NCBI GenBank assembly: GCA_030062745.1
Contig: CP099848.1
Span: forward strand, 15,041,568-15,105,567
DNA: 64,000 nucleotides
Source of the DNA: Capitulum mitella
Taxonomy: Eukaryota; Arthropoda; Thecostraca; Pollicipedomorpha; Pollicipedidae
Direction of reading: 5' to 3'
In this document: piece by piece, positions 1 to 64,000 of the stretch
Position numbering within the stretch: the stretch's first letter is position 1
Layout: the number at the start of each line of letters is the position of its first letter
The notes under the pieces: generated by a model
Database searches by the model: none
What the model was told of the DNA's origin: nothing
The model's input: only the letters and a program-made list of their open reading frames with translations
Program-made: the position numbers and the translations under genes

Positions 1-25
1 GACCGGTCGTTTGTGCGTGTTTCAG

Positions 26-3000
26 CTGTGGTTCACGCGGCTGGCGCTGCTGGTGCGGCTCCGACAATTCTCCGTGGCCGAGCAGGAAGCCGAGGCCTGG
101 GGAGACCTGGGCACGGCCGACCTCTTCTTCCAGGTTGGTCCCGTCTGTCAGAAGGATCCTGGGCACGGCCGACCTCTTCTTCCAGGTTGGTCCCGTCTGT
201 CAGAAGGATCCTGGGCACGGCCGACCTCTTCTTCCAGGTTGGTCCCGTCTGTCAGAAGGGTCCTGGGCACGGCCGACCTCTTCTTCCAGGTTGGTCCAGT
301 CTGTCAGAAGGGTCCTGGGCACGGCCGACCTCTTCTTCCAGGTTGGTCCAGTCTGTCAGAAGGGTCCTGGGCACGGCCGACTTCTTCTTCCAGGTGGTCC
401 CGTCTGTCAGAAGGGTCCTGGGCACGGCCGACCTCTTCTTCCAGGTTGGTCCCGTCTGTCAGAAGGGTTCCACTCGGTCGGCGGCGTGACGTCTCGGTCC
501 TCGCGCATCACGGCCTCCGAGCTTCTGGTCCGCCCGTCACTGTGGAAAATGTGCGGAACGCTGTCTGACTGGTGTTCTGAGTTCGGTTCCCGTTGCCACT
601 GACGGGAATGGTAAAGTTATATCTGTATGCATTCTGTCCGGCTTGCCGTTCCATCGCCATCCAGTAGTGATTTTGGTCTATCCTAGTGCTGCATTGATTA
701 AACGTGTTCGTTCATCCGGGTCTTCAAACCATTAGACGAACTTTTGTTGTGTCTGTTGTTGATTGGACGATTGAGGCTGCATGGTTTCTTTGTCAGGCAC
801 GGTTTTATCCATTCTGACCAGGTGACGTATAATATGTCAGAGTGTTTAGCTGCATATCGTGTCTGTGGTTTTCCCGTCCCGGTGAGCTATTTTGTTCTTT
901 GTGTCATCAACGTGACTCATCTCTCCTCCTCAGCAGTAGTGCTCGGACTTGTGCGGCAGGCGTTGGGGCCAGCTCGAACCTCTTAGTATTGCCGTATTTC
1001 CGTTCCGATTCAGTGTCATCTGCCTCCGTTACAGTACTACCCGGACCTATACGGCGGTCGTTTGGGCTAGCTGGAGCCTCTCAGTATTGCCGTATTTCCG
1101 TTCTGATTCAGTGTCATCTGCCTCCGTTACAGTACTACCCGGACCTATACGGCGGTCGTTTGGGCTAGCTCGAGCGTCTCATTATTGCCGTATTTCCGTT
1201 TTGATTCATTCTTACCTCGCTCCGTTACAGTACTACCCGGACCTATACGGCGGTCGTTTGGGCTAGCTCGAGCCTCTCAGTATTGCCGTATTTCCGTTCT
1301 GGTTCAGTGTTACCTCGCTCCGTTACAGTACTACCCGGACCTATACGGCGGTCGTCGGGGCTCGCTGGTGCCGTTCAGTTTCCGCGTGCTGCTGGCCGAG
1401 CTGCCGCGCTATATGGGGAAGTACCAGACCAGCCTGGACCGACTGTACCAGATTCACGCTGTATGCGAACAGGTGGGCTCGGGCGTCTGCATGTCCTCAA
1501 CTGTGGGTCGGCTTTGATGTTGGGAGGTGCTGTGCGCAGACTCAGATGTTGCTTTTTGGGAGCGTGCGCTTAGTGCTTCGTTATTGTCTGAAGCTGTCGG
1601 TTGTTGGTTTCCGTTGCCTTTGCTGTTTCGTAAGGTTTTGGGGTTGATGCCAGCAGTGGAAAAGATTTTCCGGTGCCGATGGTCTTTGCCATCAGAAGAC
1701 TGGGCTATCCCGACTCCAATGACGTCGTTTGTAGATATTCTCATGTTTCATTATTTGTAGCCGTGCGTGAGTTGCCTACAGACAATGGTATTGATGTCAT
1801 TCTTGACACCTGATATGAACCACATCTGCTGCTTTTGCCTGGCGGGCCCGCCGCCTCCTCTGGACCGTGTTGATTGATTGCTGACGATCGTCAGAGGCCG
1901 CCAGACCGTGTTGACTGATGGCTGACGGTCGTCAGAGGCCGCCGGGCCGTGTTGACTGGTGGCTGACGGTCGTCAGAGGCCGCCATACCGTGTTGACTGA
2001 TGGCTGACGGTCGTCAGAGGCCGCCAGACCGTGTTGACTGATGGCTGACGATCGTCAGAGGCCGCCACACCGTGTTGACTGATGGCTGACGGTCGTCAGA
2101 GGCCGCCGGGCCGTGTTGACTGATGGCTGACGGTCGCCAGAGGCCGCCGGGCCATGTTGACTGATGGCTGACGGTCGCCAGAGGCCGCCGGGCCGTGTTG
2201 ACTGGTGGTTGACGGTCATCTGAGCCGGTCGTCTGGGCCAGCTGACCCTCAGCCCGCCGTCAGATCCTGTCGAACCTGGCCGCCGGCCGCTCGGAGGACG
2301 GCTCGTCGGCGGACCTGCCGGAGGCCTGCCGCCAGCAGTCGGTCGTCCTCTGGAACAGCCGACGGATCAAAGTTGTGTTCTCCATCGTCAACTGCTGCGT
2401 CGGCATGAAGGTGAACCGGCGGCAGGGACGCCGGGGGGGGGGGGGACTGAAGATACGCGTGATACGTGGATAAGATACGTGGATACCCTTGGGAAACGTG
2501 GTCCAGGACTCGGCTTTCCGAATTTCGACCCCAGGAGAACACGGAGCACATGGCACGAGTAATTCGTCCTCTGAATTCGGCTCAGGAGCGTCCGTTTGGA
2601 CAGAATAACAAAAGACCGTCTTGCAATATAGCACGTGGCAATAAAGCAAAAGGATGGGCATTGACAACAGGCCCTAAAGCATTCATATGCAGTCTGGCGA
2701 AATGATTACCGTGCTGCGCAGGCCGACGTAGAGCGGCCGGACCTCGTTGTTTGTTTTTTTTCTTTGCGCCTCGCCTCCATGTCATGCGGCCCTGTGCTCC
2801 GCGGCAGGACTACGAGCAGTCGATCGAGTGCCTGGACCAGCTGTCGGCGGAGCTGCCGGCGAGCTGGCCCAGCCTGCGCTCGGCCGTCGGACGGGTCTAC
2901 CTGCAGCTGGGTAACCTGACTGCGGCCCGCGGCGTCTTCGCCTCGGTCACCGGTGGGTGGTCCTGTCGCCGAGCCGGCGGGGATACGCGCCGCTGGACGG

Positions 3001-4216
3001 AGCCACCTGTGTGCCCATTTTAGTGCTACCGGTGCACTGCGTGCTGGCTAGGCAGGACATGCGTATCTCACACATGTTGTCGTTATGTCCGTTGCCATTT
3101 CTTTTCTTTTCGGCGCGTCGTCGTGTGGTTTGCGATCACACAGTTGTCACTCAAAGGAAGGGACTACGCAGGAGCGGACATAGCTCCCCTTCATCGGCGT
3201 CCGAGCCCCAGAGCTGGTCTCCACTGCCGTGTTGGAGCGGTCAGCGGTACCGGTCGGTGAGCAGGTCCGACTACCTGTGCTGACGGCCCGGCTGCCCGGC
3301 AGAGAAGCCGCCGACGGAGGACGGCGGCGGAGACCGGCTCTCCACCCAGGTGTTGGTCAATGACGCCTTCCTGGCCATCGGCGAGAACCGATTCGCAGAG
3401 GCGCAGACCAAGTTCGAGCGCGCCCTGCAGCTGGAGCCGGAGAACGCCACGGTGAGACGCCCCCCCCCCCGATCCGAGCCTGCCAAACGGACGGCTGCCG
3501 ATCCCCCCTCGCCGCGGACTTGCAGTCGGTGGGCCGCATTACGGCCCAAGACAAAGCGGCGACTCGGCTTAATGCGAGTGCAGTAATGCGAGTGCATTTC
3601 ATGCGAGTGCAACAGATATTTGCAAACTGAGATAGCCGAGCTGTTTATCCTTGGTGTAGAAATCGCTTTCTGATCTACACTGTTGGTCCATGTTTTATAA
3701 TTACGGATTGAAATGCCGTGTCCCATGTTTTGTAGCGAATTCCCTTTTCTTTAATTCCATTTTTTTTTAATTCCATTTCTGGTTGTTGCAGTTGTCACTG
3801 GACGAATAAGTGACGTAATACAGTGAGCGTAAATAAACGATATCATGTGTGAATCCTTGCCACCTGTCGTTCAGGCTTCTTATGTGGTGCTTTAAGGTGG
3901 AGCCTTAAACGGAATCTTCAATGTCATCACCCGCTCACAGGCTGACGAAATCGCTCACTGCCCTCAACGCCGATGGACATTTCCCTGTCTCTGTCCGTAC
4001 GAGGGATGTCGCTGTGCATTCTTTTGAGAGGACCGGGCCCACCCAGTGTTAATTTGCGCCCACCCAATGTTGGTTTGCCCCCCCCCCCCCCAATATTTTC
4101 TGCTGGTTGTAAAGGGAAATGAGCAATAACGAAAAGAACGACCTCAGTAAGAGATAGGCATAAAGTAAAGAATAAAGTTAAAAACGATGCATATGTCTGT
4201 CTTTCTATCTTCCATC

Positions 4217-4259
<43 letters not shown>

Positions 4260-4859
4260 CCTGTACATGGGGCTAAATGCAGTTTTCCATTTGATGAATA
4301 GTAACAGAAAAACTTATAAACTTCCGTTGGTCAAAATAAAGATGAGTTGAGTTCCGTTGAAAAACCCACTTTCGGGGGGAGGGTTAGGTTGTCGGGCTCC
4401 GGGCTGGGCCCCCCAATCATTTCCGGACATCGACATCCGTGATCTGCACAGTGTTGAATGACTTGACTTACGATAATATCTACCTGTCAGTTTTTCGCGT
4501 CTGACCTCTGTCTTCCGACGGTGCTCTGGTGGCGTCAGGTGGTGGCATATCTCTGTCAGTCTGTTGTGCATGACGGACGGTGGTCGTCTTACGGCGCTGG
4601 TTTCCGTCAGGTGCTGACAAACCTGGCCGTGTGCCTGTTGTACCAAGGCCGGCTGGGAGACGCCGTCTCCATGCTGGAGACGGCCGTGTTCTCGCGGCCC
4701 GAGCTGCTTCAGGAGACAGTGCTGCTGAACCTGTGCACCCTGTACGAACTCCAGACGTCAAAGTGCAACAAGAAAAAGGTGGAACTCCTCTTGCGTGTTG
4801 GTATGCAGAAGGGTGACGGTTTCAATGTGGGTTGCCTCAAGCTGCAGTCGGCTGCGTAA
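26..4859 (+). CDS. TRAPPC12: TRAPPC12 orthologue, last six exons (5' part lies outside the window)
   Basis: Subunit of the TRAPP III tethering complex; in animals it acts in ER-to-Golgi/autophagy trafficking (family knowledge). Exons read from the sequence: 26-133, 1329-1472, 2264-2410, 2808-2952, 3303-3451 and 4611-4859. All junctions are AG/GT and phases match (0, 0, 0, 1, 0), giving a continuous protein that ends in TAA at 4857-4859. The product aligns by eye with the C-terminal half of human TRAPPC12. Exon 2 carries YYPDLYGGRRGSLVPFSFRV against human [20 protein letters not shown]. Exon 5 carries NDAFLAIGENRFAEAQ, and the last exon ends in GDGFNVGCLKL. The region is a series of TPR-like helical hairpins. 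The first exon begins at an acceptor at 24-25, so the start codon and the N-terminal part are upstream. Both ends of the first intron are tandemly duplicated (see repeats). Identification is firm; exact splice use at the duplicated sites is inferred. Confidence 0.93.
106..468 (+). repeat. 52-bp minisatellite, about 7 copies, spanning the exon/donor boundary of TRAPPC12
   Basis: Unit starts lie at 106, 158, 210, 262, 314, 366 and 417; the sixth unit is 51 bp. Each unit holds the last 28 bases of the first visible TRAPPC12 exon, the GT donor, and 24 intronic bases. Every copy therefore recreates a donor site. Only the first continues the exon in its original form; use of later donors would add 52-bp steps and shift the frame. 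Confidence 0.95.
469..962 (+). other. TRAPPC12 intron 1, unique part
   Basis: Intronic sequence between the 52-bp and 98-bp arrays. I see no open coding segment, terminal repeats or RNA-like structure in it. Confidence 0.6.
963..1366 (+). repeat. 98-bp minisatellite, 4 copies, spanning the acceptor/exon boundary of TRAPPC12
   Basis: The acceptor motif recurs at exactly 98-bp spacing (ACAG at 1031, 1129, 1227 and 1325). Each unit holds intron end, AG, and about 35 bases of the start of the next exon. Only the last copy runs into the full exon. In the first three copies the exon-like start reaches an in-frame TAG 12 codons in, so upstream acceptors would truncate the protein. Confidence 0.95.
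1862..2230 (+). repeat. 41-bp minisatellite, about 9 copies, in TRAPPC12 intron 2
   Basis: The motif CCGTGTTGACT recurs every 41 bp from 1865 to about 2193, with small differences between copies. The array stops just before the acceptor at 2262-2263. It does not include exon sequence, unlike the two arrays in the previous intron. Confidence 0.93.
2411..2807 (+). other. TRAPPC12 intron 3
   Basis: Ordinary intron with a G-run near 2440 and a pyrimidine-rich tract before the acceptor. Nothing else is visible. Confidence 0.6.
4000..4441 (+). mobile_element. hAT-type MITE, copy 1 (in TRAPPC12 intron 5)
   Basis: Homologous along its length to the copies at 38400-38816 and 56015-56407. All share a block of CCCACCCAATGTTGG, then CCAATATTTTCTG, then GCAGTTTTCCATTTG, ending in CCAATCATTT...GACAT. 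The ends are imperfect inverted repeats (GGATGTCG / CGACATCC). No target duplication is visible at this copy, but two sister copies have 8-bp duplications. A (TA)n run at about 4218-4256 lies inside it. It carries no coding sequence. Confidence 0.75.
4218..4256 (+). repeat. (TA)n microsatellite
   Basis: Uninterrupted AT dinucleotide run inside the MITE copy in TRAPPC12 intron 5. Confidence 0.97.
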
Positions 4860-5870
4860 TATGACTAGATGTTCCGTGTACTTACAGGGTGACTGGCTTA
4901 GAATTTTGCTATTGTGATTTGATTTGCTTGGGTATGGACGTGCATTTCTGTTTCATAAAGATCCTCTCAAGTCAGTGGTAAAAGCACCTGGATGTGTATG
5001 TTCGCTGACACTAAAGATCTTAAGGTTCTATCTTGGATTTTGCACGTATTGGACGGGTTTTCGATATGTGCACACTAAAGATAGATGAATGCCAGCAGTT
5101 CTTCATTGTGTGCATAATAACAAGTGATGCATACCTTGGTATATATCATTTAGTGGTGTTTTCTCGGAGACTGTCGTTCTGTGCACCTGGTGTGTACAGA
5201 AGGTGTCATGCAGCTAGTGTGAACACGTTGACTTGTTCGCCAAAAAAAACTGAAGGTTTGAATTATATTTCGTTCGCTGGTGACTGGTCAATTGGGCTGG
5301 TGTGTTTAGGGAGGTATGTTACACATTCATGCTTATTTATGATGGAATACAGTATAATGGATCATCACCTCTTTATCACCTCTAAAAATATTTCTTTAAA
5401 TATCTTTGCAAGGAAGTGCTTCTAACGTGTCTCACGTCGAAGCAGAGACTAGCGACACAACAGTGGAGCATGCTAGCCTTTTTCTCCCGTCTCTCCCATG
5501 AACCGAATTACCAATGTTTGACTTGGTAGATGTCTGCGACGCGACAGATGCCTGCACCTCGGACCTCGTCCTCTCACCTGGCCAGCTCTCACGTTGATAA
5601 GGCGCCGACAGGTTCTCCCGGACAACGCTCCGCTGCCAGGCAAGGCGACCGGGCTTAATCCGGGCGTCGTTCGGCCCCCAACGGCGGAGCTCAGGCCATC
5701 TGCGTCACGGCGTCGCCATGTCAAGGCGGAAATGTGCGCTTCTGTGAAGCGTTCCGAACCGCGAGCTGTTCAAGACGAAAAGGCTGGGGACACATTTAAT
5801 TCCTGTTATGGTATGGGTACTCGGACATCTGGCATTAAACAAATGTTGCGCTGTTAAAATTTACCAGATA
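4860..5870 (+). other. TRAPPC12 3' flank, no gene recognised
   Basis: Presumed 3' UTR and intergenic DNA. I see no clear AATAAA close to the stop and no credible coding segment; short open frames on both strands lack any recognisable motif. Confidence 0.5.
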
Positions 5871-6232
5871 ATTCAAAATCGAAAGAGATAAAGCGTGCTT
5901 TGCACGTTTTTGTTTTGCATGGAAATATACTCAAGGACCTCCGAATGACGTCAGTAGTGACTTAGGCGGCTAGAATTCTGTGGGTAGATAGACCAGCACC
6001 AGGGCCATCGAACGTTACCTGATATGATGGGCATGCTCCAAGGGGCCATGTGCAGCGCGCGTGCGCCTTTTTACACCCCTATGTTTCTTATGGGCCAATT
6101 GGCGGGACGCAAACGGCACAGTTTGGCGGGATGATGGCTTGGAAAGGCGGACGGGCAGCTGGACGACCAATTTAGATGGATTCAGGCCGAAACGGGGTTA
6201 CAGCCTACACGTGAAGTGCAAGGTGCCCAAGA

Positions 6233-8042
6233 TTAATCCGGCACTGCTTGGGGGTGTCAGACAGGACAGTCTGTCTTTTGTTGTTTTTCTTTTTTTCCTC
6301 TGTTTTTCGTGAATAACTTTCGAACCGTTAGAGCCACCCCAACCAAACTTTCAGTACCAGTGCACCAATCAGTTTTACATATTTCAACATCAAAATCATT
6401 CAAAAACATTCAAAAACAAAATCATGTCCATGCTAGGTAAGGTCATGGAGATATGACGTCATAAACGAACCTTTGCACGCATGTTTCCGGCTCTTCGGGC
6501 GGTGGCATGAACATGCTTCGTTGTTTTTGATAATATTCGCAACTATAATGCATAGATTTTTGAATTTACGTATGAAACAGCCCCCAAAAGGATATACAGC
6601 GATGAAACGTCAACATCAGAGGTCATGTTAGGTCACATGCATGATGACAGTTGGACTGATTTAATTTATATCCGCCTCCTCGCAAGGTCCACCAAGGCAA
6701 CGTGAGGTTATAACCCCATTTCCATGGCACTAGCGAATCGGGATTTCCCTTCAAATCCCAATTTCAGAGGTCATGAACACATCTCTTTTAGCAAACTGGA
6801 TTGGAGTTGGGAATCCGGACTGAAAAAGATTTCGCGAGGAAATCCGGATTACCCTTGATTTGGAAACATGGCAGTATTATGCGTCGCATTTGTTTTGGTG
6901 TCCTGCGAAGGGGGAGGTAACACCCAAATCAGTTTCTTCTCTGTTGGCGGCTTCGTGACAAAAAACGATAAACTGGCACTATGACATTCTCAAATCCCAC
7001 ACAATACCAGTCCGCTACAGCAAACTCAGTCCATTCGGTAATATATTATGGAATAGATTTCCGTACGTTCGGAAGGGAAATGTCATCCATACGCCGTAAT
7101 TGACGGCCAATCCGAGATTTCCCGAAGTAATCCAGACTCTGAAATCTCGAATGTACTCCGGATATGCTGTGTATGATCCTGGAAGCGCCACTTGAAATCC
7201 CGATTTCGCTCCTGAAGGAGATCCGACTTGCAATTCAACCCTGTCATGGAAACGGGGCTTACGTCAAGTCACGTCTTGTCGACGTCAAAACGAAACGAAA
7301 AAAACATTGTATGTAGAAGATCGTTCAGCAGCGACAGAAAGCAATCCTTGCTCCTAGTCAGAAAATGAAAAATGCTTACGTGTCTTGACTTGGCTTGACC
7401 TTGACCCGATAAAGACCAGACAAAGATAGAGCAGATTTAATTATCAGGTGTCTTTTCATTTCTGTGTTTGACGCAGTGAAGAATCCCAGCGAATGATTAT
7501 TGTTTTTGTCAGGAGTAATGCACCCTTTTCTGGCCTGACCTAGAATGGCCTTGAATGGATGAAAATCAGGTAACACCAAACGGTCACCGAGGTTTCACTT
7601 CTGTCTTTTTTGTCACGTGGATCAGAACGGCTGCAAGTAAATACTGATCTTTCGGATGTAAGGTAAGAGCAATATTTAACCTGACCTAGGCTGAGCTTGA
7701 CCCGATATTTTTCATATTTTTGGCATGCTTCTAATGCAGAAGATCGTGGCCTTTCGTATGGTACCTATCTGAAGGCTCTAAGATCAGTATTGCCGATGGT
7801 ATGATGTACGAACCGGTGTCAGTTTTTCCGACGCCGTGTTATGCGTTTTGCTTGACTTATGACGTCATCAGCCACGTGACCAGAGCTTACATGGTATTTT
7901 CTGAATCGCAAGGCTCAGGGCTATCGATTGGTGGTAGACCGGTTCAGATTCGACGGTTAGATCCTGAGATAGCAGGAGGGTGCCCATTTTGACACCCGCC
8001 AGGGTCGCGGGTATAAAAACATGCCAGGCGGTGCCGGGTTAA
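6233..8042 (-). mobile_element. TTAA MITE family 1 (piggyBac-like ends), copy interrupted by a second MITE
   Basis: Bounded by TTAA at 6233-6236 and 8039-8042. Terminal inverted repeats have the family form CCCGGCACCGCCTGG, clearest at the right end. Homologues lie at 17290-18548, 29023-29997 and 42159-43453; this copy is in the opposite orientation. Length minus the nested insert is about 1.26 kb, equal to the other copies. TTAA duplication and CCC-starting ends are typical of the piggyBac superfamily (family knowledge). No transposase is visible. The related site at 9567-9570 keeps a single TTAA. Confidence 0.88.
6711..7258. mobile_element. MITE nested inside the TTAA MITE
   Basis: About 548 bp with inverted ends: TAACCCCATTTCCATGGCA on the left against the reverse complement of TGTCATGGAAACGGGGC on the right. 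TTA occurs on both sides (6708-6710, 7259-7261), which would suit a 3-bp PIF/Harbinger-type duplication, though the exact edge is ambiguous. Subterminal stretches around GAAATCCCGATTTC are also palindromic. Sister copies of the host element lack this block, which confirms it is an insertion. It is non-coding. Confidence 0.8.
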
Positions 8043-9821
8043 CACCCCGCCTTTATTGCCGAAAGTGTTAACTTTGGGTTTCTGAAAATTGGTGGGCAGG
8101 AGGATGCCATACGCGCCATTCGATACATGTGGCTGTTTTGCACGTCAATAGCTTCAGCCGGGTGTGTGTGGGACTCACATGCTGAGGTCTGCCCCTTTGC
8201 CATTTAGGCCTTTGGCCTTTGCCATTTAGCTGTCAATGCTGGAGGCGCCAAATTTCGTGGTGGGCTGCAGTCACAGACGCCATGCACGACAACGAAGACC
8301 TGGGCATCTGTGGCAAGATGCGATCGATGTGAGTGTGGAACTCGTTGGACTTGGGATCCTCCGTTTGCGGAAGGTGCACGATTCATTTCTACCTGCATGA
8401 CGTAATATCGTGACTTCTCGAACGCTGAAAATTGGCGGGCAGGAGCACGTAATACGTGGCAGTGAATATGTCTGGCTGTTTTGCGTGCCAATAGCGTCAG
8501 CCTGGTGTGCGCGGGACGCACGTTCTGAAGCGCCATTGGCCACTTCAGGCCTTTGGTTTGAGAGCCGCTGATACTGGACGCGCCAAATTTTGTGGTGGGC
8601 TGCAAAGTAATAAACGCCATCCAGGACAAGAAAGATTTAGGGCATGAATGCCATCTATGAGAGCCTGCAGCTTGTTGGACTTGGTGTCCTCCGTTAGCGG
8701 GAAGGTGCACAATTCATTGTTTCTACGGGCATGACGAGGACGGCAGGCATCGTTTCATAAGGGCAATGTTAGTACTAAGCAGATGCACAGGTTTGCGTGC
8801 GATACAGAGCTTAGATTTCGACCCCAAGTCAACCGTGTAACGCGTTGGTTTGCCTGTAGTCCAAAATCGAAAGAGGCAAAAGCGTGCTTTGCCTGTTTTT
8901 AGCGAAATGAGATTTCGTACATGGAGGTCGCTTGGAAAAGTGCAGATCGAGATGTTTGTCAGTCTATTCAAGCTTCCGAGCGTCTAGCGCCCGAAAGGGT
9001 CTGCCGATCGCGACACAAATGGAACGATCAGGTGCGTCGACTCGGCGAACAGGTTATGATGCAGGTTTCGAAGCGATTCGTGGCATATGGCACGTGCCAC
9101 GTGGAGCGAGCCGGACCTTTGCAGAATGAAATTAATCACGGGCACTGGTCAAACTACGGGTGTTGATTGACTTGGTGACAACATGGCCCGCGTGCGGGTG
9201 CGCGCTTTTGTGGTCGTCACCCACGATCCACGTGGCGATCCACAGACAAGAGTTTCCATTTGGACTCAGAGACCTCCGAGTGATGTCATCAGCGGCCAAA
9301 GTGGCTGAAATTTGGTGTGTGGATAGACCAGTATTAAGGCTATCCAAAGATGCTTCATATGATGGGCAGGGTTCAACGGGTCACGTGCAGCGCGCGTGCG
9401 CCTCTCCTACACACCTGTTTCTTACGGATTAACTTGCGGAACGAAAACAGCACACGTGGGTGCGATGATGGCTGGGAAAGGCGGACGGGCAGCTGGACGA
9501 TCAATTCCGATGGATTCATACCGAAACGGGGGTGCAGCTTGCACGTTAAGCGCGAGGTGCACAAGGTTAACACCTCTCCCTCATTGCTGCAAAGCTACTA
9601 CCTCTGGGATGCTGAATATTGGCGGGCAGGAGCGTGTGATACATGGCAGTCGATATGTGTGGCTGTTTTCCATGCCAATAGCTTCAGCCTGATGTGTGCA
9701 GGACGCACGTGCTGAGTTGTACCCCTTTGCCATTCAGGCCTTTGCTTTGGGAACCGCTGATGCTGGTGGTGCCAAATATTGTTGTGCACTGCAGAATCAC
9801 AAACCCCATCCAGGACAGGCA

Positions 9822-10065
9822 CTTAGTCAGAATTTTCCTCAAGGTGGGGGGGGGGCAAATGTCAAATTTTGTCATATACCACAGGAATATGACGAAATTT
9901 ACAAGAAAAGGCAACAGTTTTAGGCAATTTATCTCATGTTTAATGCACAGGAAGACATATAATGTTTGTTTTTGCAACATATATATGATCACTTTTACGT
10001 ATTCATGCGAAATCGCCATGTATCTAGTGTAGACCGCTTGGCTCAGGGGGGCCATGGCCCCCCGA
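9822..10065 (-). mobile_element. MITE fragment related to 59753-60027
   Basis: Reverse-complement homologue of the element at 59753-60027, sharing a block with TTTGTCATAT, GCACAGGAA and GTTTTTGCAACATATATATGA, and a G-rich terminal segment. The left side begins near an AGTCAGAATTTTCC stretch that resembles the other copy's terminal repeat. The right terminal repeat is not clear here. Confidence 0.6.
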
Positions 10066-10381
10066 CGAGAATCAGTTTTTATTCCTGCTGTCTCTGCGAT
10101 GTAACAGACAAAAGAAAAAGAGATGTATGAAATTTCGATATTGACTTCAAACGAATCGTGTCACGAGTTGGTTTGCCTGTAATGTATATCGGGAAGTGAA
10201 GCAAAGAATGGTCCAGAATCTTAAGAATCATTGTCGCACAGAACAAGCTCAAATTTAAGGATGTGCCGCAGACAACACGGGACGTGCCACCATCAAAAAT
10301 ACTTAATCCCAGGCAAACCAACGAACACCGCAAGAAGTGGCCTCTCGGGCCAGCTTGAGCCCCACGCCTTCCTGTACAGCA

Positions 10382-11437
10382 TCAGCGGCGCACTAAGTCC
10401 GTCCCGTTGATGATGACGTACATGCCATTGCTGGAGATGCCGCAGTTGTTGTCCCTGTTGCGACTCATCAGGATGTAGCCGTCCATGCCCCAGTTGGTGC
10501 CCCAGCAGTTCTTCACCAGCCAGTGCTCGACGCCTTCCAGCGCACCGTAGCCGACAGCCAGCATCGGGTGGTTGGTCCTGTAGCCGGAGCAGTCCGGCTC
10601 GTAGTAAACGCCGCTCTCGTACAGCTGGAACGACGGATGCGACGCGTCCACGATGACCGAGATGGGCCCGATGTTGGCGATGGCATCCTGTAGACCGACC
10701 TCGTCGCCGGCCGTCAGCGACAGGTAGTCGTACATCCTGGCCACATACTTGTTGCCGTCGGCAAGGCAGGTGGCGCCCGTCTCCCCGGTGAACGGGTAGT
10801 CGGCGGCCGCCTGCACACCGTGCGCCGCCTCCAGGTAGTGCAGCGCGTAGTGCACCTCGCCGCCGCCGCAGCCCTGGTCGCCGAAGATCACGTCGCAGTC
10901 GATCACCTGCTGCACGCTGAGCTGCGTGAGCGGGTTGCCGGCCAGTGCCCAGGCGGACTCCATCACGCCCACGGCCGAGAGGGCCCAGTCGGCGCGGCAC
11001 TGGCCCTGGTCCATCACGGCCGTGACGGCACCACGCTGCCGCCAGTCGACAGCCGGCGGCAGCGCGCCGGACCGGGCTGGGCCGGCCTGGCGCGCGGGCT
11101 GGACCGGCCCGGCGGCCCCGGTCCGCGGCGGAATGGCGCCGCGACCGCCCGCCGCCGCCGGCCCGCTCGCCAAGAGCGCGGCGAACTCAGCGCCGCTCAG
11201 GTCGGCGAACTTGTTGAGCGCCACGGTGAAGGTGTGCAGGCCGCGCGCGTGCTCGGCGCGGTGCCGCGCCACGTACGCCCGGTTGGCGGCGTACGCGCGC
11301 AGACGGCGTGCCTCCTCCGCCTCGGTGGCGTACGACTTATTGTGGGCGGCTTTGAACGCCTCCCACTCGGACCGGTCCACCAGCTCGGTGGCGGAAACGG
11401 CCACGGCGAGCACGGGCAGCAGCGGCAGGAGCTTCAT
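10382..11437 (-). CDS. Cathepsin L-like papain-family protein, intronless, catalytic Cys replaced by Asp
   Basis: A 351-residue single-exon frame. Residues 1-16 form a signal peptide (MKLLPLLPVLAVAVSA). Residues 20-90 are an I29 inhibitor-type propeptide with an ERFNIN-like helix and ALNKFADLS. Residues 92-126 are a Gly/Ala/Pro-rich linker. The peptidase C1A domain starts near LPPAVDWRQRG (about 126). The active-site block, usually QCGSCWAFS, reads QCRADWALS. The nucleophile position is Asp150, while the oxyanion Gln144, His290 (TNHPMLAVGYG) and Asn310 (VKNCWGTNWG) are kept. Structural cysteines 147, 181, 190, 224, 283 and 332 remain. Length and fold match cathepsin L, so it is probably secreted or lysosomal but without normal cysteine protease activity. 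TGC to GAC needs two base changes, which argues against a single sequencing error. It could be a pseudoenzyme acting as inhibitor, carrier or binding protein; that role is inference. Confidence 0.9.
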   Translation of the reverse strand: MKLLPLLPVLAVAVSATELVDRSEWEAFKAAHNKSYATEAEEARRLRAYAANRAYVARHRAEHARGLHTFTVALNKFADLSGAEFAALLASGPAAAGGRGAIPPRTGAAGPVQPARQAGPARSGALPPAVDWRQRGAVTAVMDQGQCRADWALSAVGVMESAWALAGNPLTQLSVQQVIDCDVIFGDQGCGGGEVHYALHYLEAAHGVQAAADYPFTGETGATCLADGNKYVARMYDYLSLTAGDEVGLQDAIANIGPISVIVDASHPSFQLYESGVYYEPDCSGYRTNHPMLAVGYGALEGVEHWLVKNCWGTNWGMDGYILMSRNRDNNCGISSNGMYVIINGTDLVRR

Positions 11438-11480
11438 GACCGGCGAGTGCAGGACTAACGGTTGCCGCCGGACGGCCTGG

Positions 11481-11487
11481 TTTTATG
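11481..11487 (-). promoter_or_regulatory. TATA-like box of the cathepsin-like gene
   Basis: Reads CATAAAA on the minus strand, about 44 bases upstream of the ATG. An initiator-like GTTAGTC lies between them at about 11453-11459, roughly at the expected start-site distance. The 5' UTR would be very short. Confidence 0.5.
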
Positions 11488-12305
11488 CTGCGACGCAGAG
11501 GCGTCCGCACACACGCTGGTCTCTGCTACTTGCCGGATGAGAAATGAACGGATTTTAGGTTGTCTGTCACAGAATTCTAGGGCACTCGAGAACCTACCAG
11601 AGACAGAAACAAGTCGGTATTCACCTAGGCTTCGTGGGAAGACGTTTCCCCAGTACTGACTGATTGAACACGCCCCTGTGCTGGTGCTATCTTTCGTGCG
11701 CGCACACTGATGTCTCCGCCACAAATTCACATGGCTTCTCAGTGCCTACACTATCAAAATAATTATTTCCATAGGCTCATGTCCTGCGAATGTGTGCAGT
11801 TCCAAGGCTCGCTACAGGTAGTGGGTAGTGCATATGAAGTTTTCCACTATCGCTGATTTCTAGAGGAAATTGGGTGTGCTTTGACCGATATGCTGCTTCC
11901 TGAAGACAATATCCTATTGAATGTTGACGTCTGATGTGGCAAACCAACAATGCATTTCGAAACGAATATTTAGTGCCGTTCTGCGAAGCTGCAGTAGCCC
12001 CGTTCCCACTTGCAACGGTGGGAGGTATGAAACATGCTTGATTATGTAGCCCTTGCGATACCTCACCGCTGTGGCCAACCGGCAGTAGATAGTGCATACA
12101 AATTCTGGTTCACGGTACTCTGCTTACGTAACGGAAAACGTCAAATCATGCCAGTCCTCGCATTTCTCATTTTGTTATTTTTTTATAGTTTTTTTGACCG
12201 TGACTGGCATAGACGGTGTAATTTTGCGTTTTTGCTTCGGTTCCACCACGAGGACTGTGTTCACAGTAGGTCAGGTACCAGGTGCGGAGTTCACACGCCG
12301 CTGTC
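11488..12305. other. Intergenic region between two divergent genes
   Basis: The bidirectional promoter space of the cathepsin-like (-) and GM2A-like (+) genes; the two start codons are 936 bp apart. A loose direct repeat is visible (GGTAGTGCATATGAA-like at about 11825 and AGATAGTGCATACAAA-like at about 12088). No open coding segment is recognised. Confidence 0.55.
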
Positions 12306-12311
12306 TATAAA
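12306..12311 (+). promoter_or_regulatory. TATA box of the GM2A-like gene
   Basis: TATAAA (in CTGTCTATAAAGTGG) lies 63 bases upstream of the chosen ATG at 12374, a normal distance for a short 5' UTR. An in-frame upstream ATG at 12317 falls too close to the TATA box to be transcribed, which supports the 12374 start. Confidence 0.65.
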
Positions 12312-12373
12312 GTGGATTGCACGGTGTCACCACGGACATGAGCGAGCCAAGCATCGAAGACGCACACATCAGC

Positions 12374-15300
12374 ATGAAATTCCTGATTTCCCTCACGCTG
12401 CTGGCGACTCTCGTGGTCGCCAACAAGATAGAGGACTGCGGTAAGTTGTCGGGCTTGAGGATTGCGATGAGTTGTCGCTTTGAGAACTGTGGGGACGTTA
12501 TCAATTTAGAGGACTGGAATGAGTCATCGAGTGACGTTAATTCATAACGTTACCTGCGCTCGGGATCGGAGATTCATTGCACGCCATCATACACCTCTGA
12601 AGACCTAACGCAGTATCAGTTCGCTACCAGGTCCTAAAGCCTGCAGATGTGTCTGGCTCTGGCGAAATTCGGTTAAGCCTATTGAATGCGCACGCCGAGA
12701 GCCTAGGATTGGCAACTGTTATTAACCCGCCAACGATTGGGGTGGGGGGCGGTTGAGATTTTTCCGGGATTGCGAGAGAATGAACAAACGCAGTGCCACG
12801 AGACTTTGTGTATCTTTTGCTTGGTCATTTTTGCACCTTGTATCAAATTTTTGATCTCAGGTCAAACAAGGTGTTTCACCTAGTTGAGGTTAAGTGGACC
12901 TATGTCCAAAGAAGTTTAGCGCCCTGAAACCTTTTCGCAAAACATGATAACACAATAAAATTCCAAGGGCGAGAGATTTTCATAAATGCAACAAATCTGC
13001 TATCTCGAATTTTTGGGAAATGTCCGGGTCATTGACCTAGGGTCAAGCCCGTTTTCAACATGTCGACGTTCTTTCGAAAATTGACGGAATTTTTCAGAAC
13101 AATTTGCATGTGGGGAGATCCAGACATCCAGATTCCGCTAATGGGCTAAGTCTCAATGACCTCCGACCACCGACCTGAGGTCAGGCCACGAATAATTGTT
13201 ATGAGTCGTAATGCACTGCCATCAAAATCGGCGATGAATGACTCAGATCGGCTCGCAACTAACAGAACTGGCTCGCACAGTTAAGACTAATGCCAGGAAG
13301 TTCAAAAAGCTTCAAAAATTGCATATTTTGGCAATAAACGGACTTTCGCAAATAAAGCTCCGCGAATTGTGTAGATTGATAACCAATGAGTTTTTTCCAA
13401 AATTTGAGCATGAGAAATCATCCCAAGAACCACTAGGATCAATAAACAACACTTGGAATGGCATATTTCGCAAAAATAAAAGAGCGCAAAAATTAGTTCC
13501 CGTTAATTTTATACCACCTTCGTCGGTTGCGCCCACCTTGCAGCGTTGAGAAAATCACCTTGTCCTAAACCCAGCGTTTCCGTGTACATATTAAGAAAAT
13601 CAGAGAAATTAAGCGTGTATCGGCATCTGCGGATTTTTACCTATCCGGTAGTGCGTTTATCTAGACTTTATTAGTCACAGCCCTTGAGATTCAGGCCGTT
13701 TCTCGGTCTCATGCAGTTGGCTATAAAAAAACATATATAGGCCGTAAATGGCCTACATATTACCCAAAACTAAAAATGAGACCATTTTCGAGCTCTCCTT
13801 GTCACGAGCTTTCCAGCAGCGGGTTTATTTTTATCTTGCGACTAGCCGTTCGTAAGTTAGAGGGGGCAGTCAACCGCCCCCCCCCCCAGTCGAGCGTGTA
13901 TGGCGGCGACCCACAGTCGGGTTACAAAAACTCACCGCAGATTACCGCACGCATGCGTCATCATGGGTGAAATTTTGGTCAAGATGGCAATGCAGGAATG
14001 CCTCCAGAGTGACGAAAAACTAGCGTTATACCTATAGTTTAGGCGCCGCACAGAAAGAGCATGGGTCATAATAACGCATGCATGCCATTCATTTTCGAAA
14101 AGTTCCGCCCTTGGCCATGCTATTTCCACCACAATGACAGCATTGAAAAGACGCCCTCTGGAGGCTCCACGAACTTGTGATGTCACGTAGCCCGACCCTG
14201 TGAGCTCTGCAGCGGTCATCTGTGTCGGTAAGTCTGACCCCGTGACCCTGTGACCTCTGCAGCGGCCGTCTGTGTCGGCAGGTCTGACTCCGGACGCCAT
14301 GTTTGGTCAGGCCAGCGTGATGCCGGACCCTGTGATCGTGCCAGGCTCGATGAACCTGGTCTTCCAGGGGGACCTGAAAAAGGACTGGCCCGCTGATATG
14401 ATCCTTAAGGTCGAGGTCATCAAGGAGGACCCGTACAACATCGAGGTGCCGTGCATGATGGGATTAGGTAGTTGGTGAGTTCCTGGCGGCGGCCACCACG
14501 GGCTGTAGCTAGGTAAAACGTCTTGCAAACATCTCTTAGATAACGCCTAATAGCCTTGCTTCGCTGGCCCCTGCCAGCTAAAGTTACATTTCACGTTGGC
14601 GGTAGGCGTGGATGCAGACGTTTTTGCATGCCGTCTGATCGGGACTGTCCCTCTGTTACTGTTCCTTCGGTGCCGTGCAATTAAATCACTACTGGCCCGA
14701 AGAATCCGCCTGCCTCTCCTCCAACAGTAGCCCTCCCTCTACCTCAGCTGTGAAAAGAATCTCTGACCTCATTTCTCCGACAAAAGTTTTCCTTATGCCA
14801 CTCACTGCCTGATCCGGCCGCCCCTGTAGCGCCCGCCTGACTCCTCGGCCGCTTCCTGCAGCGAGGTGGATATGTGCGAGTATATCACCAAGTTCCCGGA
14901 CGCGTTCTGCCCGCTCTTCCCGCCGGAGGTGCCCTGCGGCTGTCAGCTCAAGGCCGGCCACTACCAGACCGACGGCTTCACGGTCGACCTGCCGGACCTC
15001 GGCGAGGCCATCGACAAGGTCCTGGCGGTACGTTGTCCGGTGTTGAGCGTGCGCCATGCTTGAAGTTCCCTCATTGCAGAGGACGGGCTACGGTTGGTGT
15101 TAAGTCTGCATTAGGCGGAGGTCGCGTCATTCGCGATTTAAACCGACTGGTGCTTGCAGGGAATGAGCTAATCTTTAGATGGACCGGCCGTTAGTCCTTG
15201 CATGCCAGAACCCACCACCAGTTACCGTAATTAGGGCGGAAGAATCTGCATTCAGTATTCTTACCAACCTCACACAGTCTTCTTGTTCCTCCACAACTTG

Positions 15301-15638
15301 AAAACTCAGAGCTCGTTCCAGGACTCCAGTCAGTGCTGTCGGCTGCGCGCTGCAGGGATACGCTGGCCCTGTCACAGGCTGGCACCCATTCAGGAAACAC
15401 GGCCTGTTCGCTCCAGTCAAACCGCTGTTCAAGCCTGGACGAACGCCTATCAAAACGCCTATCATGTCCGGCTGTGCCGACTTCACTTACGATGGCATTA
15501 CATGTCAACACGCCATGTTTTCAGGGCGGCTACCATGGCAACGTGACGCTGTACTCGAAGTCTGCGCCAGCGACGCTGCTCGGCTGTCTCAGGTTTGAGT
15601 TCCAGCTCAAGTACCAGAAACCTTCGACTGAGCACTAG
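12374..15638 (+). CDS. Ganglioside GM2 activator-like ML-domain protein, four exons, complete
   Basis: Exons 12374-12440, 14282-14474, 14862-15027 and 15525-15638 join in phase (1, 2, 0) to a 179-residue protein. Residues 1-17 are a signal peptide (MKFLISLTLLATLVVA). The rest matches the GM2 activator / ML lipid-binding fold, with PDPVIVPGSMNLVF against human PDPIIVPGNVTLSV, then VPC, GSC, CEYITKFPDAFCP, VPCGCQLKAGHY and LLGCLRF. The eight cysteines have the spacing of the four disulfides in GM2A. Human GM2A is 193 residues, so this looks full length. The family lifts glycolipids from membranes for lysosomal hydrolases or carries lipids extracellularly; the ligand here is unknown. For exon 2 the stronger GTGAGT donor at 14475 was chosen because it restores a Cys and the correct phase. 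Intron 1 is 1.8 kb and carries repeats. Confidence 0.9.
12722..13925. mobile_element. Possible TTAA-type MITE in intron 1 of the GM2A-like gene
   Basis: Left TTAACCCGCC at 12722 and right CGGGTTAC near 13917-13925 face each other. G-rich stretches ending in GGGGGGCGGTTGA lie just inside both ends in inverted orientation. The length of 1.2 kb and the TGACCT/AGGTCA-rich interior resemble the TTAA MITEs elsewhere. The terminal match is weak and no second copy is seen in this window. Confidence 0.35.
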
Positions 15639-15883
15639 CAGGCCACATCATTGAGTGAAGCCGCTTCGTTGGCTGACGTCAAGACTAGAAGCGACGATAA
15701 TTTCCTGGCACATGAGCTTTCAGTCGCAACGTGTGATGCTGGACCAGTCTGCAGTGCAGTAGAGGTCTGTAGATGATATGACACGAACGGTATGCGTGTT
15801 GGATGTTCACAGTAGACGGCATGTGCATGGCTGCAACTTGGCGCTCGCGATATGAAACCGCGCCTCCTACGCCGGAGCGGGAG

Positions 15884-15889
15884 AATAAA
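15884..15889 (+). terminator. Polyadenylation signal of the GM2A-like gene
   Basis: AATAAA about 245 bases after the stop codon, the first canonical signal downstream. Confidence 0.5.
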
Positions 15890-16740
15890 GCATGGCATTA
15901 TGTCGCGCGGATTTCAAGCACACTGATCGCTGCAGCTAAACTTAGGAGGAATCCCCAAGACGCGTGGGATAAGTGTCCTGGAAGTCACAAGTTTCCGGGT
16001 ATGTCAGGCTATAGTTCGGCTTTTGACAGCCGAGGCATTCCACAGAACTCATCTGTACGACACCACTCGTACCTCACGAGGATCGGCACTGCTGCTCGTT
16101 ATAGTGTATAATTTGGAAAATTGAGATCAGCGGAGAACAAAATCCGGGGAGCAAACAGATTTGGGAGAAGATATGTTCCTAAACAGAAATTCGCCCCCCC
16201 CCCGCCACCGCCCAACTCGTCCTGTGGATCAGGCAGTGTTCCTTTCCGAAAGAGCGCCATGACCCTCCTGGGCTCTGAAGGGACGTACAACCCGCAGAAC
16301 GAATGCAGGTTTTTAACACAAAGCGGAAAAAAATGGACCTTCTCGGCTCTCCAGGTAACCGGGAAGAGCCCCAAGCGAAGATGAAGGGCCCATGAGCGGA
16401 CAAAAAGACCTTTTGGTTCATTGGGAGGGTCGTGGTTGGAACGTCTTAGGCCAATTCCACTGCCCAGGGGCTTTAGGCTGTTGCCGGGAGCCCCATATGT
16501 TGACTTACCGGGGCACTGTTGATCGCACCGGGGCCCTCCACACTGGCGCTGGGTTCTTCCTATTCGGGCGGAGGGCCCTACGCTGTTGTCGGGGTTCCGA
16601 CATGTTAACCAGCTGGGGCCTTGTCGATCGCTCAGAAGCCCTCCACGTTGGTTCTGGGTTCTTCCTGTTTGCTCGGAAGGATCTACGCTGTTTCTGGGGC
16701 CCTATGCGTTTACCTGCCGGGGCACTCCCGGTCGCTCAGG
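15890..16740. other. Intergenic, no gene recognised
   Basis: Contains a C-run at about 16195-16205 and short open frames on both strands without recognisable motifs. GC-rich and loosely repetitive towards the right end. Confidence 0.5.
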
Positions 16741-19260
16741 GGCCCTTCACATCATGCATGGATCCAAGGGGTGGGGACGATGGAGGGATCGCCCTACCCC
16801 CGAGGTCTGAGAAGGGCCCTAAGAGAGGGGCCCCGTATGATCCTCACGGGGTCTCTGTGAAAACGTGAAAACTTAATGCGGTCAGGGGGCCTATGGGAGG
16901 GTAAGATGACCCCTGAGACTCACAGAAGAGCCTCTGAAGCTCCCAAAGGGCCCCTGAGACCACAAAAGGGCCCAACACGACAGAGTGCCCCTGAGTTCGC
17001 CAGAAGGGTCACAGGGCCTCTGAGACCACCAAGATGAGCACTGAGTCTCTAAAACGGCCTAGGGATCCTTGGAATGACAGAGGGCCCGAATGGGTTTCAC
17101 GGACCTGTGTGAAAAGCTGAAGGTTCCTGATGCACTCGGAGGGCCTCCGGGAGGGTTAATGAGATCCTGAGACCACAAGATGGCCCTTAAGATGGATAGA
17201 AGGGCCTCTGAAACTCTCCACGCCCCAGCATGGCAAAGGGTCCATGAGACTTCTTAAATTGCCAGAGAGGCCCCTGAGACGGCAGGAACTTAACCCGGCA
17301 CCGCCTGGCGTGTTTTTGTACCAGCGACCGCCTAGGGGGTGTCAAAAAGGGCAGTTCCATCTGTGATCTGAGGATCTACCATCGGACCTGAGCCGGTCTA
17401 CCACCAATCGATAGCCCTCAGTCTTGCGATTCAGAAAATACTATGTAAGCTCTGGTCACATGACTGAATGACGCCACAGGTGACGCAAAACGCATAACGC
17501 GACGTGGGAAAAATTTACGTCGGTTTGTGCATGAAATCATCTGCAATATTGGCCTTACAGCCTCCAACTGCATATCAAACGAAAGGCGACTATCTTCTGC
17601 ATCAGAGCATGCCAAAATGTTGAAAAATGTCGTGTCAATGTCGGCCCAGGCCAGGTGAAACATTGGTCTTGTACAAGCCAAATATCGATTTTGTCTCAAA
17701 GCCGTTTTGATCCGCGTCGCAAAAAGGACGAAAGTGAAACCTCCTAAAGATTAGTTTTACATTACCTGCTTTTCATTTAGTCAAGGTCAGTCTAGGTCAG
17801 GTCTAATAAGCTTGCATACTCTTCCTGACAAAGAGTGATAATTACTAGCTGCTATTTTTAACTGCGTCAAGTACACAGCTGAAATGGCATTTCGTCATAA
17901 TTAAATCTGCGTTTTCTGCTCTATATCGGGTCAAGGTCAAGCCAGGTTAGGACAAATGGTCATTTTTCTTTTTCTGACGAGGAACAATAATTGCCCTCTG
18001 CTGCTACTGAACGATCTTCCACAGACAATGTTGCATTTCACTTCAATTTGACATCTATCATTGACGTGGCCTGACACGACCTCACATTGCATTTGGTGAA
18101 CCTTGATAAGAGGCGTATATAGATTTGCTTGTCTGGCTTGAACAATGCGGAAAGTCAGCGGCAACCACATCTGTCACCCGCAATGCAAATCAGTCCCACT
18201 GTCATTGTGCATTTGACCTAGCATGACATCTAATGTTGACGTGTCCCGATTGCATATTCTTTTAGGGACCGTATCCTAAGCAAACACTTCGCGAATATTA
18301 TAGAAAAACGAGGCATGTTTGCGTCACCGCCCGAAGAGAGAGGAGAAAACATGCATGCAAGGGTTCACATATAATGTCATATCTCCGTTACCTGACTTAG
18401 CATGGAAGTGGTTTTGGTGTCAAAATATGCAAAATTAATTGATGAATAGGTGCTGAAAATTTGCTTGGCTGGCTCTGACGGTTCAGAAGTTATTCAAGAA
18501 AAACCGAGGAGTACCCTGTTTGACATCACCCAGGCGGTGCCGGGTTGAGAGGGTGCCTAGCACGGCATAGGGAGCCCCTGGCCAATCAGAGGGACCCCCT
18601 AAATAGGGACTCATCAGTGACCTAAACCTAGAGAGGGGCCGAAATGGGCTACACCGATCTTTGAAATACATGCTCATGGTTTTCAAAATCCATGATGCTG
18701 TCAGGGTGACCCGGGAAGGTTAAGTGGATCCCGAGACGGCAAGATGGACCCTTATACGACAGATGGTCCCTGAGACCGCCGAAAAGGTCAGAGGGCCCCT
18801 GAGAGGCAAAGACGATAAGAGGACCTTTGAGACGGCACGTATGTCTTAGGCGGACTCCTGGCAAGGAAAAGGTCCTCATGAGACTGCCAGTGGAGCCCCT
18901 GAAGCTCCAACAAAGGCCACTGTTACAGTTAGAGAGGCCCTAAGACTGCCAGACAGAGGAAGACCCCTGATGCAGTCATGTAGACCACCGAGGACGTTCA
19001 TAGGGCACATGACACTGCAAAGGGGCCCTGAAGTCGCCAACAGGTCTTTTGTAAGTGCCATAGGGCCCCTGAGACGGCAAAAATGTTAACCAGAGACGAC
19101 AAGAGGGGTGCATAGGGCAACAAGGGGTCTACTGAGACTGCTAGAGAGGAACCTCTGACACTGCTAATTAGCAGTCTTTAGCAATAGGGCCCCTGAGACG
19201 ACCAGAGGGGCCCCTGAAATTACTAAACCTTGAGACGCCTACACAGCTCCTGAAACGGCC
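16741..19260. repeat. Degenerate GC-rich array (GGGCCCCTGAGAC-type), split by a MITE
   Basis: A motif of the form GGGCCCCTGAGACNGC recurs irregularly from about 16880 to 17285 and again from about 18549 to 19240. The two parts are separated by the TTAA MITE at 17290-18548. The stretch 18870-19230 matches, as reverse complement, about 57190-57510 inside a hAT-type element. This suggests that both derive from one repeat family. Confidence 0.75.
17290..18548 (+). mobile_element. TTAA MITE family 1, uninterrupted copy
   Basis: Starts TTAACCCGGCACCGCCTGG at 17290 and ends CCAGGCGGTGCCGGGTTGA at 18548; the right TTAA has become TTGA. 1259 bp, non-coding. Homologous to 6233-8042 (opposite orientation), 29023-29997 and 42159-43453. 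The interior is rich in TCAAGGTCA-like and TGACCT motifs. Confidence 0.9.
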
Positions 19261-20950
19261 AAAGGACCTAGACGCACGTCGGCCGTCGCTAACCCAGCTG
19301 ACAGAGCCTCTGTGGGACGGACTGGCTCTGGCCGCCGTCGTCGCGGGGTCACCGTCGGACTCACTGACGAAGGATGATCGACTGCCCGAACTAACATCAG
19401 TGGCGGAGAAAGGAATGTGTCTGTAGGGTCACTGTTGGTTAAAACGTCATGCATTTACATTCCGTATTAGCTTAAAATGTTAGACTCAGTAATATGACAT
19501 TACGCCCCCGGTAATGGCGATTATTTATCCGCCCTTCAAACGGGAGAGATTTCCGCCCGGGACGCTGGATGAGAGCGCATTTTGGTAATTTTAGTAGCGT
19601 GGATTCAGGTGGATGTTCAGTTTGCTCTAGCTTTCTTTGCAGATAACTGACAAAACACCGACAGTGATGCGCTATGTAGCATTTCGTTTCTCTTGTAAAC
19701 GTCCATCTGAAATGGGTCGGATGTTACTTACTTGAGGTTTAATAGTTAGAAAACGTACATAAGACAAACAACCGATATAAGACAGCCTGGTGCTACACTT
19801 GCGAAGTGCCTCAGGTATACAGGAGGAGCCGCCACTAGTTTTGATGTGCACTGTTCTTACGGTGACAGAAGCAGGCAAAACGCGTATTTACAACAAAAAA
19901 TGGATAACAAAGAGGAAGTGCCAAGGCGAGAAACTAAGGCATGCACTCGCTACAGCTGAGTAGAAGGGCGAAGGACGAACATACGTCGGTTTATAAAAAC
20001 TTACGACGAACATGACGACGCTGCACTGGTGGTTGGTGTGCGAAGGAAAGAGGTGATCCTCCAAAACATAAAGGGCATTTCCACTTCTGCAGGGACGAGA
20101 CAGCCGTGGGGCCAGATGGGTTCAGCCCCTCTAACTTTCAGACTGGGGCGCAGCCCCCGCACCTTCATCAACATCGTGAGTATGCAATATGTTTGCCATT
20201 TGGCGACCGTTACAAAACATTCGGCGCACATTGGTGTGAAAATAACAAAAACTAAACCTTTCGTTACAAAAAGAAAACAAAAAATCGGCTATCAGAACGA
20301 GGACAAACTAATACTGAAGGTCGAGACGGAGCGGATGAAGGAAAGGAAGCATTTGTCAGGGCAGCGGGTAGCCCAGACTGCAGACTGTTCGCGTGCGTAA
20401 GTGGCGAGGGGAAACGTTTTGGTTCCGACTGTGACGTTTGGTTATAGCGACGGAGTTGGAAGAAAAATGAAACGTCATCAGCCTGTGGACTTCCGAAAGT
20501 GAAAGATAGACATAGAAAGACCTCATGAAGGTAAACATGATTCAGTTTTTAACCTGGCACTGCAAAAAGGCTCAGCCGGTGACTGCAAGTGGCATAAGGC
20601 GGACTGGTTTAGCTTTTGGGATTGTAAGCGAGTCTGATGGATTTGATGTTGTTAAACCCCAAACGCTTCGATACAACCTGAGACGCCTTTGTCAGTGGGA
20701 TCAGCGACTGACGAGAATAAAAAAATGCAGCGGTTATAAAAATATGCGCGCCATTTACAATCCGTACACATGAGTACAGTTGACGTATGCATGACGGGAA
20801 GCTGAGCCGGCGAGAGGCACGTAATATGCAATAGTACCTACCGATCCTGCAGTTAAGCCATATAATTATATGGCTGAACTGCACAATAATAAGTTAGGAT
20901 ATGATCAGTGCGCAGCAAAATATGTTTTAACCCTGCCCTGACTACGGTTC
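19261..20950. other. Intergenic, no gene recognised
   Basis: No coding motif, terminal repeat or long tandem array that I can support. Moderately AT-rich with short open frames only. Confidence 0.5.
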
Positions 20951-20953
20951 TTG

Positions 20954-22907
20954 CAGAGGGTTACGGAAGCCGTTCCTCATCAGACTTTTTATACGTGATA
21001 AGTAACACAAAAAGTTACGGCATGACCTCAGTGTTGTGTCCTCGTCCTCCTGGTCACCAGAGACAGATGTCTTGTGCAGCAGTGTATTGCCAGGGGACTC
21101 CAGGCACACTGGTGTCCCTCTCCGTGTCGAACATACAAAGTGGCATGGCATGGAACAGTAGTGGCCAAATGGGAATTCGCTGCAGCCCTAGCACCCGCCG
21201 GTGACAGCCAATCACATGGCAGGGTCGGGCTGGTCACCGGGCGGTGTTTAGTGCCTGCGGCGCTGCCGTCACGTGACAGTTGGTCACCGGTCGGCGGGTG
21301 GGCTGCGCCGCGCACAACACTCAGGTCACGTGAACTTCGGTGACCTCGATACCCGTGAAAATGTTATTTTTACTGGCATGTATGGTACATATGGAAAATA
21401 AGGACTGCGTTGTCATAAATGTTCATTTTGAGACCGCGAAGTTTACCATATTTGAAGGTTCTCGAGACCACGCTCATCATTTCAAGAACAGAGCTGTTGG
21501 AACGAGAAAATGACATCAGTCGAAAGCTCGTCAAATTCCATGGAGACTAAAAGCATATTTATTGACTCTGGGCTAGTATTTTAGGGTCAGGTCAAACAAG
21601 GTCATGTCATGACGTTCCAAATCTATGGGCAATGAAAGCAAATATGATTGTCCTATACATTGATTTTTCTTACTGAACAGTCAAAAAAGGGCCGAAAACG
21701 TTTTTCTGTTGTTAAAGAGCAATGGTCTATTCCTCAGATCATAGCAGGCCAGGTCAACCGCCATTGGAACACAATGTCGAAACTAGCACTCAAGTAAAGT
21801 TACTCCAAGCGTGCGTTTTACAATCACCCTTGCGTTTGTTTCGTCAGATATGACAACTTTATCAGAAACATTAACAGGTCATCTAAGGCCATATCAGGTC
21901 AACTAAGGTCGAGTACTACAACAATTGCATATTGTGATTGGTTAAAGATGCGAATGTCAAACACACGCCATTTAATTGCTAAAATCATGCTGATGGGCTT
22001 TCAATGACATGAAAGTCAAGGATAGGTCAACTCAGATCAGCCCAACGACGTAAACAGGCAAAATGTGACTGTCTCGTTCGACGTAAAGGCTTTGAAATGT
22101 CATGGCCTCATGTGACCTGATATGACCTGAAATCATTTCAAAGACAACTGCCATTTGGGACGCCGAAGAATTTCATGAAATATTCTAAAACAACGTATAA
22201 GGTTGTATTTACATGTTTACTTTTCTTTGTTTCTGAGATACGATTATTCATTTGACCTAGGTTGACCTTGCCTGACTGTATTGACCATATGAGCTTTTGC
22301 TGTAGAGGCTTTAGGATGTTCTTATTGCATTACTTGAGAGCCAGTTTCTGCATAAATCAGTTTGTTTTCCAATGGCTGTTACCTGACCTGACACGACCTG
22401 AGGAGTAGATCACTGTTTTTTGACAATGAAAAGGCGTTTTTGGCCGTTTCGGCTGTTCATTACTAAGATCAGTTTATAGAACCATCATATTCCCTTTTTC
22501 TGCCATAGATCTGGAATGCCATGACATGACCTCATTTCACATTTTGACCCCAAGATACTAACTCCGTCAATAAATATGCGTTCATTATTCACAAAATTTG
22601 ACGAGTTTTCGATTGGTGTCATTTTCAGCTTCGTAGTTCTCTTAGTTCTCGAGATCATAAACGTGGTCTCGAGAAACTTCAGATATGGTGAACTTATGGT
22701 CTCAAAATGGGCATTCACAACAAAAACGTTAATTTTTGTTTCCTATATATGAGACGAAAATATGGGCCTTCCATGCCGGTAAAAAACAACATTTTCACGG
22801 GCATCGAGACCACCGGAGGTCACGTGCCCTGAGGTCATGCCGAAACTTTTGTATTATTTATCACGTATAAGAAGTCTGATGAGGAACTGTTCGCTTGAAC
22901 CTCTGTG
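20954..22907. mobile_element. DNA transposon remnant with long terminal inverted repeats
   Basis: Left arm and right arm are reverse complements over several hundred bases. They share GTTCCTCATCAGACTT, TATACGTGATAA, CGGCATGACCTCAG, GAAAATGTTATTTTTAC/GTAAAAAACAACATTTTC and CATGGTCTCGAGA-like blocks. Arms run from about 20954 to 21540 (including a 288-bp insertion) and from about 22590 to 22907. The middle (21540-22590) is AGGTCA/TGACCT-rich and has no recognisable transposase. The outer limits and target duplication are not certain. Confidence 0.8.
21032..21319 (+). mobile_element. Solo-LTR-like fossil inserted in the long-TIR element
   Basis: A 288-bp GC-rich block beginning TGTTGTG and ending CACAACA, flanked by CTCAG on both sides (21027-21031 and 21320-21324). 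TG...CA ends with a 5-bp target duplication are those of an LTR retrotransposon's solo LTR (Ty3/Gypsy or BEL-Pao type cannot be told apart). The other arm of the host element has the empty site, with a single CTGAG at about 22831-22835. No internal genes remain. It is younger than the host element; the identical flanks suggest a fairly recent insertion. Confidence 0.7.
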
Positions 22908-23448
22908 AGCTCAAAAATACCCGGATATTTGTATTTCGAATAATATTTCACAAATTTACCGGCCACCGAATAAACCCTTGCAGTGCGACCTGGCTGGAAT
23001 GCTGGAGGCTATAACGCCTGGACCGTTGACCTGATCCAACTAAAATTTGCATAAGTGGATTCAGGACATAAGACAACCCTTTACACCAATGTTGATCTCG
23101 ATCTGAAGCATGGGAGTGCCACCAGAAGCACTGAATGCCATTAGAAGCATTGAAGGAAGTGGTGAAAAATACCGTCGCAGATGGGAAACTATCGAAGCGC
23201 AACTCGAAAGGAAACTGTCTGGGTAGGGTAGAGGCGTCGGTCAGTGATGTCCGTTGCCATGTCGGTGCGTCATGCAGCGTTGTGCGCGAATTGATGATGT
23301 CTATGAGATGTCTATGTCTTCGACGACTATGAGTATCTGCTACATTAGGTGGCACGATTCTCGTGGTTGCTGTTGGCAGTGGGCGTGTGTGTATGGCAGT
23401 GCGCCGTGAAATGGAAAATATACCACAAAAAATCAATATAGATAATAC

Positions 23449-23558
23449 CAGGGCCTATTTTAAGGAAAAATGACTGCGGGGGCAATTCTGCGAACGAGAC
23501 GCATTGGTTGAGACCACCCCCTCCCCGGCATTTGTGTTCTCCTTATTGAATTTTGTCC

Positions 23559-23618
<60 letters not shown>

Positions 23619-23673
23619 TATATATTCCTAAGGAAAGACATATATATATATATAAATGCTTTCCTAAGCAGGG

Positions 23674-23742
<69 letters not shown>

Positions 23743-24150
23743 GCGAATTACGATGAACACTTCCACAGCGCTCTGTCATTAACTGATATGTCTTTTGGAG
23801 GAAACCATGTGTGCAAAATATGGCCTTGGTCCAGCACTCTTAAGCACTTTCACACAAAGACTGTATGTCGTTTGTGGTGGATTTTATTTTATTTCGATGA
23901 AATTCGCGCTGGCTTTTGTGCATTCCGAGCCCATTAAATTCAAAGGACACCATTTCATTTATCCCCAGCAAGAACTCATTCTCCCTCGATTTGTGATCCC
24001 TGGGAGATTCGCTCAGGGATGTCTGAAATGCCCCCAAACGTGTTTTGTGCTTCAGTTTTTTAAAAGAAGCGCACGATATGCATAAAATGCACATTATAGT
24101 ACTCCTTTTCACACACTGGATCGAAAGACACTTCGCATTCTGTCTCAGGT
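23449..24150 (+). repeat. Dispersed repeat copy related to 40030-40630, invaded by (TA)n
   Basis: The end motif CCAGGGCCTATTTTAA at 23449 recurs inverted at 28190-28205 and in altered form at about 40029. The stretch 23760-23910 (AAATATGGCCTT, then ACACAA..ACTGTATG) matches 40440-40620 as reverse complement. Between them lies a low-complexity TA block. Confidence 0.65.
23563..23738 (+). repeat. (TA)n microsatellite block, interrupted
   Basis: Three AT-dinucleotide runs separated by short spacers containing the inverted pair TCCTAAGGAAAG / CTTTCCTAAG. All apparent long frames here (YIYIYI) are artefacts of the repeat. Confidence 0.95.
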
Positions 24151-24179
24151 CATTGGTCACTGGCCCTGTCGGCAGCAGT

Positions 24180-26300
24180 GTGGCTTAGGTGGGAATGATA
24201 CTTCAGTCCTCTTAGTGGTCTCGGGGTTCTGGCGACGATGCTATTCGACGACTTGCAGCAGTTACTGCTTTTGCCCTTCATCCTTCGTCAGCACCTTGTT
24301 GTATACTTGGATAAGAGTCACAGCTCGTTCGGCGAAGTCGCTAACTACCGCGATCCTGCACAGGACTTCCTTAGCGTTCGTGAAGCCAGGTGCTGTCTCC
24401 CAATCAGCGGCATCGGCGGCAAGGAAGTCCATGTTGATGCCGTAGGCTTTCGGGTTTCCCACCGACTTTGCGGTAATGAAGTCGACGATGATCTTCCTGG
24501 GACGAGAACCTCTTTTTCTGCGAGATCCACCTGCGCTCGCTGGGAGGACTCTCCGATCCTTGTTCCTGGAGTGCCGCGATCATCCTCGTCTTCATCTCAC
24601 ACGGCACGCCCTCGTCGAAGAACGACACACCAGCCAGTTCTTCGCTGGGGCACCATAATAGGTGATTGTTATAATAAATCATATGTCGACTATAATGTCA
24701 TAATAGATAAAAGGTGATCGGCAAACTCCTTGGAGATCCCCTTCGAAATTTCAGCATTCACATCAGGCTTTGCAGAACGGCCAGGTCGTGCACGGAAGCG
24801 CTGACCGCCGATGAAGAACAGAACCATGCACTGACATACAAAACAACCATGAAAGAGACGAAGCGCTTGAGTGCTCCCAGTTCACTGAGAGTCACGGAGA
24901 ACTGATGGCAAAGCAAGAAGATCTTGATCCCGCAGATTATGCGCCCCATCCATCTGGCGCGATGGAACCATCTATCTGGGACGTTGGAGAGCACCCGGCT
25001 GGGGAACTTGATTCGCCGTGGAGGCTCTTGACCAAAGGGGATAATCGAGACCTCAAAGAACCAACGATGATCATCGCTAGGCTGGATTTCGGCGAGCTTC
25101 TCACGGTAGAAGGCGACGAAACGATCATTGGAAGAGAAAAACGTCTCGGCCACTGCTGGCTCCAGGTCTTCATACACCATAGGTTCAAACTTGTTCCAAT
25201 CAATGAGTCTCCATCTCTTCTTGAAGCTCTTGAACAAGGAGATCGCGGTCCCGAGGACGAACCGAAGCGCGTGGAGAAAGCCGCCTCTGCCACCAGTTCG
25301 ACGATATGATGACGACAAGCAAAGTGAAAAGGCCGTCACTCAAGCTTCTGCTGAAGAAGCGTGTTTGGTCCCACAACTTGTCCAGTATTGCTGGAGGTGG
25401 TGTCGAAGCTCATGTCGACGACGTTGTCCGAAACCTCTCAGTATTCCAGACAAAGCGCGACAACGTCGGCTGGCGTTGCTCCGGCTCTACTTGCAACTTC
25501 CAAACACCGAAGAGCTTGGCGGCACTTCTTGGACCGGCTACAATGACAGAGTCGATCCACCTTTTCCTTTCTATCGTCAGTAACAGTTTGCCGTCCCAGT
25601 GGACCACCAGGTTGGGTAACGCGGAGAAAGAATGCTAGATTTCGTCCGCAATGGCTTCCCTCTGCGATCTACGTGCGCGCCTGCCCGAGCTTCTGTGATC
25701 GCCAGTTCAGAGGAGTCGTGGCCGAGGACCGAAGCCGTCGCCGATAGGAAGTGAATTGCAGAGCGATCATTGAGCTTGGTCCGATCGAGGGCTGCTGCCT
25801 GACCAGGAGTGGCGATGTTCTTGGCTTTCCTGCAGGGCCGATTCGAAGGCATGGCCAAGGGCTGCGGGTCATCCTGATCTGTCAATTATGTGTTGTCGGT
25901 AGACGAGTATTCCAGTTGGGCAGTTGCCTCATGCTCGGTCTGCTGTTTAATCTAATGGCGGGCCCTTTAAAGCTTCGGCCTACTGTTGTCGTTGAAGAGC
26001 TCGCTCCTCCTTCTCAGAAGGGAACTTATCGAATACCACCATGACGCCTCGGCGACCTGGATCCCTTTGGGCCTAGAGAATGTCTTTATCCTCTTGGTTT
26101 TGATGATCTTAATGGTGCCGACAAGGGCAAGGTCAAAAACATTGTTAAGGTTGTCCCTAAATCCATTCTTCTTGTCAATTTCCGGGCTGAACCTCCAGAA
26201 TTTGCCTTTGGTACTGGTCAAGCTTCCTGTTGAGCTTCTTTATCACGTTCCGCTCCGGTGCAGTGAGAATACGGGCTTTGTTCCACACCTTTATCATTTC
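24180..26300 (-). pseudogene. Decayed copy of a repetitive, uncharacterised arthropod protein family
   Basis: The minus strand carries, in the right order, segments I recognise from a multi-copy family of unnamed arthropod proteins. These are AALDRTKLNDRSAIHFLSA near 25790, MVHWDGKLL near 25600, FHRARWMGRIICGIKIFLL near 24940, PSEELAGVSFF near 24640, and DFLAADAADWE plus VVSDFAERAVTLI near 24400. The copy is broken, with several interruptions, and does not read as one protein. Family membership is from memory of similar sequences, not from a search. Its multi-copy nature suggests a mobile or amplified element, but no terminal repeats are visible here and the class is unknown. Confidence 0.65.
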
Positions 26301-26589
26301 GCGGACGATCTGTGTTTTGACCTACCTCTGGGTAAGCCTATCCACACGGTGGGACTGAAAATATTGCTGCAGCACTTCTCCCCGCGAAGGCAGTTCTGAT
26401 CACCGGTCAACCAAAATTCGGCTTTTTTCTCGTGGTGCAGCCATAGTGGCACAGACTTCCGTTATAAAAGGTACTTTCTGCATTAACGCGGTGGTCCTTA
26501 AATATCCTGACGTCTAAGAACGCGCGGAAAATTGCCAGACCGGCACCGTGGGTTGCCGTGGCATGGCAAGGCGTGGTACTTCAAATATA

Positions 26590-27184
26590 CAGGGTGTCCA
26601 TAAAGTCTCTTTACAATTTTAAAAATTTATTACAAAGGCAGTTGATAAATTATCTTAACCAGACTTGTTTTGTTTTAATCCGTGTTTATTAAAGTTTCTG
26701 ATCACATTGAAATTTTGTGTTTCAGGTATTCTGTTGGTGGACGGGGTGCTGTTAAATGGAACCCTAAAATATGGCTACTCCTCAAGAGAAGGCACAATGT
26801 GTATCACGGTTTATTGAGACAAAATCGGATGTGCAGACTCAGCGAAACTACCAGATATCACTCCCTTGGGCTTCTTTCTATGGGGTTATGTGAAAGATAT
26901 CGTGTATCGAATAAAGATACGGGACATTACTGACTTGAAGCAAAGGATTTCTGACGTCATTGCCAACACTAAAGAGGCTGTGCTACAGCGAACATGGCAA
27001 GAAATCGAGTACCGTCTTGATGTGCTTCGTGCAACTAATGGTGCCCATACAGAGGTGTATTAAATGAGGTAAAAAAAAACTTTGACAACCACTGATTACA
27101 TTAGATCAAGTCTAGTTAAGAAATCTTGTCAACTGCCTTTGTAATAAATTTTTAAAATTGTAAAGAGACTTTATGGACACCCTG
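26590..27184 (+). mobile_element. Internally deleted Tc1/mariner-like element
   Basis: A 595-bp element with about 75-bp near-perfect terminal inverted repeats (start CAGGGTGTCCATAAAGTC), flanked by TA on both sides (26588-26589, 27185-27186). Inside, ATG at 26771 opens MATPQEKAQCVSRFIETK, the usual N-terminus of an arthropod mariner-like transposase. After 28 codons this is joined, out of frame, to DITPLGFFLWGYVKDIVYR. The frame then runs to the normal C-terminus, ending TNGAHTEVY and TAA. The whole catalytic core between is missing, so it is non-autonomous. Confidence 0.93.
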
Positions 27185-27780
27185 TATAAGTCACAGTCTG
27201 CAAACGATGGCCAGAATATTGGCGAGATGTTGCGACAGCTTCGATTCTTCCCTAAATGAGACAGTAGGTTGCCTGTCCGGGGTAGTTTCTGTTAGTCTAA
27301 TCTATCCCCAAAATACATTTTCTCACCGAATTTTGGCCATATGTTTTTCAACACTGCGCAGAAGTGTAAAAGCTGTCCTAAAACAGGCAGAACAAACTTC
27401 TCCATTTCCAGGTTATCGGCCCCAAAATAAAAAAGTCACCTCAGATTGAAATATTCGCCTTAGGCCCGCCTCAATGACATATCACCAACATTCGTCATTA
27501 TCTGCAGTCTGGGCCATGCCATGTTCGTTAAGCAGATGAAGCATGCTCATGGGATGCTCAAACCCATGCACTAGGAGCAGCAAGATTGACGGTTTTAATA
27601 TACGACTGATTAATTTTCTGTTTTCCTCGCGTAAAACTCGGGTTTAACCGCCTAGTTCAATGAAGTTCTACCAATCAGGTACTGGGATTTTAGCAGGGTT
27701 TTCGGATCAGGATGATTGGTGATGACTACAACACTGCTGGACTGTTACCGCATTCATATAAACCTTATCTCACCATAGCG
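27185..27780. other. Intergenic, no gene recognised
   Basis: Nothing I can support beyond short random frames. Confidence 0.5.
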
Positions 27781-28205
27781 AAACCGCCCTGCGCACCAGC
27801 TCGCCCTTCAGTTTGCTTGCGCGTGAACACATCAGGGATGGTTATCATCATTTTTAACGTGCTTACGATGCAATGAAACGCCTTGGCCGCCCACCAGACA
27901 ATCGCGACATCGGGTGCCGGCGTACTAATTACGAAACACGCTCGCCAGCGGTCACTAGGTGTGCCTGCAATACGTATTATAAAGTGATGCTTCTACGTGT
28001 GCTCCCACATTACTCAGTGATTCAACACATCCTTCGTTGATAAGATGCTGCTTTGCGAGCGCAGCGCTTTATGGAATACCTTCCTGGGTACGCTAGTACA
28101 CCTGGCTGTTTTTTTCCTTGCATGGGCAAAGGATCTTGACTGGGGGGGCAAAGTGCCCGACTGGGGGGGCATTTGCCCCCCAGTTAACATGTTAAAATAG
28201 GCCCT
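27780..28205 (-). repeat. Dispersed repeat, inverted relative to 40030-40445
   Basis: Reverse-complement homologue of 40030-40445. Shared blocks are CCCAGTTAACATGTTAAAA, TTGCATGGGCAAAG, TATAAAGTGATGCTTCTA, CTCCCACATTACT and CTTGGC.GCCCAC. It ends in TTAAAATAGGCCCTGG, the same end motif as at 23449. It is non-coding. Confidence 0.75.
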
Positions 28206-28789
28206 GGATAATACTGTAAACTGCATTATAGCACAGGAAACTTTTGGGCCCCGTATTAAACTAAAAATTACTACTATAAAATAAGTACTACTCACTAAAA
28301 ATAAGACACGCACACATGTCGGCCAATTTTGACATAACGTACGTGATCAAAAACAGTATATTCCTTTACATGCATTGTAAAACAGCAATGGTAGCCTGCT
28401 CAAAATTCCCGAAACGATAAAAACAGCGTGTGCGATACCGTACCCCGCGGCGCTGGCTGGCCCGGAAACTGACCGTCCAACGCCGCCAGCACCGCAGCCA
28501 GGCGGTTGTTCAAGGTCAATGGGCGGAATCGGTTGGTACGGTTTATTTGTTGGTGAGTCAGACGCATAGCGTCATGGGCTCCGGAGCCTTGTGTGTCGCC
28601 AGGCGCCAGCCAGTCGCATAGATGGCACGGGCACAGTATGGGTAGTTTAGGCATTTATGTCGTTAGCTGCATAACCTTCGGATACATTTCGGGAGTAGAA
28701 CTAACAGAATTCCGCATCAGTGTTATTGGTAACACTGGTCGTGTGCTATAGTTACAATACGATTTGTTCTCATATCTGCGCTCAGGCGT

Positions 28790-29022
28790 GGATACAGAGT
28801 GGGACACCGGGGCGTGTGTCCTCCCCGGCCGAAACGACGCAAATGACACTTCTTTCAAGGCGCCCTTGCTCCGCCAAAAGTGTCCACGTTGATTTCCACT
28901 TACCTGAAGGTACCTCTTCCAACGAAGATGTCCCTGACCCACCAAATGTGCCCCACCCGACTGACGACGTCCCTGTTACTTCCTGCCGAACACGCCCTCG
29001 CCCACAGACGGCGCCTCTGGTA
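28790..29022. repeat. Degenerate GC-rich array, left part
   Basis: CGCC/CCCTC-type imperfect repeats similar in style to 31319-31560. The two parts look like one array split by the pair of TTAA MITEs between them. Confidence 0.45.
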
Positions 29023-29997
29023 TCAACCCGGCACCGCCTGTGTGCTTTTGTACCCCCGACCGCTTGGGCGATGACGATAACATGCCATTTTATCGGTTAT
29101 TTTATATAATAAGAAAGCAAAATTACATAACTTTTCATTTCTGAAAAGCAAAATACGGGGAACCCGCGCTGACTATTCGCCTCCAACCCCTCACCCCGCC
29201 TTGGCGAAATCCTGGATTCACCCTTGGCGAGGGCCCCCATGGGTTACGAAGGCCCCTTGATCCGAGTTGCCCCCCCCGGGCGGAATCCTGACTACGCCCC
29301 TGCGTCAAGTACAGAAATGAAATTACATTTCGTAATATTTAAATCTGCTGTCTGCTCCGTGTCGGGTCAAGGTCAAGCCAGGTCAAGACAGATCGTCATT
29401 TTCTTTTTCTGACAAGGAACAATAACTGTTCTCTGCTGTTAATGAACGACCTCCCACAGACAATGTTGCATTTCATCTCGTTTTGATATCTACCAATGAC
29501 GTGACCTGGCATGACCTTGCGTTGTTTTCATGACCTTTGCTAAGAGGCGCATATAGATATGCTTGTCTAGCTTGAACGATGGGGAAAGTCAGCGGCAACC
29601 ACTTCTATCACCCACAATGCAGACCAGTCCAACTGTCATCATGTATGTCACCTAGCATGACCTCTAATGTTGGCGTGTCACGGTTGTATATTCTTTTGGG
29701 GGCCGTATCCTATGTAAATCCAAGTAATTCATGGATTATATTCACGAACATTATAAAAAACCGAAGGAAGGTCACGCCGCCGCCCGAAGAGGCGAAAACA
29801 TACATGCAAGGGTTATAACGCTATATCTCCATGACCTGACCTACCATAGAAAAGGTTTTGATGTCAAAATATGTAAAACTGATTGATGGACAGGTACTGA
29901 AAATTTGGTTGGATCGACTCTAGCGGTTCAGAAGTTATTTATCAAAAACCGAGGGATGCCCTATTTCACACCCCCTCCCCAGGCGGTGCCGGGTTAA
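29023..29997 (+). mobile_element. TTAA MITE family 1, copy with rearranged left part
   Basis: The left end reads TCAACCCGGCACCGCCTG and the right end CAGGCGGTGCCGGGTTAA. From about 29305 to the end it matches the 17290-18548 copy. The left quarter (29045-29300) is different and contains a GGAATCCTGACTACGCCCCTG end typical of hAT-type MITEs, so another element has probably replaced or inserted there. It shares its right TTAA with the next element. Confidence 0.8.
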
Positions 29998-31318
29998 CCC
30001 GCGCAGTGGAAGGGGGTTTCGCGCTAACGCGCACTGGAAGGGGAGTCCAAAAGGACCCCCTCCGATGTCGGAAAAGGAAAGAGCTAGAGACATGAAATTT
30101 TGTGGACGGGGTAGGGCCATAACGATTTACATTACGTGCAATTCTCATGACCTCGGGTCAATATCTTCAAGGTCAAATAAGGCCGAAAAGGTCAACTTTG
30201 GGCACTGTCATGGCCCGTACGGACTATTCCGCACAACTTTCGAACGAAACGGGAAAAGCATATTTGTTTGAGCATTAAAACGTGGAATACGACAACTTGC
30301 ATTCATTTGACGTCTTGACTAAGGATTTCGGGCCGAGATCATATCAGGTCATTGACGTATGCCGTCTTTTTTCATCTTTTGTAGATCAGATTTCGAGTAA
30401 CACGGGATAGCCTGAGTGTAAATGAAGGCGCTACAAGCATCTTTTGGCGTCTTTCAGTGAAGCTAGCCAACATCGGTACATTGGATCACTTCCAGCGTCT
30501 ACATTTATGTGTGTGTGTTTATCCACATATGTATATACATATGAGTATCAATGTGCCTAACGTGCTTTTAGTAGGGTCTTTGAATGCACATTTCATACAA
30601 ATCGGCATGTCGCAAAGCAAACCTGGACCAGGCCACAAGATGGTTACCCTTGACCTTTGATGACCTTGACCTGCACTGACCCTGGTATATATAAGCGTAT
30701 CCATGTGCGCACACGTGTTTTTATTGGGGTCTTTGTATGCATATTTCACACAAATCGGCATGTCGCAAAGCAAATCTGGACCAGGTCAAAATACTTGACC
30801 TTAACCTTTGATGACCTTGACCTTGACTGACCCTGGTATATGCAAGCGTATCAGTGTGCGCACACGTGTTTTTATTACGGTCTTTGAATGCACATTGCAT
30901 ACAGACCGACATGTTGCAAAGCAAATTTGTATCAGGTCATAAGCTGGTTGACCTTGACCTTTGACGACTTTGACCCTTATTGACCCTGACCTTGGTCTTG
31001 GTACATCCATCACTTATGCCCGAATGACGTCGTCTGATTGTGTTCAAACGGTAATCTTAGGTAGAACGCTACTGGTTTCACCAAGTTCCCATTTGTCCGC
31101 GATACCGTTATTTTCGTTATGTTTGCGTGACTTCAGATGCTTAAAACTTCCAAAATTTCCAGCCGATTATTTTCGGTTTTTCTGCGTCAATCGACGAGTT
31201 ATTCAACTTCCATAAATGTCACAAAGTAGCAGCAACCAGCTCCGATCCGTTCTCGAGATTATCAAGAAAAACAGGTGGCAAGGGGCACAAAAAGACCCCC
31301 TTCCAGTGAGCGTGTTAA
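29994..31318 (+). mobile_element. TTAA MITE family 2, copy 1
   Basis: TTAACCCGCGCAGTGGAAGG on the left; the right end reverse-complements to TTAACACGCTCACTGGAAGG. 1325 bp, non-coding. It is homologous over its length to 43648-44892 in opposite orientation. It contains three tandem units of about 152 bp (about 30550-31000), each with GCATGTCGCAAAGCAAA and a string of TGACCTTGACCT sites; the other copy has one. A subterminal inverted repeat (GCGCTAACGCGCACTGG) is also present. Confidence 0.88.
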
Positions 31319-31560
31319 AGGTGCCCTTCCCAACTGAGGGCATCCCTTACCGCCAGAGACGTCCCCGCCTGCACAGAACGAGGTTCTAGTGTCAAAGGCG
31401 CTTCTAGTGCCAATAGCGCTCTCGCCCAACCGAAGGCGTCCTTTCCCGCGAAAGGCGCACCTGTCCGACACAAAGCGCCTGTAGCGTCAAAGGCGGCCCT
31501 TCCCAGATGAAGGCACCGCTTACCGCCAAAGGCTGCAAACGTCAAAGATCATCCATGCAC
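31319..31560. repeat. Degenerate GC-rich array, right part
   Basis: Imperfect repeats of the form GGCGCCC..TCCC..CCGAAGGCGTC, similar in style to 28790-29022. Confidence 0.45.
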
Positions 31561-32484
31561 CAAAGATAATCATACTACGCGGGTACAAATATGCATCGTT
31601 TTGTTCCGTCAGTGTTTTTACTATTTCAGGTTTCCTGTTTCGGGAGTATTGAACTTTTAACCCGGAGTTTCTTTCCAGGAAACACCCAAAAGCGTAACAT
31701 GTAACAACTGATTTTTGCTCGTCATCAGTCCCGGTGGCGATGCCCATGTCGTAAACCAGCCTTTCACATTTCTGTGTCGAACATCGCAACAGATGTCTTC
31801 AAACTTCCCACCTGAAGTTTATGCCAATTTTCATGCAGTGGATTTCACTTGACATCCATAAAGGATTCCCGCAGAGATCTGCCAACAACATAGAGTCATT
31901 TTGACTAACCATGGCTCGAACGAAAAAAATGCGTGGTTAAAGATTCTTTTTGTATAAGCAAACGTAGCAAATGCATTACATATAAAGCAGTAAATACACA
32001 AAAGTCAATGGGAAGAGTTTCGTCGTGACTGACGCAGAAATTCGGCACTTACGATGGCAAACTTAGCATGCCCAATTGTGGTGATGCAATTCAAAATACG
32101 CCCGTGGTAAAATCCGCCCATAAACGTGGCACCATGAACAGAAAAAATGCATGAAGATGCATGATTTCGAGCAAGTTCAAAACGTAACGTCGCAAGACGA
32201 GAGAGTCATATAGCACATCAATGACTAACTATATGCAGTGCATCCATAGCAGTAATCTTATGAGAAGACAATGAAGTAAAAAAAGTCATTTCAGCACACA
32301 GATGGATGTCTCACGATATCGCACTGCCCACTAACCCCCCAAAAACGGACGAGCAGGTGGCACTCGAGCACGAGTTTGGTCAGCTGCAGAGATTCTCCAC
32401 GACTGGTCGGCGTCCGGTCAGCAACAAGCTGCCAACGCCGCGCACCAGGTGGCCGCACACAGCACGAAAACGGACCACTTCAAC
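31561..32484. other. 3' flank of the zinc-finger gene
   Basis: AT-rich, presumed 3' UTR and intergenic DNA. I do not see a canonical minus-strand polyadenylation signal close to the stop. Confidence 0.45.
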
Positions 32485-34197
32485 TCAGCACGACCCGAGC
32501 CGTGTCACTGGTACTGGGACAAGAGGTGCTGCTGCTGGTGCTGCTGTATTTGTTGCTGCTGCGGCTGCTGTGGTTGCGACTGCTGCATTTGCTGTTTGCT
32601 GCTGCTGCTGCTGTTCCTGCGGCTGGGCGTGAGGCTGCTGTTGGTGCTGCAGTTGCAGCTGTTGCTGTTGCGGCGGCGGCTGCATGGCGGGCAGCGGCGG
32701 CTGCACCACCATCGGCTGCAGCGGCAGCGCGCCGCCGTCGCCGGCCGCCAGCGGCTTCAGGCTGTAGAGCGGCTTGTCCGGCTCGGGGAAGCCGGGCGCG
32801 CCGGCCGCGCTCACGGCCAGCGCCAGCGGGTCGGCACGGCACGCGTCGCGCCGATGCGCCGCCAGAGCGTCCCTCCGGACGAACGTGCGCCCGCAGCTCG
32901 GACAGCTCAGCCCCTTGCGGCAGCTGTGCGTCAGCAGGTGGCGCTTGAGCGTCGACTTGTCGCGGAACGTCTGGCGGCACACGTCGCAGACGAATGGCTT
33001 GGCACCCGTGTGGATGTGGCCGTGGCGCGTCAGGTGGGATGAGTTGCTGAAGCGAGCGCCGCACACGTAGCAGATGTACGGCCGCTCGCCCGAGTGCAGC
33101 TTCTTGTGGTTCCGCAGGATGCGCGCGTCCGTGAACGCCTTCGGGCAGACGTCGCACTGGAATGGCCGCTCGCCGCTGTGGTACATCTTGTGCTTGTTGA
33201 ACCAAAATGAGTCTGAGAAGCCCTTGCCGCAGTGCTCGCAGTAGAACGGCTTCTGACCCGTGTGCTGGATCTTGTGCATCTTGAGCGCGCCCGAGTCGAT
33301 GAAGGCGCCGTCGCACTGGTCGCAGCGGTACGGCCGCTCGCCGGTGTGCGTGCGCAGGTGACGCTGCAGCACGCCCTTCTGCCGGAAACGCTGGTCGCAC
33401 AGCTCGCAGTGGTACGGCTTCTCGCCCGAGTGGATCAGCTTGTGCTTCTTGAGCGCGTGCGGCTCGCGGAAGGCGCGCTGGCACACGTCGCACGCGTGCG
33501 GCCGCTGGTTGGTGTGCGTGCGCCGGTGGCTTTGCAGCGAGGTGTGCTGCGAGAAGGCGCGGCCGCACAGCTCGCACTGGTACGGCTTGTCGCCCGTGTG
33601 CAGGCGCCGGTGCGTGCGCAGGCTGCTGGCCAGCGTGAACCGTTTGTCGCACTCGTCGCAGCGGAACGGCCGCGTCTCGCCGTGCTTGCGCATGTGCTCG
33701 ACAAACGCCTTGGGGTTCTTGAACTGGGCACTGCACACGTCGCAGAGGTATTTGGCCGCGTCCCAGTGCGGTGTGCGCTTGTGCAGCGCCAGCTCGGCCG
33801 GCGTGGCGCACTGCTGGCCGCAGTGGCACGTCAGCGCCGAGCCTGCCGCCGGCCCCGGCTCCTGCTGGCTCTCAGCACCGCCGCCGCCGCCGCCGCCATC
33901 GGCCGACTCGGCCGTCGGCCGACACTTGGCCGCGTGACTGGCCAGCTGGGCGGCCGAGCGCAGTCGGCGGGAGCAGGTCACGCACCGGAACGAGCCGCGC
34001 CGGGCGGCCGCCGGCCCGACCGCCGCCGCCTCCTCCTCCACAGCCTGAAACGGGCGCACAGGGCCGCTCACACTGGCGGCCAAAACTACTGCCGGCAAGA
34101 CGTCACGTGCACAGTGAAGGTCTCTCATCTTCTCCCGGCGCAAGGCTTCAAGGCTTCCTTCGGTAGTCGCGATACAGACCCTGCTTAACTCCGCCAT
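32485..34197 (-). CDS. C2H2 zinc-finger protein, 10 canonical plus 3 degenerate fingers, Q/A-rich tail
   Basis: A single open exon. The start was set at ATG 34197 (context CAGAATGGCGGAG), giving 570 residues. The frame is open further upstream to about 34345, so a longer or spliced N-terminus is possible. Finger 1 (FRCVTC...) is C2HC and finger 2 (CHCGQQC...) is irregular. Ten regular C2H2 fingers follow with TGEKPY-type linkers (from [10 protein letters not shown] to [10 protein letters not shown]). The last ([10 protein letters not shown]) ends in Cys instead of His. The C-terminal 100 residues are Gln-, Pro- and Ala-rich, typical of an activation or low-complexity region. It is presumably a nuclear DNA-binding regulator; I cannot assign an orthologue. 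ZAD-coding exons lie 1.2 kb upstream on the same strand and might belong to it. Confidence 0.85.
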
Positions 34198-35389
34198 TCT
34201 GCGCATTCGCCATATCTCGACGCATTTCACTGTCATAGTCATTTCGCGTCGCAACCGCTCGCGCGTTTGGTGCGGCGGACGGCCACATGTGAACGCTGTC
34301 CGAACTCGAAGTGGAGACAGTTCTGTCACCGCATGAATACGTCAACAAATACAACAAGCAGCTCTTACAACAAAATTAGTCTTCAGCTTGACAACTGCGC
34401 CGAAGACGCAACGTACCTGCATTTCGTTTGTCTTGCCAGCTGCCTCCGGGACGGGTGAACTTCCCACGACCTGGAACAAGACCACACTATGATAGGCCAC
34501 GTGTTGCGTCCCACGTGGCGGCGCCACGTCGGCGTTCCGGTCACACGCAACAGCATCGCACACCATGGCGTGGAGACACACCCACCACCAGCAACGTCGC
34601 GACGACATGCACTGGTAACTCGTAATACGCTCACAGTGTGGAGTCCCCGCAGCAGAAATGGGCGAAACTGGATATTAGCTACCATGGACTGGCCAACTAC
34701 AGCCGTTCCTTTTCAGCTACCCCAAAAAATAATAAAAACAAAAAATAAAAAACTGGAGGGGGTCTTCATCGCTCCGAGGGGTAAATCACAGCACCAACCC
34801 ACTGCCTCTCCCGACCCCAAACATCGACTGCTTCAGGGGATGACAGAACCAAGCACCTTACCTGCTCGACAAGACCAGTTTCCTCCAGAATAGCAGCCTC
34901 GTGCTTAGCGTCGCCGACGCCGGAGCCTGTGGAACAATTAGCAGTTCATCAGCTCGACCAATGTCTGAAAAACTTTGCCCGCCTCGTAGGTATCATTTAA
35001 GGGCTTACCAGCACGAAACATTACGGGTCAGGTTTGTCCGTAAATTAGAAACTGAGTTTCACGTGCCTACGTGAACAACAGCAACAGGCGTACGCACAAG
35101 AACACAAACGGTATGAACCAGCCATCACTTTCGACAGACATTCCAGTTCTTCGGTCATCGGCCGGAAAAAGCGAACACAAGTCACTGAGTGGCATTTGAT
35201 ATAACATCCATATTCGGCAAAGACGCAAAAAAAAACACAATTAAATAAACGTCCGCAAAGTCCTCTTGATTGCGGAAGGTCGAAAAAAACCGCCAGACAA
35301 AAGGCCTCGATTGACGCCAAATTGCCTTTAAAATTTAACTACATTTTCGCCTAGAAAAACATATCAAGGATGTCTCCATAGCAGGACGT
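34198..35389. other. 5' flank of the zinc-finger gene / possible intron
   Basis: CpG-rich near 34200-34620, which suits a promoter of the finger gene on the minus strand. If ZAD and finger exons are one gene this is an intron. No further coding segment is recognised. Confidence 0.5.
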
Positions 35390-36553
35390 CTACAGGACCA
35401 TCTGCCGGGACTGACCAGCGCCTGCAGCCGACTGCTGGTCGACGGGGACGCCGCCGTCGGCCAGAGTGGACATCTTGTACTTGTTTCGGATCTGGTCCTG
35501 GGCGCTGCGCAGCTTGTGACTGTACTCGTCAACGTCGTTGAGCAGCGCGGCGCACCCGTCACACACCTGGTCATCGCAGCCGGACAAGCTAGCGGTGCGG
35601 GGAATGCCTGTTAGGACGCCCGCGGCGTGCGCGAACTTCGGGATGAACGTTCCCATCTGGTTATCTCCAAAAGCACCCCGTGCTGACCGTGTCACTAAAC
35701 ATGAGTTTCGGAAATTTTCCGCGCTCATCTTCATTTTAACAGACTAACTGTACCAACAACTGTTCCAACACAAGACTGGAAGCACTGTGCTTTGCTCTTC
35801 TTGACAGTACGTAGCATTTCACAGGCTGTAAAAACATTGATAAAAATGTGCTCCTGACACAAAGAACCCAAAAATGGAATCTCGGCGTGTACAAGGAGAA
35901 CACGACACTAAATGTCAGATCTCCCACATGACTAAGACCACGAAATTTCGCCGCGGAATACTCGTGCATATGTCATGTTTCTCAGCACACCATGACAGGT
36001 TTCCATTTACGCACTTTCGGTCCGTCCGTTACCTGGTGACATCACCGCCCGGCAGCAGGATGTCCATCAACAGCGTGAGGAAAACCACCCGGCTGTGCTT
36101 GGTGTAGCAGCTCTGCACGGACCAGCCGGTGGCTAGGCCGGCGTGACACACCAGGCAACGTCCGTCGCCTCCGCCCCCACCGCTGCTGCCATCTGCCGTC
36201 GGCGCCAGCACCTGCCGGCACACCGTCACAGGCCGTCACACAGCGTCACACAGCACCAGACCGCCAGCCTCCAAAAGCCCTGGCGCATCGCACAAGACCC
36301 GGTGTCACGTGTCGTTCGACTGTTCTGAGCTCTGCGTCGCTCGGACCGCACTCACCTGGTGGTCGCACTGTTCGACGACGAACCACTCCCCGGCCTGGCC
36401 GCCGTCAGTGATGTAGTGCAGCTGGGCGGTGGCGCCCTGCTGGGCCGAGACCACCACCTGAGCGGCCTCCAGGTCGACCATGCTGGCGGCGCTCACCACC
36501 TGGTAGGTCGTCTCCCCGCCCACTGTGGCGTTCATGGCTGTCACCTGTCGATC
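35390..36553 (-). CDS. ZAD-like zinc-finger-associated domain gene, three exons
   Basis: Minus-strand exons 36553-36356 (ATG at 36535), 36211-36046 and 35664-35390 (stop TAG), about 206 residues. Exon 2 carries the first Cys pair (DGRCLVCHAGL), and exon 3 carries the second (DDQVCDGCAALL) followed by a long helix (NDVDEYSHKLRSAQDQIRNK). This is the layout of the ZAD dimerisation domain of arthropod C2H2 factors. Exon 1 is a Val/Gln-rich, non-zinc segment. The exon 2 donor is uncertain: GTGATG at 36045 keeps phase with the exon 3 acceptor after TTTTGGAG, whereas the stronger GTAACG at 36032 does not. A ZAD without fingers is unusual. The frame may continue by splicing from a GTCAGT site in exon 3 into the finger exon. 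A 5' non-coding exon is likely upstream of 36553. Confidence 0.6.
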
Positions 36554-38399
36554 CTGGGGAGCAACACAGACAAACACAAATTCAGTCATATAACCCACTA
36601 AAAATGTCTTATTAATTTGAAAAAATCACCTGTTTACATTCCGTTTTTGGATGAAGTAATGCGAAGGCGACTGAAAACAGGTTAAAGGAATTATTAATCA
36701 CAACCTTTACACTGCATACAGATAGTGCACATAAAACCAGCAATGGTTTTCAGGGTGAAAAATGATTGAATTTCATAGTGCTGAACAGCCTGCATCAAAG
36801 CATGGTAGCAGAAATAAACAGATGACATCAAATGAAAAGCAAGAGGCAAAAGCTGAATCTGCTAACAAGGAAGACAAAGGTCCATGAACTACTGGTCATG
36901 AATCTGGACAAAAATATGCTCAGATCTCCAGGTCCTAGACCATGCAGTGGATAGGGGTTAAATCTATTAACTTATGTATTCCACAGAAAGTCTGTGAATA
37001 AAATGGTGCAAAGTGGCACAAAGTAACTTACAAAGTATTTAACATGCTGCTTAAAATAAAATATTTTAAATGTCAAGAAAAGCATGGCACATGTCATTTC
37101 AAAGCAGTGTGACTGGTGTCCCTGTGACTGCAGATGTTCAGTTCAGTTCAGTTTATTTACGAATCTTTCCAATGCATGGATTATTGTTTGATTTGAGTCA
37201 CTTCAATGCAGCACATGCGAAATAGTCATACCAATAAAATTAGGCAGTCAGACACGTCAATGTATAGAAGATACTACAAGCTCTCCATGGGTTCGAGAGG
37301 TGGTGATGCCTGGCAGCAGGCAGTTCCAGAACGAGGCGAGAATCATTCATAGCTCTCGAGGGTTCAGGAGAGTTGAAGGACACAGACTTAGACTTGCTGT
37401 GGTCATGCATGGTGGTCTACATGGAAATGGAGTGGTGACGTGGCCGCCCACTGCCAGTTCGGCAGCATGGCCAGGGCCGGCGGACGCAAAGTGAGGGTTG
37501 AAATCATCAGTCTGCTCAACGGACATTGCCCTGGTGGCACCCCTCTGCCCTTGGTGGGCTGAAAGGCAAAGCTTTTTATGCCACCCCAAAAACTAGCATG
37601 GTTGGCAAGATGTTTGCAAATACTGAATGCCAGCAGCCTTTTTGTTGAAGTCAAGTGAAATATATGCCATGAAGGTTCACATTAAGGTTCTTAAGTGTAC
37701 TGGAAGGGTCATATGGCTTCAGGTAACCAAAAGTGGACCACCAAAACCACCCAACAGTATGCATGATATTCCCAGAAACCACTAAAATGGCTGTTATACA
37801 CATTCAAAAACTTAAGCTAAGTGTGGAGATTTACAGATAAAGGTTCCAGAAACCAGCATGTCACATTAACTGGTTTGAAGTTTGCAACTTTATTGGGACC
37901 TGGAAGACATTGGGACATAGCACAATGAAACCTGCAAACAAGAGTTCCCAAAACTTTCAACTATCCCAAAAACTGGTCATTTTTAACTGCAGCTCATTTT
38001 TAACTGCAACAGTGGTGTCCATGAATGCATGATGGTGAACCTTCCCTCCATCATCTACAACAAGCAGGACTCAAAACTTGGTTTTTATTCTTGGCAGCAG
38101 AATACAATTTTTGCTTTGCAGTATGGAATTTTGCAAAGAGTAATCCTGCTTTAAGTTAGCATTCTTCATGTAACTCCCTTGTGGCATCATACTTGCCTCT
38201 TACTAAATGGAAACAGTCATTTGCTTGCAGAGTTATTATTGTTGTTGTTGTTTATTGGTGTTTTCAGGCATGCCAACTACTAAGGTCATTTTGTGCCCAT
38301 GCTTGCAGAGTTAGAAATCTGGTAACATGGTTATAAGATATCTTTTTGATAGAGGCACAAGACCAAATATAATGCAGCTTTTTGATGGATGCACAGAAT

Positions 38400-38816
38400 C
38401 AGGGGTGTCCATTTGTACTTTTTTTGGAGGGCCCTGGCCCAGTTAATGTTGATTTGTGTCCACCCAATGTTGGTTTGGGCCCCCCAATATTTTCTGGTAG
38501 TTTTAAAGGGAAATGAGTAATAATATAAATGAGTAATAATAACAAAAAGAATGCCCACAACAAATACGACAGGCAGAAATTAAAACATTAAGTCTAAAGC
38601 GATGTATTGATCTATCATATATGCTCACACATACACCTGTGGACATCAAGATAAAAGCAGTTTTCCATTCCATAAAAAGCAACAATGAAACTTATAAATT
38701 TCCACTGGCTTAGATATGGTGGGCTAAAGCCATTGAGAAACCCACATTTGGGGGAAGGCTAGGTTGTTGGATGCTTGACTTAACCCCCCAATCATTTACA
38801 GATATTGACATTGCTG
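38400..38816 (+). mobile_element. hAT-type MITE, copy 2, with target duplication
   Basis: Starts CAGGGGTGTCCAT and ends with CAATGTCAATATC on the reverse strand. It is flanked by CACAGAAT (38392-38399) and CACAGGAT (38817-38824), an 8-bp duplication with one mismatch, as expected of the hAT superfamily. Homologous to 4000-4441 and 56015-56407. This copy has lost most CpGs found in the other two. Confidence 0.85.
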
Positions 38817-40029
38817 CACAGGATCAAACTTTTTGAGCATAAAATGTGCTTGGAGCACATATTTTCTGGTGTTTTTCATCACCAAAATGCAGCATCTTTT
38901 CTAACCATGGCCATGAGTGATTCTCTAATGCCCTCAGCCAGCTGATTTGACATCAGACATAAGTATGTTGGGTTATGATTAAACATGCACTTCATGCAAG
39001 AGAGTCAGAACAATGGAGAGTCACCCAATACCATTTTATCCAGTCCATGTTTGATGATGTCAATGAACAGTTTTGGAGTTTCTAACTGCTGCATACAATA
39101 GTCATCAACGAACAAGCATTGGATACTTGTGCATTGCAACACATTCGAGATATTGTTGGATGGTGGCAATCAGGTTGGCACCCAGAAATAATGCTACCCA
39201 ATCCACATGTTGCACGAACGCCTGACGCGAAATAGGGGACAACAAAATGATTTCAACAACATCGTACGTATTTAGTGTAATTTCTACTTATGTAATGATA
39301 GGAAGAAAAAAGAAAGAAAACGTGATAAACACGCACACTGCCTCACCTATAACCCAACTGGAAACCTGATTAATGAGCCGTACACAAATCCAGCGTGCAG
39401 TACACCGAGGGGGTTCAGTGAACCCCGCCGTCCCCTCTTCGCGTGTGGTCCTGTGTTGCCGGTTTGAGTTGCATTCATTGTTGTGTTTGTCCATTATGTT
39501 AATCGTCATGTTTTGTATTTCTCGAAAAAAAATAAATGAATCCAATACATATTATTTCTGATTACCATGCATATTTTGTTCAACATAGTTCCATTTTATT
39601 AACGAATCAAAGCGCCAGATATCATAATGACGTCAAATGTTTTTCCTTGTATTGTTAGGGGCCATGTATATCTAAATTTCGACAAAACTAACGCAATATA
39701 AGACAAAACAAATGCAAAATCGAGGTTCAGGGAGGACCAATATCGAAAAGTTCTTGTGCGATGCGTGACAGTGGACGCTATAACTGACAAAAAATAGGAA
39801 CATCTCGCTTGGCCTGAGGTAATTCCTCGTCAGGAAACTACTTGTGTGTCTTATGGTCGTTGGAGCAAAATGATTAACATCAAAACTGAGAGGGGTTTCC
39901 AGGCTTCCAGTGCCATTGTCCCAAAACTGAGCGTTTGCGAGGGCAGGGATGTATTTAGGAAATGACCAAGGGGAATGCAACCATGCCTCAGGGGGTACCG
40001 CCAGTTTAGGAGGTGCCAATGTGCATGTT

Positions 40030-40630
40030 AGGGCCTGTTTTAACATGTTAACTGGGGGAAAATATCCTGCACTTCCCCCCCCCGTCAACAGCCTTTGCCC
40101 ATGCAAAGCAAAAAAACAACAGCCAGAAGTAGAGCAACTGCTGCAGTTGTCTGCCGCGTAGGTAACCAGGAGAGCGTCCCATAAAGTGCTGGCTTGAGAA
40201 TCTCTCAGTCACCAAACAGCATCTTATCAATGGAGGATATTTTGGAATCATTTAGTAATGTGGGAGCACACTTAGAAGCATCACTTTATAAAATGTATTG
40301 CAGGCATACCCCATGATAATTGGCTTGGTGGGTTTGTTTGGTAACTGGTATGACCACACCGATGCCAGATTGTCACGTCTTGTGGGCAGCCAAGACCTTT
40401 CATTGCATTATAAGCATGTTAAAGGTGACCAGGCAGGCAACCATGTTTGACATGTTAAGATGCAAGAAAACTGAAGAGTGAAAATAAAAATAAAAACCAT
40501 ATGTAGCAAATCCAGCAAAAACATCACACAATCTTCTTGTGTAAGGTGTTAAAAGTGTTGTACGAAGGCCATATTTGGCACGCATGATTTGCTCCGAAAG
40601 ACCCAACAATTAATGAGAGAGCACTCTGGA
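40030..40630 (+). repeat. Dispersed repeat, longest copy in the window
   Basis: 40030-40445 matches 27780-28205 and 40440-40620 matches 23760-23910, both as reverse complement. It begins with AGGGCCTGTTTTAACATG. Together the three copies outline an element of at least 0.6 kb without a recognisable coding region. Confidence 0.7.
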
Positions 40631-41049
40631 AAAGTCCTCATCCTAATTCACCCTGGCATATACATGAAGTTGATGAAATTCAACAAGAACACACAGGCCA
40701 ATGCTCCTCGTTCACAGCGTTGCCTCTGGAGTAATTTTCCTTTAAAATAGACTGTGATGTTAGAGGTTTCGCTGCTACCAGTGGAGTAGGAACTGAACCT
40801 CTAAAAAGTGACACCATTTATTTCATCTTTTACTTTTTTGTATTTTCATGCATAAAAGTTTATATTGAGTGATGGCCCTGCATAGCCTTGCTTAGTATGT
40901 GGCTGGGTTCTTTCTGTCATTACACTGTTCCTCAGGTGTCACTTTTAATTCCCAGAGCATGTGATATGAAGGTGGTGGTGCAGGATCTCTTACACCAAAG
41001 GATTGGAATGCTAGGCACTCTTTTGTTTATTAGGGTGTCATAAAGCCCA

Positions 41050-41870
41050 AGCCATGTTTTCATACATCAGATGCACCCTTTGAGCCACTGCGGGTGCCCC
41101 TCCAGGTTTGGGGTGCCTATACTCCTAAGGGTGTTTTTCCAGTCCCTGAAATACATTTTCCAACCACAGGGGCATTCTTTGAGTCCTCGGGGTGCCCTGC
41201 CCGGGTTTAGGGCACCCCGTCATTGGCTAGGGTGTTCTTTTAGACACAGCAATATATTTTCTGACTATTGGGATGTGTTGGGTCTGTGTGGGCACCCCTT
41301 CATGGGTTGGATTGCCTTCTTGCTTTTTTGGAGTATTTTTCTTCTTGATGTTCTAGACCTTGGGATGTAGCTTCAGACCTCAGGGGTGCCCTTTTTAGCC
41401 TTTTGGGCCCCATTGATGTACCATTCCATGCCTCTCCATTGGTTGGAGCACCCCTGTATTATTTTGGGGCTCTCTCTGGACCTCTGGTCATAGAGACCAG
41501 GCCCATCCATATGAGCCCTTTGGGCACACTTCCACTCCCTGGAGGGTTTGGGATGTTCTTTTACCTTCCAGGGTGTCCTAGACCTCATGACATTGCCAGG
41601 CCACATGGCATCCCTTTGTTCCCAAGGGCAATCTTTTTGCCATCAGGATAGTTTCAGACTGCAGGGGCACCCTTTGAGTTCTCAGAGGGGGAAGGGGCAC
41701 TTCAGGATGCCATAAGGCCTTCATTACCATTAAGCTGAATTGAGCTGTTGCTTTCATTCTCATCTTTGAGACATGTCTAGGCCTCGTGAGTCACCCTTTG
41801 GCATCCAAGGGGGATGCTATGGCCTGATGGCATTCCTTCTAGACATGGCTCTGTGCCAGTGTGTCAGAGT
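41050..41870. repeat. Degenerate array of GGGGTGCCCTTT-type units
   Basis: Short motifs of the form GGGGTGCCCTTTGAG..CC recur irregularly (about 41080, 41170, 41290, 41380, 41440, 41670). They resemble in style, but not exactly in sequence, the GC-rich arrays at 16.9-19.2 kb and 56.8-57.9 kb. Confidence 0.5.
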
Positions 41871-42158
41871 GGAAAAACCTGGTGAAAAAGAGCACGAGGG
41901 AAAAAGAGCTTAAACAGGGTCTGCAGTCATCCCTTGCATTCAAAGAGTGTCAAACAGCAATGGGTTTGAATATGTACAGTAAGAAAAAATGCTTACCATG
42001 ATATTCTGAATAAATGCACCTCTGTTGTGTAAAATCAGCAACATTTAGGAGTGGCAAATTAATGCGTAAAATGCGGGATAAGAGTGCAAGATTTTGTTCT
42101 TTGGACGTCATTTTCTGCCAAAAACTGACAGTTTTGAGGCACTGTCCAGTACAGCCTT

Positions 42159-43453
42159 TTAATCCAACACCGCTTTGAGTGTTTTTGTACCCGCAACCGC
42201 CTTGACGGTGTCAAAAAGGGTACTATCTATCAAAAAGGGCTCTATCTTAGGATCTAACCGCCGGATCTGAACTGGTATACCACCAATCGATAGTCCTGAG
42301 TCTTCCGATTCAGAAATTGCTATTTTAATCCTGGCCACATGACTGATGACACCACAGGTCACGTAAAACGCATAACACGACGTCGGAAAACTGGCATCGG
42401 TTTTTACCTCGTATCATCGGTAACAGTGGTCTTAGAGCCTTCAGTTGGGCACCAAACGAAAGGTCACGATCTTCTGCATGAAATGCATGTCAAAATGGCA
42501 GGTCAAAGTCAGATGGTCAGTATTGGTGAGCCTGTCAACCTAGGTCAGACGAAATATGGGTCTTGCTTTATATGCCAAAGATCGATACTTACTCGCAACC
42601 GTTTTGATCTACGTGACAGAAAGAACGAAAGCGAAACCTTCTTATGACCAGTTTTGCACTATCTGCATTTTATCTAGTCAAGGTCAGTCTAGGCCAGGTC
42701 AGAAAAGGTTGTATTACTCTTTCTGACAAAGAGCAAACATTGCTCGATGCGATTCTTAATGGCGTCAGGTATAGAACTGAAATGACATCTCTTGATAATT
42801 AGATATGCTCTGTTCGCTCTTAAGCGGGCCAAGATCAAGCCAGTTCAGGACAGGTACTTATTTTTTGTTCTCTGAGTAGGAACAGTAACTGACTCCTGCT
42901 GCTATTGAGCAATTTTTCACAGACAGTGCTGTATTTCATTTCGTTTTGACATCTACTTATGGCGTGACCTGACCTGACATGACCTCACATTGCATTTGGT
43001 GAACTTTGCTAAGAAGCGCGTAAAGATTTGCTGTTGTGACTTGGACAGTGAGAAGGTCAGCGACAACTTTTATCAACCACAATGCGAATTAGTCCAATTG
43101 CCATCATGCATGTGACCTAGCATGACCTCTAATGCTGACATGTCACGAATGTATGTCCATTTGGGAGCCGTTTTCTTTGCAAATTCAAACAATCCATGCA
43201 TTGTATTCGCAGATATTATAAAAAAACGACGCATGTTCGCCCCACCATCTGAACACGCAAAAACAAGCATGCAAGAGTTCACGTATGACGTCATATCTTT
43301 ATGACCTGACCTAACATGAAAATGGTTTTGATGTCAAAAGATGAAGTACTGATTGCACTGAAAATGTGGTCAGGCTGATTCTGGCGGTTCAGAAGTTATT
43401 CATGAAAACCCTAAAGGGTGTCCTATTTGACACTCCCAGTTGGTGCCGGCTAA
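42159..43453 (+). mobile_element. TTAA MITE family 1, copy with decayed ends
   Basis: Starts TTAATCCAACACCGC at 42159 and ends GTTGGTGCCGGCTAA at 43453. 1295 bp, same order of blocks as 17290-18548 (ACCACCAATCGATAG near the left, GGTTCAGAAGTTATTCA near the right). Terminal repeats carry several changes, so it is likely older than the 17 kb copy. Confidence 0.85.
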
Positions 43454-43647
43454 AGCTAGTGGAAAACCAATTTTGGTATTGATGGATGACATGGGAACAG
43501 AATTACTTGTTGTCAGTGTATGTTCACGAATCCGTTTTCAAATCAGTCCTAAATACTGAATGTAGGCATTTTATGTCAACAAGATGGTATGTTTATATGG
43601 CATGTGTTGCGCGTACTCTCAAAACTTAACGGAAGCCTGATGGTGCA

Positions 43648-44111
43648 TTAACACGCGCACTAGAATGGGAGGTACTTTTGTGTCCCCCCCCACCTGTTTT
43701 TCTTGAGAATCTCGAGAACGGATCGGAGCTGGTCGCTGCTGCTTTGTGACACTCATGCCAATTTAATAACTCTCTAATTGATGCAGAGAAATAGAAAAAC
43801 GCCCGGAAATTTTTGAAGGTTGAAGCATTTGAAATCAAGCAAAGATAACGAAAATAGCAGCTGTCGCTGACAAATAGAAACCTTGCGAAAGAACTAGCGT
43901 TCTGCGTAAGATTGCCGTTTTAGCCGACATCATTTGGGGATAACTGATGGATATACGAAGACCAAAGCCGGAGTCAGTGAGGGCCAAGGTCGCCGAAGGT
44001 CAGGGTCAACCAGCTTGTGACCTGATCCTGATTTGCTTTGTAGCATGTCGATCTGTATGAAAAATGCATTCAAAGACCATAATAAAAACAACCTTGTGCG
44101 CATTGATATGG

Positions 44112-44162
<51 letters not shown>

Positions 44163-44892
44163 CACACCAGGGCCAGTGAAGGTGAAGGCCATCAAATATC
44201 AAAGTTATATATGTATATTTATGTAATGTTTACATTTTACAACAATCAAATCATGTAATTGGGTCTATTGTAACGAAACAACTTAAGCGCAAACAGTTGT
44301 CATAAAACTTACTTTGGGTCAAAAACTTCATCCAAGGTCAGTGACCTCGCTTCACTTCTTTTGACCTTGCGGAGGTCAGTAAACGCTGGAAGTGATCAAA
44401 TGTACCGATTTTGGTTGTCTTCACTGAAAATACGCTAAAAGATGCGTTTAGCGCCCTTATGGATACTGCAGCGACACTAGTATCCTGTGTTGCTCGAAAT
44501 CTCATTTGCGAAAAATGATGCCATAGGTCAATGAGATGAAATCACCTCGACCCAAAATCCTCAGTCAGGACGCCGAATAAATGGAATTTGTCTTATTCCA
44601 CGTTTTAAAGCTCAAACACGCACTCTTTTCCCATTTCGTTCGAAAAGCCGCACGGAATAGCCTGTAAGGGTCGAGAAAGTGCCAAAAGTTAACCTTTTTG
44701 GCCCCATTCGATCTTGAAAATATGGACCTAGGTTCATGGAAATTGCACACTGTCTAGCTCTTTATGGCCCTACCCCACTGTTAAAATTTCGTGTCTCTAG
44801 CTCTTTCCGTTTCCGAGGTCGGAGGGAAAACACTTTTGTGCCCTCCCTTCCAGTTCGCGTTAGCGCGAAACCCCTTTCACTGCACATGTTAA
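43648..44892 (-). mobile_element. TTAA MITE family 2, copy 2
   Basis: Bounded by TTAA at 43648-43651 and 44889-44892, with ends TTAACACGCGCACTAG and, reversed, TTAACATGTGCAGTG. 1245 bp, homologous to 29994-31318 in opposite orientation. It has a single copy of the 152-bp internal unit and a (TA)n run at about 44113-44158. Confidence 0.87.
44113..44158 (+). repeat. (TA)n microsatellite
   Basis: Uninterrupted AT dinucleotide run within the family 2 TTAA MITE. Confidence 0.96.
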
Positions 44893-45400
44893 TAAAAGGG
44901 TTCATTTTTCCATATGGCGAGGTATAAGGCAAAATGTTAGTGAAATAATGGCCAGTCTGTGTATAACAACTGGCATAGGATATTGACAGGTTTCCGCAGA
45001 TGTGAATGCTGATGTATGAAATGAACTGAGACAAAACAAAATAAAAAGTGAACGCGTGAACAATAAAGATAAATTAAAGTTTTCAGAACTTCAAAATAAC
45101 GTGGCCCAAATCAGAAAAGTTCCCAGTTTGAGGGGTTTGGTTGTTTTGTTTTGACCCCCTCCTTGGTGAAATCTTGGCTACGTCCCTGGTGCAATGTCAC
45201 ACGGTACATGAAAAAATATATATATGCACGTCAAAATGGGATGATGTTTGCACTTCAGAAGCATTACAACCTGTTCTCAGAAGTATTTCCTGACAGGCTA
45301 GAAGTCTCCTCCTATCCTAAATGGTGGCTGACCGTGGCCTGCCTGACATCCAGCTCAGTAATGTGACACATGGCCGTTTGCTGCAGCCTCTCCCAGCGCC

Positions 45401-48400
45401 ATGTCGGCGCCCGGTGAGGAGCCGCTGGTGATCCGACCCAGCCGTGAGGAACTGTGCATGGTGCAGCGGGACGTGCTGTGCCTGGAGCCCGGCTGCGGCC
45501 GCGTGTTCCCGCACTCGTCGGCGCTCAGGTTCCACGTGACGCGCATGCACCGGCGACAGCGGATCACGCGCACCGCGCCGGCCGCCGCTGTCTACGTCTG
45601 CCCGGAACCAGCCTGCAAGGAGACGAGCAGCGCACGCAAGACCCAGTTCGGCTCGCTGAAGCAAGTCAAACAGGTGCGCTAACTGGTGACACTGGCCTTC
45701 AATGGTGTTCCCGGGCGAGCGTACAGGGATGTCGACTGATCAAGACTGTTTCAAAGCCATTAGTTTGTGTTCAGATGGTTGCCACTTGTTGGATGGATGG
45801 AGAAGATGAATTACATAGATTTGGGCAGGTATGCTTGTATAGGGAGGTCTGTGTTAATCTCGAGGTCAGATAGACATAATTCATCAACTTGAATTTCTTG
45901 TTTCTTTGTGGCTGTACCTCCATTTTAAAAGCCGTGAGATACGCTAACGCTTATGTGCAGTTTCCCACAAAAGTAGTGGTAGATATTAGGCTCCTTGACA
46001 ATATGGAGCGTATTTTTCGAACCGTAGGTAATACGTCGTCACAAGAACACAGCATGGTCGGTGACAATGCTTCGCATCATGCTGTACAGATGCACTCATC
46101 TGCATTGTCCTGGTACTGCCGAATTCTCCAAAATAACGGTTTTTGCATCATTCGCCAGAGCTTTCACCGCCTCCTGTTGGGTGCGTCCCTACCAGTGACG
46201 ACCCTTCGCTGACAGGTGGCCCGTTGCGTCGGGGGCATGTTTAGAGGCTGCCTTTCTTAATAGATAGGACAGCTGTTAACACGCCGACCACTGAGGGGAT
46301 GCGTTTCGTGCGCCGGAGGAGGACCAGCTTCCCATTGATTATCGTAGCTGCTACATTCCGATCAACTTGACCAACACAGCCGTGCGCTGCACGGCGCTCT
46401 AGGTGGGCCGAGTGGTATTATCGTTTGACCCGAAATGGGTGATAGGGAAATCGCGAGTTCGCGTCCATGGATATCCGTTTTGTTTTCTTTCTTCTCTGCT
46501 GTCATTTCTGAGCACGTGCGTTGCATGGTAACATCGGGATGCAGACTTTGTGGTTAATACTGGAAACACATGGGAACACATGCGTTGCACCACGTGATGA
46601 TATCAAGTGGCAGGAAATGACTCATCTGCTATAGTGATGTCAACCTTGGGAAGGCATAAAGCCCATCCTTGCCTAAACCGGCATAGTCCGCGATACCTTC
46701 AATTAAAATGTCATTAAGCGGCATTTAGGCTCCGTCGGGGAGACAGAGCCCGAATTCGTTGCAGGCGGTGGAAAATATTGAACTCCTGACTCCTGTCTTA
46801 CGAAATGTTTGTAAACTGAAGAATGCTGGACACACCCGACATCTGTCTTGGTATTATCTTTATCTGTAATTATGCTTGATGAACAACTTGTGCTTATGTT
46901 TTTGACACGCGCAGTGGGGGGCCTCGGGAAATTACATGCAGTGGAGGAGAGACGCGAAGTTTCCCTACCCACCAACCTCAGAAAGCAGCTGGTGCCACGA
47001 AACTTCCGGGGCGAGTGGAATGCTGTGGACAATGCATTTTTCCAAATCTCGTGGCCTTGGGACAACATCTTTGAGGTCAGACCTTGTCAGATGTCCAAAA
47101 TTTCGTCTGTTTGGCAGCTTTTGTGACTTTTTCGGGGATAATTACCATAGTTGATTGAAAATATATCAAAATCAGACTTATCCCTACTTTAAGGGTGATC
47201 CACGATAGCTAGCACACAAAGCACAGCATTGAACTTCAGATCGCTCGTATATCATCTAATATCGCCGCTGGTAACGCATGGCGTGGGGGGGGACGATCGG
47301 CTGGTTTTGCCGCTCTGCGTTTGACGTCACGGGGTCATATCTCCAAAAATGTCCATCTGATTTTCCGCTTTTCTGTGTTTTCGTTTTTTGACGACGCACT
47401 AGCCATCAGTTTAAAGTATGCAAAGATAGGCAGTCCGCGATAAACGTGAGGTCGGGGGCGGGATGGATTTCGTCCCATCCTCTGGATTTCGGCCAGAGGC
47501 TTCCAACGTGAAGCCCTTTCAGAACGAAGTCTCGTTTCAGACAAGCCCCTGCTAGAACATTTACAATCTCGCTATTCTGAAGAATGGTCAGTATTTTACT
47601 TTATACCATACATATGTTTGCGCTATCTCAAACGAAACATTTTTGTCGAACTTAACCACCTCCTCCCCTCGGTCCCCGTTCAGCAAAAATAATTTGGCCC
47701 CTGTCCCCCTCCCCTTTTATGAAACGCTCCTACGCCTCTGCGGTCATACCATGTACTACTACTGCATGTATGTCTCACGACTACTACTACATAGTCCCCC
47801 GTTTGATTCGTTTCGTTGAAATGATGCATATGCAAAGACTTGCATATCGTAAACCACTGGTAATTTGCGCGAATGGTTCAGACCTAGCCAAGCTGAACAG
47901 GAGTTGCAGTTATGTAAAACCATGCAATGGATGACATCGGTGATATGAGTAAACCCGTGCTATTGGTGTCAAAAGTTACACTCCGACTGGTCATCCCGGG
48001 TTCATTGGACCGGGAATGGATAACTGATGCTATTTGCCCTTTCATACCATTTGCTCTTTTCTCTTCGTATTATCTTGACGTCACTGGAAATGTCCGATTT
48101 AGGTAAAGTATGAAAAACCATGTTTTCCAGCATTCACAGCACTAATGCTCACGCCTGTTTAACCCTCGCCGGATGGGAGGGATTTTCACTCGCACCGATG
48201 ACGGGGAGGGGGTAGTCGCCTGTAGTCCCTGTCGCCGTTTAGCCCCTGATTGAGCTGGCGCCTCGGGACACGAAGAAAACCATAGTTGTATGCCCAAGGA
48301 ATCCAGCGGTAACCACGTCGACCCCGTCAGGTCAGCCAGTGACCTCGTAGGTGAGGTCAGACTTTGTGCTTGGGAGCTAAGAATCGATTCTCCTCAGGTA

Positions 48401-51400
48401 AAAACGACGGATTTGGGGCCAAATAGGCCTAAAACTGACTCGCCAAAGAAACTTGCATAGGAACGTTCTAAAGCCATAAATGGTCATCAAAAACCATTGA
48501 CCTCGTTTGACCCTGAAAAGCATTGTCATCAAGAAAGGTCATCGGGCTGTCTAGTGACCTGCTGTCGTGTGGACTACCATTCAGAACCGATTTCATGCCT
48601 TTATGCATGTCTGTTTATGCATGTCTGTTGTCCTAAAACAGTAAAAAAAAAGCCGGCATTTGGTGCAAAAATCGTTCTGCAAGCTTTCACTAATGACGTC
48701 ATGGCACGGTGTCCTGAGACAAGATGGGGCCATTTTTTTTTTAATCATGTGCAATGAATGTATGGCCAGCTGTGTCAAATTCTCACGGCGCTGTCGTGCA
48801 CCGTTTTGCCGTGGTCCCGGAAACAATGCTGGGGGGTGGCATCCACCCCCTCGTCCGACGAGGGTTAAGCTCTTATCATTGCCAACTGATAAAGTTTTGG
48901 GGACCAGGTTCCACACTGTGAAGGGGATCAAGCCGAGCATTGCGGCTGGGAAGCTCAGCGTAGGGAGGTCAGCCGAACATTGGGAAATGCACCCCCCCCC
49001 ACCCAAGAGATTCAGAGTTTCGGCGTTGATAATGTGCGAGTGTGTATGTCGAAATATATTCGGGCGAGTTAATGTGCATGTGAATAAACGCTGGATTTGT
49101 CCGTTTAACCCCCTGTCTTTGCCATTAATCTACCCTGGCAATGGCAATTAATCTACCCATTGCCAGGGTAGATTAATGGCATGTAATTGTCACATGTAAT
49201 TATCATCACAATCAAATACATCATAAATAAATAAATCATAATCAAACACCATGTAATTATCACAAAGACAAAGACAGACACACTATGAACCAAGGTTTGA
49301 AAAAAGTGTCATTTTTTGATGTTGAACAGTACCAGTAAATGTGTGCTCAGAAAATGTTTTATACCCCAAAAATCTGATCTTGTGCCTCCGTCAAAAAGCT
49401 ACATTTTAACCATGTTGACAAATTTCTAACTATGCAAGGAAATGTCCATTCTGTAAGGAGGAGGCATGATAGCATAACTGACTTACGTCAAGAATGTGAA
49501 CTTAACACAGTACTACTATTTGCAAAATTTTGTACTCCAAAGCAAAATTATACTCTGACACTAAGAACAAAAAAGTAATTTCCAACCCTGCTCCTGGAGC
49601 AGGGTTGATATGACATGATGCCATGATGGCATAACTGACTTGCGCTAAGAATGCTAACAAAACAAAAATTATACTCCGACACCAAAGACAAACACCGAAG
49701 TCCCAACCCTGCTATGAATTGTTCATTTGTGTGTAACTTATTTCCAGCGTTATTACTCAGAAACCGTTCAGCCGTCATTGCTCGCGTCAAGTGTCCAGAC
49801 AATCAGGTGAAAAACTGCCTGTTTGGAGGGGACTGCGGGCCGGATACGGCTTAGTCAGTCTCCTCGACGCCTTCACAGCCGTCCGACAGAACATGCCACG
49901 TGATCAAGACGCGCCCCCTCCTTATGGCCTCTACCCATTACCCCATTTACAACACAACTGATCTTATCAGTTTAACAGCCGAGAGGGCGGCAGTTGCGAA
50001 ACTAAGAGCAAGCCCAACGTCCCCGCCTACCGAGCGTAAATATGGTTTTCGTGTTTTTAGGTGTGGGATTAGAATACGAAACACCAGTTTCAAGTTATTA
50101 CGGGTACCCCTACGTCGCGACACATACCTGCTCAAATTACATTACATTAGCACCATAAACACCGGAGCTATGGCCGGTGTACAACAACAACCCTAATACC
50201 AACCATTACTTTTGTGGAGACCTGTACCTAAAATGTGTGACTATATACTAACGACCTTGTGCGAATTTACGCTCCCAGCCACCTCTGTTGAGCTCAGCTT
50301 TCTCTCCCTCCCCAGCACTACCTGAAAGTGCACGCGCCCCGCACGCTGGTCTGCCCTGACTGTCGGGCTGCGGCGTTCGCCAGCGACTCGCTGCTCCGCG
50401 CGCACCGGCGCGGCTGCGGCGCCTGCCACGGCTGCAGCTGCGGCGCCCAGTTCGCCCACCTGACCACGCTGCGCCGCCACGCCAAGAGACACGGCCATGC
50501 CCCGCTCGAACTGCCGGGGTGAGGAGCACCACCGGTCAAGCGTTGTGCTGGGACGTGCTGGTGGACTTAATTACTAGAGTTTTCTCTGGAAACGTAGTCA
50601 TTTATTTTAGGGCTGGTGAGAAATGCTTTTTTGTTGTCAACGACGAGGTTGACCGTGGCGTGGCCCAGTAAACAGCAGATGCGGAATTATTGATTTATTC
50701 GAAAAACAGTGAAATAGCTATGCAACTCACGTATATGAAGTAAACATGGCATGTCATAGCCTGCTTATTCCACAGTGCACTGGGCAAGTATTACCCATTC
50801 TGTGTTCTGCAGCGCAGTTGCTGGCAACTTGAGAAGCTCGTCTGTGCTGTCCACAGTGCTGCGCTGCTGCCCGTCTGACCTGACCTGACCTCCCCCAGCC
50901 GGAGGAAGTCGGCGGACGGCCTGCGCCGGCTGGCGCCCAAGCCTTGCCACCCGCTCCACTTGCTGGCGTCGATTGCGCTGGCCAGCGTGCCGGCGCGGCC
51001 GGCAGCGCTCACGCGCGAGGCCAGCACCCAGACGGCCGGACGGCGGTTGGCGCGCGGCGCCGGCCGCACCAGCGGCACCCAGACGCGGCTGACGAGCGGC
51101 CGGCGGCGGCACAGCGCCGGCTCCCAGTGCGCGCCGCCGCCGCCGCCGCCGCCGCAGACGGCCGCCTCGCAGACGGAGGGCCCGGCCGGCGGCGCGCCGG
51201 TGGTGCTGCAACTGCGCGCCGCCTCGTCCGGCGTGCGCCTGCTGTGGCCGCTGCCGGCGGCGCCGGGCCGGCCGCTGGCCAGCTGCCAGACGCAGACGGA
51301 GCGGCCGGCCCTGCTGTGGCCGCCGCCAGGCTGGGCCGACTCCGGCTGCCAGACGCCGCGGCCGCCTCCGCCGCAGCCGCCGCCGCAGCCGCCGCAGCCT

Positions 51401-51835
51401 CCACAGCCGCCGCAGCCGCCGCAGCCGCCATCGCAGCGGCAGGACCGGCTGCTCGGCTGCGCTCCGCCGCAGCCGCCGCCGCCGCTGCCGGCGGTCAGCT
51501 CCCAGACAGACGCCGACATGCTGTCGACGGAGACGCAGACGCAGGACCCGTTCGACGTCATCAAGCACTTGCTGCATCCGGACGAGGAGCAGCTGCTGTT
51601 TCCCGAGCTCTCGGAGCTCTCCGGCACCGACATCCAGACGCAAACGCCCTGGCTGATGGACGACTCACAGACGCAGACGCCCTGGCTGACGGACGATTCG
51701 GAGACGCAGACGCCGTGGTTAACCGATGACCCCGGAGGCCTGAGGGCGTCGCAAGCGCAGGCGGCTCCGGTCACCCACATGGAGACCCAGACGTGTCTGC
51801 TTTGCCTGGGCCCGTGTGTCTGCTGGGATGATTGA
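45401..51835 (+). CDS. ATMIN: ATMIN / ASCIZ orthologue, complete, three exons
   Basis: Exons 45401-45673, 50316-50518 and 50899-51835 (phases 0 and 2) give 470 residues. In vertebrates and flies ATMIN is a zinc-finger transcription factor that activates the LC8 dynein light-chain gene and is itself bound by LC8 (family knowledge). Residues 1-158 hold four fingers with ATMIN spacing: VLCLEPGCGRVF...MHRRQ, YVCPEPAC... completed across the intron by HYLKVHA, LVCPDCRAAAF, and the compact CSCGAQFAHLTTLRRH. The C-terminal exon has eight TQT motifs and three SQT/CQT variants, including three in tandem at 11-residue spacing (IQTQTPWL, SQTQTPWL, ETQTPWL), between Pro/Ala-rich linkers. It is shorter than human ATMIN (about 820 residues). 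Intron 1 is 4.6 kb and holds several repeats. The start ATG has context CAGCGCCATGTCG; a short 5' UTR exon may exist. Confidence 0.93.
46399..46600 (+). mobile_element. tRNA-derived SINE-like sequence in ATMIN intron 1
   Basis: An A-box-like GTGGGCCGAGTGGT at about 46402-46415 and a B-box-like GAGTTCGCGTCC at about 46455-46466, at roughly tRNA spacing, followed by unrelated sequence. It does not fold as a good tRNA, so a polymerase III-type SINE head is more likely than a gene. The right end is undefined. Confidence 0.4.
48159..48868. mobile_element. TTAA MITE family 3
   Basis: TTAA at both ends (48159-48162, 48865-48868) with inverted repeats TTAACCCTCGCCGGA and, reversed, TTAACCCTCGTCGGA. 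710 bp, no coding sequence. It lies in ATMIN intron 1. It is a different family from the two others but has the same target and CCC-type start. Confidence 0.82.
49121..49180. repeat. Perfect 24-bp inverted repeat (hairpin)
   Basis: GCCATTAATCTACCCTGGCA plus four more bases at 49121-49144 is repeated exactly as reverse complement at 49157-49180, with a 12-base spacer. It could form a stable hairpin in ATMIN pre-mRNA, or be a small fold-back element. Confidence 0.85.
49466..49715 (+). repeat. Imperfect direct repeat, two units of about 130-150 bp
   Basis: GGCATGATAGCATAACTGACTT...AAAATTATACTCTGACAC...CCAACCCTGCT at about 49463-49590 recurs at about 49618-49715 with small deletions. Confidence 0.7.
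49900..50315 (+). other. End of ATMIN intron 1
   Basis: No further repeats or coding seen; ends in a strong pyrimidine tract and CCCCAG acceptor. Confidence 0.6.
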
Positions 51836-54040
51836 TCGTGAGAACCGGCCCTAGTCTTGCCCACTTCACGCACCGAGTGAACACTGCTGCAGGATGCGAG
51901 CTTGTACGGAGGCTTGGCGGAAGCTGAAAACGCACCGCCCCGTTGTGTTTAACTCCCGCCTTGCAGTTGTTGGCCGTGCAGAAATGACTAGAAGAAGAAG
52001 AAGAAGAAGAAGACAGAAATGCCGGCGTACTTTCTTGTTACGCGCGAGCGAGGCTTCTGTTGCTGCCTTTAGCCAGGGATTTGATGCCACTTATGTGGCG
52101 TCGCTGTCTGTGATGAAGTGATTGGTTTCAGTGAAAGACAGACCACAAAGCTGGAAGGGATCAACATCTAGAAATGCTTTCACTGAATATGAGAGTTTCA
52201 TGCTTAGGTCATGTGCTACCAGTGCTGTAATCAAACACCGATCGATGGTAAGGGCGAGAACATTTTGGTTAGTGGTTGAATTAATACGGAGCGTGAACTT
52301 TCTTTTCCATTATTATGGTGATTTGGGTTTACGAACCGACTTTAGGCGCAGGCACGAACAGAAACGCTAGAAAGATGTCGATACCTTAGGGCAGCGGAGA
52401 GGAGTGGTCTGTATGAAATGCTATATTTGGATTCTGTAGACATTATTTTCAAACAGCAAACATTTGCGGCTTGTGGGTGGCTCTTTCCGTATTTTTGTAG
52501 CTTGTGATACTGAATCGTCGTGTTGCAGGTAACACCATTTTTGCCAGGCTTCGTGAACTCTGCTGTTTTCCTTTCCGATTCTTGTGATGCGGATTGTGCG
52601 GTGTTGTGCTGCTGTGGAACTTCATCATTTCAACGCCACAGAATTGCCTTCGTTGGGGTATTCCGGGTACTTATATTCGTGTCATTCACCATGTTACGAA
52701 TATATTAATACGAAATTAATGTACGCTTATGACAAACAGTGATCCGTGAGACTTGAAATTGCTACTGATCTCGAAGTACCGTGGTGTCGAAATGTGATAT
52801 TCAAACCAAATTTAGGTGAACCACGGACATGATTGCCCCATATGTATGCGACAGGCATGGTTTGCCTGTGAATGTTTTCAGCCCAAAGTAGGACGGGAGC
52901 GACTTCCGAGCGCGTGGCTTAAGATTTTCCACTGTACACCAGTCTAGGCGAAATACCGCACAGCCCATTTCTCCCCTGCTGAACACCGAACAGTGAAGCA
53001 AAAATGACTGGGCAGGATGTTTCCGTATTTTAAAAATACATGAAACTTGATCTGACGACACGTCGCATGAAAAAAGCACCGCTGTGATCGTAATAGGTAT
53101 CAGGATTTAGTCACAGCCATGTCAGTTTGTTTTTTGGTTGAAAGGGGTATGATTAGTTGCACTGAGTGGTATCAACAGTAAAAAAAAAAAATGCCAATAA
53201 CCTTGCTTGCTGTACACGTGACTACTGACCAACTTTTAAAACGCCAGCTATTGCTGTATGACTATGCCCGAACAGCTTCGTTCGAAAAAGAACTGACGTC
53301 TTGTTAGGCTATTAACGGGACGGAGAGCGGGCGCCATATGACCACATAGTCGGAGCGCCTTCAAGCCCCAATCACACACGCACAACGCAGACGGAGACCC
53401 CAAAACGTACTCGCAACTTTGAATGTCGCCGAATTGTCCCGGAGAGTAAAACCTTTAACATAATGGCTTAACATGTCCCAGAGACACTGGGAGAAGCGGT
53501 GCTAAAGAAAACATGCAGCTTCAGGCATGTCAGAGTCTAGATTCATAGCAACTAAATTAATCATATCAAAAATAGTCATAAACAAAGGCACCAAGAGGCT
53601 GACACCCTCCGCCAATAAGGTTCAACAAAGACCGGAAACATCTATGGTCACTGGTCACGTGGCATGATATACGGTCTCCTTGGGAATGTTGTCAAGGCAG
53701 GAATACTGAAGTGTTGATATTTGGGTCTCTGCAATGTGAGGTTAATTCTGTTTATTTCGGTTTCTTTATTTCTCAGACAACTGATTCACTGCCCCCCCCC
53801 CCCTCTTTCAGTCGATGGACTAGAAGTGCAGGTATGGTCTTGGACAGACGTAGACGTGTTGTTGCCAACCTCTTGCCAATTCCGACTTTAGGTAACACGG
53901 GGTAACGAAACAAGAACTAGCGTGTTGCACGTTTCTTTCTGATTCTAATGACACCCAATTTGACCCTTCAGGTCATTTGGTGACCTCTCAAGTCACAATG
54001 GAAAGAGTACCATATCGTTTGATGTCTTCGCTGTCATCGC
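51836..54040. other. ATMIN 3' flank and intergenic DNA
   Basis: No canonical AATAAA close to the stop and no recognisable gene. Holds a (GAA)n-like run at 51990-52012 and an A-run near 53180. Confidence 0.5.
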
Positions 54041-54159
54041 GCCTACAAACGATGCTTTTGTGGCGACCTGGCTCTTGGCTTCAGATATAGCAGACGATCA
54101 CGGGGGAGTGAGACAGTGCACAAATACAAAGCTATATCGCGTCGACCGTTGTCTCCGAC

Positions 54160-54813
54160 GGCGGTGCTGTCCCAGACTACCCTTCCGCTGCCGCCGCCGC
54201 CGCCGCCGTCGCCGTGCTCGTCTCTGCCGGCCGACACGCCTGCGTGGCGTGGCTGGCGGCCGGCGCGGGTCGTCGCCGCCGCAGTCGGCCGGCCGGTGAC
54301 CGGCTGGAGGCAAGGTAGCCCGACCGTCGCTTGTGACGACCGACGGCCGTGATACGGAGGCTGACGGTGGAGCGCGGGCTGACAGTGGATCGCGCGCTGT
54401 AACAAAGTCCGTGTGCCAGGTGTAGTGAAGCGACAAGCTCTTTCAGCGAGCACGGGCTGAAGAAGTTTCCATTTCGAAGAGGAGTCTGGTCGTGTTCGGG
54501 TTGGTTTTCGTCGCGTCCGAGGTGGTTTGTGAGTGTTCGTCCGCCTGTTCTGCGTTTCTGTGCAGAGTGCGTCACGGCACGGCGTCTGTGCGTCTCGTTA
54601 CGGCGTCTGTGCGTCACGGCACGTGTGCACGCGCGCCTGTCTGTCGGCGCCGCTTCAGCCCGTCCGCCGGATTACGCGGCTGCTGCAGCTGTCGCCGCTT
54701 CTTCACGCTGTGCCCTGTGCGCCGACGCCTCAGCACCGCTCCGTCCAGCTCCAGCGCCAGCGCCGCGCGGCCGTGTGAGCCGCCGGCAGCAGCGGTCGTG
54801 CCGGCAGGCGACA
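54160..54813 (+). promoter_or_regulatory. CpG-rich promoter region of the following gene
   Basis: Dense CpG, GC-rich, with simple GCC/CCG repeats near 54185-54215, ending at a Kozak-like GACAATGG start. No TATA box is seen. Long frames on both strands here are low-complexity artefacts. Confidence 0.5.
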
Positions 54814-54990
54814 ATGGAGCGCCGCTCTCGCCGCTGGAGGCAGTGTAACGGCCGGCCGAGCCCGCCGCCGGCCGACCCCGACCCAGACGCCATCGAGATG
54901 ACGTCACTGGCGCCGCTGCCGCGTGGCCTGGAGCGGCATCTGCGCGAGTGCGAGTGTCCCTGCGACCACCTGGGCTTCAGTCGGTACCAG
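54814..54990 (+). CDS. First coding exon of an unidentified gene
   Basis: ATG at 54814 (context GACAATGG) opens 59 codons ending in a good donor (CAG/GTGAGC) in phase 0. The peptide begins MERRSRRWRQ, has a Pro/Asp-rich segment, then a cysteine-rich ECECPCDHLGFSRYQ. The final GFxxYQ is loosely like the segment before the first helix of SV2/SLC22-type transporters (GFGRFQ), but this is too short to call. Downstream exons are not recognised in the remaining 9 kb and may lie beyond the window. Confidence 0.55.
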
Positions 54991-55093
54991 GTGAGCTTAA
55001 CCTAGGAGAAGAACGGTGCTGAGAACTGCTCGCTCCCGAGGCTGAACTCGCCACTGGCGGCTGCGAACACTAAACGATGGACATGGGTGAGGT

Positions 55094-55268
55094 CAGTGAC
55101 GTAACCAGGATTTTTTTTTTAAGAGGGGCCGGGGGGTCCGGTCCCCTCCCCCTTAAGCCCGCATTTTTTTGTAAAAACCATTGCATATCGTCTTCCCGGC
55201 AGGCGGTTTTCGTATCATTGCAGTTCACTCTGAGCTCCCCCCTCAAGAAAATCCTGACTACGCTCCTG
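55094..55268. mobile_element. Short hAT-type MITE
   Basis: 175 bp with ends CAGTGACGTAACCAGGATTT and, reversed, CAGGAGCGTAGTCAGGATTT. These are the common CAGNGGCGTAGCCAGG-type termini. An 8-bp target duplication is not clear. It lies in the first intron of the preceding gene. Confidence 0.7.
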
Positions 55269-56014
55269 ACTCCGGGGATACTTGGTACGCATATTTCAGT
55301 GTCATTAAGAATGAGGGTGTCCGATAGCACTAAAATATATTCCATGTGTACGACTTATGGTCTGCGCTTCGTGAGTTTAGGAACCGTCTCCTTAAATTCC
55401 TTCTAGTGGCATTACTAGACATCAGTTTAGTTTATCCGCTGGTGTATCCTGTATCCCAAAAACTCCGAAAATTGTAGAGGTAAATTATACGTTAAACACT
55501 ATTCAAGTTACCTGCGTTGATTATACTGTCGACGAATCTGCCCAGGATCATACATCATGTCCCTGGGCCTGACCCACAGGTAGGCAGGTATGTTTCATAG
55601 TACATATCAGATGTCATCGATTGGTAAATGTAAATGACTATGTCAGTGTAGTAATTGCGCATAAATAATGCCCAGGGCGAAATTCCTTTATCGTTGGTTT
55701 ACCATATTTCGACGATACATCGGTTTGATCCGGTTTTTCACGGTGTACATACAAACAAAAATAAAATAAACATCTTGAAAACAATGCCATGTTATTTCAC
55801 ACATATTCCCAGCCCGGAAGGTACCCAAGCCCAAGCCCGGTTTGTGGTGCGAAGTGTCGGCAGAGCTGCTGACTCCCCACGCCATGGTTAGTTAGTGGAG
55901 TTGCTTTTGCTTTTTTGCTTTTAGTTGGAGTTGGAGAGCATGATTAGTGGAGTTGCAGGACACGGTGGCGGCCTAACGCACCGGCATTACGGTGGCAGTC
56001 AGAGTGGCTGTGTC

Positions 56015-56407
56015 CACGGATGTCGATCTGTATTCTTTCGAGGGGGCCCTGGCCCACCCAATGTTGGTTTGGGCCCCTCCAGTGTTGGTTTTGGCCCCTC
56101 CAATATTGTCTGCCAGTTTTAAGGGGAACTGGGCAAAAATAACGAAAGGAAGGGTTGCAATTGATAAAAGATAGGCAGAAAGTATAGAATAAGGCACCAA
56201 GCGATTTGCGTTCTGTTTTCTGTATATACCTATATACACGGGATGTATGCAACTTTTTATTTGAAAAACGAAAACAGAAAATTCAAAAATTTCTATTGAT
56301 CAAACTAAAGTGGGCTAAATCCATTGGAAAACCCACATTTGGGGGAGGTTAGGTTGTCGGGCCCACGGCTCGGCCCACCCAATCATTTACAGAAACTGAC
56401 ATTCCTG
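56015..56407 (+). mobile_element. hAT-type MITE, copy 3, with target duplication
   Basis: Starts CACGGATGTCGAT and ends ACTGACATTCCTG. Flanks GCTGTGTC (56007-56014) and GCTGTATT (56408-56415) match at 6 of 8 bases. Homologous to 4000-4441 and 38400-38816. It is non-coding. Confidence 0.83.
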
Positions 56408-56510
56408 GCTGTATTGTTCCATCGCAAGTAACTGGGGAATGAAGCAGGCGTACTGTCATCCTGTCCGAGCTTTGAGGACTTGTATGGGTGCGACTGCAGT
56501 CAGACACATG

Positions 56511-57954
56511 CAGGGGCGGATCTAGGATTTTGCCAGGGGGGAATGGTCAGTGCGGGGCCTCCGCCTGTCGGCCCTCCCCCCCCCCATTTTTGTGCTCCTC
56601 AGATAGGGAAAAAACGTTGGTCTGCTCGGGTCCAGGCTAAAATATTTAATGCAATTTTGCGTTGTTTTTTATCGTATAAAGAAGCCGACAAAATTCAAGC
56701 GTATCACCTCATTTGAAAACATTTCGCCTTTTGTTCTCCTACAAAATCGCCGAAATATGACAACAACGTCGGGATTTTAGGCGGCTGCGTCCCTTCCTCC
56801 ATTTGAAATGTGCCTGTATCTGGAACAGGAGCCCCTCAGCCTCCTCGTAGCTTCTGGAGAATTTTTACCAACTTTCTGCTGGTCTCGGGTCGTCTGCCGT
56901 GTCAGGGCCCTATAGTGGTCTCAGGTTCCTTTTACCGTTTCACGTGCCACTCAGGACGTCTCAAGCGCTCCTTTGGCATTTTCAGGGACACCTCGGGCAG
57001 TGTCTTGGACCCGTCTGGTAGTTTCAAGAACACTTAAGCTACCTCGGTTTCCTTTCGTCCCTGAGGAATTTTGGCCGTCTAGGAAGCCCTTCAGGCAGTA
57101 ACAGAGGTCCTCTATAAGGCTGTCTCTCTGTCGTGACAGAGGTGCCTCTGGCAATGCTTCAGGTCCTTTGGCCATTTCAGGAGCTGTCTGGGCGTATCAA
57201 AGCTTAATGGTTTCAGGGGCTCTCTGTTCGTCTCAGTGGCCCCTGCCAGAGACTGCTAATGAGCGGTCTCAAAGGTCCCTCCCTAGCAGTCTCAGTGGAT
57301 CACCTGTTGTCCTGGGTGTTCCTCTTGTCGTCGTTGGGGAGCATATTTTCCGTCTCATGAGCCCTCTGGCAGTTACAAAAGATCTATTGGCGACTTCAGA
57401 GCCCCTGCGCAATGTCATGGGTTCTCTGAACGTTCCCAGTAATTTCCATGGCAGCATCAGGGGTCTTCCTCTGTTATATAGGGTATATCTGGCAGTCGGG
57501 GCCTCACTGGCAGTCTCTGATGGACCTTTTCTATGCCAGAATCACGCGTAATACATTTCGGGGCTCTGGCCATCCAGAGTGCCCATACCGTTCAAGAGGT
57601 CCTATTATCGTCTTTGCCTCGTAGGGGCCCTCCGACCTTTTCGGGGGTTTCAGGGGCCACCTTGCCCTCTCAGAACCCACCTGACCTTTTCGGCTGTCCC
57701 TGACTGCATCAAGAACCCCTCAGGTTTCCAAAAAGATCAGCGTAGCTCGTTTGGGCTCCTCTCGAGGTTGAGAAGGTCACTGATGAATCCTTGTTTAGGG
57801 GGTCCTCTGGCTGGCCGGCCCTTCGGGCCCCTTCTGACCCCTTCCGGCGCTTCGAAATGTCTGAGAGGGGCCCTTCTCCCTTCTTCTCAGGCCTTCTCAG
57901 GCCTCGGAGGGGGGCCATCGCCCGCAGCGCCCTCCCTCCTTAGATCCGCGCCTG
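56511..57954. mobile_element. hAT-type non-autonomous element containing the GC-rich array
   Basis: Ends CAGGGGCGGATCTAGG and, reversed, CAGGCGCGGATCTAAGG. Flanks GACACATG (56503-56510) and GACACAGG (57955-57962) form an 8-bp target duplication with one mismatch. The 1.44-kb interior is a degenerate array of CAGGGGCTCTC..GTCTC-type units (about 56800-57900), homologous in inverse orientation to 18.87-19.23 kb. No transposase is visible. Confidence 0.87.
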
Positions 57955-57962
57955 GACACAGG

Positions 57963-59300
57963 TGCCCTCCTCTCATCTAAAAAGCCCCCTTGTGCACCCA
58001 TATCTACACCTATCCATAGGGATGTTCAAAATATTTTTTTACTGATCTACGTTATTTGTTGTCCAGGCAAAAGCTGACGCCAATCCTTATTTTGAAAATA
58101 TATTGTAAACAAAAACTGGAAGAATAAGTCCAGTTTTGTTTCTGTAACTACAGCGGAGTACTCTGTACACATCACGCAGCCGCTTATAAACGCCATCCAA
58201 TACCTCAGACTTTGACGTTTCTGTGAATACAAATTTATATAGAATCTTCCTTTTCCTTTGGCAGAATTTCGCCCTTTTCACACAGTTCCCATTTTTTTCT
58301 CGATCCAAATGTCTTGCCAGCCTGCCAGGCGTCAGTTACCTGCCTACATTACCATCGAATTACCTTAATTATTGCCCGGCTACGCTACTACGCTGCCCGG
58401 CACTGGCACTTGGCAGCCATTCCAGGACAGGAGTACATCCCCTACCAGGAGTTACGTTTGCTTAACCGGGCCCCTGACCTTTCCACGTCCGTGGACATTG
58501 GGGCCCTTTAGGGCATGCCAAAACCCGGCTCACGGGATCCCTTTCTCGTGTTAAGATTTGCTGGAGCTGGGATGGTAAGACGCCTTGGGCCCTTGGCTAA
58601 GGTTACGTCACTGTGGCCCCCTTACCGACACACCGACACCATCCCAGGGCAGGAAGACCTTTCTTGGCTGGCGGCTCCGTTGCAGAGGAGCATCCTTTCG
58701 GTCCTCGCGTAAGTGCATGTGGTAGGTGGTGGTGCATGCATGTAGGTCCTCGCGCCATGCACCTTTGGTAGGTGCATGGCGGGGGGCGGGGTTGCCCACT
58801 TACCTTTCCCGGTCAGGGGGAACGTGGCTATTCCTGCCAGCTAGAAGGGCTCTGCCTGGAGTCTGGGGGCCCTTGCGAAGAAGTGGGTTTGCTTTTCCCG
58901 GCCATGGGGCCCCTTGAGGCAGATGTCAGGGAACCCCTTCTTGTGCCAAAAAACTGCGGGCTAGGAGCCTTAGGACCTCCCCCAAGCTACGCTACTGAAA
59001 GATATACTCTTGAGCAGATTTGTATCTTTGAGTCGGAATTCAGGATGGAGAGACAATATAGTGTAAAACATAATATTAAAGCCGACGACAATTTTTATTC
59101 ATGCGCCTTCGATACCGATGAAGAGAGATGCATGGACATCTTGTGCAACGGTGATTTTACGGAGATCTTTGTTGAGGTCAGCAAAAATCAAGGTATCCAT
59201 GATAGGAAGTGTTCTGCACAACGAGCCGCTTAAAACCTCCAACTTCTTCCGCTGTTAATTCAATGTCTGCGGAATCGGATTCGTGTCGGGCTTAACTACC
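57963..59300. other. Intergenic, loosely repetitive, no gene recognised
   Basis: 58300-58960 contains irregular GC-rich repeats (CCAGGACAGGAGTAC / CCAGGGCAGGAAGAC). A 153-residue open frame at 58772-59233 has no recognisable motif and crosses from repeat into AT-rich sequence. Confidence 0.5.
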
Positions 59301-59752
59301 ATTTCTGAACGTGACAGCGAAGTTGTAATTGGGTCTTGGCCTTACTTGCCACAAACCGTGGGCATCCAGTTAACCTTCGGCCTTGCTTAAACTTCTACAG
59401 CGTCGAAATGTCAACTACAGCCATTGCACATGGCTGCTACAAGTTTCCTAAATTGATGCGAGTCTGCCAGCAAACTGTTGAAAAGAAGGTTTCTTTGAAG
59501 TTCCAGGCACCTTTTCCTTTCGCATGCATAGAGCTGTTTAATGCGAGCGTTTTCTTTTGATTATTGTCAACAGTGTTACCCAGGATAGATGTCAGTCGTT
59601 TCTATAAACATAAGTTTATTGCCGTTTCTCTGTGGGTAGAATCGATTTTGCTTTCATGAGACCGTTGTTCCATCGATTTGCATGTGGCCGATGCTATTAC
59701 TGATTTTCCACGGTCGACGTCGGTATTTTTCCCGTGGAAGCATGCCTCACAG

Positions 59753-60027
59753 CACGGACGTAGCCAAGGGGAGGATATGGGGGCCATGGCTCCTCTCCCC
59801 CTGAACCGAGCCATCCTCACTAGATATGTAGCGATCTTGCACGAATACGGAACAGCGATCATATATATGTTGCAAAAGCAAACATTATATGTTTTCCTGT
59901 GCATTACATATGAGGCAAATTACATCAAATTGCTGCTTACGTCTATAAATTTCGTCATATGCCAGTGTCGTTTGACAAAATTTGACATTTGCACCCCCCC
60001 CCCGGGAAAATCCTTGGCTACGTGCCT
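59753..60027. mobile_element. Short MITE with GTAGCCAAGG ends
   Basis: Starts CACGGACGTAGCCAAGG; the right end reverses to CAGGCACGTAGCCAAGG. Flanking 8-mers CCTCACAG and TCTCGCTG match at 5 of 8. Homologous to 9822-10065. It is hAT-type by its termini. Confidence 0.72.
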
Positions 60028-60314
60028 GTCTCGCTGGAATATCCATGTCGTCAACATCACAGTTTATTTGGGATCTCAGCCACCGCCGTTTTCCCGTGGT
60101 CGTCGTCTTCCGGTCGTTTAGCGCCGCTGTCACCGTTTTTCTGCCACTGTTCATGTCACTGCAGTTTCCCGGGCCACCGCATGCAGGCCACCGCATCTAT
60201 GCAACGAAAGACGACATCTGTTTCAGCAATCTCATTTCGAGAGGTTGCACTCGGGACTGCGTGGTTCTCGGAGTCGATTGCTCTCTGTGAACGATGACCG
60301 CTGCGAAGGCGACA

Positions 60315-60372
60315 AATGGGCTCGATACGTTCGCAGTCTTGTGAGTCCAACCACTGGGCCACAACCGATAAC
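60315..60372 (-). mobile_element. tRNA-like (SINE head) sequence
   Basis: The minus strand has a good A box (TGGCCCAGTGG, 60361-60351) and a weak B box (GTATCGAGCCC, 60328-60318) at tRNA spacing. No convincing cloverleaf, so a degenerate SINE head is the best guess. Confidence 0.3.
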
Positions 60373-60633
60373 GGAAGTCCTTGTCTTGCTAGTTCGTGTA
60401 AATTTATTTACAGCTGGGCAAGCGTAGCTGTCTGCGCCATACTGCGAGACTTTCTGGACATATCTGCACGTCATTGAAGTATAGACGAACCAGATCCAAA
60501 TTCAGTATCTCCTACCGACATGGAATATCGTGCGTTTGCGGTTTTCGTGCTTCAGAACATTCGATGGATACGTCAAATATACCAGCGATTATATACTTAA
60601 TACTTTTATACTTCAGCGTTTCCACTTATATAT

Positions 60634-60649
60634 ATATAATATAATATTA

Positions 60650-60725
<76 letters not shown>
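60634..60725 (+). repeat. (TA)n microsatellite
   Basis: AT dinucleotide run with a few interruptions. Confidence 0.95.
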
Positions 60726-60728
<3 letters not shown>

Positions 60729-63180
60729 CATAACATAGAAGACAATGCAGATTTATTCTGGGTGCAAAAAAACTCCGAGCATGGACTATCTTTTTAAACA
60801 CGTTTGTTATGGTATTTCGCACACATCATGAAATCCCCTAGAAGAGCAGTCTCATGGAGAAAAAAATGGCACTTTGAGCATGCCTATGGGTTTGTGGATC
60901 ATGCCTGCTTGGATATGATTTGTCAACTTTATACCAGATATTTTCCAATGAAATACAACAGCATATAATTTGATGCGTTGGGCATCTATGATCTGAAAAA
61001 GCGTTTTCTTGAGTACGGAGTCGTGCCCATAGTTCACGTTACGTTCAGATCGTATTTCCTCCGAGGCAGGTGGTTTGGTCTTTTTGAATTAGATACCTTA
61101 GGTAATTCCAGTGGGTTACATACTTTCCGTTGCGTCGGCCTCAACTCAAGGTGCTTCCTCTCGATATTTTTTGCAGTGAGGCTGCTCCTGCAAACGCGGA
61201 AGAATGGCATTGAGGGCAAGTTCACTGAAGATGTGGTGTAAGCATGCTGTCGAACGCGCGCTCCAGAATGTCCAATACCCAGATAAAGGCAGGCCTAGAC
61301 CCAGATAATAGACTCACCTAGATAAATGCAGGCCCCCCGGCATTGACTAAGGTATTTCGTCACCTTCCGTTGACGGGGCGGGGGAGTTCACGTCCCTCAT
61401 CTTTACCGAAAACAAAATGTCCGATTTGAGTAATTCAAACGGTAATCGAGAGCACCGAACCGTGTGGTCTTGTGGCATCCATTTTTTACTTTTAGGTCAA
61501 TGATGATGTCACAGGCCAGGTCAAGTCCCCAAAAGGAACCTTTTCCGCAAAGTTGCCTAATCACAGTCAAAAGCAGACTGGGACTGAGGTTTGTATGGCA
61601 ATGTGTCTCAGGCAGCTCGCCCTCATATTCCGAGTCCCGTCTGGACCCAATGTCATAAATGTTAAGGTTACGAGGTCCAGATCGGCTCACTGAGATCGTT
61701 CCTCGCGGTGTCCGCCATCTTGCCCTGGCGCGTCGTCATGCATTACGATTTTTGCAGAGATCCTGAGCGGCGTGATCTATGACGACTTGAGAAACACATA
61801 CCAATTGCCCTTCGGATAAAGATTTTTGGCGGTGAGATTTAAGTCCAGGCTGCCAATGCAGCAGTCTGATTATGCTACATCTGCGTATTGATGTGGGCAG
61901 GGACCACCAAAGGAGCCATCTAATACCTTTTGTTGACATTTCTATGCAATCCACGTCGCGTAGCGATGGTACGTTGCAGAGCGAGCAGTGTGGTATCAAT
62001 GCTGCTGGAATTTCCTGTACTTTTGTGGCCTCAGATGCGAAATGGAGACACCATACTAAGTCAGCGAAAAACATGTTCCCGCTTCATTTCTTTTTTTATT
62101 TTTTATTACAATGTTTGAAATGGAATAAAATGCCACTGCCTTGCCCTTCCTCACTGAACATCTTTTCCGTTTCGTTTCCGCGATATGTTTTTTATTGGCT
62201 CAGTCCGCAGATGTCGTTATTCAGCTCAAAATTTTGATGTTTACATACCAACCCTGGAAGGCAGAACATGGGAGGAACGATGAGCACCGTGCAGCCATTT
62301 GAGCTACTGGATGGCGCCGATACGCTGGTGTCTTCACGTAAATCTCGCCTTTCTACAGTGATCAAAACGTGCTATGACTTCCTTGTTGCTTGTAGCGTGA
62401 AGCATGAGCGTTTTTCATTGGCATCATCTAAACTCTTTTCCTTCATGAGCCCAAAAGGCGATCATTTCTGACGACTTTGACAGAATTATAAATTGACCCG
62501 GTCTACCTCTATGTAACTGAAACAAAAGTTGTGCTGGAATATGGATACAGATCAAGGATGCAGCTGATTATTACTGGACGTTAACTTCATTGTTCTTGAG
62601 ACGTTTTCATCGCGTAAAGCAAAATGTGCAAGCCGCTGAACATGTCGAGTCTTATAAATGAGGCATTTTTGTCATTTTGGTGCCGTTCAAAAAGAATACA
62701 GTTTTAATGACAATTAAACTTCCATTGCTCTCGTCGCTTTCGCACCAACGCGGAGAATCATGGCTATACATCCATAAAAATATGCAACATCCCACGAGTA
62801 GTTAGTCCTATTATAATTCATGTCTGGACCTTCGTTCACAATATCCCTTCTCGATTGCCCCCCCCCCCGCCCTCGAACGGCCCCTCCCGGCCGAAAGGTC
62901 GCACGGCCAATGCTGAAATATCTCTCTATGTAATGGAAACGAGCCAAGATAATAGAAACTCCCTGATCTTCTTGACGGTAGGCAATTTCGTTTCGAAAGG
63001 ATTAGTTTTATTCATTTACGCTTTCAATCAAGGGTGCAATTGTCATTCAGTACTGCTGCGCCTTCGATTTCATACCAGTAGAGCCTGGTGAGATGAGAGT
63101 GCTCAAATGAGTCTGCCGATAAAGTTTCACGCAGATTTCGGCAATCAACTCATCGGGGACCGCCAAGCATCACCGTCACC
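60726..63180. other. Intergenic or intronic, no gene recognised
   Basis: May be intron of the gene beginning at 54814. Only short frames, a C-run near 62858-62868, and no terminal-repeat structure that I can support. Confidence 0.45.
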
Positions 63181-63345
63181 GGCGACCCCGGGAAACGCTA
63201 CCCCTGCCTTCACCTGGCGGGCACCAGTCCCCTCAGGCGACCCCGGGTAACGCTGTCCTTGCCTTTACCGTGTGGGCACTTATCTCTGCCGGCGAGCCCG
63301 TGTGACGCTGGCCCTGTCTTGGCTAGCGGGCACCGGCCTCCACTG
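63181..63345 (+). repeat. 55-bp minisatellite, 3 copies
   Basis: GGCGACCCCGGG-type starts at 63181, 63236 and 63291, each followed by AACGCT..CCTGCCTT..GGGCAC. Confidence 0.85.
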
Positions 63346-63853
63346 GCCAGTCTGCCTGACGGCGACGTGAAACGAGCCGAGCCGGACCGGCGTGGCCGAC
63401 TGCGGCTGTCCGCGGCCCGTCACGCGCCACATGCAACGTCCCGACTCCGTGCTAATTAGGCCTGGACGACTGCAGGATGGCTGCGCCGTCAGCCGGCACG
63501 TAACCCAGCGTCTGTCGGCGGCGAAAAGGGACTCTGATTCTCATATCCCTTTGAAAGGATATGGTCCGATGTTTGCTGATGTTTACAGGGTAAGATCTAG
63601 TCGACTATCCGCGGGAAGTTCACACTGCTTGAGGAAGTGCGGTTTGGAGGGAATGAAGTTGATGATTGCAGACATTTATTGGAGAATATGCAGCCGACTA
63701 TTTTTGGAAAGGTCAAAGTGCTTGGGAAAGTTGTATATCGGTAAAGATCATGATAAAAATTGAATATTAAACAGCGCTAATTAAATGAGCAGCATTACTA
63801 CAGTTAATGAAAATAACCTAATGCTCATAATCAAGGAGATGATGGAGAAAGAA

Positions 63854-63856
<3 letters not shown>

Positions 63857-63904
<48 letters not shown>
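63857..63904 (+). repeat. (TA)n microsatellite
   Basis: Uninterrupted AT dinucleotide run near the right edge of the window. Confidence 0.95.
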
Positions 63905-63907
<3 letters not shown>

Positions 63908-64000
63908 TAGCCGTGGGCCCTCCTCAGTACATACACAAGCAAACATTCGATTCAGATCACAAAGTCGTGCATTTTAAAAAGTATAACACACTGTTCTCGG

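Follow-up and report, generated by a model that had tools for sequence, protein, structure and literature searches.

Minisatellites across splice junctions multiply both ends of one intron in Capitulum mitella

One intron in the 64,000-nucleotide stretch of Capitulum mitella DNA analyzed here (the window) has both ends tandemly multiplied, its donor in a 52-bp array and its acceptor in a 98-bp array. We put at roughly three in four the probability that these arrays are minisatellites that arose by tandem duplication across splice junctions and are tolerated because splicing prefers the sites that flank the short real exon. The structure is real, of a known kind, and commoner than a preliminary description of this DNA held; there it was presented as a rare oddity of one intron, and this did not hold up, as three further acceptor arrays lie upstream in the same gene, junction copies occur at other exons of the genome, and lancelets (amphioxus) carry comparable minisatellites, termed mirages. 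The gene to which exons a, b, and c belong is presumably TRAPPC12, and its features in window coordinates are as follows.

26 to 133, plus strand: coding exon a (LWFTRLALLV...DLFFQ), by translation; phase 0 at both ends, acceptor gtgtttcag/CTG, donor CAG/GTTGGT
106 to 468, plus strand: 52-bp minisatellite of seven copies, native copy first, by TRF
134 to 444, plus strand: six extra donor copies, in units that start with GT and end with CTTCTTCCAG, the GT-AG form of a 51- to 52-nt intron
954 to 1366, plus strand: 98-bp minisatellite, 4.2 copies of the acceptor and exon b start, native copy last, by TRF
1035 to 1328, plus strand: stretch that follows the first of three extra acceptors (AG ending at 1034, 1132, and 1230) and runs to the native AG at 1328
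1329 to 1472, plus strand: coding exon b (YYPDLYGGRRGSLVPF...AVCEQ), by translation; phase 0
1863 to 2224, plus strand: 41-bp minisatellite, 8.8 copies, in the intron after exon b, by TRF; stops 39 nt short of exon c
2264 to 2410, plus strand: coding exon c (ILSNLAAGRSEDG...VGMK), by translation

The donor array, previously put at about seven copies, was confirmed by TRF (positions 106 to 468; period 52, 7.0 copies, 97% matches) and by listing the copies, whose last exon or exon-like bases are 133, 185, 237, 289, 341, 393, and 444. Each 52-bp unit joins the final 28 nt of exon a to the opening 24 nt of the intron and so contains the donor. The sixth step is 51 nt where the others are 52, so the frame of the last copy is changed. 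Copy 6 reads CAG/GTGGTC in place of the expected CAG/GTTGGT and scores 6/9 against the donor consensus; the other six copies score 7/9. Within the six extra units, 13 of the 17 positions before the AG are pyrimidines, and variants along the array are both shared and private among the copies.

The four acceptor copies of the preliminary description are likewise present, with last intron bases at 1034, 1132, 1230, and 1328, spaced exactly 98 nt apart (TRF on 954 to 1366: period 98, 4.2 copies, 91% matches); a fifth, decayed copy can be made out by eye close to 934. In one register, the unit comprises the 62 intron nucleotides that precede the acceptor junction and then 36 nt of exon b from its start, and pyrimidines occupy 12 to 13 of 17 positions at the four copies. 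Between −11 and +26 the stubs do not differ from the native copy, although 17 of the 98 columns vary elsewhere; this could hint at constraint or at recent exchange. The exon assignment also stands, with exons a and b both continuing in frame and their join reading DLFFQ/YYPDLYGG, and translation from each of the first three acceptors does end at codon 12, in an in-frame TAG. For the 41-bp array between exons b and c, an ungapped scan showed no copy that matches the exon c acceptor at an identity of 62% or above; its unit contains a short inverted repeat, CTGACG-GT-CGTCAG.

Both arrays are far beyond chance expectation. For the 40 nt around the donor, the closest second copy is 100% identical, and for those around the acceptor 97.5%; the best values in 200 dinucleotide shuffles of positions 1 to 1480 are 62.5% and 60%, respectively.

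Seven donors and four acceptors give 28 pairings, and it had been proposed that only the first donor with the fourth acceptor yields the normal protein. This is correct for the exact protein; the reading frame, by comparison, is kept by 6 of the 27 other pairs. The native frame runs without a stop through exon c in seven pairings (donor/acceptor 1/4, 2/3, 3/2, 4/4, 5/3, 6/2, and 7/2), the last six of which add 50, 100, 52, 102, 152, and 169 codons, respectively. A stop is met by the end of exon c in 16 of the 28, and five are frame-shifted with no stop that far.

Matches to the encoded protein are mainly to TPR families in Pfam. A phmmer search of 181 of its residues against PDB found no match at E 0.001, and a search with 298 residues and a cutoff of E 10 returned 16 sequences, mostly TPR proteins, including two designed TPRs below 0.001. 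Searched against the genome, the protein falls at one place, with seven exon-by-exon matches that all lie within G000:C10:15039200 to 15044518; no second copy of the gene was thus found that could confuse the picture. The window has a GC content of 0.495, and tRNA and Rfam scans of its 64 kb found none. Elsewhere in it, a 21-bp unit (GGCCCCTCCAATGTTGGTTTG-like) recurs in similar form in three short arrays that lie far apart, at 4037 to 4086, 38445 to 38488, and 56051 to 56108, and are perhaps parts of one dispersed element, and a 168-bp repeat at 33226 to 33603 is apparently coding and, by eye, C2H2 zinc finger-like.

The preceding exons of the gene sit in the 10 kb directly upstream of the window (L002), which holds three more arrays that copy an acceptor and exon start with the native copy last.

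L002 7882 to 8169: 61 bp x 4.7 array ahead of exon TDPVSELMLQYM
L002 9015 to 9387: 61 bp x 6.1 array ahead of exon AGCYRAAVNLTG
L002 9762 to 9980: 33 bp x 6.8 array ahead of exon a

The exon a acceptor array is the weakest of these, with three copies at 65 to 75% of the junction, one of which lacks the AG. Its TRF call stops 20 nt before the window; in a gapped alignment the 33-bp repeat stays in register up to and across the native exon a acceptor, with a score of 78, compared with at most 50 in 200 letter shuffles. All 11 of the stubs listed at exons TDPV, AGCY, and b hit an in-frame stop at codon 12 to 13, and the three listed for exon a have no stop within 20 codons. Over the ten exons of this gene stretch we mapped 19 junctions (several by eye), and arrays lie at five of them. 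Compared with 5 of 160 sampled junctions elsewhere, counted as both ends of each exon match, this is an excess by Fisher's test (P 0.0014); without the two junctions flagged earlier the count is 3 of 17 (P 0.03), and without the weaker exon a array as well it is 2 of 17 (P 0.14).

To gauge how widespread such copies are, we scanned a genome of 477,042,490 bases in 16 contigs and hand-picked 80 exons, mostly short internal ones, with 17 arbitrary 10-kb stretches as background. Of these exons, 60 were chosen among 138 kinase-domain matches and the other 20 among 108 mitochondrial-carrier matches. Five of the 80 have junction copies, of the acceptor in L027, L028, L054, and L074 and of the donor in L066; that in L028 was found by a junction-copy scan and the other four by TRF. 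At L074 the acceptor is present in two copies that are 100% identical. The donor array in L066 (579 to 876 on the exon strand) has about ten copies of a kinase exon donor in a 28-bp unit and decays away from the exon; its native donor has no preceding AG. L028 has its own two-copy acceptor duplication, and the same acceptor is duplicated in L027, on a different contig; both exons, which we take to be GSK3-like, are 94.9% identical in DNA, and because of this identity the two may share one old duplication, repeated origin being the other reading of their sequences. No TRF arrays were found at the junctions of the 20 mitochondrial-carrier exons. The genome also has projectin-like kinase exons, an arthropod feature.

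Measured against background, the sampled exons show at most a mild (about threefold) excess over random seeding and none that is clear by coverage. By TRF, 4 of at most 160 junctions (both ends of every match, presumed to be junctions) lie in arrays, compared with 1.18 expected from seed length (P 0.03). Array coverage at score 80 is 3.5% in exon flanks, 2.9% in the 170 kb of arbitrary sequence, and 0.8% in the exon matches. The junction-copy scan found copies at an identity of 0.8 in 4 of 80 acceptor zones and 2 of 80 donor zones, against 2 and 3 of 80 in control zones; at 0.7 the figures were 4 and 6, against 4 and 8. The lack of a clear excess by coverage is evidence against strong seeding at junctions.

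Donor motifs were also searched for across the whole genome. We counted triples, defined as three motif occurrences in a row 15 to 45 nt apart, for the strong donor CAGGTRAGT, a motif that does not match exon a's own donor (CAG/GTTGGT). With similar numbers of singles (6124 for the motif and 6165 for its reverse), there are 121 triples versus 0 and 188 pairs versus 13. The 100 of the 121 triple matches that were listed fall at 22 places, two of which are near-identical twins on contig 6, leaving at least 21 arrays. A scrambled motif with 8343 singles yielded 12 triples in 4 arrays; the reversed scramble (5926 singles) yielded 33 triples, which may be one or several arrays, and this control is weakened accordingly. 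Per motif, arrays are about seven times as frequent for the donor as for the scramble, whereas the reversed donor, with its zero triples, yields no ratio; the donor arrays are defined by the motif and only putatively placed at exon ends. The acceptor motif TTTTYYNCAGG gave no triples in either orientation, and CTGCAGG gave 1174 versus 682 reversed, counts that are not normalized to single motifs. We note that the twin arrays (G000:C6:6607092 and G000:C6:6633480) lie about 26 kb apart with identical listed letters, which suggests a recent segmental copy.

We propose that such arrays would begin when a segment spanning a splice junction is duplicated in tandem, with slippage or unequal exchange adding further copies. 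Whatever the length of the duplication, one copy would stay joined to the exon body, and so the native donor comes first in its array and the native acceptor last, an order that needs no selection. With six of the seven donor copies equal and the acceptors all at 12 to 13 pyrimidines of 17, site strength alone does not mark the native sites. Exon definition favors the sites that bound the shortest exon, and for this reason the mature mRNA would normally use donor 133 and acceptor 1328: the native donor gives an exon of 108 nt, compared with 160 to 419 nt for the other donors, and the native acceptor one of 144 nt, compared with 242 to 438 nt. Messages that stray to an upstream acceptor would mostly lose the frame and be removed, and donor units left behind could later be excised exactly and without trace, since each has GT-AG ends like an intron; the L066 array, where no AG precedes the native donor, indicates that this form is not a general requirement. 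On this view the arrays would be close to neutral, carried along as passengers.

The same unit form invites a reading in which splicing is stepwise, any donor copy being used first and the leftover units being removed as 51- to 52-nt introns to give the same mRNA. The six units that start with GT, end with CTTCTTCCAG, and carry 13 of 17 pyrimidines before the AG would allow this; however, such a route is not general, as the L066 array exists without it, and 51 to 52 nt is short for an intron, so we consider stepwise splicing quite unlikely. The extra sites might instead act as a dosage switch, competing with the native ones so that a set fraction of messages loses the frame and is degraded, with TRAPPC12 output tuned by the number of copies. 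Tuning through nonsense-mediated decay, as the preliminary description suggested, is possible: six of the seven donor copies are equal by consensus count, the 27 non-native pairings divide into 16 with a stop by the end of exon c, five shifted, and six frame-restored, and the 11 stubs at exons TDPV, AGCY, and b all stop in frame at codon 12 to 13. However, a stop is common to the copies within an array, so the 11 trace back to no more than three founding events; the three exon a stubs run 20 codons without one; and lancelet mirages are reported to leave splicing undisturbed (PMC3087553, PMC3902484). A dosage switch is therefore improbable, if a little less strained.

There is least to say for the arrays having been made by assembly. 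Copy number in the lancelet gene PGBD5 does differ between two assemblies (2 or 7; 3 or 6), although the authors of that report state that re-sequencing speaks strongly against assembly error (PMC3902484). Here, the mixture of shared and private variants is unlike the mechanical echo of a single copy, each array is under 420 bp, and the same pattern recurs at unrelated sites, all of which makes an artefact highly improbable. We thus prefer the reading of the arrays as tolerated minisatellites born of junction-spanning duplication.

Whether tandem duplication starts preferentially at splice junctions in this genome, making exon borders mutational birthplaces of minisatellites, is a further proposal that we advance tentatively and rate at somewhat below even odds. 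It is supported by the at least 21 strong-donor arrays, against none for the reversed motif and four for the commoner scramble, and by arrays at 5 of 19 junctions in one gene. It is weakened because the excess at sampled exons is about threefold and absent by coverage, the reversed scramble has 33 matches, and the donor-motif arrays are defined by their motif. If junctions do seed minisatellites, each array would be a natural experiment on how the spliceosome chooses among equal copies, and the arrays would also probe how new introns may arise by tandem duplication. RNA reads could directly test the donor-motif arrays of this genome, of which there are at least 21. There is also a warning for gene annotation, in that predictors may call array copies as exon, as a gene predictor did with the mirage copies in lancelet PGBD5 (PMC3902484).

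Lancelet mirages are minisatellites whose unit spans an exon-intron boundary, and their hosts include Adh3, the globins BflGb6 and BflGb9, troponin C, and PGBD5 (PMC3087553, PMC3902484); the second report contributes PGBD5 and cites troponin C. Units are 10 to 72 bp in Adh3, about 150 to 160 bp in the globins, and 60 and 108 bp in PGBD5, and regular splicing is described as undisturbed. In these accounts, mirages are characterized by a position at the 5′ or 3′ boundary, several loci per genome, and copy number that is unstable between haplotypes. The arrays described here agree in that the units of the donor array (106 to 468) and the acceptor array (954 to 1366) both cross an exon-intron boundary, either boundary is duplicated, and several loci are involved (the presumed TRAPPC12 gene and 5 of 80 sampled exons); from this anatomy of the sequence, they qualify as members of the mirage class. 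As in the passages on lancelets drawn on here, they occur on the donor or acceptor side, and many copies keep the AG/GT. A further likeness is reported for BflGb6, where edge copies are left out of homogenization (PMC3087553, PMC3902484).

The Rogers model, cited in PMC3087553, has introns gained through tandem duplication of an AG/GT segment. The 52-bp unit resembles that segment in carrying CAG/GT, so that each copy is intron-shaped; the difference is that the copies here sit within an intron that would exist without them, and any new intron gained from them would be hypothetical. Cephalochordates are the only mirage hosts named in the relevant passages of PMC3087553 and PMC3902484, which describe no intron with both ends multiplied, and we found no report of mirages outside lancelets in the open-access literature. 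Unlike the lancelet cases as presented there, those described here have an arthropod host, both ends of one intron multiplied, and five arrays at the junctions of a single gene, and they come with a sample frequency and a motif control within one genome. Probably new are the arthropod host, the multiplication of both ends of one intron, the five arrays in one gene, and the excess of donor-containing arrays. If tandem duplication does start preferentially at splice junctions, mirages would form a general, measurable class beyond lancelets, one that continually supplies new introns and alternative splice sites.
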